Below, piece after piece: positions 1 to 38,435 of a stretch of 38,435 nucleotides of DNA. A model generated the notes under the pieces. It did not search any database and was not told the DNA's origin. It saw nothing but the letters and a program-made list of their open reading frames with translations. The translations under genes were made by a program, and so were the position numbers. Within the stretch, counting starts at the first letter, position 1. Each line of letters starts with the position of its first letter. This DNA is from Anaerolineae bacterium. GTDB lineage: Bacteria; Chloroflexota; Anaerolineae; Aggregatilineales; Phototrophicaceae. The DNA is taken from the NCBI GenBank assembly GCA_025454525.1, contig JALOOG010000048.1:1-38435 (forward strand). Direction: 5' to 3'.

Positions 1-461
1 CTGCACCGGATACAACAATCCCGCATCTAATTCCCGTTGGGCTGTCCAACCACACACCGCTAATTTGACCCCCAACTTCTCCGCCGCTAACGCGGCCGCG
101 GTCAAAAAAGGATCGGTCACGATCACATCCGGCGGGCCGATCTGTTCGGCAAGTTCCAAAATGGCACGAGTCGCCTCTCCAACAATTTCTTCGCTTAACC
201 AGGTGTCTAAGGCCCGCCGATAGCGTAACATCACCGCCTCTTGGGGTGAGATCGTGGTGAGATCGGGCGCAGGGGGGGGAGGCCATAACCACCCGGTCTC
301 ACGGATCGCTTGAAAGGCAATTCCGTGCGCCTGAATCGCGTTGCGTAAACTTTCAAAACCGTATGGCCTTGGGCTTGTAGCACTTGCGCGGTTTTCAGAT
401 AACCACCCCAATCGCTATGACTGTAGAGCGGTGCAGAGAGCATCCAAAATTTTTTGGTCAT
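1..461 (-). pseudogene. GT1-like glycosyltransferase, N-terminal part, frameshifted, runs off left edge
   Basis: The minus strand starts at an ATG (459-461) and reads MTKKFWMLSAPLYSHSDWGG, the usual opening of UDP-glycosyltransferases of the GT1/MGT type. After about 34 residues (QAQGHTV) the frame is lost near 358-362, and the homologous reading continues one frame over, without a stop, to the window edge: FESLRNAIQAHGIAFQAIRE, then a Pro-rich stretch, then PPDVIVTDPFLTAAALAAEK. That last motif is typical of the GT1 N-terminal domain. One missing or extra base in the T-run near 360 explains everything. It may be a true pseudogene or an assembly error. The start codon lies 62 bp from the divergent histidine kinase at 524. 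The acceptor substrate cannot be told. Confidence 0.7.
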
Positions 462-523
462 TTATGGTGCGATCCCCCTTTTTTGTTGTACACTGTGAAC
501 GATTATCTTTACTGAGCCGCCCT

Positions 524-2293
524 ATGAAAACGTTACTGTTGAAGTTTGACTCGTTGGCAACCTTACTTCCCGGTGAGGTCAGTTGTCAAACTGAATTACC
601 CGATCTTCAACTCCGTCCCCCTTATGATATTGTAATCGGGGCCGTGGAGGATTTAAATGTCATTCGCCAATTCACGGCGTATCAGATCGCGGTGATCGTG
701 ATCCACCTGAATCCCACGCCGGAACAGGTGATTGAAGCCTTTCATCAAGGCGCGGTGGATTATCTCACCACGATCAGTCCAGAACGCCTAGCAACTGCCA
801 TTGAACGGGCGCAAAATTACCTGAAAGAACGCGAGGCGATGTTTAGCTTACGCTATCGTTCGCTGTTTGAAGGCACTACCGAGGCCGTGTTTTTGATCGA
901 TGTGCAGACCGAAAGCTATCTCGATGTGAATCAGCGAGCGGCGGATCTGCTGGGTTATACCGTAGAAGAATTGTTGCGGTTGCCGGCCCGTTACGTGATC
1001 GCCCCCGAAGATAGCCGCGATGCCACGCAAAAAAAACAATTGCTGATTGAAGGGGTTAAATTACCCCCCTACGAACGGCGCTTTGTCCGCAAAGATGGAT
1101 CATACTGCACGGTAGAGGTATCCGTGACTCCGGTGCTAGGGCCCGGCGGTCAAACGATGTATATGCAAAGCATCGCCCGTGAGATCACCCAGCGCAAGCA
1201 AATCGAAACCCAATTGCGCGAAAGCGAGGCCCGTTACCGTTTGCTGGCTGAAAATTCAAGCGATTTGATCACCTTACATACCCCTAGCGGCGCATGTCTG
1301 TATGTGAGTCCGTCGTGCGCGTCCATTTTGGGTTATGGCGCACATGAATTTCGGGCGTTGCTGCTTTATGATTTGTTGCATGAAGCGGATGCCGAACGAA
1401 TTGCCGAAGTTGAAGAACGTGCAGATCCGTTAGATGTCGAGATCCGTTTACGCCATAAAAACGGAAGTTATATTTGGTTGCATAGTTATATTCAATTGAT
1501 CGGGGAAGGGGATAACGCGCAAATCGTGGCCTTTTCACGCGATATTAGCGCCCGAAAAGAGATCGAAGCCCAACAGATCCGCCTCATGGCAGAACAAGAA
1601 CGCACACGCGTGTTAACCCATTTTGTTCGGGCGGCCTCGCATGAATTTCGCACCCCACTTTCGATCATCATGTCAGCGACCTATTTACTCCAACGAATGC
1701 CACACCCAGAACGTTATCCGGATCGCCTCAATAGCATTCAGGAACAGGTGAAACGGCTAACCGTGTTAATTGATGGGTTGGTGTTGATGTCTAAATTGGA
1801 TACGATGACCTCGATCCCGTGTGTGCCGATGCAACTCAATACGCTGTTAGAACAATTACCCGTGAGTTTTTTGAAGCGCTTAGCGGATAAAACGCTAGAG
1901 GTTGAATTGTCCTTAACCCCGGATCTACCGTTGATTGAAGGCAATGTCCATGACCTGAAGACGCTCTTTTTTCAATTGATCGAAAACGCGATCCAACATA
2001 GCCCCGCGGGTGGTACTATCACGATCCGCTCTGAGGTAGCAGCGGATCAAGTGATCGTCGCGGTGATCGATGATGGGCGCGGGATCGCACCAGAGATCCA
2101 CGATCGGATTTTTGAGCGGTTTTATCGGGCAGATGAGGCCCATTCTACGGCCGGTTTTGGCCTTGGGTTGGCGATCGCAAAGCGGATCGTCGAATTACAT
2201 CACGGTACGATCCGCGCCATCAACCTTCCACAGGCCGGCGCATGTTTTGAGATCCTCTTTCCGGTGAGTCGCTCACCTTTCAGTGAGCTTTAA
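524..2293 (+). CDS. PAS-PAS sensor histidine kinase (cytoplasmic)
   Basis: A 589-residue soluble histidine kinase. Residues 1-105 resemble a degenerate receiver-like domain without the phospho-acceptor context. PAS1 spans about 110-225 and PAS2 about 236-345, each ending in a PAC-type tail (REITQRKQIE, RDISARKEIE). The HisKA domain has the H-box SHEFRTPLS with His373 as the phosphorylation site. The HATPase domain shows the N-box at Asn488 (NAIQHS), the G1 box DDGRGI at 516, the F-box FERFYRADE and the G2 box GFGLGLA. No membrane segment is visible, so it probably senses an internal signal. I chose ATG 524; longer in-frame starts at 341 and 464 overlap the divergent glycosyltransferase. No response regulator gene is adjacent. 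Its TAA overlaps the ancestral stop of the convergent gene at 2290. Confidence 0.9.
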   Translation: MKTLLLKFDSLATLLPGEVSCQTELPDLQLRPPYDIVIGAVEDLNVIRQFTAYQIAVIVIHLNPTPEQVIEAFHQGAVDYLTTISPERLATAIERAQNYLKEREAMFSLRYRSLFEGTTEAVFLIDVQTESYLDVNQRAADLLGYTVEELLRLPARYVIAPEDSRDATQKKQLLIEGVKLPPYERRFVRKDGSYCTVEVSVTPVLGPGGQTMYMQSIAREITQRKQIETQLRESEARYRLLAENSSDLITLHTPSGACLYVSPSCASILGYGAHEFRALLLYDLLHEADAERIAEVEERADPLDVEIRLRHKNGSYIWLHSYIQLIGEGDNAQIVAFSRDISARKEIEAQQIRLMAEQERTRVLTHFVRAASHEFRTPLSIIMSATYLLQRMPHPERYPDRLNSIQEQVKRLTVLIDGLVLMSKLDTMTSIPCVPMQLNTLLEQLPVSFLKRLADKTLEVELSLTPDLPLIEGNVHDLKTLFFQLIENAIQHSPAGGTITIRSEVAADQVIVAVIDDGRGIAPEIHDRIFERFYRADEAHSTAGFGLGLAIAKRIVELHHGTIRAINLPQAGACFEILFPVSRSPFSEL

Positions 2294-2781
2294 CCCGTTC
2301 CCAACCGGATCACATGCGCGACGATTTGCGTCGCAATCGTTAGGATAGCGGGGATCGCCTCTTTGATGTTTTCGGCCGCTTTCTTTGATGTTTTCGGCCG
2401 CTTTTTTCAACGCATTTCCTTTAGCTGCCAATAAATCAGGATCAGGCTCCTCTTTTTTCGACTCATCTAAAAATTCTTTAATGCTGTCAGCGACTTTAGA
2501 GGCTTTTTTCTCATTTCCAGGAGGTGCTTCGACAAGCGCCTGTTTGAGTTGTTCTAAAAGTGTGTCGAGCGTTTGATCTTTGGTATTCGATGGAATACCG
2601 TTGATGATTTGGCTGATATTGCCAGTCGTGATAGTTGAACCTCCGGTAGCAATATTCTGAATACCGGAGTTGTGGCTGTTGTTATTGTGTTGTACTGTTT
2701 TCTGCACGTTTTTCTGAACACCGCCGATATTGACATTACCACCTTGTACAGTGCGATGTTCTTGTTTGGATCGTCATTCAT
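2290..2781 (-). pseudogene. Small Asn/Gly-rich protein gene with two frame breaks
   Basis: Reading on the minus strand, ATG 2781 follows a GGGAG ribosome binding site, but the frame must shift near 2762-2766 to enter the coherent reading VQGGNVNIGGVQKNVQ, then an Asn-rich part (QHNNNSHNSG), TTGNISQIING and a charged helical C-terminus. Near the end a perfect 22-bp tandem duplication (2361-2404) throws the frame again. Removing one unit restores AENIKEAIPAILTIATQIV and a TAA at 2290-2292. As it stands, a GTG start at 2707 would give 144 residues with an unrelated tail ending at 2273. I do not recognise the family; a short beta-repeat-like head plus an amphipathic helical tail is all that can be seen. 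It is probably decaying. Confidence 0.55.
2361..2404. repeat. Perfect 22-bp tandem duplication
   Basis: Two identical 22-bp units, 2361-2382 and 2383-2404, sit side by side inside the small gene above. Because 22 is not a multiple of three, the duplication shifts the frame. It looks like a recent slippage event. Confidence 0.9.
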
Positions 2782-2866
2782 GAGGTTTATACTCCCATTG
2801 ATGCGGATGCGTTAACATCAGTATAGTGCAAAAATGGGGGAGGATCTCAATACAACATCGCACCGA

Positions 2867-3250
2867 TTAAGCGCAAGGCTCATCGATCTGCTTTAGGTAC
2901 GCTAAGGCCGCCTCATACGTGGGCGCAGCATAAAATTTGACTCGGAACACATCCCCGATGATCCGGGCGATCAAGCGGGCGTTCACTTGGTGTTGATCCG
3001 TGCCATACGGGATCAACCAACCGAGTTTAGAATGTAGCATCAAGCGTCGGAGGCCGCGATGCGCTAACAGGGTGTTGATCTCCTCATGAACTGGCCCAAG
3101 CTTCTGGAGATCCCAAAGGAGATGGGCTTGGGTGATCGGCAATTGATCCAATAAGCGGGCCAATTCAGTCGTTTCGGATAGGATTTCGTCAATGGTTTCG
3201 CTTTGCATGAGTATAACTTGGTTGGGGATAATCCAACGCAACATTTCCAT
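2867..3250 (-). CDS. Hypothetical protein, possible STAS/SpoIIAA-like fold
   Basis: A protein of about 127 residues with no signal peptide or membrane segment. The pattern of a short strand (VILMQS), a helix (ETTELARLLDQL), a strand ending LLWDLQKL, and a C-terminal YEAALAYLKQID helix recalls single-domain STAS/SpoIIAA-like proteins such as those made by Chloroflexota and cyanobacteria, but no diagnostic motif is present, so this is only a fold guess. I prefer the ATG at 3250, which has AAGG just upstream, over the in-frame ATG at 3283, which has no ribosome binding site and crowds the divergent acetyltransferase. Codon use matches the neighbours. Confidence 0.6.
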   Translation of the reverse strand: MEMLRWIIPNQVILMQSETIDEILSETTELARLLDQLPITQAHLLWDLQKLGPVHEEINTLLAHRGLRRLMLHSKLGWLIPYGTDQHQVNARLIARIIGDVFRVKFYAAPTYEAALAYLKQIDEPCA

Positions 3251-3317
3251 GTTACCTTGAGTAATGGTGGGAGATAATCTCATTAAAACACAGTTTTAGA
3301 CAGGAGACATCCGATTA

Positions 3318-3884
3318 ATGGCGGATCTTTTTAACTTTGAAAGTTTTCCAACGCTCGAAACCGACCGCCTGATCTTACGTGAGTTGACCTTGGATGACGC
3401 GGCCGGCGTATGGACGATCCGCGCCGATCCAGAAGTAACCCGCCTCAATATCGGCGCGCCGTATCAGAACATAACCCAAGTAAATACGCTGATTCAAGAT
3501 GTGCGCTTGGCTTATCAGTTAAATCAAGAGATCCGGTGGGGGATCACCCTAAAATCTGATCCGATGGTGATCGGTTTGATCGGCTTTAACTATTGGGATC
3601 GGGTGAATCATCGCGCTTCATTAGGATACGACTTGGCGCGGGTGCATTGGCGCAAGGGCATCATGTATGACGCGCTCCGGGCGGTGATCGCGTTCGGATT
3701 CACCCGCATGGCGTTAAATCGAATTGAAGCGGATACCAGTGCGGCCAATCTCGCTTCATCGGCATTATTGCGAAAGTTGGGGTTTCAGCAGGAAGGCATA
3801 CAGCGCGAACAATATTACGAGGATGGGGTGTATCATGACCTCTGGTTATTCGCGTTATTGCGGCGTGAGTGGGACGCGGTTTGA
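3318..3884 (+). CDS. GNAT-family N-acetyltransferase (RimJ/RimL-like)
   Basis: This 188-residue protein opens with LETDRLILRELTLDDAAGVW, the classic start of the RimJ/RimL branch of GNAT acetyltransferases (Acetyltransf_3). The acetyl-CoA binding part is the strand and helix around residues 100-125 (LGYDLARVHWRKGIMYDAL), where the usual R/QxxGxG/A loop is present in a relaxed form (RKGIM). NRIEADTSAANLASSALLRK with LGFQQEG is the typical C-terminal block. It probably acetylates an alpha-amino group or a small molecule using acetyl-CoA; the substrate is unknown. AGGAG at 3302-3306 supports the start. It is divergent from the 2867-3250 gene. Confidence 0.9.
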   Translation: MADLFNFESFPTLETDRLILRELTLDDAAGVWTIRADPEVTRLNIGAPYQNITQVNTLIQDVRLAYQLNQEIRWGITLKSDPMVIGLIGFNYWDRVNHRASLGYDLARVHWRKGIMYDALRAVIAFGFTRMALNRIEADTSAANLASSALLRKLGFQQEGIQREQYYEDGVYHDLWLFALLRREWDAV

Positions 3885-3903
3885 TCTCACCAACATCCGG
3901 AAA

Positions 3904-4287
3904 GTTTGCGTTAAAAGCTTTGAACCACAGAGAACACAAGTAAACTCAGGAAAATACCCCACCCATGGAGATGGAACAACCTATCTTACGTGGGCCAGTT
4001 CCCTCCCCATGTATGGGAGGGTTAGGATGGGGTTGGACGCAAAAAACTTTCCTGTACTTACTTCTGTTATTTCAGAAAACTACCCCATTAATGGAGACAC
4101 ATACCCCCATCCCACGCACGCCAGTTCCCTCCCCATGCATGGGTGAGGGCTAGGGTGGAGTTGGACGCAAAAAACTTTCCTGTACCTACTTCTGTTATTT
4201 CAGAAAACTACCCCATTAATGGAGACACATACCCCCATCCCACGCACGCCAGTTCCCTCCCCATGTATGGGTGAGGGCTAGGGTGGG
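3904..4287. repeat. 128-bp tandem repeats (two near-identical units plus one diverged unit)
   Basis: Units 4032-4159 and 4160-4287 are the same length and differ at about three positions. A more diverged unit precedes them (about 3904-4031), and a broken start of another follows at 4288. Each unit contains a CAGAAAA-(C/G)TACCCC-ATGGAGA block and an imperfect inverted repeat centred on CCCCATGTATGGG. Short open frames across it are artefacts of the repeat. The same block recurs near 4620, 21060 and 21740 (opposite strand), so it is a dispersed family. This fills most of the gene-free stretch 3885-4365. Confidence 0.85.
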
Positions 4288-4365
4288 GTTGGTTCTGTAC
4301 CTGCTTCTGTGGTTTTCTTTTTCTTTTTCTTGTTTTATCTATATTTTCTTTAAAAATACAGACAA

Positions 4366-4560
4366 ATGTTACGATTTTCCCGCTCATCTGTGCTATCATC
4401 GCTTCAATATGACCTTGATCACCCTAAGGAGGATCGGATGAATGGACACTTTCAATTTGTTTTTGCCTTTTTGTGTGGGATTGGACTAATCTTACGATCC
4501 GCCTAACCCTGTTGCCGCTGTCGCCGAAATAATTTTTTTCCTTTGCCGCAGCCGCTACTG
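4366..4560 (+). other. Dispersed small-ORF cassette, copy A
   Basis: This stretch aligns with 36735-36955 (plus) and 29725-29940 (minus). In order it holds AATGTTACGA, then CGCTCATCTGTGCTATCATC (reads as an extended -10 box, TGCTATCAT), a GACC-GATCACC block, AAGGAGGATCGGATGA (strong ribosome binding site and start), a short ORF, CTTACGATCCGCCT, and a tail containing GCCGCTGTCGCCGAA followed by a T-run and a GCCGC-rich segment. Copy A keeps only the right half of the palindrome seen in the other two copies. Confidence 0.7.
4438..4506 (+). CDS. Small ORF of cassette A (22 aa)
   Basis: The ORF reads MNGHFQFVFAFLCGIGLILR plus SA. It is hydrophobic in the middle, like a single membrane segment or signal peptide. 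AAGGAGG stands 5 bases upstream, one of the best ribosome binding sites in the window. An upstream 10-codon ORF (ATG 4411, MTLITLRRIG) ends in a TGA that overlaps this ATG. Whether the product is made is unknown; the other copies are not conserved along the whole frame. Confidence 0.4.
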   Translation: MNGHFQFVFAFLCGIGLILRSA

Positions 4561-4570
4561 CCGCACCCAA

Positions 4571-4705
4571 CCTGACAGGGGGCAATTTTAGGTGGGAAGG
4601 TTTGAAAAAAAGTTCAGAAGTCATCTCAGAAAAGTATCCCACCCGTGGAGATACACGACCCTATACCACGCAGGCCTGTTCCCTCCCATGGTTGGGGCAG
4701 TTTTC
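4571..4705 (+). mobile_element. Solo end of the IS4-like element plus flanking repeat block
   Basis: The sequence from CTGACAGGGGGCAATTTTAG through GGTGGGAAGGTTTGAAAAAA matches the left inner end of the IS remnant at 21127-21661 almost base for base. It is followed by a TCAGAAAAGTATCCCACCC block like that in the 128-bp units. No transposase reading remains. It is a relic end and leaves 4507-4811 without a supported gene. Confidence 0.6.
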
Positions 4706-4811
4706 CGAAATTACTTTGAGAATAGATGTAGTTCAAGCAAGGTTTGATCAAATAGCGTGTATTGCGCGTTTCCGTTACAATTTATGTCTCATCAAACTTG
4801 TGAGTGACACC

Positions 4812-5759
4812 ATGACCACACCACCCGAAAACACCCCAACCAATCCCAACTCTAACCGATCGATCTTCGAGAGTGTGCAGAATTTTGTCGGACTCGTGGT
4901 CGCCTTAGGTGCGTTTCTATCGGCCAGCGGTTTTGTGATCGTGCATGTGCATCTAGCGCATTATAGCCCGGTGCAACCGCTCCAGATCCCAACACAACGA
5001 TATGCGTGGGCCTCATTCGGACTCTTGCTCTTGATTCTCTTATCGATGCTGTTATGGTCGGTGGTCGGGGTGTATATCCCCACACGTCAACGTCAAAGCG
5101 GGGCCCCACCGCGCCCTAAATGGGTCGATTTTCTGTTTGGTATCCCCTTCGCACCCAGTTCTAAGCCTGGCAGGGATGGACGCACCTTCAATTGGATCGC
5201 CGTGACCTATGGCATCATCGTGCCGTCTACCTTGGGCGGTTTTTTAATCGGCGCAGACACTTGGCCGTTTTTCGGGGGTGTCTTGTTGATCATTGGTTTG
5301 TCTGGGTCACTGTTAGCGATCGCCACGTCATTAACCGCGATCGCAGATCGGCTTACGATGCTCAACATCGCGGAACAATTGGCTAAAAATAGCCTCGCGA
5401 TCCTCTTTTTTATCGCTTATACTTTGTTGTTAGGGTGGATCTACGGCAATTATGTCTATCGGTTTGTGCCGTATCAGTTTGGCGGAGGCGCACCCTTTGC
5501 CGCACAGATCTACCTACAACCGGATCTGCCCACCGCCAATACTGAGTTAAGCGCCTGTGTGTTATTGGAAACCAATAACGGGTTATTGATCTATCAAAGC
5601 AACTTAAATCGTACCGTGTTTATCCCCTACAGCGAGAACACACTCTTCGCTTATAGCGCCGGATATCACAATGATGAGTCCGATCTCTGTCAACTACCCG
5701 ACGGAGGCGATCCGACGGGCAATCCGATCACGACTCCGGAGTCGTCTGAATCAGATTGA
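4812..5759 (+). CDS. Hypothetical polytopic membrane protein
   Basis: A 315-residue protein, starting at ATG 4812 (MTTPPENTPTNPN); the frame is open further upstream only through repeat DNA. It has a Pro/Asn-rich cytoplasmic-type head, then hydrophobic segments at about residues 24-48, 68-92, 132-152, 157-180 and 198-222. A roughly 90-residue extracytoplasmic-type tail follows, with three cysteines (SACVLLE, DLCQLP) and many Asn/Tyr. No known family is evident to me. The last 32 bases overlap the convergent topoisomerase gene. The function is unknown. Confidence 0.75.
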   Translation: MTTPPENTPTNPNSNRSIFESVQNFVGLVVALGAFLSASGFVIVHVHLAHYSPVQPLQIPTQRYAWASFGLLLLILLSMLLWSVVGVYIPTRQRQSGAPPRPKWVDFLFGIPFAPSSKPGRDGRTFNWIAVTYGIIVPSTLGGFLIGADTWPFFGGVLLIIGLSGSLLAIATSLTAIADRLTMLNIAEQLAKNSLAILFFIAYTLLLGWIYGNYVYRFVPYQFGGGAPFAAQIYLQPDLPTANTELSACVLLETNNGLLIYQSNLNRTVFIPYSENTLFAYSAGYHNDESDLCQLPDGGDPTGNPITTPESSESD

Positions 5760-6777
5760 GTAAGGCGGCTTCTTCCAGATCAAGCCCTTCTGGGAGTGGT
5801 GTTTCGGCCGTTTGAGTGAGGATCTGGTGGATTGTGCCGTCTAGATAGGCTTGGATCACAGCGGGATGAATGTAATATTTTCGGCACACAGCAGGCGTAT
5901 TGCCAAGTCCGACCGCGACTCGTTTGATCGCTTGTGCGACCGCCTTTTTACCGCTGGTTTCGCTCTCACAGGCGGGCAATTGGCACAATGCCTCCACCGC
6001 TAATGCCGATCCGCCCCAAGTCCGAAAATCTTTCGCGGTGAACTCATCACCGGCGATCTGATGCAGATATTCATTGACATCCCCAGAGCTAATCGCCCAC
6101 CCTACGCCGTCCTCATCATAGTATTGGAACAGGTCATAACCGGGGATGTCTCGACAGGCCTTGATCAGCTTGGCCAAGCGTTGATCTTCAAGGTCAATGG
6201 TGTGATCTTTGCCGCTTTTCCCACGAAATGAAAACGCCACTTTGCGCCCATGGATCGCTACGTGGTCATCTTGTAAGGTGGTGAGTCCATACGACTCGTT
6301 TTGGCGCACATATTCAGGATTACCGATGCGAATCAACGTGTGATCCAACAACGAGACCACGATCGCAAGGACTTTTTCGCGGGGTAGCCCGCGCAAGCGC
6401 AAATGACCTTCGATCGTCTGTCGGATCGTTGGTAGGGCCGCGCCAAAACGGGCCATGTGATCAAATTTGACTTTGCTCTGATGCGCGTGCCATTTAGGAT
6501 GATAGCGGTATTGTTTGCGGCCTTTTTGATCGCGTCCGGTCGCTAGAATATGCCCATTGGCATAAGGGGAGATCCACACCTGTTCCCACGCGGGCGGAAT
6601 CCCGATTGCTGCAATCCGGGTTAACTCGGTTTCATCGGTGATCGGCTGATTTTGTCCGTCAAAATAGGTAAAGTGGAGCTGATCGGGATCATCACCCCGT
6701 TCGCGTCGGATACCCGGCTTGGTATCCGAGACATATCGTAACTTGATCGCCCGTGCGATCGCTTTTGGATCTGTCAT
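5728..6777 (-). CDS. DNA topoisomerase IB (poxvirus/bacterial type)
   Basis: A 349-residue type IB topoisomerase that relaxes supercoils through a 3'-phosphotyrosyl intermediate. The N-terminal domain has GIPPAWEQVWISPYANGHI and GRDQKGRKQYRYHPKW, the hallmark of bacterial TopIB. The catalytic core shows FRGKSGKDH (Lys in the beta-hairpin), FRTWGGS (Arg252), and AVCRKYYIHP near the end. Tyr302 is the probable nucleophile; the usual Ser before it is Tyr301 here. AAGG eight bases upstream supports ATG 6777. Length is normal for the family. It overlaps the convergent membrane-protein gene by 32 bp and lies downstream of the coiled-coil membrane protein gene, separated by a hairpin. Confidence 0.95.
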   Translation of the reverse strand: MTDPKAIARAIKLRYVSDTKPGIRRERGDDPDQLHFTYFDGQNQPITDETELTRIAAIGIPPAWEQVWISPYANGHILATGRDQKGRKQYRYHPKWHAHQSKVKFDHMARFGAALPTIRQTIEGHLRLRGLPREKVLAIVVSLLDHTLIRIGNPEYVRQNESYGLTTLQDDHVAIHGRKVAFSFRGKSGKDHTIDLEDQRLAKLIKACRDIPGYDLFQYYDEDGVGWAISSGDVNEYLHQIAGDEFTAKDFRTWGGSALAVEALCQLPACESETSGKKAVAQAIKRVAVGLGNTPAVCRKYYIHPAVIQAYLDGTIHQILTQTAETPLPEGLDLEEAALLNLIQTTPES

Positions 6778-6794
6778 GGCCGACCTTTCAGGAA

Positions 6795-6818
6795 GGGCGG
6801 GCCTACTCTCACCCGCCC
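6795..6818 (-). terminator. GC-rich hairpin between the 6834 gene and topoisomerase IB
   Basis: Arms GGGCGGG (6795-6801) and CCCGCCC (6812-6818) pair perfectly. There is no T-run, so it could be a partial terminator or an mRNA processing site. Confidence 0.4.
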
Positions 6819-6833
6819 GATGGCCCTTATCCT

Positions 6834-8321
6834 CTAGAAACGGCCGTGAAAGGCCGCGCCACTGTCTTGATCGGTGACTTCGATCGTCTCAATGGAAGCA
6901 GGTGTGCCTAACGCCCCACCAACACCCGCGGCAATCGCCCCAACCACCAAGGCCGCGAACGCAATCGCTGCGATCTTGGCGACCGCTTGCATCGTCGCTT
7001 CAGCAGCTTCACGCGCTTTGTGTTCCGCTTCCATGCGTAATTGCATCATCTTCTGTTCCGCTTCGCGGCGTGCCTGTTCCACCCGATTTTCCGCTTCACG
7101 GCGCAATTCATTTACCCGTTGTTCCACTTGTTGACGAGTCTGTTCCACTTGTTGACGGGCTTGCTCAAATTGCCCTTCCCATTGTTGGACTTGTTGCATC
7201 GCTTGTTCACGGCTGACCCCGCTCCGATCGATCATAAACTGCACCAACGCATCGCGATCCGCTTGGTTCACCATGGTCTGACCCCGACGCATCACCCGAC
7301 GCAAAGCCAGATTCAAGTAACGTTCCCAGTGAGCCGGATCTTGCGCGATCTGTTGCACCGCGCCTTGTACTTCACCGACCGCTTGACGAGCTTCACTTTG
7401 CACTTGATCCGGACGGACTCCGGCGCGATTCATCGCTTCTTCGATCAATTGCCGTGCTTGCGCTTGGATCGACTCAAACGAGAGATCCATGTTTTCGATC
7501 GCATCGCGGATCTCTGGCATTTGATCCAATTGATCATTGATCATGCCTTCAACGCGGCCGCGCACATCACCGATCACCTGTTGAATTTGGGGGTTCTGAT
7601 TCACCTGATTTTGCAGGTTATAGGCGGTCATTTCGGCGTTATAACGCGCATCATTGACCGCATAACCCAGTCCTTGAGCAGCGGAATTGATCGCCGATCC
7701 CGCGGTGTTAGCAGCCGCACCAGCTACGGCCGCGGCCGCACTTGTCGCACCGCGAGTCACCGAGGCGGCCATTTGGAGAGTCCGTCCCAACAGCGAGGCC
7801 GTGCCGTTGATCATCATACCCACATTCGAGGTGACAAATAACAAGACGACGATCGAGACGACCCCCCAAGTCATCACGCCATGTAAGATGCCGTCCATCG
7901 TGTTCGGGATGCCTGCAAAATAGGCTGCCATCCATCCGCCGATAAACAACGAGATTAACGCGCTCACGGTATACCAGACCGCGGCACCTGTGGCTAAAGT
8001 CTCAATTTTAGGGGAATCACCGTAATCGGTGGGATGCACAGTAGACGCACCTGCCGCGATCCCCATCAGATTCAACACAAAACCGATAATCAACGCCATG
8101 ATCGATCCGGCGATGATCGCGCCCCACGATAAACGGGTTAAGGCGGCCGGGGCCATCACCACATCCGGTTCAAGATCGGTTTGAACTAAAACCGTATGCG
8201 CGTGAAAAACGGTTGTATTGGGGGCGGCAAACACGGATTGCGCCACGAATGCCAGCATCACTACCGTAACGATCATCCCAATAGTCTGTAAAGCGGTACG
8301 CTTCACTTGTGTAAGCTTCAT
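6834..8321 (-). CDS. Membrane protein with long coiled coil (PhnA-like/YrzE-type membrane domain)
   Basis: A 495-residue protein. An N-terminal hydrophobic segment ending SVFAAPN (about 13-33) looks like a signal peptide or anchor. The block LSWGAIIAGSIMALIIGFVL (about 64-83) with TLATG, LISLFIGGWMAAYFAGIP and VMTWGVV is the conserved membrane domain often annotated 'PhnA-like protein' or YrzE. Ala-rich residues 185-225 lead into a long helical and coiled-coil region (225-450) rich in Gln/Glu/Arg heptads, VEQTRQQVEQRVNELRREAE, resembling an apolipoprotein or late-embryogenesis-type amphipathic helix. A final hydrophobic segment (about 450-475) is Ala/Gly-rich. GAGGAG upstream fixes the start. 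The role is unknown; envelope stress or membrane organisation is a guess. The large plus-strand frames opposite it are codon-bias shadows. Confidence 0.8.
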   Translation of the reverse strand: MKLTQVKRTALQTIGMIVTVVMLAFVAQSVFAAPNTTVFHAHTVLVQTDLEPDVVMAPAALTRLSWGAIIAGSIMALIIGFVLNLMGIAAGASTVHPTDYGDSPKIETLATGAAVWYTVSALISLFIGGWMAAYFAGIPNTMDGILHGVMTWGVVSIVVLLFVTSNVGMMINGTASLLGRTLQMAASVTRGATSAAAAVAGAAANTAGSAINSAAQGLGYAVNDARYNAEMTAYNLQNQVNQNPQIQQVIGDVRGRVEGMINDQLDQMPEIRDAIENMDLSFESIQAQARQLIEEAMNRAGVRPDQVQSEARQAVGEVQGAVQQIAQDPAHWERYLNLALRRVMRRGQTMVNQADRDALVQFMIDRSGVSREQAMQQVQQWEGQFEQARQQVEQTRQQVEQRVNELRREAENRVEQARREAEQKMMQLRMEAEHKAREAAEATMQAVAKIAAIAFAALVVGAIAAGVGGALGTPASIETIEVTDQDSGAAFHGRF

Positions 8322-8437
8322 AAAATCTCCTCTTGTGTAAGGGTTTCAGTTACAGCGTAAGATCGGAAGCTAAGCCTTAGATTAAAATTAAGGTTAAAAT
8401 TTCTAAATAAACTTTGTAATCTTTGAGTGAAATAAAA

Positions 8438-8459
8438 GGCGCGCTTGATCAAGCGCGCC
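8438..8459 (-). terminator. Intrinsic terminator of the 8474-9451 gene
   Basis: A perfect 22-bp palindrome (centre TTGATCAA) lies just after the stop at 8474 on the minus strand and is followed in that direction by TTTTATTT. This is a standard Rho-independent terminator. Confidence 0.85.
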
Positions 8460-8473
8460 CAATGAGAAGAGGC

Positions 8474-9451
8474 TTAGACAGCTAAATAGGATCGGTTCCA
8501 ACCGCTTTTGATCTCTGGAGCGCGGATCAGGCCATGAGGTAATGAGAGCAGGTGTTGATCGCCCGCGCCGATCGTGCGAACGGTGAGCGATGAAATCGGC
8601 TTAAATTGGCCGGCGCGCAATTGTTCGATCGTGCGTTGACCCAATAAGGTAAACGCTTGCGAGGTGTTGGTAGCTTGGATCGTCTGCATCCCCGCAAACA
8701 GTGGCGAGTCATCCGACATAAACGCGCTCCCCAACAAGGGGATCTGACCGAACAAGCCCGCCCCGCGATAGGCTTGCATAAACTCTTGGCCATTGTCCCC
8801 ATAATAGGCTGCATAGACAAAATCCGGTTGTGCCACACGGATCGCATCAATCGCCGAGCCTAAATTAGCCCCATCCGCGGTATGTGTGATCACCGATTGG
8901 ATCAATTCACCGCCCGCTTGGGTGAGGCCTTGCTCAAAAGCGTAAAAGGTATCAAAGCCGGATTCGTACCATGAACTCACCTGTAATCCACGCGGGCCAA
9001 ACCTTTGGGCCCCATACCGCCCGGCCATAAACGCCGCTTCTGCATAGTGTAAGGTGCTGTAGACCACGTTAGGCGACTCGATCACCGGGAGGTTTTCGCC
9101 CGCGTTGACCACCACCAATAACGCCTGATGCTTGGCATAAATGGGCTGGAGCAATGTCACTAACGGCGTGGCGATCATCGCGATCACCACACGTACCCCT
9201 TGCGCTAACAAGCGTTCAGAGGCGGTGATCACCTCTGCGTTACTTTTAACCCATTCCGTCTGTACGGTTGCGCCCCCCCCGATCAAACCGTTTAGAAATT
9301 GCGCGCTAAGTAAAGGATTTAAACGCGACTCCGGTAAAATCGCGCCCATAGATTTTATTGACGGGGTGAGCAAGGAATCGCTCAACACGGTGGCCGGGGT
9401 GATCGCTGCTGTCGCAAAGCCGAGTTGCACAAATTGTCGCCGGGTGATCAT
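8474..9451 (-). CDS. Tat-exported substrate-binding protein (periplasmic-binding type 1 fold)
   Basis: A 325-residue protein beginning MITRRQFVQLGFATAAITPA, a twin-arginine-like leader (RR-x-F). The rest has the alternating strand/helix pattern of LivJ/Peripla_BP_6 ligand-binding proteins: VRVVIAMIATPLVTLLQPIY, FVYAAYYGDNGQEFMQAY and GQIPLLGSAFMSDDSPLF. It should bind a small ligand outside the membrane, but no ABC permease or ATPase is adjacent, so it may be an orphan receptor. GAGGAG upstream fixes the start. It follows the DUF6916 gene by 29 bp on the same strand, and the two are probably co-transcribed, ending at the terminator at 8438. Confidence 0.8.
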   Translation of the reverse strand: MITRRQFVQLGFATAAITPATVLSDSLLTPSIKSMGAILPESRLNPLLSAQFLNGLIGGGATVQTEWVKSNAEVITASERLLAQGVRVVIAMIATPLVTLLQPIYAKHQALLVVVNAGENLPVIESPNVVYSTLHYAEAAFMAGRYGAQRFGPRGLQVSSWYESGFDTFYAFEQGLTQAGGELIQSVITHTADGANLGSAIDAIRVAQPDFVYAAYYGDNGQEFMQAYRGAGLFGQIPLLGSAFMSDDSPLFAGMQTIQATNTSQAFTLLGQRTIEQLRAGQFKPISSLTVRTIGAGDQHLLSLPHGLIRAPEIKSGWNRSYLAV

Positions 9452-9480
9452 TGCTTATAACTCCTCAATCAAAACATCGC

Positions 9481-9786
9481 TTACGTAAAGATCACTTCGT
9501 ATTCCATCCCCGCCTGATTCGGCCCGATCGGCACGGTAAATAATTCCAAAGCACCGATCGCGGGATCGGGATGTTGGTAATGATAAGTCGCTTGTGGGAG
9601 ATAAGCGGTGATCGTTGATTGAAAAGTCAAGGTGAACGCTTGACGGGGTTGGCGATCTTCCGGGCCCCACGATTTGACCTTGGTGAGTGTTAGGGTGAGC
9701 GGAGCTTCTTGTGGATTATAATGAAGCTCAAAAATTTGATCTAAATAAGGCTCAAAATGCTTCGCTGTCACATGCTCTAACAACAT
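9481..9786 (-). CDS. DUF6916 family protein
   Basis: A protein of about 101 residues. LTLTLTKVKSWG, then RQAFTLTFQST, a LPQATYHYQHP block and LELFTVPIGPNQAGMEYEVI are the family signature: a small all-beta domain that ends with a GM-YE-VF motif. The function is unknown. It is often found beside exported proteins of the kind encoded next door. I chose ATG 9786; a TTG at 9795 would add three residues. It lies 29 bp before the substrate-binding protein gene, so an operon is likely. Confidence 0.8.
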   Translation of the reverse strand: MLLEHVTAKHFEPYLDQIFELHYNPQEAPLTLTLTKVKSWGPEDRQPRQAFTLTFQSTITAYLPQATYHYQHPDPAIGALELFTVPIGPNQAGMEYEVIFT

Positions 9787-9884
9787 CGTTACCAATCACT
9801 TTCTAAAAAAATTACGGGTGATCAAAGGATTAAACTATGATCATAGAACGGATCGTAATGAAGCGCAAGTTTTTTTACAAAAAT

Positions 9885-11576
9885 TTATCTTGTGCGGTGT
9901 GGCGTGGTCAATTTAGGGAGGGACAGCCTCACCACTGTCCCTTGATTTAACGTACTTTCGACTTCGATCATCCCGTGATGTAAGTCCACAATCCGCTTGA
10001 CCATCGACAACCCTAAACCCGCGCCACTTTGATCTTGTGTTCGGGCATGGTTGCCTTTGTAAAAGCGGTCAAAAATATACGGCAGATCGTCGTCTGGAAT
10101 GCCCGGCCCGCTATCGCGGACGGTGATCTGATGATGTGTCGCATCCAGATCCAAGTTGATTGTGCCGCCTTTGGGGGTATAGCGGATCGCATTGTCCAAC
10201 AAATTGAGCAATGCACGCTCTAATAACACCGCGTCCCCCATCACACAATAGTCGCCTTCACCCTGCTGATAGTGAAATTGAATCCCTTTTTCGATCATGC
10301 GATCCGACATCTGATCGATCACTCGTTGGCTGATCTCTTGTAGGCTCACCGGGGAGAGATCCAACTTAGCCCGGTCTAAACGGGCCATAGTCTGCATATC
10401 GCTGATCAAGCGCGAGAGGCGATTGACCTGTTCGCGGATCAAGTCTAAGCGCGTTTTGCGTTGCATGGGATCGGTTTGACGCGAGATCAGATGCACACAG
10501 GTGTTGATCACCGAGAGCGGTGTTCGTAATTCATGCGAGGTCGCGGTGATAAAATCCGCTAAAACCTCTACTTTTTCGCGCTCTAAAGTCAGTTCTAACG
10601 CTTGTTGCTCTCGTTCCTTCAATTCCGTGATGTCTCGTCCGATCCCAACGAGTCCGATCACTTGGCCGGCCGGATCATATAACGGGACTTTGGTCGTCAG
10701 TAACCACCGATTACCCCCAGAAACGGGTAAAGCGCGCTCAAGGTTCAAACACGGCAAGCCGCGTAACAAGACCTCTTGATCGTCCTCTAAATTTTGGGCG
10801 GCGATTTCTGGCGGATACCAATGGGCGAAAGTCGTGCCGAACATCGCTTCAGGCGATTCTGCCCCCGCCATTTGAGCAAAGGCCTTGTTACTTAACAGAT
10901 AGCGGCCTTCGGTGTCCTTCACAAAGATCAGATCCGGTGAATGATCGATCAAGGCACGCAAGAGTTCTGTTTCGCGGCGTTGGCTCTCTTGTTGGGCTTT
11001 TGCGGCGGTCAGATCGCGTACCACACCGACGCGCAAACTCCGCCCTTGAATTTGCAAGCGACGTGCGCGCACTTCCATCGGGAAGATCGTGCCGTCTTTG
11101 CGTTGGCCCTGCAATTGGTACAGTTGATCATCGTGATGCAACAATTCCGCTTGAATTTTGGCGGCGGTCTCTGGTAGACACAGCGCTAACAAATCGCGGC
11201 CAATCAATTCCGTGGCGTTAAATCCAAACATCCGTGCCAACACGGAGTTGACATCAATGATCCGCCCGTGTTCACTCACGACAATGCCTTCAAAGGTGGC
11301 ATCCGCCAAAGCCTGAAAGCGGATCTCACTTTCATGTAAAGCGCATTGGGTTTGATACAAGTGATGACCGAGCATCGCGATGATCGCGATTGCGAATAAA
11401 AAGGTGATGATCGGTTGTTGAAACAGCGTTACCATCACGAGTAAGCCGATCAAACCCGTGATTTTGAGTAATGTATCCATCCTCGATTCCGTGCTACTGA
11501 CTAAAACGAAACCTTTCATAAAGAGTATAAGTACGGGGATGACTCGATCATAGCACGGTTTAGACGTTTTGAACAT
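9885..11576 (-). CDS. Membrane-anchored PAS-PAS sensor histidine kinase
   Basis: This protein has 563 residues from ATG 11576. Two hydrophobic segments occur at about 38-55 and 57-76, so it is membrane-tethered with almost no extracellular loop. PAS1 (about 85-200) and PAS2 (about 210-320, ending IGLVGIGRDITELKE) follow. The H-box SHELRTPLS carries His348. The catalytic domain has NLLDNAIRYTP, RDSGPGIP, IFDRFYKG and GAGLGLSMVK. The sensed signal probably lies in the membrane or cytoplasm. In-frame ATGs at residues 20 and 33 are alternative starts; residue 33 (11480) would begin just before the first membrane segment. No response regulator is adjacent. Confidence 0.9.
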   Translation of the reverse strand: MFKTSKPCYDRVIPVLILFMKGFVLVSSTESRMDTLLKITGLIGLLVMVTLFQQPIITFLFAIAIIAMLGHHLYQTQCALHESEIRFQALADATFEGIVVSEHGRIIDVNSVLARMFGFNATELIGRDLLALCLPETAAKIQAELLHHDDQLYQLQGQRKDGTIFPMEVRARRLQIQGRSLRVGVVRDLTAAKAQQESQRRETELLRALIDHSPDLIFVKDTEGRYLLSNKAFAQMAGAESPEAMFGTTFAHWYPPEIAAQNLEDDQEVLLRGLPCLNLERALPVSGGNRWLLTTKVPLYDPAGQVIGLVGIGRDITELKEREQQALELTLEREKVEVLADFITATSHELRTPLSVINTCVHLISRQTDPMQRKTRLDLIREQVNRLSRLISDMQTMARLDRAKLDLSPVSLQEISQRVIDQMSDRMIEKGIQFHYQQGEGDYCVMGDAVLLERALLNLLDNAIRYTPKGGTINLDLDATHHQITVRDSGPGIPDDDLPYIFDRFYKGNHARTQDQSGAGLGLSMVKRIVDLHHGMIEVESTLNQGTVVRLSLPKLTTPHRTR

Positions 11577-11685
11577 TGTTTTCTTACGTTTTATAAAGGT
11601 GCATGGGTGACGCGCTAAAATTGGAAACCGATTTCAAGGTAGTTTAAGATTATCAGATACAATTTCATGTGAGGAGTGCTGAATC

Positions 11686-12793
11686 ATGAAAATTAGACAC
11701 CTGAAGCTCGAAAATTTTAAAGGGATTCAAAGGCCATTCCAGATCGATTTTTCGGATGAATTTGGGCAAATTCGCGATTTAACGATCATCGTCCGGCCCT
11801 AACGGAAGCGGAAAAACCGCGATCTTAGATGCGATCTGGTTCGGTTTGATGGGTGTGATCGGTTATAGCGTACAACGCGAAAGCTTTTCTACCGATCCGC
11901 AAATGGTCGTTACCACTGGCCAAAATTACACCCAAGTAGACTATCAACTTGAGATCAGCCCAGAAGAACGGCTCTTGATCAACCAATGGAAAAATGAACT
12001 TCATCAGCGCGGTGCGCTTAATCATCATCCAGGTGTCATCGTCGAAAGTGCTAACCTAATCTGGACATATCCCGCTCAACCCGGATATGAGGAGGTGGGG
12101 AATGCAGGGGGGTATCGTTACTTGAACACATATGATTGGGCGGTGTTGAAAGGCAAAGACTATGGTCGGCGCTTAGATAAATTGAACGCATCACCCCTCA
12201 AAGATCGTTATCAGGCCGGCGGGGTTTACTTTTTTGAGCAAGAACGCCGTTTGATCCTCAACGCCTTTGGGAGTTCCTCAACCCCAACTGACGAAAAAGA
12301 CTCGTTAAACTTGGATATTCGCAAAATTTTAATCGATCTTGGACTAAAAGACGCGGTACGACAATCCAACAGCGAAAGCTGGTATGAGATTATTCGGAGT
12401 GGTTATAACTACGTGTGTGCGCCGCGTCGGATGGGAAAAGTCTATACCACCGATTCGTTTGCAGACTATCAGATCGAATTTTTTGATGCTGATCATCAGC
12501 TCTATACGATCGATGGTTTGAGCAGTGGTGAACATTCGGTCTTATACTTTTTAACGCGCTATGTGTTCCGTCGGATGCGAAATTCGATCGTGTTGATCGA
12601 TGAACTGGAGTTGCATCTGCATCCCACATGGCAACGCCGATTATTACAATACCTCACCAAAATTCGTAGCGGGAATCAATTCATTATCACCACCCATTCA
12701 CCAACGATCATGCAATCGGTCTTTTCGGACGAATTGATCCGCCTTGGGGATCTGGATGAAGTCCCTGCTTGGCAATCGGCCCCACTAGATTAG
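11686..12793 (+). pseudogene. AAA-family ATPase (OLD/AAA_21-like) with a frameshift in Walker A
   Basis: GAGGAG precedes ATG 11686, and the protein opens MKIRHLKLENFKGIQRPF, the N-terminus of SMC/OLD-like ABC ATPases. At 11791-11800 one extra C turns the expected GPNGSGKT into an Arg-Pro-stop. Removing it gives a continuous frame of 368 residues with Walker A GPNGSGKT at about 37-44, a signature-like LSSGEHS, Walker B IVLIDELELHLHP and the switch FIITTHSP. The 3' part alone is open from ATG 11846. Such ATPases pair with TOPRIM-like nucleases in defence systems, and the next gene fits that. Either the gene is dead or the base is a sequencing error. Confidence 0.8.
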
Positions 12794-12801
12794 GATCCCC
12801 C

Positions 12802-13206
12802 ATGACCCGTTATCATCCGTTACGAGAGAGTTTAGGTCAATATGTGTTGGTGTGTGAAGGGGAATTTGATCAAAAAATCATCTCCCTGATCTGGGAGAAT
12901 TTTTCGCCTTCCATTGCGATCCAGATCCAATATGCTATGGGGGATCAAAATTTAAAACTGTTAGCGGCCATTCTGAAACCTTCTGTGATCATTGAAGATC
13001 GGGATTTTAAATGTAGCGATGATGAGGCATTAACAACTTTTACTATCTTTGAACAGTTGTGTAGTCACTATTTGAAGCTCAACTTGAACCCCGATAAATT
13101 TATCATGAGTATGATGGACACCGTTAAAGCATCGCTGATTGCTCGTCAAGATCTACAGGGATTAGCCAATGATCCACGACTTGGGATTTTGGTCGATTGG
13201 GGTTGA
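12802..13206 (+). CDS. DUF4435/TOPRIM-like partner of the AAA ATPase, short
   Basis: A 134-residue protein whose ATG follows the ATPase stop by 8 bp. YVLVCEGEFDQKII carries the conserved Glu, and IEDRDF carries the DxD-like acidic pair expected of TOPRIM/DUF4435 domains, as in OLD and PARIS-type ATPase-nuclease pairs. The product stops at LGILVDWG, shorter than the family members I know of, so the C-terminal half may be lost. The in-frame upstream ATG (12769) would lie inside the ATPase gene. The function, probably ATPase-controlled nuclease or toxin activity in defence, is inferred from context; the damaged ATPase suggests the pair is inactive. Confidence 0.6.
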   Translation: MTRYHPLRESLGQYVLVCEGEFDQKIISLIWENFSPSIAIQIQYAMGDQNLKLLAAILKPSVIIEDRDFKCSDDEALTTFTIFEQLCSHYLKLNLNPDKFIMSMMDTVKASLIARQDLQGLANDPRLGILVDWG

Positions 13207-13238
13207 AAATAATCAAATACTAACGCGAAAGTAGGGTG

Positions 13239-13260
13239 TGAGGACACTTCTGTGTCCTCA
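13239..13260. terminator. Hairpin between convergent genes
   Basis: TGAGGACAC (13239-13247) pairs perfectly with GTGTCCTCA (13252-13260) around a TTCT loop. It lies between the stops at 13206 and 13271 and may terminate both strands, though no long T-run follows. Confidence 0.6.
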
Positions 13261-13270
13261 TGATCCCTAT

Positions 13271-13963
13271 TTAGGCGGAGAAGGTATACGTATCACCGGG
13301 GTCAAATACAATCGGTGTGGCAGAGGTTTCATTGTTTACCCGCGTCGCCCATTCACTCACATTCTGCACCAGCGGCGGATAGGTGTTATAGTGCATCGGC
13401 ACGACAAACCGCGGACGGATCAACTTGATCGCTTTGATCGAGTCGTCAATGCCCATGGTGAACAGATCGCCAATCGGCAAAAATGCCACGTCGATCTCCT
13501 CATCACCGATCAACGCCATATCCCCGAATAAGGCGGTATCTCCCGCAAAATACAGCTTGATCCCTTCCGGCGCGCTGAAGATCATGCCCATCGGTTCACC
13601 GCCATACGATCCATCCGGGAGTGAGGAGGTATGAAAAGCGATCGTATATTTAATTCGCACAAACCCCGCGTCATAAGTGCCACCCGTGTTCATCTGGATG
13701 GTGTTATGGACACCTTGTTTGTGTAACCAGTTTCCAATTTCGGGGGTACAAACGACCGCGGCCCCAGTACGTTGTGAAATTGCGACCGTATCACCAATGT
13801 GATCGCCATGACCATGCGAGATCACGATCAGATCAGCGTGAATATTGTTGGCATCAGCAGCGGCTAACGGGTTTCCTGTCAAAAACGGATCACAGAGGAG
13901 TTGTTTACCGTCAATCTTGAAGCTAAAAGCTGCATGTCCTAACCATGTAAAAGAAACAGCCAT
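13271..13963 (-). CDS. UPF0173 metal-dependent hydrolase (metallo-beta-lactamase fold)
   Basis: A 230-residue protein of the normal UPF0173 length. It opens FTWLGHAAFSFKIDGKQLLC, then DPFLTGNP, and has the metal site HGHGDH at residues 50-55, the FAGDTALFGDM loop with a bridging Asp, and the late PMHYNTYP His. These are the family's metal ligands, so it should be an active dinuclear metal hydrolase in the cytoplasm; the substrate is unknown. GAGAGAGGG upstream supports ATG 13963. It lies 65 bp downstream of the GAF histidine kinase on the same strand and may be read from the same transcript. Confidence 0.92.
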   Translation of the reverse strand: MAVSFTWLGHAAFSFKIDGKQLLCDPFLTGNPLAAADANNIHADLIVISHGHGDHIGDTVAISQRTGAAVVCTPEIGNWLHKQGVHNTIQMNTGGTYDAGFVRIKYTIAFHTSSLPDGSYGGEPMGMIFSAPEGIKLYFAGDTALFGDMALIGDEEIDVAFLPIGDLFTMGIDDSIKAIKLIRPRFVVPMHYNTYPPLVQNVSEWATRVNNETSATPIVFDPGDTYTFSA

Positions 13964-14028
13964 CGTGAATCCCTCTCTCTATTTCCTATCTTCACAAAAT
14001 TCAATTTAGGTGGTTTTTGACCGATTTG

Positions 14029-15294
14029 TCAAGCTAATGGCAAAGTCATTACAAACGTTGCCCCTTTGCCGATCCCTTGACTTTCGGCCCACATGCGCCC
14101 CTGATGTGCTTGGACACTGGCGCGGGCAATGCTTAAGCCGATCCCTAAACCTCCATGCCGGCGGGTCATGTGATCTTCCACCTGATAAAACTCATCAAAA
14201 ATCCGCTGTAATTCTTTTTTATCGATCCCGATCCCTGTATCGGTGATGCTGATCCACACCTCTTGACCACTGCGTACACGGGTTTCTACCCGGATAATGC
14301 CGCCGGGTAAGGTGAAACGTACCGCGTTATTCATGGTATTGGTGAGGGCCATCATGATCCGCGTGCGATCCACATTGACGGTGACATCTTCTTCTGGAAA
14401 TTCGATCATCAAACGATGTTGTTTGGCCTCGGTGAGTAGGATCATCTCGCGGCGCAAGTCCTCTAAAAGTTCGCTCACGGTGACTTGTTCGCGTTGTAAT
14501 TCGACCGCGTTCTGTTTGAGGTAACGCAAATTAACCATGTTTTCGACGATTTGGCGCAATTGGAGCGCGCTTTGCATCACTTTATTGGCATGTTCACGAT
14601 TTTCTTCGTCAGCAACCCCTTCTTGTAGGAAACTGGCATATCCCAGAATCACCCCTAACGGAGTCCGCAATTCATGTGATGCGATCGCGATAAAGTCGCT
14701 TTTGAGTTTGTCTAATTCGCTTACTTCACGATAGGCCTTCTGTACCGCAACCACCAATTGCGCCACTTCGATCGCCACCGCTGCTTCTTCAGCCAAGATC
14801 AACAGATATTGGTGATCTTGTTCCGTCCATGGCAAGCTCCGCTTATTGATCACCTCTAATACGCCGATCACACGGTCTTTTGAGGTCATCGGCACACCCA
14901 ACAGCGATCGAGTCACAAATTGCAGTTCCTCATCGACTTTGTTGTAATGACGCGGATCTTTTTGCACCTCATCTACTTGGATCATCCGGTTTTCACTAAA
15001 GATCCGTCCGGCGATGCTGTCTAAGGGGATCGGTTTGCCGATCAATGAGCGGGCGTTAGCGTTGGTGCTGGTCGTGGCGGCGAAAAACAGTTCTTGCAAG
15101 TTGTGATTCCACAATAACACCGAGGCCGTTTCAGAGTCGGTGATCTGGGCGGCAGCCTCCATGATGTAACTTAACAACGCCTCTACCCGTAGTGTGGAGC
15201 TAAGTAGGGCAGAGTTCAACGTCTTATTCACTTCCAATAAACGTTGAAGGGTTGCAATTTCGGATTCTAATTGGGCGATTCGGGTGTCGGTCAT
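14029..15294 (-). CDS. GAF-domain sensor histidine kinase
   Basis: A 421-residue soluble kinase. A short N-terminal coiled coil (residues 5-35) leads to a GAF domain (about 35-190; LLGVPMTSKDRVIGVLEVIN is the typical core). The H-box SHELRTPLG has His207. The ATPase domain shows NTMNNAVRFT, TDTGIGI, IFDEFYQVED and GLGIGLSIA. GAF suggests binding of a cyclic nucleotide or another small ligand. The start at 15294 has only a weak ribosome binding site. The gene diverges from the ABC exporter across the phased repeat array at 15.4-15.8 kb, so that array could control it. Confidence 0.9.
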   Translation of the reverse strand: MTDTRIAQLESEIATLQRLLEVNKTLNSALLSSTLRVEALLSYIMEAAAQITDSETASVLLWNHNLQELFFAATTSTNANARSLIGKPIPLDSIAGRIFSENRMIQVDEVQKDPRHYNKVDEELQFVTRSLLGVPMTSKDRVIGVLEVINKRSLPWTEQDHQYLLILAEEAAVAIEVAQLVVAVQKAYREVSELDKLKSDFIAIASHELRTPLGVILGYASFLQEGVADEENREHANKVMQSALQLRQIVENMVNLRYLKQNAVELQREQVTVSELLEDLRREMILLTEAKQHRLMIEFPEEDVTVNVDRTRIMMALTNTMNNAVRFTLPGGIIRVETRVRSGQEVWISITDTGIGIDKKELQRIFDEFYQVEDHMTRRHGGLGIGLSIARASVQAHQGRMWAESQGIGKGATFVMTLPLA

Positions 15295-15896
15295 GATTTA
15301 TCTACGTGCCTGTAAGCTTTCTCTGTAGAGTGTAACACCATTAAAGGTATCGTGCGATGTTTGAGCGTTCGGGTTTGGTGTGTAAAACATTTTGATTTGG
15401 TGTGTCTCTTATCTATAGATCTAGTCGTAGTAGTAGGGCCTGTTCAAATGTGTACAACCTCACAAGGCGATCTGTAATGTGGGATATTTTCTATTAATGG
15501 TATCCCAACTATAACGATTTTATCGCAAGTATAACGCGATTTTGGCTATTTTACCCCTAATTTGTGGCATACTGTTTTAAAAAAGTTTTGCACAGGCCCC
15601 TGTTCATAACTTGCCGACTTTTGAACAGGTCTGTTCATAACTCTTATAGTTACAGAGGAGTTTTGAACAGTATTACAGAGTTTTAAACAAAAATTACAGT
15701 CTTTTGAACAAGTTTTGAACAGGTTATGAACAGATTTTACCGAGTTATGAACAGATTTTGGGGAGTTTTGAACAGCTTTTGAACAGACAATCCCTTAAAC
15801 AAATAGTTTTTATCTGTGTTACTTGGGATATTTTGGGATATTTTGCACATATTCAGCGTTGTGATTAAACTGTTTGGAAACGATAACAGGAGTCAT
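15295..15896. other. 602-bp AT-rich intergenic region holding the phased repeat array
   Basis: No gene is supported here. From 15481 to 15600 the sequence is clearly AT-richer than the flanking genes and contains three GGGATATTTT boxes overall (15481, 15825 and 15835). The repeat array occupies 15586-15786. The region separates minus-strand genes on the left from plus-strand genes on the right. Confidence 0.7.
15586..15786 (+). repeat. Phased TTWTGAACAG repeat array (DnaA-box-like iterons)
   Basis: Plus-strand copies of TTTTGAACAG or TTATGAACAG start at 15619, 15661, 15702 (ends AA), 15713, 15724, 15745, 15766 and 15777, with a variant TTTTAAACAA at 15681. Inverted copies (TGTTCATAAC) occupy 15601-15610 and 15632-15641, and a stray inverted one is at 15441. 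Steps are 42, 20, 21, 11, 11, 21, 21 and 11 bp, all close to whole helical turns, so the boxes face one side of the DNA. Several copies are preceded by TTACAGAG or TTACCGAG, giving a loose 21-bp unit. TTTTGCACAG at 15586 and TTTTGCACAT at 15841 match the DnaA-box consensus TTWTNCACA; the others differ by one base. It could be an origin, a DnaA-titration site or an operator. Confidence 0.8.
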
Positions 15897-16814
15897 ATGA
15901 ACGCTATTGAAACGATCGGACTCACCCGCCGCTTTGGCCCATTGACCGCAGTCGATGATCTTACGTTGACGATCAAACAAGGATCGATCTTCGGTTTTTT
16001 GGGGCCCAATGGTGCGGGTAAAACCACCACCGTTCGTATGTTGGCGGCGTTGATCGCCCCGTCACAAGGATCGGCGCGTGTAGCAGGTTATGCGCTAGGC
16101 GGTGACTCGCAACAGATCCGCCGATCAGTCGGGATCTTGACCGAGACTCCGAGTCTGTATGAGCGGTTGAGTGCGTGGGATAACTTGATCTTATTCGGGC
16201 AATTGTACGATCTGTCATCAAAATTGGCCGCGGAGCGTGCGACCCATTACCTAAAGTTAATGGCGCTCTGGGATCGGTGTCATGAACCGGTGGGCGCATT
16301 CTCTAAAGGGATGCGGCAACGAGTCGCCCTCGCACGGGCCTTATTGCATGAGCCACAGATCTTATTTTTGGATGAACCGACTTCCGGCTTAGATCCCGAA
16401 GCGGCGTTTAATGTGCGTGGCCTGATTCAGGATCTGCGCGCCGCGGGTCATACGATCTTCTTGACCACCCATAACCTGAAAGAGGCCGAAGACTTGTGCG
16501 ATCTGATCGCGATCTTTCGGGCGCGTTTGATCGCCTTGGATACTCCGTCGAATTTGCGAGCGCGTTTTGGTGAGCGCGGCACGTTGATCCAATTGCGCGA
16601 TCCGGCGGCCACATGGAGCGCGATCGCCTCCGGTTTGCCGTTTGTGCAACGGGTACAGGTGGACGATTACTGCTTGACGATCACCTCAAGCGATCCCGAT
16701 CAGCACAACCCGGCCTTAGTGAGCGCTTTGGCCGCGGCCGGCGCGCCGATCCAATATGTCACCCCCCTATTAAAGACCTTAGAACAAGTCTATTTGGAGT
16801 TGATCAACGTATGA
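15897..16814 (+). CDS. ABC exporter ATP-binding protein (ABC-2/NatA-like)
   Basis: A 305-residue ATPase subunit. Walker A GPNGAGKTT lies at 36-44, the Q-loop near 83 (LTETPSLYERLSAWDNL), the signature FSKGMRQR at 135-142, Walker B ILFLDEP at 155-161 and the switch His192 (TTHNL). A roughly 85-residue C-terminal DrrA/NatA-type extension follows. AGGAG five bases upstream of ATG 15897 fixes the start; the longer frame from 15816 runs into the intergenic repeat region. The permease start overlaps its stop (ATGA), so the two are translationally coupled and form one exporter. The substrate is unknown; drugs, Na+ and lipids are all known for this class. Confidence 0.93.
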   Translation: MNAIETIGLTRRFGPLTAVDDLTLTIKQGSIFGFLGPNGAGKTTTVRMLAALIAPSQGSARVAGYALGGDSQQIRRSVGILTETPSLYERLSAWDNLILFGQLYDLSSKLAAERATHYLKLMALWDRCHEPVGAFSKGMRQRVALARALLHEPQILFLDEPTSGLDPEAAFNVRGLIQDLRAAGHTIFLTTHNLKEAEDLCDLIAIFRARLIALDTPSNLRARFGERGTLIQLRDPAATWSAIASGLPFVQRVQVDDYCLTITSSDPDQHNPALVSALAAAGAPIQYVTPLLKTLEQVYLELINV

Positions 16815-17614
16815 ATTTCCGTAAAGTGTGGTTACTGGTCCGCAAAGAATGGTTTGAGTTGCGCGGTGAGCGCACGCTCTTAGTGACGATCGTGATCTTT
16901 CCGTTGATCTTTACGCTGTTGCCGATCGGCTTGATGATCGGCTCTACCAATTGGACAACCAGTAACAACAGCAACAGCCAATTAACCTTGATCTTACAAG
17001 CGTCGAATCCGTTGCTTCGCGATTTAAGTGTGTTGGAGTTAGGACAGATCATCGTCGGGCAGCAATTTGCGTTGATGTTTTTGATCCTGCCCACAATGCT
17101 TCCCGCGGTGATCGCTGCCTATAGCATCGTGGGTGAAAAAACCCGCCGTACCTTAGAGCCTCTGTTGGCAACTCCGACCACCACCACCGAGTTGTTATTA
17201 GGCAAGTGCATCGCCGCGCTAATGCCCGCTTTGGTGTGTAATGGGATGTTTGGGATCGTGTTTATAATGGGCATCCGCGCTACGGCCTTGAGTCCGATGG
17301 TGCATGAGACGATCCTCTCTAGTGCATGGGCGATCTTATGGTTATTGGCCGCGCCCTTGATCGCCTTAACTTCAGTGGCGCTCACAGTGTGGATGTCCTC
17401 GCGAGTCAATGATCCACGCACCGCGCAACAATTGGCTTCGGTGTTCATTTTGCCGTTGTTTGTGTTGATGTTGGGGCAAATGGTGGGGGTTGTGGTGTTA
17501 AGCCCGGGCCTTGCGCTGATGTTTGTGATCGGAGCAGCGGTGATCGCTGGAATCACCTTGTTGATTGCGGTACGGTTTTTCCAACGAGAGACGATCCTCA
17601 CCCGTTGGCGTTAG
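16811..17614 (+). CDS. ABC-2 type exporter permease
   Basis: A 267-residue membrane subunit. MNFRKVWLLVRKEWFELRGE is the usual cytoplasmic start of ABC-2 permeases. A first membrane segment (about 22-44, VTIVIFPLIFTLLPIGLMI) precedes a short external loop. The conserved EKTRRTLEPLLATPTTTTEL helix (about 113-133) contacts the ATPase, and four more hydrophobic segments end near LLIAVRFF. The ATG overlaps the ATPase TGA by four bases. It is a half-size permease, so it should work as a homodimer with two copies of the ATPase. Confidence 0.92.
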   Translation: MNFRKVWLLVRKEWFELRGERTLLVTIVIFPLIFTLLPIGLMIGSTNWTTSNNSNSQLTLILQASNPLLRDLSVLELGQIIVGQQFALMFLILPTMLPAVIAAYSIVGEKTRRTLEPLLATPTTTTELLLGKCIAALMPALVCNGMFGIVFIMGIRATALSPMVHETILSSAWAILWLLAAPLIALTSVALTVWMSSRVNDPRTAQQLASVFILPLFVLMLGQMVGVVVLSPGLALMFVIGAAVIAGITLLIAVRFFQRETILTRWR

Positions 17615-17706
17615 CGCCTTAGCAGAGATTAAATAAATTGGCAACCTAACGAGATCCTTGGCACTCTTTTAGCGCGAAGCAGTTGAAAACACATAGGAGT
17701 CTGAAC

Positions 17707-18882
17707 ATGGCGCATCATCCCCCCGTTTATCAACCCCCGCAACTGCATATCGGTGAACGCGAGTCGCAACGTAAAGTCACTTGGACAGAACTGTTTTACG
17801 ATTTGGTGTTTGTGGCGACGTTAGTCCAGTTGGGTAACTTTTTAAGCGATCAGGTCAATCTCACGGGCTTTTTTACGTTTGTGTTGTTGTTCGTTCCGGT
17901 GTGGTGGGCATGGATCGGCACAACGTTTTACGCCAATCGTTTTGACTCCGATGATGTGATTCATCGCTTATTGGTGTTTGGTCAGATCTTCTGTGTCTCG
18001 CTCATGGCGATTCACATCAACCCGGAAATCCCGGACAATACCGCCCGGTTTGCGTTAGCTTATGCGGCGCAACGTGCGATTTTAGTGGCGATGTATTTGC
18101 GGGCCGGTCAACACATCCTCGGTGCGCGTGTGTTAATCGATCGCTATGTGCGCGGCTTTGGGTTAGCGGCGTTGATGTGGGCCATCTCCGCTTTATTCCC
18201 AGAACCGATCCGCTATGGGATCTGGTTGATCGCCTTTTTGATCGATGTCGGAACACCGCTCACTTCGATCCCACAACAATTACAATTGCCACCGAGTCCG
18301 AATCATTTACCAGAACGCTTTGCCTTGTTCACAATCATCGTTTTGGGGGAGGGATTTCTCAAGGTGATTGGAGGGGTGGCGGGTCAGACATTGACGATCT
18401 CGGATATTCTATTGGATATGCCAGGGTTGATCATCCCGGGGGTCATCTGGTGGATCTACTTCGATAATGTGGCTGAAACCGCCTTTCAGATCAATCGGTT
18501 TCGCGCCCAAGTATGGCTATATACCCATTTTCCACTGCATTTATCGATTACCGCCTTAGGAGTCGGGATCTACAAATTGGTGACGACGGATGTCAGCCAA
18601 ACGTTACCGGACAACTATCGGTGGTTGATCTGCGGCACCGCGGCGCTTAGCATTTTAGCGATTGGGGTGATCGAATGGGCGATCGCCAAGCAATGGGATA
18701 AACGGGTACGTAATGAATTGGTCTTGCGAGTCGGTGGGGCGATTGCGATCGGATGGTTGGCCATCTTTGGCGGCGGGTTCAATGCCACGCTATTGATGAT
18801 CCTTTTGGGATTGATCGGCGCGGTGATCGTGGGGATGGATCTCTATTGGCGCGCTCAACTGATGCAACAGAACGCGCATTAA
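17707..18882 (+). CDS. Low temperature requirement protein A (LtrA) family membrane protein
   Basis: A 391-residue protein with about ten hydrophobic segments. VTWTELFYDLVFVATLVQLG (residues 23-42) is the diagnostic LtrA motif, followed by WWAWIGTTFYANRFDSDDVI and, mid-protein, ERFALFTIIVLGEGFLKVI, the second family signature. WWIYFDNV closes that half. Members are widespread in bacteria; the name comes from a Listeria cold-growth mutant, and the biochemical role is unknown. AGGAG precedes ATG 17707; the upstream in-frame ATG at 17683 lacks a site. It is followed by a hairpin at 18890. Confidence 0.92.
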   Translation: MAHHPPVYQPPQLHIGERESQRKVTWTELFYDLVFVATLVQLGNFLSDQVNLTGFFTFVLLFVPVWWAWIGTTFYANRFDSDDVIHRLLVFGQIFCVSLMAIHINPEIPDNTARFALAYAAQRAILVAMYLRAGQHILGARVLIDRYVRGFGLAALMWAISALFPEPIRYGIWLIAFLIDVGTPLTSIPQQLQLPPSPNHLPERFALFTIIVLGEGFLKVIGGVAGQTLTISDILLDMPGLIIPGVIWWIYFDNVAETAFQINRFRAQVWLYTHFPLHLSITALGVGIYKLVTTDVSQTLPDNYRWLICGTAALSILAIGVIEWAIAKQWDKRVRNELVLRVGGAIAIGWLAIFGGGFNATLLMILLGLIGAVIVGMDLYWRAQLMQQNAH

Positions 18883-18889
18883 TGCAATC

Positions 18890-18913
18890 GATGCCCCTAA
18901 TGCTAGGGGCATC
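18890..18913. terminator. Bidirectional terminator-like hairpin
   Basis: GATGCCCCTA and TAGGGGCATC pair over ten bases around a 4-nt loop, between the convergent stops at 18882 and 18935. The T-run is weak (TTCAT). Confidence 0.7.
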
Positions 18914-18934
18914 TTCATAACCTATGAGAAACGG

Positions 18935-19837
18935 TTACTTATCACCACCACTACGGCGGCGATTGCCTGACTCCTCTTCGCCTGATCCAAGGTGGAACAC
19001 CATTACGTAATCGCCGAAAGTGGTTTGTTGATAGCTGGTCGCCACAAAGTAGTAGAAGTAATCTTCATCGTCATCCGGTAATTCTAGGCCTTCTATGTCT
19101 AATGAGAGCATCGCATCCAGACCACCACCGGCCAAGCTACGATTATTGGTACGAGAAACTCCCGAATCGCTCAAGTTTTCGCTCTCACCCCAGCAGCTAT
19201 TTTCATTGCCAGAGTCATCACAAAGCATTGGATCGCCGTCGTTATCTTCAACCGCTTCGCGCACGTTGTCGCTGTTGGGGATGTACATGAGCGGATCAAG
19301 GGCTGTGGTGACGGAGATCATATAGACCGAGAGCGGAACACCGGAATTGATCAAATTGGGGGTCAACTGCACGGAGTAAATATCTCCCGCGCCATCCGCT
19401 TCAGTGGCGGCCATGCCTTCAAGAATCAACACAAACTCGCCTTCATTATCTTCCGCTTCTCCGACCACCAAAGAGACATCTGCAAAGGCTTCACGACTAC
19501 GTTGTGCGAAAACCACTTGCGCGGTATTGTCAGAGGGTTCTACTTCACCTGTGGTGGGGAGCAGGGCTTGATAGTAATCCGCATCGGCCGTATTATCGCT
19601 ACACAGGCCGCGCCCATCTTCATCTAATACCGCTAACACCGGGTCAAAATCATCGATCCCGATCGCGGTCGCAGTATAATTAAAACCAGAGCGCATCTGG
19701 ATCACGGTGACTTTGATCCCATTTTCAAAACTGGCCCCGTTATCACATTCAACCGCAATACCTTGGTTAGGTTCGGCGTTGGCTCCCCCTAACACCATCG
19801 CAAACAATAGAATGAAGATCACCGCTATTTTTTTCAT
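18935..19837 (-). CDS. Secreted acidic protein, hypothetical
   Basis: A 300-residue protein with a clear Sec signal peptide (MKKIAVIFILLFAMVLGGAN, cleavage probably after ANA). The mature part is rich in Asp/Glu/Ser/Asn. Two similar beta-rich halves each hold a D-x-D-DPVL or LDPLMYIP motif (FDPVLAVLDEDGRGLC, LDPLMYIPNSDNV), recalling pre-peptidase/PPC-type domains, and there are paired cysteines (LCSDN, LCDDSG). A low-complexity tail of Gly/Ser/Arg ends the protein. GGGAG eight bases upstream fixes the start at 19837 rather than 19879. It is probably an exported calcium-rich or adhesive protein, but that is inference. Confidence 0.75.
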   Translation of the reverse strand: MKKIAVIFILLFAMVLGGANAEPNQGIAVECDNGASFENGIKVTVIQMRSGFNYTATAIGIDDFDPVLAVLDEDGRGLCSDNTADADYYQALLPTTGEVEPSDNTAQVVFAQRSREAFADVSLVVGEAEDNEGEFVLILEGMAATEADGAGDIYSVQLTPNLINSGVPLSVYMISVTTALDPLMYIPNSDNVREAVEDNDGDPMLCDDSGNENSCWGESENLSDSGVSRTNNRSLAGGGLDAMLSLDIEGLELPDDDEDYFYYFVATSYQQTTFGDYVMVFHLGSGEEESGNRRRSGGDK

Positions 19838-19898
19838 AAAAAAACTCCCTTTTGAGTGTATCGATGTCGATGCTATCATTCTACAAGTATTTCATTTT

Positions 19899-20690
19899 TC
19901 ACGCATCAAGCTTGAGCGTTGGCAAGCGTTGATTGAGCGGCGCGATCTTGACGCGATCATCGATCATCCGTTGATTTTGCGCGAATCCATCTTCCGAAGC
20001 GATTTTCCAATGCCCTCCATGTAGATCATTTAAGGCATGGGCGATCTGATCAAACGTCCAACCACGATTCGAGTCCACTAAGTACAAGCCTCCGGCCTGA
20101 TGCGTGAGATCTAACAAGGTTTGTACGGTGTCCTGCACAAATGAGCAGGCGGGATACCAACGCCGACTCACGCGAATCTCACCGGCCGTCTGCATTTGCC
20201 GTTCCATCCAATCGATCATGTTATTCGATCCGGCTTTTTGTCCGATCTGCCAACCTAAACGTGCGACGATCGCTTGGGGATTTTGGTAAAAGACGCGCTC
20301 CTCGGCCTTTAATTTATCGTAGGGATAGCCTTCGGTGGCTTCGGGCCGTGATTGCACAGTAAAGGGGCCTTGTGCGCGCTCTCCAAAAACCATTACACTA
20401 CTGGTAAACAAGAAACCGATCTCCAGTTCCCGACAGATCCAAGCTAATTCCCCCGTCCAATGCTGATGCACAAGCCACGATTCATTGTCGCGTCCGGTAG
20501 ATTGGGACGGCACAGCGAAATGAAACACCACATCGGGATGATGTGTCCGTATAAAAGTTTCCATCGCTTGATAGTCATCGATCGGCGTTTGCTCGCGATC
20601 CCATGCGATCACCGTGCCGCCTTGTTCAGTTAAACATTGAGTCAGCGCTTGGCCCAAAGTGCCGTGCGCGCCGGTAACGATTGCTTTCAT
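19899..20690 (-). CDS. NAD(P)-dependent SDR, RmlD/epimerase-like
   Basis: A 263-residue extended-type short-chain reductase. The dinucleotide motif TGAHGTLG is at 6-13, and the catalytic YxxxK is Y122-P-Y-D-K126, preceded by the usual FTSSVMVFGE strand. QAIVARLGWQIG and the SFVQDTVQTLLDL block match dTDP-4-dehydrorhamnose reductase-like proteins, so a nucleotide-sugar or sugar reduction is the best guess. AGGA ten bases upstream of ATG 20690 supports the start. It lies 61 bp before the secreted protein gene on the same strand. Confidence 0.85.
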   Translation of the reverse strand: MKAIVTGAHGTLGQALTQCLTEQGGTVIAWDREQTPIDDYQAMETFIRTHHPDVVFHFAVPSQSTGRDNESWLVHQHWTGELAWICRELEIGFLFTSSVMVFGERAQGPFTVQSRPEATEGYPYDKLKAEERVFYQNPQAIVARLGWQIGQKAGSNNMIDWMERQMQTAGEIRVSRRWYPACSFVQDTVQTLLDLTHQAGGLYLVDSNRGWTFDQIAHALNDLHGGHWKIASEDGFAQNQRMIDDRVKIAPLNQRLPTLKLDA

Positions 20691-20854
20691 GGTGGTTTAA
20701 TCCTGTTCTATGAAAAGTTTTCTTTATCTCCATAGTAACACACGGGCTTAGGAAAATCGAAAATCGCCTTGTACGTCCTACTGATCAAAAAAGTGGACTT
20801 TTGTTACGGATCTTTCACTTTGAAGCGGCACACCCCTACATCATCGGCGTATCT

Positions 20855-21037
20855 ATGGACACAGTATTGATCGGTATCGTTGCTTTATTTTTCTGGGGTA
20901 TGGGTGGGATCGCGATCCTTCGGCCGGTTTGGGTGTTAGGCTTATTTCAAACGGTGGTGAGTAGCACGGAGGGCCGCAATGAAGTACGGGTGGCATTGAT
21001 GTCATGCTGTCTTGCCAAGTTTCTGATACTCCCTTGA
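20855..21037 (+). pseudogene. Truncated small membrane protein gene (DUF4345-like)
   Basis: ATG 20855 opens MDTVLIGIVALFFWGMGGIA and runs to STEGRNEVRVAL (about residue 48). NEVR after a short membrane segment is the landmark of DUF4345-type small membrane proteins, which normally go on for about 80 more residues. Here homology stops near 21000 and the frame ends in repeat DNA (MSCCLAKFLILP). The repeat and IS remnant that follow probably truncated it. Family assignment is tentative. Confidence 0.5.
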
Positions 21038-21049
21038 GGATTTTGGATC

Positions 21050-21126
21050 GCCGGATGCACTGTCTCTGTAACCTCAGAAAAGTACACCATGCCATGCCAC
21101 ACAAAGCGATTCTCTGCCCCATGCAT
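21050..21126 (+). repeat. Dispersed repeat block, left flank of IS remnant
   Basis: It contains CTCAGAAAAGTAC, a degenerate CATGCC segment and CCCCATGCATGG, matching the order of blocks in the 128-bp units at 4.0-4.3 kb. It forms the outer part of the left inverted repeat of the element that follows. Confidence 0.55.
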
Positions 21127-21661
21127 GGCTGACAAGGGGGACAGTTTTGGGTGGGAAGGTTTGAAAAAAGGTTTCAGCGTTAGGTTTAAGCATATCCACC
21201 AATGAGAACCGAAGGATGAACTCAAACTTCTTGTACCCATGTCAAAATGAAGGGGGTCAAGCACTTTGCCAAGTTAGGCAAGTGGCAAGCGTTGGGACTG
21301 GTTTTATTGAGCTTTGAGGTAATCCTCGCACGCCATGCTCGTTTGACGCGGAATGTTACGGATGGACCATAGGAAAGCAGCCATCTTCGCCATCCGGAAC
21401 ACATGGAGCGTGATTTGTTCGTGCTTGCCTTAGCTTGCGCTTGGATGCTGACCATGGGAAGTATGAGCGTCTCTGGTTCTCCTCTGATCTATGGTGAGGA
21501 TCTGGTGAAGCGTTACCGTGTGTTTCACTTGTGGGTGCGGTACTTTAAAGAACGGTTTCATCACCGACTCTAGGAGGGATCATCGGACTATTTTTCGCCC
21601 CACAACCTTCCTTATTTTGGGCTTTAAAATTTTGGGCTTCAAAACTGTCCCTCTGACAGCC
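21127..21661 (+). mobile_element. Deleted IS4-like insertion sequence (MITE-like, about 535 bp)
   Basis: Imperfect terminal inverted repeats bound the element: left 21127-21149 (GGCTGACA, then a G-run, ACAGTTTTG) and right 21640-21661 read on the minus strand (GGCTGTCAGAGGGACAGTTTTG). Between them lies an internally deleted transposase. The inverted homology extends outward into the dispersed repeat on both sides. A lone copy of the left end is at 4571. No target duplication could be assigned with certainty. Confidence 0.65.
21247..21573 (+). pseudogene. IS4-family-like transposase remnant, N- and C-terminal pieces fused
   Basis: From ATG 21247 the frame reads MKGVKHFAKLGKWQALGLVL then LSFEVILARHARLTRN, which resembles the N-terminus of IS4-type transposases. 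A TAG at 21370-21372 interrupts it. In the same frame it resumes with ESSHLRHPEHMERDLFVLAL and ends HLWVRYFKERFHHRL, which resembles the C-terminal part after the catalytic Glu (SS-LR-PE-ERL pattern). The central DDE catalytic core, roughly 250 residues or more, is missing, so it cannot work. The remnant confirms that the flanking inverted repeats are IS ends. Confidence 0.7.
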
Positions 21662-21745
21662 ATATATGAGGAAAGGAAGCGGCTTGCGTGTAAGATGAGG
21701 GTATGTATCTCCATGGGTAAGGTACTTTTCTCAGTTTACTCCTGT
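21662..21745 (-). repeat. Dispersed repeat block, right flank of IS remnant
   Basis: On the minus strand it contains CTGAGAAAAGTACC, ACCCATGGAGATACATACCC and a CCTCATATATGG end, the same block order as the 128-bp units at 4.0-4.3 kb. With 21050-21126 it forms the outer inverted repeats of the element. Downstream, 21746-21854 holds nothing I can support. Confidence 0.6.
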
Positions 21746-21854
21746 AGTTTAAATATTTTCGCGCTTTTTCATTTGAGACTCTGCTGCTGTCCTAGGGGTT
21801 CAAAGCTTTTACAGAACCGTTCCCCTACCGACTTCTGTTCACCAAAATCAACGT

Positions 21855-21883
21855 TTGACACAGGGGCGATCGTCGTGTAATAT
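21855..21883 (+). promoter_or_regulatory. Sigma-70-type promoter of the metK transcript
   Basis: TTGACA (21855-21860), a 17-bp spacer and TAATAT (21878-21883). Transcription should start near 21890, just before the riboswitch. Confidence 0.85.
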
Positions 21884-21905
21884 TTTGCGCTAACGTGCGC
21901 GAAGC

Positions 21906-22010
21906 ACTCATCAAGAGCGAGGTAGAGAACTGGCTCGTTACACTCGCGGCAACCCCCGAAGCATCGGGAAGGTGCTAAATCCAGCAGAGATCATTCTCTG
22001 GCAGATGAGA
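21906..22010 (+). promoter_or_regulatory. SAM-I (S-box) riboswitch aptamer
   Basis: The P1 stem pairs CTCATC (21907-21912) with GATGAG (22004-22009). Inside are ATCAAGAG with GAGG (kink-turn side), ACTGGC, CGGCAACC, GGTGCTAAATCC and GCAGA in the order of the S-box consensus. It binds S-adenosylmethionine and lies between the promoter and metK, so high SAM should switch off SAM synthetase. A terminator hairpin follows at 22042, so control is by transcription attenuation. Confidence 0.93.
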
Positions 22011-22041
22011 ACCCTGTGACAGACAACCCGAACCTGTTCAC

Positions 22042-22077
22042 ACGTCTCCCTATCCCCAGAGAGGCGTTTGTTTTTTG
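22042..22077 (+). terminator. Riboswitch expression platform (attenuator)
   Basis: ACGTCTC (22042-22048) pairs with GAGGCGT (22061-22067) and is followed by TTTGTTTTTTG, an intrinsic terminator placed before the metK start. The sequence between P1 and this stem should supply the antiterminator. Confidence 0.85.
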
Positions 22078-22118
22078 TATCACCTTAGCCAACTTGAGAG
22101 GTAACAGACAAATTCATC

Positions 22119-23357
22119 ATGAGCGAACACCAGCACCAAACGACGGCCAACGCCTCTACTTTTATGTCGTCGCCACAATATTTTTATACTTCAGAGTCGG
22201 TCTCTGAAGGTCATCCGGACAAGATGTGCGATCAAATCTCTGACTCCGTGTTAGATGCGATCCTCGCGAAAGACCCGAATGCCCGCGTAGCCTGTGAAGT
22301 CGCCACCACGACCGGACTCGTCTTGGTGATCGGTGAGATCACCACCAACACCTATGTAGACATCGAAAAATTGGTACGCGAAACCGTCACCCAGATCGGG
22401 TATACCCGCGGCAAATTTGGCTTTGATGCAGAAACGTGTGGCGTGATCGTATCGATCAAGGAACAATCCGCGGACATCGCGCAAGGGGTGGATCAAGCCC
22501 TTGAAGCGCGTGAAGGCACGATGAGCGACGAACAGATCGAAGCGATCGGCGCGGGCGATCAAGGCATGATGATCGGATTCGCTTGCGATGAAACCCCCCA
22601 ATACATGCCATTAACGATCGCCCTTTCGCATCAATTGGTACAACGCTTGGCCGAAGCGCGCAAATCCGGTGAGATTGCGTGGTTGCGTCCGGATGCTAAA
22701 AGCCAAGTGACCGTTGAATACGCTTATGGCAAGCCCAAGCGCGTTGATACGATCGTTGTCTCCACCCAACATGCACCAGAAATCTCGCAAGAAGAAATCC
22801 GCCACACTGTGATCGAACAGGTCATCAAGCAAGTCGTTCCGGCTGAATTGTTGGATGATCACACACGGATCTTTGTCAATCCAACCGGCCGTTTTGTGAC
22901 AGGCGGGCCATTAGGCGATGCAGGCCTTACCGGCCGTAAGATCATCGTCGATACCTATGGCGGCGTGGCCCGACATGGCGGTGGTGCGTTCTCCGGAAAA
23001 GACCCCACAAAAGTCGATCGGAGCGCGGCTTATATGGCCCGGTATATCGCTAAGAACATCGTAGCTGCGGGCATCGCCAAGCGCTTTGAGGTCCAGGTGT
23101 CTTATGCGATCGGTGTGGCACAACCCACCTCATTAGCGGTAGAGACTTTCGGCACGGGGGTGATCGCTGATGAGGAAATTGTGGCGTTGATCCGCAAACA
23201 TTTTGACATGCGCCCCGCCGCGATCATTCGCGATCTGAATTTGCGCCGCCCGATCTACAAACAAGTGGCGGCCTATGGTCACTTTGGACGGGCAGGCCTG
23301 CCTTGGGAAGCCACCGATAAAGCCGATTTATTGCGCCGTGAAGTCGGTTTAGCTTAA
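22119..23357 (+). CDS. metK: S-adenosylmethionine synthetase
   Basis: A 412-residue enzyme that makes SAM from methionine and ATP with release of phosphate and pyrophosphate. [19 protein letters not shown] (about 24-42) holds the ATP/Mg site; [18 protein letters not shown] is the P-loop-like methionine-binding hexapeptide region; and [19 protein letters not shown] is the third family signature. It ends with [19 protein letters not shown], also typical. The first 20 residues ([20 protein letters not shown]) are an extra, poorly conserved head; the ATG of MSSPQYF (22164) is an alternative start but lacks a ribosome binding site, and GAGAGG is rather distant from 22119. It is controlled by the SAM-I riboswitch and followed by a strong terminator. 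Confidence 0.98.
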
Positions 23358-23367
23358 TTGTAACCTC

Positions 23368-23398
23368 AAAAAGCGATCCGCTTCGGCGATCGCTTTTT
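23368..23398 (+). terminator. metK intrinsic terminator
   Basis: AAAAAGCGATC (23368-23378) pairs with GATCGCTTTTT (23388-23398), with T-runs on both strands, just after the metK stop. Confidence 0.9.
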
Positions 23399-23428
23399 GA
23401 TTCCAACCTTGGAAACCCTTTAGGGTGC

Positions 23429-23457
23429 TTGTTTAGCGATTTAGAATCATTCATAAT
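23429..23457 (+). promoter_or_regulatory. Predicted promoter of the 23497 gene
   Basis: TTGTTT (23429-23434), a 17-bp spacer and CATAAT (23452-23457), 39 bp before the start codon. Both boxes are one or two bases off the sigma-70 consensus. Confidence 0.5.
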
Positions 23458-23496
23458 TTGAGCAGTAATCGCGCACCCTCTAAGGATAAAACCCTC

Positions 23497-25065
23497 ATGA
23501 GACAAAAACGCTGGACGTTGTTGGCAGTGGTAATCGGAATCGCGTTGTATACCTTATGGGAAGCGACCACTTATGCACAATTGGACGCATGTCCAGGTAT
23601 CGCGGCAAATGTGTTGGTGACGCTGAAAACGGTGTGTCAAGTCACCGGACGGGATCAGATCTGCTATGCTCATCGCGCCGTGATCCCAGAGATCGAACTG
23701 CAAGATCCCTCCGCGCCCGCGCCCGTCTTTGAAAACCCCGGCGATCTGCTCAAGGTGATCGAAACGCGCAACCTACAATTGCAGTCGTTAGATCTGGAGT
23801 CGAAAATTTGGGGCGCGGCCTGGTTACAAGTCCAAGCCAGTATCCCGGATAGCCGTCCAGAAAACGTGACGCTCTTGTTATTAGGGGGCATCGATCTGAA
23901 AAATGAAGATAGTACCATGCAGACTTTCACCTTTAGCAGCGAAGCAGATAGCGCCAGTTGCGGTCAATTACCGAATAGCGGACTGTTGATCCAAACGCCG
24001 GAAGGGGTCGGTGAGATCTCGCTCTTGGTGAATCAAGTCGATATTCGCTTAGGATCTACCGCGTTTATCCAAGTAGAGCGCGATAACGTGTTGAGTGTGA
24101 ATCTATTAGAAGGTGATGCGACGATCACCGCCTTAGGGGAAAGTGTCACCCTCGCGCCCGGTGAGGTCGCCCGCGTCCCGTTGCTTGATCTATTCCCCGA
24201 TCGCCGTCCGACGATTGAGTCGATCAACCCAGATGATTTACGCGCCTTAGGGCCTTTTGTGGCTGTCTTACCCCGCCCGATCCAATTACCCGAAATTGAG
24301 GTGCGTGAGGTGCGCGTAGCGCCCACCCGTCGGATCACTTATGGCGGAGTGGTGACGGATACGCTGACAGCGGGTGAAGCGCATCCTTGGGAGTTTATCG
24401 CACAACGTGGCGATGTGGTGACGATCACCCTAGAGAAAAATGCAGACGACGCGCTTGATCCCTCCCTTGAATTGGTCAATCCCAACAGGGTGATTGTGAT
24501 CCGCAATGAGGATTATCTGCCCGATGGCCGTGCCGGAGTCTTTGACCTCACGTTATCGCAAAATGGCGCGTATACGATCTGGGTGCGCGATGAGCAAGCC
24601 AACCCCGGCGCGTATAAACTTGCCTTATCCGGGCGACGTTTGCCCACGGCCACTTTTACCGCATCGCCGATCATCCCACCGGAAGCGACCTTTACGCCTG
24701 TGATCTTCCCAACCGTTATACTGACGAATACGCCGATCCCCGTGTTTAATTACGTCTTGACCAGCGTGATCGGGGGGAATGCGTTCGCAAATGTGACGGT
24801 TACTAACGCGGGGCCGGATGCCGCACCACCGACTAGCGTTGATCTCAATGTCGATTATGGAGGATCGGTTGGGGTGGTGACGTTTAACGGAGGTGTGCCG
24901 CCCTTACTAGCGGGTGACTCCGTGACGATCACGATCAACGCGCCCCCTCAATCGGGCTTTGGGGCCTACCCGGCAACCGCGATCGTTGATCCCACCAACA
25001 GCGCGGCCGAAACCAATGAAGGGGATAACAGCGGCACTACTCTGATCAATTATCCTGTCCCTTAA
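23497..25065 (+). CDS. Exported FecR-like / PPC / CARDB protein, paralogue 1
   Basis: A 522-residue exported protein with a signal peptide or anchor (about 6-28, ending TTYAQ). A Cys-containing head (ACPGIAANVLVTLKTVC, GRDQICYAH) is followed by a beta-rich region with the FecR-like stretch LLEGDATITALGESVTLAPG (about 205-225). A pre-peptidase C-like domain (about 285-385) contains GDVVTITLEK and LSQNGAYTIWVRD. A Thr/Pro linker (TFTASPIIPPEATFTPV) leads to a CARDB-like Ig domain that closes with ETNEGDNSGTT. It probably sits on the cell surface and senses or adheres; no enzyme motif is seen. ATG 23497 has AAGGA upstream. The next gene is its tandem paralogue. Confidence 0.85.
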   Translation: MRQKRWTLLAVVIGIALYTLWEATTYAQLDACPGIAANVLVTLKTVCQVTGRDQICYAHRAVIPEIELQDPSAPAPVFENPGDLLKVIETRNLQLQSLDLESKIWGAAWLQVQASIPDSRPENVTLLLLGGIDLKNEDSTMQTFTFSSEADSASCGQLPNSGLLIQTPEGVGEISLLVNQVDIRLGSTAFIQVERDNVLSVNLLEGDATITALGESVTLAPGEVARVPLLDLFPDRRPTIESINPDDLRALGPFVAVLPRPIQLPEIEVREVRVAPTRRITYGGVVTDTLTAGEAHPWEFIAQRGDVVTITLEKNADDALDPSLELVNPNRVIVIRNEDYLPDGRAGVFDLTLSQNGAYTIWVRDEQANPGAYKLALSGRRLPTATFTASPIIPPEATFTPVIFPTVILTNTPIPVFNYVLTSVIGGNAFANVTVTNAGPDAAPPTSVDLNVDYGGSVGVVTFNGGVPPLLAGDSVTITINAPPQSGFGAYPATAIVDPTNSAAETNEGDNSGTTLINYPVP

Positions 25066-25071
25066 GCGTCG

Positions 25072-25107
25072 GCTAGGGGATCGAGTCCACCGATTCGATC
25101 CCCTAGC
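25072..25107 (+). terminator. Hairpin between the paralogues
   Basis: GCTAGGGGATCGA (25072-25084) pairs perfectly with TCGATCCCCTAGC (25095-25107). Only a short T-tract follows (CTTTC). Confidence 0.75.
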
Positions 25108-25139
25108 GGCTTTCAACACATCGTTTGAGCGAGATCCCC

Positions 25140-25145
25140 TATAAT
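25140..25145 (+). promoter_or_regulatory. TATAAT -10 box before paralogue 2
   Basis: A consensus -10 box lies 28 bp before ATG 25173, after the hairpin of paralogue 1; I see no good -35 box at the usual spacing. It suggests that paralogue 2 has its own promoter. Confidence 0.4.
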
Positions 25146-25172
25146 GAGGTGATCCTATCAGGAGAGATAACT

Positions 25173-26723
25173 ATGCGTCGTTTTCATTGGATCTGCTTCG
25201 CTATTGCGGTAATAGGGGGCATTGGCATCCATCCACACGCCCAAACACCCATTCCCGCTTGCCCATCGATCGCCGCTGATGCTTTAGTCAACCTGAAGAC
25301 GATCTGCGAGGCTACAGGACGCGATCAAATTTGTTACGGTCATCCCGCCGTGATCCCAGATTTTGCGCCGCTAGATACCGATGCACCTCCGCCCGTGTTT
25401 GAAGTGCCGGGGGATCTGTTACGGGTGATCGAAACCCGTTCACTGCAATTAGAAGCGTTGGATCTCGAAAATGGCTTGTGGGGTGCGGCGTTGATGCGAG
25501 TACAGGCGAATCTCCCGGCCGATAGTCCGGAAAATGTGACGATCTTGATCATGGGCGGAGTCACCTTCGCCAACGAGAGCGACACCCTACAGGCCTTCAC
25601 CTTTAGCGTAGATGACCGAGACGGCGAATCGTGCCAACAGTTGCCTCCGAGTGGATTGCTGATCCAAACGCCGGAGGGGATCGGTGAAATCGCTTTACTG
25701 ATCAATCAAGTCGATATTCGGTTAGGTTCAACCGCCTTTTTACGCGCCGAACGGGATCAAACCCTGCATATCAACCTATTGGAGGGGAGCGCTAGTGTCA
25801 CCGCGCTTGATCAAACCGTGATCATCGCACCCGGTGAGGCCGCACAAATCCCCTTAATTGACCTGTTCCCCGGTGAGCGGCCCGAAGTTGTGCCGATCCG
25901 TGCGGAAGATGTGCGCGCTTTGGGGCCATTTTTGGCTACCTTACCACGTCCGATTCAATTACCTCCTATCGAAACGGCAAACGAGGCGATTCCGGTGCGT
26001 TCGATCGGTTATGGCGCGGTGATCATTGATACGGTGGGTTCAGAGTTAGCGCATCGCTGGCAATTTCAGGCACGCGGAGGCGATGTGATCACCGTCACCC
26101 TCGAAAAAACGGGAGAAGATGCGTTTGATCCCTATCTTGAATTGCGCGGTGCAGACGATACGATCCTGATCGAAAACGACAATTATCTTCCCGACGGACG
26201 GGCCGGGATCTTCAATTACACCTTGCGCCGATCCGGGACGTATACGATTGTCGTGCGTGGTGTAAACGGCACACAAGGCGGATATAAACTCGCGTTAAGT
26301 GGACGGGCCGCAGCCACGATCACGCCGATCGCGTCACACACACTGACCGCAACTTGGACTCCCACACCATTTGCGACAACCGAATCGGGGATTCCGAATT
26401 TGACGATCTCGAATATTGATAGCGATGTTGATGATGATGCTGTCTATGCGGATGTTACTGTTCTGAACAACGGCACGGGGATCGCACCCCCGACGCAGGT
26501 GATCTTGACCGTCTTTTACCCCGGTGGAAACACACAAACCTTTAGCGAGATGATCCCAACCTCTTTAGCCCCCGGCGAGTCGCGGGTGGTACGGATTTAT
26601 GCGCCGTATGGGAGTTATGGGGAATTTCCTGCATCGGCACTCGTTGATCCCGATGAACTCATTGATGAGTCCAATGAGTCCGATAACAGCGTTAACACCA
26701 CGATTGAATATCCTATACCTTAG
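25173..26723 (+). CDS. Exported FecR-like / PPC / CARDB protein, paralogue 2
   Basis: A 516-residue paralogue of the upstream gene, with the same order: signal peptide (about 5-23, ending HAQT), Cys head (ACPSIAADALVNLKTICEAT, GRDQICYGH), FecR-like LLEGSASVTALDQTVIIAPG, PPC-like domain with GDVITVTLEKTGEDAFDPYL, a Thr-rich linker (TLTATWTPTPFATT) and a C-terminal CARDB domain ending ESNESDNSVNTT. AGGAGA precedes ATG 25173; the upstream in-frame ATG at 25125 has no such site. Similarity to paralogue 1 is highest in the head and FecR parts and lowest in the linker and CARDB parts, which points to duplication followed by divergence of the outer domain. Confidence 0.85.
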   Translation: MRRFHWICFAIAVIGGIGIHPHAQTPIPACPSIAADALVNLKTICEATGRDQICYGHPAVIPDFAPLDTDAPPPVFEVPGDLLRVIETRSLQLEALDLENGLWGAALMRVQANLPADSPENVTILIMGGVTFANESDTLQAFTFSVDDRDGESCQQLPPSGLLIQTPEGIGEIALLINQVDIRLGSTAFLRAERDQTLHINLLEGSASVTALDQTVIIAPGEAAQIPLIDLFPGERPEVVPIRAEDVRALGPFLATLPRPIQLPPIETANEAIPVRSIGYGAVIIDTVGSELAHRWQFQARGGDVITVTLEKTGEDAFDPYLELRGADDTILIENDNYLPDGRAGIFNYTLRRSGTYTIVVRGVNGTQGGYKLALSGRAAATITPIASHTLTATWTPTPFATTESGIPNLTISNIDSDVDDDAVYADVTVLNNGTGIAPPTQVILTVFYPGGNTQTFSEMIPTSLAPGESRVVRIYAPYGSYGEFPASALVDPDELIDESNESDNSVNTTIEYPIP

Positions 26724-26729
26724 CTGAAA

Positions 26730-26753
26730 TGAGGGGATCAACCGATCCCCTCA
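26730..26753 (+). terminator. Terminator after paralogue 2
   Basis: TGAGGGGATC (26730-26739) pairs perfectly with GATCCCCTCA (26744-26753) around AACC, right after the stop codon. The following T-content is low. Confidence 0.7.
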
Positions 26754-27010
26754 TCCATTCTTTGGTGATGTCCCGTATACGCGGACTTGTAAGGCCGCCT
26801 GACCTGCTAGGGGTTCAATAGGATGCTGACCCGCCTCCGTTGTAAACGTAAACCACCAATTGCCTCAGATAATGATCGCCAATCCACCCAAAAACAACAC
26901 AACCCTTCCATCGGAAAGATCGGGCCAAAAGCGCCGCCATCTCGATCACCAGACCCGCCTATCGTCATCACGATTCGGCCCAAGTGTATACCACCTTGCG
27001 TTACAGGCCG
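26754..27010. other. Gap with possible decayed minus-strand coding
   Basis: No intact gene is supported. On the minus strand one frame reads GRVVLFLGGLAIII, then a TGA, then GNWWFTFTTEAGQHPIEPLA and so on to a stop at 26751. It looks like the end of a small membrane-anchored protein with one nonsense codon, but it could be chance. Confidence 0.25.
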
Positions 27011-28066
27011 CTATGGATTATCCGTTTCGGCCGCTTGTGCCACATAAAACTCATGATTTTGACGCGCCCCATAGGTATAGGGCAAGAGCAGTAACATCAA
27101 CACCAAGACAAAATTCACCGCTGCAAACGCCACACGCATCGGCGTGCGCTGATGAAAGGTGATCGGTGCGCGATAGATCTGGCCCGGGCCTTCGATCAAA
27201 AACACGATCAAGATCGCATGTAACAAGGTGTGGCCGATCACTTCCACTTTACCGAAAAACAGTGTCGTGGTGAAAAAGACCAACGTCACCACCAAGGCCA
27301 ACGGACGTTGTAAGAGGTTGATGATCAACAAATAGCCAAGGCTAAACTCCACAAATGCCGCGATCGTTAAAAACAGCGTCCCCGGTAGCCCTAAGGTCAA
27401 ATAGGGACGTTCTTCAAGGATCAACAAGCCCCAACCGGGGTAAACCAGTTTCTCTAAAGCCAACCAACACAACGAAAAGCCTAAAGTTGCATACAACGCC
27501 GGGATCGCACTCCCACTCACCCGCGCATTCGGCACACGATATACGATCAAATAGTAAGCAACTCCCAGAAAATGGGCGTAATCTAACATATAGAAGAAGC
27601 CGTATTGCGTCGTGCCGTATCCCCATAACAACGCCGTGCCGAATGCCGCGAACGGGGTGGTTTGTGGGGTCAATAAGAGCAAAACTAAGGCGAATTGCGC
27701 CCACCCAATCACCGGATTAACCACCTGTAGATCTGGCACCATCAGCGAATCCGCTTGCCATGAGAGCAATAGCGTCATGCCCAAGCCTAAGCGTAAGATC
27801 AAGGCACTTTGCGGACGATACTGCTCTAAAAAGCTGTTGATCCGACCATACCATGTCACCGGCTCTAAACGCCGATCGATCAAGACAAGCGAACCGATCA
27901 CGGCACAACTTAGCAAGGTCAACGCGATAAACGCGGGCGTGATCACCTCATTAAACGTGAGCGGTGGGGTTGCAAAGCTAAAATCCGCAAACCATTTGAC
28001 ATGAGCGGACACAGTAGATGTGACGATCACCAATAACGCACAAGTGGCCAAAAACCAACGTTTCAT
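27011..28066 (-). CDS. Polytopic membrane protein, hypothetical
   Basis: A 351-residue protein from ATG 28066 (MKRWFLATCALLVIV); a TTG at 28090 would add eight residues, and GGGGAT lies at a workable distance for the ATG. About nine or ten hydrophobic segments are seen. SAHVKWFADF after the first one is an exported-side motif of the kind found in some copper-handling or DoxX-like proteins. Other marks are WYGRINSFLEQYRPQSALIL, a long middle of membrane helices and VIGHTLLHAILIVFLIEGPG near the end. His residues (VIGHTLLHA) within a helix could bind metal, but this is a guess. The family is not recognised. It lies 63 bp downstream of the cystathionine beta-synthase stop on the same strand. Confidence 0.75.
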   Translation of the reverse strand: MKRWFLATCALLVIVTSTVSAHVKWFADFSFATPPLTFNEVITPAFIALTLLSCAVIGSLVLIDRRLEPVTWYGRINSFLEQYRPQSALILRLGLGMTLLLSWQADSLMVPDLQVVNPVIGWAQFALVLLLLTPQTTPFAAFGTALLWGYGTTQYGFFYMLDYAHFLGVAYYLIVYRVPNARVSGSAIPALYATLGFSLCWLALEKLVYPGWGLLILEERPYLTLGLPGTLFLTIAAFVEFSLGYLLIINLLQRPLALVVTLVFFTTTLFFGKVEVIGHTLLHAILIVFLIEGPGQIYRAPITFHQRTPMRVAFAAVNFVLVLMLLLLPYTYGARQNHEFYVAQAAETDNP

Positions 28067-28129
28067 CCGAAAAACATCCCCTAAAATCAACTTTGACCCT
28101 GATTTTAAGGGATGAACTGGTGAACACGA

Positions 28130-29569
28130 TTAACGATTAGCGAGAAAATCGAGGACATCGATCTGGGTGATGATCCCGATCACTTGGTGATCCGATGCGC
28201 TTTCGGTGACGACCGCAACTTTATTACTGGTGAAGGCACTCATCAATGATTCCACCGGGGTGTTCGGTGTAACGGTTTTCACAGAGCTGTCGATCACTTG
28301 GGCGGCTTCGATCGGCACGTTGGCCGCGTTAGCGTTGGATTGAGTCAACAGGTAATTGAGCAACCCAACTTCGGTGACAATGCCGACCAATTGCCCTTGC
28401 GCGTCTAAAACGGGCAATTGGGATACATCAGCGCTCTTAAGTTTAGCGATCACCGCTCCGACCGGATCATGGGCCCCGGTGGTGACGATCGCATTCCGCG
28501 TTTGTCGACTCATCAGGGTGCTGACTGTTGCGCTCAGGGTGGTATCCTCTAAGAAGCGATTTTCACGCATCCAATTGTCATCAAATACCTTGCTTAGGTA
28601 GCGCGATCCACTGTCAGGTAACAAAACCACCACCATTTGATCCGCACCCAAGTTCCAATCAGAGGCATAACGCACCGCGCCGGCCAAAGCTGCGCCACAC
28701 GATACCCCGCCAAAAATGCCTTCTTCACGCACTAAGCGCCGGGTCATCAACATCGCCTCTTTATCGCTCACGCGCACGATGTCATCGATCACGGTAAAAT
28801 CGTAATTGGACGGGATGAAGTCTTCACCGATGCCTTCGATCTTATAGCTATGCGCTTCGGTCATCTTGCCCGTGTAGAAATAATCGTAGAGGATTGACCC
28901 GATCGGATCGACTCCGACGATCTGGATTTTTGGATTCATCTGTTTGAGGTAACGCGCTACCCCGGTGATCGTGCCGCCTGTCCCCATGCCGGTGATGAAG
29001 ACATCGATCTGGCCGGCGGTTTGTCGCCAAATTTCGGGGCCGGTCGTTTCGACGTGCGCTTGTGGGTTGATCGGGTTGTGATATTGATTGGCCAAGATCG
29101 CGTTAGGGGTCTCTTCGGCGATTTGACGGGCCACACTGTAATAGCTACGGGGATCGTCGGGTTCAACATCGGTGGGTGTCACCACCACGCGAGCGCCATA
29201 CGCCCGTAAAACGCGGATTTTTTCTTCGGATTGTTTGTCTGGTACAACAAACACACATTTGTAACCTTTGAGGATCGCGGCCATGGCAAGGCCGACACCC
29301 GTATTGCCGGAAGTGGCTTCTACCACGGTTCCCCCGGGCTTCAGTTTGCCTTGTTTTTCAGCATCTTCAATGATCGCGAGTCCGATGCGATCTTTGACAC
29401 TCCCGCCGGGGTTCAGATATTCGACCTTCGCGATCATCTGGCACGCGAGTCCGCTCCCTAGGCGATTGAGACGCACAAGAGGGGTATTGCCCATTGCGCC
29501 CAAGATATTGTCGTAAATTTGCGGGGCCGTATCCTCTAAGGACAGCTCCGACTTTTCATAGGCGACCAT
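28130..29569 (-). CDS. cbs: Cystathionine beta-synthase with C-terminal CBS domain pair
   Basis: A 479-residue PLP enzyme of the cysteine synthase/CBS family. GGSVKDRIG carries the PLP lysine (Lys59), TSGNTG (86-91) binds the substrate carboxylate, and GTGGT (196-200) holds the PLP phosphate. The roughly 120 C-terminal residues form two CBS motifs (TRNAIVTTGAHDPVGAVIAK, then IDVLDFLANR at the end), the regulatory module that binds SAM or adenine nucleotides in related enzymes. This architecture fits cystathionine beta-synthase (serine plus homocysteine) better than plain cysteine synthase. GGGAGGAG upstream of ATG 29569 is an excellent ribosome binding site. metK is 5 kb away, so the window carries two methyl-cycle enzymes, but they are not in one operon. 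Confidence 0.9.
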   Translation of the reverse strand: MVAYEKSELSLEDTAPQIYDNILGAMGNTPLVRLNRLGSGLACQMIAKVEYLNPGGSVKDRIGLAIIEDAEKQGKLKPGGTVVEATSGNTGVGLAMAAILKGYKCVFVVPDKQSEEKIRVLRAYGARVVVTPTDVEPDDPRSYYSVARQIAEETPNAILANQYHNPINPQAHVETTGPEIWRQTAGQIDVFITGMGTGGTITGVARYLKQMNPKIQIVGVDPIGSILYDYFYTGKMTEAHSYKIEGIGEDFIPSNYDFTVIDDIVRVSDKEAMLMTRRLVREEGIFGGVSCGAALAGAVRYASDWNLGADQMVVVLLPDSGSRYLSKVFDDNWMRENRFLEDTTLSATVSTLMSRQTRNAIVTTGAHDPVGAVIAKLKSADVSQLPVLDAQGQLVGIVTEVGLLNYLLTQSNANAANVPIEAAQVIDSSVKTVTPNTPVESLMSAFTSNKVAVVTESASDHQVIGIITQIDVLDFLANR

Positions 29570-29788
29570 TAGCCGCTCCTCCCAAAATATTGTAACAACA
29601 GTCTAGACCCAAATAAGGAAATTTTTCTTACAAGAATTGTTGTTCAGTGTACACTAGATAGCGATAAATTGAAACGCAACCGGAGTCAACGCTCCCCATA
29701 ATTTCATCCATGCTTTAGGATCATGCCATGCCATGACAGCAGCGGCAGCGACTAGGTAAAAATTTATTCGGCGACAGCGGCAAGGTCG

Positions 29789-29854
29789 TTAGGTATACTG
29801 TAAGCTTGAGCGAAAACGCCCAAAAGTAAGCTTCAATACGGGTAAGGCGGTCAT
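29789..29854 (-). CDS. Small ORF of cassette C (21 aa)
   Basis: It reads MTALPVLKLTFGRFRSSLQY plus T, with AGGAG nine bases upstream. One frame over, the same DNA reads LLLGVFAQAYSIPNDLAAVA and E then stops at a TAA, which resembles a signal peptide plus a short mature part. The frame-shifted reading aligns with copies A and B, so the annotated frame may not be the ancestral one. Confidence 0.3.
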   Translation of the reverse strand: MTALPVLKLTFGRFRSSLQYT

Positions 29855-29910
29855 CTTGATGCTCCTGACGATGATCTCGGTCGTGTGTAGATCATCGCAC
29901 AAATGGGCGA

Positions 29911-29938
29911 AAAAGTCGTAACATTTGTTACGACTTTT
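29911..29938. promoter_or_regulatory. 28-bp perfect palindrome of cassette C
   Basis: AAAAGTCGTAACA (29911-29923), a 2-nt centre, then its exact complement TGTTACGACTTTT (29926-29938). It could be an operator for a dimeric regulator or a hairpin. Copy B has the same palindrome with one mismatched pair. Confidence 0.75.
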
Positions 29939-30080
29939 CCCGATGTCTTTTGAAGTGCTAACCACCGCCGTCATCACCGACAGGGCGATCCATATCAAAT
30001 TTACGTGTAAAGAGGGATGTTAAACCCCCATTGACTGCCCTAGAATAGCTTGGTTTAGCCTAAACGTAGAGGTGTGTCGG

Positions 30081-31235
30081 ATGTCTCCATTGCATATCGC
30101 GATCAACGCTTGGTTTTGGTCACGCCCTGATACGGGAAGCGGTCAATACGTGATCCAATTGGTACAGGCGCTCCGCTCTGAACGGGATTTAAAGATCACC
30201 TTGATCCTGCCTCAAGCGGTGCAGGATCTACCGGACGGGGTGAACACCGTGATCATCGGATCTCCATTGCGCGGTCATTGGGGAAAATTACTCTTTGAAC
30301 AAGTCCTTGTGCCGTATCATGCGGCGCAGATCGGCGCAGATCTGCTGCATGTCCCCTATTGGGCTACCCCCATGATCACCCCCCTCCCGACGATCACCAC
30401 CATTTTTGACGTGATCACCCGCATTTTTCCGCAATATCGGGCGGGTTGGTTGGCAGAAAGTTATGTGCGGTTGGTGGAGCGTAGCGCGCATCGTTCCGCC
30501 CATATCCTCACCGACTCCCACGCGGCCCGATCGGATATCGCCACCCAGTTACGGATCGATCCGTCTCGGATCACCGTGACTTGGTTGGCAACCACCGGAG
30601 CGTTTTCGCCGACTCCGACCCCAGAGGACGCGATCGTCAAGGCAAAATACCACTTACCAGATCGCTTTGTCTTGTATCTGGGTGGGTTTCAATTCCATAA
30701 AAACCTGCTCACCTTGATCGATGCCTATGCCCCGATCGCCCAAGAAGTTGCGATCCCGTTGATTTTAGCGGGTCGCCTGCCGTCCGCATGGGGATCGGTG
30801 CAGTTTCCCGATTTACCGGGGCGGATCGCGGAGCATGGGCTGGGTGATCAGGTGCGCTTGATCGGACAGGTGTCGGATAGAGACAAAGTGAGCTTGTATC
30901 GTTTGGCCACGCTGTTTGTATTTCCGAGTCTGTATGAGGGATTCGGGTTGCCCCCATTAGAGGCGATGGCCTGTGGTTGTCCGGTGATCGTGGGGGATCG
31001 TTCCTCTGTGCCGGAGATCGTCGGTGAGGCGGGGATCTTGGTGGATGCCCGCGATCCTCAAGCGTTGACCGATGCGATCCGACGCGGGTTGACCGATGCG
31101 ACGCTCCACGCGGATCTTGTGCAACGTGGGATTGATCGGGCGGCTCACTTCTCATGGAAGCAGACCGCCCAAGCGACGCTACGCTGTTATCAGGAAACGT
31201 TAGGGTTGCGGCGTGCCGGAAAGCAACGGTTGTAG
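30081..31235 (+). CDS. GT4-family glycosyltransferase (GT-B fold)
   Basis: A 384-residue retaining glycosyltransferase. The N-terminal half opens IAINAWFWSRPDTGSGQYVI (Gly-rich acceptor loop). The C-terminal half has FVLYLGGFQFHKNLLTLIDA (donor-site start) and FPSLYEGFGLPPLEAMACG, the E-x7-E motif of GT4, followed by CPVIVGDRSSVPEIVGEAG. It transfers a sugar from a nucleotide donor to a lipid-linked or polysaccharide acceptor at the cytoplasmic face. ATG 30081 is preceded by AGAGGTG; a GTG at 30072 is possible. A TTGACT box at 30031 may be its -35. The last 36 bases overlap the convergent LCP gene. Together with the two LCP proteins it suggests cell-wall glycopolymer synthesis. Confidence 0.93.
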   Translation: MSPLHIAINAWFWSRPDTGSGQYVIQLVQALRSERDLKITLILPQAVQDLPDGVNTVIIGSPLRGHWGKLLFEQVLVPYHAAQIGADLLHVPYWATPMITPLPTITTIFDVITRIFPQYRAGWLAESYVRLVERSAHRSAHILTDSHAARSDIATQLRIDPSRITVTWLATTGAFSPTPTPEDAIVKAKYHLPDRFVLYLGGFQFHKNLLTLIDAYAPIAQEVAIPLILAGRLPSAWGSVQFPDLPGRIAEHGLGDQVRLIGQVSDRDKVSLYRLATLFVFPSLYEGFGLPPLEAMACGCPVIVGDRSSVPEIVGEAGILVDARDPQALTDAIRRGLTDATLHADLVQRGIDRAAHFSWKQTAQATLRCYQETLGLRRAGKQRL

Positions 31236-32666
31236 ATCTTCTCCGACGACGATCATCACCCCGCTTTGGATCAGGCCATCGCGCCCCGGTTCGATGCGAT
31301 CTTCTGGGATGCCCAACAAGCGGGCCAAGTAGCGCCCGGTGTACGGATAAGTGCCATAGACGCGGATCGTCGTGAGCGTATTGGTCGGCTCAGGGATGTT
31401 ACCCGTTCCGGTGATCGTCACTTGTCGTCCTAATAACCATTCTTGGGTTTTTCCGGCGAGTCCGGCGACGTTGGTATTGTTATACACGTAAATCGCTGCG
31501 GCCTCTCCTTGGGAACTTTCGCGCAATTCTGCTAGGGTAGACGACGGACGCGGGTTAAACGTCTCTTGGATCAGATCGTAGATCGCGCCATAGTTGGGGA
31601 TCAAGATGTCCTCACCGCGTTCACTTTTTGCAAAGGTGACATGCCGGGTATCGATCACCGCGGTGGTGATGTCCTCTGGAGAGATATCGGCCGCCAAGAG
31701 TCCCAATTGCAACACATCGTTAATCGTGAGGTTGGTCACCACGCTACCAGACAATTCATCCCACAAGGTCGGGATCTGGGCGGCGAAACGTGTCACCCCA
31801 CCGACGCTCAAAAACGCTTGTTGCGCGGCCCGTAAGACTTGTTGTTGACGACGGGCGCGGTCAAAATCGCCGCCTTGTGTTTTGCGGGTGCGTGCATATT
31901 GCAACAATCGCTCTGAATTGAGACGTTGACACCCCGGTTCAAACGTCACGCGGATCGTGCCGTAGCCTGCATCGGGATAAGACGGATCATCAATCGCCTC
32001 GGTGATGCAGATTTCGATCCCGTCGGGGGCAAGCGTATCAACCAGCGTATAGAACACATCAAAGTTGATTCGCACGTATTTGTCCACGCGAATCCCAAAG
32101 TTCTGTTCGATCGTGGCCGCAGCCAAGGCGGGGCCCCCTCCACCGGGGTAATTATTGACATCGCCCAGATAATTGGCGTTGTTGATCCGTTCGGGTTGAT
32201 AGCCCGGAATGCTCACCCACAGATCGCGTGGAAGCGAGAGCATCCCAACTTTTTTCGTAATCGGGTTGATGTTGAGTAGGATCATCGTGTCGCTACGATA
32301 AGCGCGTTCGTTGTCAAAACCGCGTCGCTCATCAATGCCCATGAGCAGGATCGTGATCGTGCGTGGGTCATCCCAAGTGGGGATCGCGGTCGGGCCTTGT
32401 GAGATTGGATCGATCGTGGCGGTCGGTGGGATCGGGGTAAAGGTCACACCGGGCGGAGGAGTCAGGGTACGAGTGAGAGTCAGGGTGAGCGTTTGTGTGG
32501 GACGCGCCCCGATCAACGACTCCACGGATACATCGGTCGCTTGCTCTGGTTGAAAGTATGAGCCGAATTCATACGCCGTAGCGTAACCGATCACCGCGCA
32601 AATGACGGTCGCGAACATCAAACCGATCAAACCGACGATAAACACCCAAGTTGGTAATTTTCGCAT
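31200..32666 (-). CDS. LytR-CpsA-Psr (LCP) family protein with LytR C-terminal domain
   Basis: A 488-residue membrane-anchored protein. One membrane helix (about 7-29, VFIVGLIGLMFATVICAVIG) is followed by a Thr/Pro linker (LTLTRTLTPPPGVTFTP). The LCP domain (about 100-270) has ILLMGIDERRG, RSDTMILLNINP, SLPRDLWVSIPG and the Arg-rich FDRARRQQQVLRA helix that binds the lipid pyrophosphate. A LytR_C domain (about 380-480) ends the protein. LCP enzymes attach glycopolymers from undecaprenyl-pyrophosphate to the wall or to proteins. I chose ATG 32666, right before the membrane helix; the frame is open up to 32804. It is convergent with and overlaps the GT4 gene, and divergent from the TPR gene. 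Confidence 0.92.
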   Translation of the reverse strand: MRKLPTWVFIVGLIGLMFATVICAVIGYATAYEFGSYFQPEQATDVSVESLIGARPTQTLTLTLTRTLTPPPGVTFTPIPPTATIDPISQGPTAIPTWDDPRTITILLMGIDERRGFDNERAYRSDTMILLNINPITKKVGMLSLPRDLWVSIPGYQPERINNANYLGDVNNYPGGGGPALAAATIEQNFGIRVDKYVRINFDVFYTLVDTLAPDGIEICITEAIDDPSYPDAGYGTIRVTFEPGCQRLNSERLLQYARTRKTQGGDFDRARRQQQVLRAAQQAFLSVGGVTRFAAQIPTLWDELSGSVVTNLTINDVLQLGLLAADISPEDITTAVIDTRHVTFAKSERGEDILIPNYGAIYDLIQETFNPRPSSTLAELRESSQGEAAAIYVYNNTNVAGLAGKTQEWLLGRQVTITGTGNIPEPTNTLTTIRVYGTYPYTGRYLARLLGIPEDRIEPGRDGLIQSGVMIVVGEDLQPLLSGTPQP

Positions 32667-32802
32667 GAGGTTATCCGCATCCTTGCTCTGGTAAAACGGG
32701 ATTGTAGCATAGGGAATCGCTGCTTGTCGTGATCGAAAAGCGTCAAAATGCGCGGTATGCTTAAACGGTAATCGATCGATGTTGAGTAGAAATGAAACCG
32801 CC

Positions 32803-33609
32803 ATGCCTTACACCCCGCTAGAATTGGCCCAAGCTTTCCTCAAAACAGGCGAAATCGCGGACGCGATCGCGGCCTTAACGGAACATCTAGACCACGATCC
32901 CACTGATGACGCGGCCCGACGGTTACGGATTGAGGCCCAAATGCGACTCCCAGATCACTTAGACGCGGCCTTGACCGATCTCGATCAGATCACCGCGCCG
33001 ATCGCCGATGATTGGATCAAGCGATCGGTGATCCATGAGCGCTTAGGCGATCTATCGCTCTCGTATCACGATTTACGGCACGCTTGTGCCTTAGAACCGC
33101 ATTCAGAACGGTGGATCGAACGTGAGATCCACCTTTTGCAAGCGATGTCACAACCGGAACAAGCGATCGAACGTTTGAGTCGCTTACCGCTCACTTGGCG
33201 TTGGCAACAATGGCGCGGTGATCTCTATTTGCAAGCCGGACACTGGTCAGAGGCGGTCACTTGTTACACCGATGCGCTCACGCGGATTCAAGCCGATCGT
33301 GAGCTATGCGCGCAAACATTTTCACATGCTTTACGTGGCGGGATCGCGTTGGGACGGGCCGAAGCCTATTATCGTCAAGGGGTGCATGATCTCGCATGGG
33401 CCGATTATCAGGCCGCGGCCCAATGGATCCCGGATGAGCCGATGATCAGCTTTCGGATGGGGCTAATGCGTGCGGATCGGGAGGATCATCCCGCGGCGAT
33501 CTTGCTGTGTCAGGATGCGATGCGCCGGGCGACCCCGCTGTTACAAGCGCAATTTCGCGAAGAATTGCGGCGTTACCCGATGCTGCTGAAAGCCGTAGAG
33601 TCTCCGTAG
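32803..33609 (+). CDS. TPR-repeat protein
   Basis: A protein of about 268 residues with no signal peptide. Helical pairs with the TPR spacing run throughout: LAQAFLKTGEIADAIAALTE, RGDLYLQAGHWSEAVTCYTD and GRAEAYYRQGVHDLAWADYQ are the clearest. The rest are degenerate, and a final pair is at 240-260. It is probably a cytoplasmic scaffold. No strong ribosome binding site is visible; ATG 32779 is an alternative start that adds eight residues. It lies between two LCP genes, 81 bp before the second, and may be co-transcribed with it. Confidence 0.8.
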   Translation: MPYTPLELAQAFLKTGEIADAIAALTEHLDHDPTDDAARRLRIEAQMRLPDHLDAALTDLDQITAPIADDWIKRSVIHERLGDLSLSYHDLRHACALEPHSERWIEREIHLLQAMSQPEQAIERLSRLPLTWRWQQWRGDLYLQAGHWSEAVTCYTDALTRIQADRELCAQTFSHALRGGIALGRAEAYYRQGVHDLAWADYQAAAQWIPDEPMISFRMGLMRADREDHPAAILLCQDAMRRATPLLQAQFREELRRYPMLLKAVESP

Positions 33610-33689
33610 GGCAACCGTGTATACGGGGGAGCGCACCTTGTTTTACAATCAGATTATGATTTTAACGACTCAGTAAGGTAAGGTGTGTG

Positions 33690-35024
33690 ATGGCGCGTTA
33701 TATGTGGGTATGGGTGATCATCGGCTTGTTGGGGGTATTCGGCACGATCGCGGCACAAGATACGCCGGAGGAATCGATTCCTGATCCCGCGCCGTTGATC
33801 GAACGGCCCGATGATGACCTCAAAATCGTCTTGTTATTCGGCACGGCCACGCGCAACCCCAACAATCCCGGACTCGCCGACTCGGTGATGTTAGCGGCGG
33901 TCAATCGCACGGCCGGATCGGTCTCGCTGTTAGCGTTACCGCGTGATCTGTACGTGTATGTGCCGGATTTTGGCATGAAAAAGCTCAATACCGCCTATTA
34001 TTACGGAGAAGTGCGTGATGGTACAGGGGTACAAGTCCTCAAAGACACGATCCGCTATAACTTAGGTGTGGAAGTCGATTATTACGCCCATGTCAATTTC
34101 GCGGGCTTTTTTGAGATCGTCGATACGATCGGCGGGATCGATCTGGCAGTGGATTGTACGATCTACGATTGGAAGCTTAAATCGTGGGAATTGGACATGA
34201 TGATCGCCGAAAACTATGAGATGTTCCTGATGCCCGTGGGCGTGCATCACATGGATGCGAATACTGCGCTTTGGTACGTGCGGAGTCGCAATACCAGCAG
34301 CGACATTGACCGCGGCCGTCGTCAACAAGACGTGTTACGGGCCATTTGGCGCACGATCCGCTCACGCGGACTACTCACCGATCTGCCCGCGCTGTGGAGT
34401 CAAGTGACTGAGCATGTCGATACCGATTTTACCTTAACCGATGCGTTGGGGTATCTGCCATTTGCATCGCAATTTGAGGCGGATCGCATGGTGAGTTATC
34501 GCTTTAAATTGGGCCAAGAGATCCGCAATGCGTTTTCGCCCGCGCCCGAACGGGCCGCGATCCTCGCGATCGAACCCGATCCAACGGCCGCGTTGATCAC
34601 CCAATTTTTAACCCCACCGACTGAAAATCAAGTGGCACGCAATCAATTACGGGTGGAGATCGTCAATACCAGTGGCGTAGAACAACTCGAATATGTGGCG
34701 GCGGATCGCTTGGCGCAAGAAGGTTTTACCCCGGTGATCGTTCAAGAAAACTCGCATTTTCGCAATTACACCGCGATCTACGATTACACCGGCCAGACCA
34801 AAGGCGGCCCCGTGGCACAATTGCAACGGGTGTTACGAGTCACCGATGACGGGGTGATGACTGAACCGGATGCGACACGGGCGGCCGATTATAAGATCTA
34901 CTTGGGGCATATGTATCTGTATTGGTCATGTACGCGGGATGTGATCCAACCGCGGATCAAGATCGATGAACACGGCACGATCGTGATCGATGAAAGCGCG
35001 TTGACTCCCACCCCGACTCCGTAA
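33690..35024 (+). CDS. LytR-CpsA-Psr (LCP) family protein, second copy, with LytR C-terminal domain
   Basis: A 444-residue exported protein. A signal peptide or anchor (about 4-23, ending TIAAQDT) is followed by the LCP domain (about 45-235): IVLLFGTATRN, LADSVMLAAVNR, LLALPRDLYVYVPDFG, the KLNTAYYYGE loop and the DIDRGRRQQDVLRAIW helix. A LytR_C-like domain (about 315-420, LRVEIVNTSGVEQLEYVAAD) follows, then a short Pro/Thr tail. AAGG precedes ATG 33690. The usual Asp/Arg residues for pyrophosphate binding are present, but the glycine-rich GxD start is GTA here (LFGTATRN instead of LGxDxR), a departure worth noting. A strong terminator follows. Confidence 0.92.
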   Translation: MARYMWVWVIIGLLGVFGTIAAQDTPEESIPDPAPLIERPDDDLKIVLLFGTATRNPNNPGLADSVMLAAVNRTAGSVSLLALPRDLYVYVPDFGMKKLNTAYYYGEVRDGTGVQVLKDTIRYNLGVEVDYYAHVNFAGFFEIVDTIGGIDLAVDCTIYDWKLKSWELDMMIAENYEMFLMPVGVHHMDANTALWYVRSRNTSSDIDRGRRQQDVLRAIWRTIRSRGLLTDLPALWSQVTEHVDTDFTLTDALGYLPFASQFEADRMVSYRFKLGQEIRNAFSPAPERAAILAIEPDPTAALITQFLTPPTENQVARNQLRVEIVNTSGVEQLEYVAADRLAQEGFTPVIVQENSHFRNYTAIYDYTGQTKGGPVAQLQRVLRVTDDGVMTEPDATRAADYKIYLGHMYLYWSCTRDVIQPRIKIDEHGTIVIDESALTPTPTP

Positions 35025-35040
35025 GGTTTAAAACACGATA

Positions 35041-35074
35041 CAGCGGGAAAACCGCCCCGGATGTTTTCCCGCTG
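35041..35074 (+). terminator. Terminator after the second LCP gene
   Basis: CAGCGGGAAAAC (35041-35052) pairs perfectly with GTTTTCCCGCTG (35063-35074). The following T-run is short (ATATTT). Confidence 0.8.
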
Positions 35075-35106
35075 ATATTTGCGATGTGATGATGCGTGAG
35101 ATCGTT

Positions 35107-35112
35107 TATAAT
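35107..35112 (+). promoter_or_regulatory. TATAAT -10 box, first TIR gene
   Basis: A consensus -10 box 38 bp upstream of ATG 35150, inside a block (about 35084-35150) duplicated before the second TIR gene. I see no clear -35 box. Confidence 0.5.
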
Positions 35113-35149
35113 CGATACAAGATTATCACAGCACAAGACGACGGGCGCG

Positions 35150-36745
35150 ATGAAATCAGTATTTATCAGTTATTCCAGTGAAGATCGCCCATGGGTGATC
35201 GAATTGTTTAAGGCGTTACATGATGAGTTGGGGTATTTGGCGTGGTATGACCACTTGACGGCCGCCGCGGCGCAATGGTGGCAAGTGATCATGGAAAACT
35301 TGGAAAACGCCGATTGTGTGATTTATGTGATGACCCCCAACGCGCTTCAATCGACCTATTGCCAAGTGGAGATCGATTACGCGCTCCGCTTGAATAAACC
35401 GATCTTGCCGATCTTCTTAAAAGAATGCACGTATCCAAAAAATTTAGCGGAGCGCGGGATTCAATGGCTAAAGTTGGTTGAAAATTCGGCTGTAGAGCGG
35501 GCCTTAGGGCGGATCGAAAAAGCGTTCGGTCAAATTCGGATCGATAAGCTGCAAAATGGCAAGTATCAACCGCAAAAAGCGGATCGTCCAGCCGCACCGC
35601 GTAAACATGACCCGAAAGAGAGCTATCGCTTGGCCGCGCAAGCTGCCGCCCAAGCCAATTTTTCGTTAGCGTTAGAGCTATATCAGCGGGTGATCGATGC
35701 GGGTGAGTCCTCGTATCGTAAAGGCGCTCAAGAACGCCACGGAGAAATTGAGTTATACGCCGAAATTGTTCATTTATACGAACAGGGCTTGATCCGAGAT
35801 GCACGGCCGCTCTGGCGGGATTATGTGGAGAAATACGGTGATGAGTATGATCCGAAAGCGCTTAAGGCATTGTTAAATCTAGAGCAAAAACCACTGCCCG
35901 CGCCGAAAGCCATTCCGATCGAAATGGCAGAAAGAGCGGCTTACACTTTCAAGGGCAAACGGAATCACGATTGGACTCCGGTAGTCATGACGTTTGATGA
36001 CCTGAAGATCCCCGATATGCCGTTTTGCCTTGTCCCGGTCGGATCATTTGAAATGGGCGATGATCAAAATGACGATCAAATTCGACATCCGCAAACCCTT
36101 TCGCGGCCGTATTGGATCGCACAATACCCAGTGACCCATAGAGAATGGAAACAAGGGGTGGCGGCCGGCGTAGTGCGTGAACCGTCTACCCAAAATCCCT
36201 TAGCTTGGTATCAGGCGGATGATCTACAAGACGCACCTGTGGCAGGGATCTCATGGACGGAGGCCCTAAAATTTTGCCAATGGCTAGGGGCGCGCTTGCC
36301 CACCGAATGCGAATGGGAATACGCGGCGCGAGGGGTGGAAAGTTGGTTATTTCCTTGGGGAAACGATTGGAACAGCGATTACGCGGTGGTACGTGCCAAC
36401 AGCGGCGGAAAACCCAATCCGATCTCGGTGCGATCTGGTGGACGCAGTTGGATCGATGCCCGACACTTGATCGGCAATGTGTCCGAATGGTGTAGCACCC
36501 GCTACCATGAGGATCGCTATCCTTATCCGTATCAATCGGCGGATGGGCGGGAAGATCTCACCGATACCCATGATCAACGGATCTTACGCGGCGGTTCATG
36601 GGATAACGGACGCGATCAGGTAAGCGCGGCGTTACGTCATTGGGGAGAAGTGAGCGATCGATACCATTACCTTGGCTTTCGCTGTGCGCGATCGGCGCTG
36701 ATGCTTAAGGCCATCGCCTCACAACAGATCGCCGAAAAGACGTAA
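35150..36745 (+). CDS. TIR - helical - SUMF1/C-type-lectin-fold protein, copy 1
   Basis: A 531-residue protein. Residues 1-110 are a TIR domain: VFISYSSEDRPWVIELFKAL, then WYDHLTAAAAQWWQVIMENL, VIYVMTPNALQSTYCQVEID and KPILPIFLKE. Residues about 155-250 are helical (AAQANFSLALELYQRVID, LYEQGLIRDARPLWRDYV), TPR-like. Residues about 295-515 are a formylglycine-generating-enzyme/C-type-lectin-fold domain: LVPVGSFEMGDDQ, YWIAQYPVTHREW, RLPTECEWEYAARG, GNVSEWC, RILRGGSWDN and GFRCAR. The FGE copper cysteines are absent (Asn after GGSWD). It is probably a sensor-effector protein, perhaps in defence or signalling, but that is inference. ATG 35150 has only a weak ribosome binding site. Its stop lies inside the palindrome of cassette B. 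Confidence 0.92.
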   Translation: MKSVFISYSSEDRPWVIELFKALHDELGYLAWYDHLTAAAAQWWQVIMENLENADCVIYVMTPNALQSTYCQVEIDYALRLNKPILPIFLKECTYPKNLAERGIQWLKLVENSAVERALGRIEKAFGQIRIDKLQNGKYQPQKADRPAAPRKHDPKESYRLAAQAAAQANFSLALELYQRVIDAGESSYRKGAQERHGEIELYAEIVHLYEQGLIRDARPLWRDYVEKYGDEYDPKALKALLNLEQKPLPAPKAIPIEMAERAAYTFKGKRNHDWTPVVMTFDDLKIPDMPFCLVPVGSFEMGDDQNDDQIRHPQTLSRPYWIAQYPVTHREWKQGVAAGVVREPSTQNPLAWYQADDLQDAPVAGISWTEALKFCQWLGARLPTECEWEYAARGVESWLFPWGNDWNSDYAVVRANSGGKPNPISVRSGGRSWIDARHLIGNVSEWCSTRYHEDRYPYPYQSADGREDLTDTHDQRILRGGSWDNGRDQVSAALRHWGEVSDRYHYLGFRCARSALMLKAIASQQIAEKT

Positions 36746-36762
36746 CATTTGTTACGACTTTT
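36735..36762. promoter_or_regulatory. Palindrome of cassette B, overlapping the first TIR gene stop
   Basis: AAAAGACGTAACA, a 2-nt centre and TGTTACGACTTTT form a 28-bp palindrome with one mismatched pair (A opposite A). The TAA of the first TIR gene (36743-36745) is inside it. The hairpin followed by T's could terminate that gene while also opening the cassette. Confidence 0.7.
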
Positions 36763-36955
36763 TCGCTCATCTGTGCTATCATCTACTCCAGATGACCGTG
36801 ATCACCTTCAGGAGGATCGGATGAGTGGGCAATTTCAGCTTGTATTTGCGGTTTCGGGCTTGCTTCTCGACGTTAGAGCGCAAATCTTACGATCCGCCTG
36901 AACACGTTGCGGCTGTCGCCGAATCTTTTTTGGGGTGTCACTGCCGCCACTGCCT
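36763..36955 (+). other. Dispersed small-ORF cassette, copy B (body)
   Basis: Directly after the palindrome come CGCTCATCTGTGCTATCATC (extended -10-like), GATGACCGTGATCACC, CAGGAGGATCGGATGA, the small ORF, CTTACGATCCGCCT (14 bases identical with copy A), GTTGCGGCTGTCGCCGAA and a T-run with GCCGCCACTGCC. It fills the gap between the two TIR genes. Confidence 0.7.
36821..36901 (+). CDS. Small ORF of cassette B (26 aa)
   Basis: It reads MSGQFQLVFAVSGLLLDVRA then QILRSA, a hydrophobic core with a charged tail. AGGAGG stands five bases upstream. A 10-codon ORF (ATG 36792, MTVITFRRIG) precedes it, and its TGA overlaps this ATG, as in copy A. Its first part (QFQ-VFA) matches copy A; the end IL-RSA is also shared. 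Confidence 0.4.
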   Translation: MSGQFQLVFAVSGLLLDVRAQILRSA

Positions 36956-37013
36956 TAGTGAGCAGACGATTGGATGTGTCTGTTGTAATGATGTGATGAT
37001 GCGTCAGATCGTT

Positions 37014-37019
37014 TATAAT
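37014..37019 (+). promoter_or_regulatory. TATAAT -10 box, second TIR gene
   Basis: The counterpart of the box at 35107; the surrounding block, about 36991-37056, is nearly identical to 35084-35149, so the duplication includes the promoter and 5' leader. Confidence 0.5.
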
Positions 37020-37056
37020 CAATGCGAGATTATCACAGCACAAGACGACGGGCGCG

Positions 37057-38435
37057 ATGAATTTATTTATCAGTTATTCAGGTGAAGATCGCCCATGGGT
37101 GATCGAATTGTCTAAGGCGTTACATGATGAGTTGGGGTATTTGGCGTGGTATGACCACTTGACGGCGGCCGCGGCGCAATGGTGGCAAGTGATCATGGAA
37201 AACTTGGAAAACGCCGATTGTGTGATCTATGTGATGACCCCCAACTCGCTTCAATCCAGCTATTGCCAAGCGGAGATCGATTACGCGCTTCGCTTGAATA
37301 AACCGATCTTGCCGATCTTCTTAAAAGAATGCCCGTATCCAAAAAATTTAGCGGAGCGCGGGATTCAATGGCTAAAGTTGAGCGAAAATGCCACAATGGA
37401 GCGCACTTTGCTCCAGATCGAACGGTCATTTAGGCAAATTCAGAGCGATGAGGCGAAAGGCAAGTATCAACCGCAAAAAGCGGATCGTCCGGCCATGCCG
37501 CGTAAACATGACCCGAAAGAGAGTTATCGCTTGGCCGCGCAAGCCGCGGCACAAGCCAATTTCTCGTTAGCGTTAGAGCTGTATCAGCGGGTGATCGATG
37601 CAGGTGAGTCCGCATATCGTAAAGGCGCGCAAGAACGTCACGGAGAAATTGAGTTATACGCCGAAATTGTTCATCTATACGAACAGGGTTTGATCCGAGA
37701 TGCGCGCCCGCTCTGGCGGGATTATGTGGAGAAATACGATGATGAGTATGATCCCAAAGCGCTTAAGGTGTTGTTAAATCTAGAGCAAAAACCACCGCCC
37801 GCGCCGAAAGCCAATCCGATCGAAATTGCAGAAAGAGCAGCTTACGCTTTCAAGGGCAAGCGGAATGACGATTGGACTCCGGTGGTGATGACGTTTGATG
37901 ACCTTGTCCCCGTCGGATCGTTTGAAATGGGTGATGACAATTCAAGATGGACTGATGAAAGGCCTGCCCATCCACAAACGATCGCACGGCCGTATTGGAT
38001 CGCGCAATCTCCGGTGACGAATGCTCAATGGCGAGTCGCGGTGGAAGCGAAAGTGGTAGATGTGCCACAAACTACAAATTCATTGAAATGGTATCAAGAC
38101 TCCAATATGGCAGACGCGCCGGTGGTGGGGATCTCATGGTTTGATGCCCTGAAGTTTTGCCAATGGTTAGGGACGCGCTTGCCCACGGAACGCGACTGGG
38201 AATACGCGGCACGGGGGATCGAAAGTCTGATCTATCCATGGGGGAACGCGTGGAAGGCGGAGAACGCGGTTTTTAAGGGGAATAGTGGGAGTCAACCGAA
38301 CCCGGTGACAAGTCGTCCGGCAGGTCGGAGTTGGGTTGAGGCGCGCCATTTAAGTGGCAATGTCTGGGAATGGTGCAGCTCCATTTATGATCAGGAAAAT
38401 TACCCTTATCCTTATCGCGAAGATGACGGACGAGA
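37057..38435 (+). CDS. TIR - helical - SUMF1/C-type-lectin-fold protein, copy 2 (3' end outside window)
   Basis: The frame stays open from ATG 37057 to the window edge (459 complete codons seen). It begins MNLFISYSGEDRPWVIELSK and follows copy 1 closely through the TIR and helical parts (by eye close to nine residues in ten identical). The lectin-fold part diverges much more (EMGDDNSRWTDERPAHPQT, YWIAQSPVTNAQW, RLPTERDWEYAARG, GNVWEWC). Relative to copy 1, 27 bases are missing near 37904, removing KIPDMPFCL before VPVGSFEMG. The C-terminal motifs (GGSW, GFR) are off the edge. The same role as copy 1 is expected, perhaps with another ligand. Confidence 0.92.
   Translation, partial: MNLFISYSGEDRPWVIELSKALHDELGYLAWYDHLTAAAAQWWQVIMENLENADCVIYVMTPNSLQSSYCQAEIDYALRLNKPILPIFLKECPYPKNLAERGIQWLKLSENATMERTLLQIERSFRQIQSDEAKGKYQPQKADRPAMPRKHDPKESYRLAAQAAAQANFSLALELYQRVIDAGESAYRKGAQERHGEIELYAEIVHLYEQGLIRDARPLWRDYVEKYDDEYDPKALKVLLNLEQKPPPAPKANPIEIAERAAYAFKGKRNDDWTPVVMTFDDLVPVGSFEMGDDNSRWTDERPAHPQTIARPYWIAQSPVTNAQWRVAVEAKVVDVPQTTNSLKWYQDSNMADAPVVGISWFDALKFCQWLGTRLPTERDWEYAARGIESLIYPWGNAWKAENAVFKGNSGSQPNPVTSRPAGRSWVEARHLSGNVWEWCSSIYDQENYPYPYREDDGR

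Follow-up and report, generated by a model that had tools for sequence, protein, structure and literature searches.

A probable chromosomal replication origin with altered DnaA boxes, located away from dnaA, in an Anaerolineae bacterium

Analysis of a 38,435-nucleotide stretch of an Anaerolineae genome (termed the window) indicated that positions 15295-15850 are very probably a chromosomal replication origin (oriC) possessing altered DnaA boxes and situated away from dnaA. A replication origin had also been the leading reading of a first-pass annotation of the window, and it is supported by an architecture conserved among relatives, a DnaA-trio unwinding module, the strand-skew minimum of the relative G276, linkage to dnaA in loci L038 and L040, and the joint absence of module and DnaA in another genus of its family, g7. 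The features of the region and its flanking genes, with the basis of each assignment, are as follows.

13271..13963, minus strand: metallo-beta-lactamase-fold (MBL) protein, a relative of which flanks the origin in four g7 genomes (domain scan and comparison)
14029..15294, minus strand: GAF-HisKA-HATPase histidine kinase, whose gene is the conserved neighbour at the trio end (conservation across relatives)
15295..15421, no strand: candidate first-melting region (DUE) separating the trio tract from the kinase gene, with GC 0.32 over the 50 bp 15386-15435 (putative)
15422..15438, plus strand: DnaA-trio tract TAG TCG TAG TAG TAG + GG, with its 3'-GAT-5' repeats extending in the direction away from the boxes, the trios themselves at 15422-15436 (sequence)
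15440..15449, minus strand: inverted DnaA box adjoining the trios, ATTTGAACAG, one mismatch (sequence)
15449..15457, minus strand: second inverted DnaA box, degenerate here, TTGTACACA (sequence)
15479..15540, no strand: TGGGATA / TATCCCAA / TATCGCAA elements between the unwinding module and the array (sequence)
15586..15594, plus strand: canonical DnaA box TTTTGCACA (sequence)
15600..15609, minus strand: inverted DnaA box TTATGAACAG (sequence)
15619..15628, plus strand: DnaA box TTTTGAACAG, with 15586, 15600 and 15619 forming a '> < >' box trio (sequence)
15631..15640, minus strand: inverted DnaA box TTATGAACAG (sequence)
15661..15786, plus strand: directional array of seven TTWTGAACA(G/A) boxes and the variant TTTTAAACAA at 15681, in steps of 20, 21, 11, 11, 21, 21 and 11
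15823..15840, plus strand: tandem TTGGGATA-TT-TTGGGATA with a 10-bp period, the only match (at most one mismatch) in its own genome
15841..15849, plus strand: canonical DnaA box TTTTGCACA (sequence)
15897..16814, plus strand: ABC transporter ATPase on the array side (domain scan)

Elsewhere in the window, a protein with TIR and FGE-sulfatase domains (35096-36745) and a topoisomerase IB family protein (5728-6777) were identified.

Box array and unwinding module

The word TTWTGAACA was found 11 times in the window, with ten of the copies (eight direct and two inverted) lying within 15601-15785, compared to a mean of 0.82 and a maximum of 3 in 100 shuffles of the window. Every box named in the first-pass annotation was present where it had been placed, and its start-to-start steps of 42, 20, 21, 11, 11, 21, 21 and 11 bp were reproduced exactly from the direct-box starts (15619, 15661, 15681 for the variant TTTTAAACAA, 15702, 15713, 15724, 15745, 15766 and 15777). 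Its statement that these boxes miss the consensus TTWTNCACA by one base also held, the sole departure being at position 6 (A, not C), and the two neighbours it had described as canonical (15586 and 15841) are both TTTTGCACA and match the consensus. These are the only array-side boxes with the canonical C at position 6, with one more at 15379, and the three account for all but one of the strict TTWTNCACA matches in the whole window, where four were found against 2.95 expected (no enrichment). With ten TTWTGAACA and two TTTTGCACA inside 264 bp, the region forms a DnaA-box cluster of short spacing.

Across its own genome (5.24 Mb, 230 contigs), the exact word TTWTGAACAG was found 84 times, compared to 12 times for the reversed control, and the only tight cluster was that of the window (nine in 187 bp). 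The strong clustering that the genome-wide count had been proposed to reveal was therefore present, and the counter-case of the same boxes before many unrelated operons was not seen, the exact word forming no second tight cluster. The remaining matches were singles, loose pairs or runs approximately 120 bp apart; the latter spacing was found on contigs C50, C79, C93, C106, C157 and C224, perhaps as repeats within protein genes, unrelated to the array.

The earlier reading had overlooked a module of TAG trios with two more inverted boxes (15422-15457), as well as TTGGGATA elements flanking the array on both sides. The basal unwinding system (BUS) is outlined in PMC8287927 as a DnaA box or box pair, a spacer of at most 16 bp and at least three trios, mostly 3'-GAT-5'. 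Three consecutive TAG triplets were identified 3 bp from a DnaA box of the window, and on sequence grounds 15422-15457 is a Bacillus-type DnaA-trio unwinding module. The likeness to the Bacillus subtilis BUS, as that source presents it, extends from the two neighbouring boxes, short GC-rich spacer and 3'-GAT-5' trios to the two distant loci in which dnaA and the gene that follows it enclose the array. The window differs in its use of TTWTNNACA rather than TTATCCACA, in a long spaced array on the other side and in being unlinked to dnaA in its own genome.

In the mechanism proposed, DnaA would bind the inverted box pair (15440-15457) and polymerise onto the TAG trios (15422-15438), with the AT-rich DNA then opening towards the kinase gene and leading to helicase loading. 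The directional array (15586-15786), in which many neighbouring boxes are separated by one or two helical turns, may gather and orient a DnaA filament that feeds the module. Averaged over 29 loci, the least stable of the profiled stretches were found over the trios and just to their left; within the window itself, parts of the array (15646-15715, GC 0.24-0.26) were less stable than the proposed DUE, as was 15486-15535.

Conservation, strand skew and the position of dnaA

Comparison of the region in related genomes, as the first-pass annotation had advised, showed that the box array recurs: among 65 loci retrieved through the kinase, the DNA directly upstream of its gene contained at least four TTWTNNACA boxes per 300 bp in 29 cases. 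The named kinase relatives were mostly Chloroflexota metagenome-assembled genomes labelled Anaerolineae, Aggregatilineales or Phototrophicales. A further 28 kinase loci, partly from the same genomes as the first 65 (judged by shared coordinates), contained at least five boxes in 400 bp in 11 cases, with 10 of 12 in the same-family subset. No array was found in 36 of the 65 loci, some of which hold little upstream DNA, or in 17 of the further 28; the array-less kinases were mostly distant homologs, with two (L100 and L105) from the same family, the record of L100 holding only about 460 bp of upstream DNA.

The 29 array loci together with the window were mapped as a set of 30 regions. All of them have an inverted box 105-145 bp before a direct box; 26 contain a direct and an inverted box separated by 13-16 bp ('> 13-16 <'), and 19 contain the complete '> < >' trio. 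The distribution of same-strand steps had its peaks at 11 bp, with 42 occurrences, and at 21 bp, with 31, and the bases at box positions 5-6 differed between genomes with box order and the 11/21-bp steps remaining similar. When 29 regions were aligned on their first forward box, the kinase side showed repeated TAG, a spacer rich in G and a pair of inverted boxes; at least two TAG lay within 28 nt of the inverted box pair in all 30 mapped regions, and 23 possessed at least three consecutive NAN triplets. Searching for the module by pattern was noisy, with 40 matches in 39 of 98 family genomes compared to 19 for the reversed control, and the pattern misses G276 yet matches one g7 genome for which no DnaA was identified.

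The GC skew of the window (-0.017 to the left and +0.025 to the right of the array) is only suggestive, and the window alone does not single out the array, its cumulative minimum being at 30,741 (-173) compared to -167 at 15,001. G276, a closed single-contig relative of the same family (5.63 Mb), was sampled with 80 samples of 20 kb (28% of the genome). All 12 of its samples between 1 bp and 790 kb had a negative GC skew; between 835 kb and 3.66 Mb the skew was positive except for two small negative samples, and thereafter it was negative with one exception. This placed the cumulative minimum between the 770- and 835-kb samples and the maximum at the 3.64-Mb sample; the antipode of the array is at 3.66 Mb, i.e. 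the maximum lies opposite the array. In 1-kb steps over 770-895 kb (830-835 kb left out) the lowest value was at 844,001, and the base-level minimum within 835-855 kb was at 843,285, about 1 kb from the boxes (844,463-844,823). The resolution is nevertheless about 15 kb, because the cumulative skew stays almost level between about 830 kb (-1389) and 844 kb (-1395), 830-835 kb forms a gap and the TA-skew minimum lies at 827 kb. Among 84 G276 samples, the array had 10 boxes per 420 bp, with a runner-up of 5.

The profile of a second relative, G354 (a 719,899-bp contig), was noisy: the lowest sampled GC-skew value was at 432-447 kb with the array at 596 kb, and agreement with the array was limited to the TA minimum and one local minimum of GC skew. 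The skew switch for which the first-pass annotation had called is thus clear in the closed relative at its approximate 15-kb resolution and is matched only in part by G354, the 38-kb window being too short to decide. On contig G234:C10 (142,920 bp), from a genome scored as lacking DnaA, the skew minimum was at 72 kb and the locus at 130 kb.

The first-pass annotation had also noted that no dnaA is nearby and had counted this against an origin. The absence itself was confirmed, with the window being contig C70 and dnaA being located on contig C112; it nevertheless fits a loss of linkage, as two loci from more remote relatives have retained dnaA beside the array. These loci, L038 (50% kinase identity; the record contains the dnaA end only) and L040 (49%), have the order dnaA - array - kinase. 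An origin beside dnaA in the window's own genome, which the annotation had raised as a counter-case with different boxes, was rejected, with no box cluster found in 9 kb of C112 around dnaA (at most one TTWTNNACA per 400 bp). The G276 record opens at dnaA (1.1 kb), 0.84 Mb from the skew minimum, and the skew keeps its sign at dnaA.

These results bear on whether the region is instead a DnaA-titration or reactivation site of the datA or DARS type. Dense DnaA boxes far from dnaA, with a helical spacing that suits DnaA binding, would be expected of such a site; however, an unwinding trio module is present, the skew minimum of a relative is nearby, the cluster is the sole tight one of its word in its own genome and the array adjoins dnaA in two distant loci, all of which render a titration site very improbable.

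Box sequence and the DnaA recognition helix

The contact residues of DnaA are given in PMC7561715 as R399, P423, D433, H434, T435 and H439. The recognition helix encoded by the window's own genome (GGRTHTTVLHG) was found to have D433 replaced by T, with T435 kept, and thus differs from the canonical D433/T435 helix; D433 was missing from DnaA of the family members read. In the reading proposed, the changed box dialect TTWTNNACA (GA at positions 5-6 here) would be recognised by a DnaA without the usual aspartate (E. coli D433). Position 6 was A in 154, G in 59, C in 40 and T in 20 of 273 boxes. When DnaA proteins were classed by residues 433 and 435, C at position 6 was found in 8 of 9 boxes (TTWTCCACA) for D433/T435 (2 genomes), 37 of 131 for T435 with another residue at 433 (15 genomes) and 7 of 238 for S435 with another residue at 433 (28 genomes).

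Identical DnaA C-termini were entered once in this count. Left out of it were three genomes in which the helix was not parsed (G008, with T433/T435 and C at position 6 in 0 of 8 boxes; G300, with S433/T435 and 2 of 12; and G383), two in which no DnaA was found (G003 and G010), those with no array (G002, G019/G048, G288, G240 and G123) and two for which the array was not fetched (G393 and G395). The T435 and S435 classes (433 other) differed with a raw Mann-Whitney p of 5e-5. Independent contrasts on a DnaA tree built without the DNA-binding domain gave r 0.23 and p 0.14, with 10 of the 16 informative contrasts agreeing with covariation of box and DnaA and 5 opposing it. The association with T435 was therefore dropped as a significant result, and a joint change of box and DnaA helix is considered no more than plausible.

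In a midpoint-rooted DnaA tree, G029 (the genome of L040) was found to group with two D433-keeping genomes that possess TTWTCCACA boxes. Because of this grouping, the ancestral state may have been an origin beside dnaA with canonical boxes, linkage and the canonical base being lost later.

E. coli oriC lies away from dnaA and contains boxes in both orientations. The origin proposed here is alike in its distance from dnaA and mixed box orientations; it differs from E. coli in box sequence (consensus as given in PMC7561715) and in its clear trio module, compared to the weak BUS score that PMC8287927 gives for E. coli. Epsilonproteobacterial origins, as described in PMC5043019, similarly combine a group-specific box consensus with an altered DnaA DNA-binding motif; their core TTCAC, however, keeps C at position 6, whereas here position 6 is free and D433 is lost.

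DnaA in genus g7 and a second repeated element

Among 34 genomes of g7 (e.g. L289, L291 and L322-L349), DnaA was identified at an E value of about 1e-64 in six, with the other 28 showing only weak matches. At a completeness of at least 90% and a contamination of at most 5%, 24 of 29 genomes were found to have no bona fide DnaA match. The weak matches fall in an IstB-like tandem-AAA protein (scanned in one genome), and its identity as DnaA was rejected; it was read as a loader because its best match is IstB and a DnaB-like gene is close by. In L289 (1808-4999) this protein lies near the DnaB-like helicase gene with one ORF between them, and it is possibly a double helicase loader.

The module pattern was found in five of the six genomes with DnaA and in one of the 28 without; the reversed control matched 7 of the 33 listed (kin of the own-genome row aside). 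The sole match without DnaA (G296) has no array and was taken as chance, so that the array-confirmed module is found in five of six compared to none of 28. Fisher p values (1.3e-4 raw, 2e-5 array-confirmed) overstate the case because g7 genomes are close kin and may represent one event. Exceptions were G327, which has DnaA and no module, and G379 (93% complete), G381, G382 and G386, which have the module with no DnaA found. The origin adjoins a relative of the MBL gene of the window in four of the five g7 module genomes, and G342 carries the two on separate contigs. At a cut-off of 1e-100, the kinase had no match among the 13 listed genomes of g7. At 25 MBL loci of g7 genomes without DnaA, the densest 420 bp holds at most two boxes.

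These findings suggest that DnaA was probably lost in most of genus g7. Free-living dnaA-less species are described in PMC7198777 (2020) as unreported outside cyanobacteria. The loss within a lineage that is suggested for g7 resembles that of the dnaA-less cyanobacteria of the same source; it differs in belonging to another phylum and in that the ancestral origin locus of g7 can still be compared. Among the titles and beginnings of abstracts covered, no paper dealt with a replication origin of Anaerolineae or with Chloroflexota that have lost DnaA; the DoriC database was outside this scope and may hold a prediction.

Of the DnaA-less MBL loci, 12 of 25 keep three to six copies of TTGGGATA/TATCCCAA. 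These elements were found 77 times in the 30 oriC regions (24 of which have any) compared to 0.67 expected, and 46 times upstream of dnaA, in 31 of 46 usable regions (52 given), compared to 0.65 expected on uniform bases; a single copy was found within 60.8 kb of dnaA coding sequence. Across relatives, TTGGGATA frequently forms tandems with a 10-bp period; it is located in the window at 15480-15508 and 15823-15840, and in L067 it precedes dnaA at 4714 and 4898. Among 20 chosen tandem sites elsewhere, one each was near lexA (L368), dnaN (L375) and an HU gene (L373), two were near a receiver-GGDEF gene (L362 and L366) and the rest were near unrelated or unnamed genes. A tie to a response regulator was unsupported, as the receiver proteins beside the two tandem sites match GGDEF and not a DNA-binding domain.

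Weak ATP-DnaA boxes with C at position 7 are described in PMC8235120, and an identity of TTGGGATA with such boxes is disfavoured because it is kept in those 12 loci without DnaA boxes. A tentative and rather doubtful proposal is that TTGGGATA is a second control element of the origin and of the dnaA upstream region, its factor governing initiation in the family, and that in g7 this factor, or some other route independent of DnaA, may have taken over initiation from DnaA.

The resemblance of the TTGGGATA elements to regulator sites, and the position between divergent genes with the kinase adjacent, would also suit an operator array at which some transcription regulator controls the kinase gene or the ABC exporter. 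In g7, however, the array persists next to another gene pair and the module is absent where DnaA is absent, and relatives bearing D433 carry plain DnaA boxes at the same place, leaving the operator with even less to recommend it than the titration site. Direct repeats of a box every 21 bp or so are reminiscent of iterons, and the spacing here is of that order, but iterons of a plasmid that has integrated, or of some other mobile element, are least credible of all, with no Rep, relaxase or integrase match among the 30 window ORFs scanned, a position and architecture that recur in many genomes and a box sequence that varies more than its spacing.

Identification of 15295-15850 as a probable oriC would define a candidate origin precisely in a Chloroflexota family that has received little study, and in which a complete record starts with dnaA although the skew switches 0.84 Mb away. 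It would also provide a natural series in which the DnaA box varies at a base fixed in the standard consensus with its spacing largely kept, and the rules of DnaA recognition are therefore testable. Furthermore, a lineage of probable DnaA loss becomes readable at its ancestral origin.
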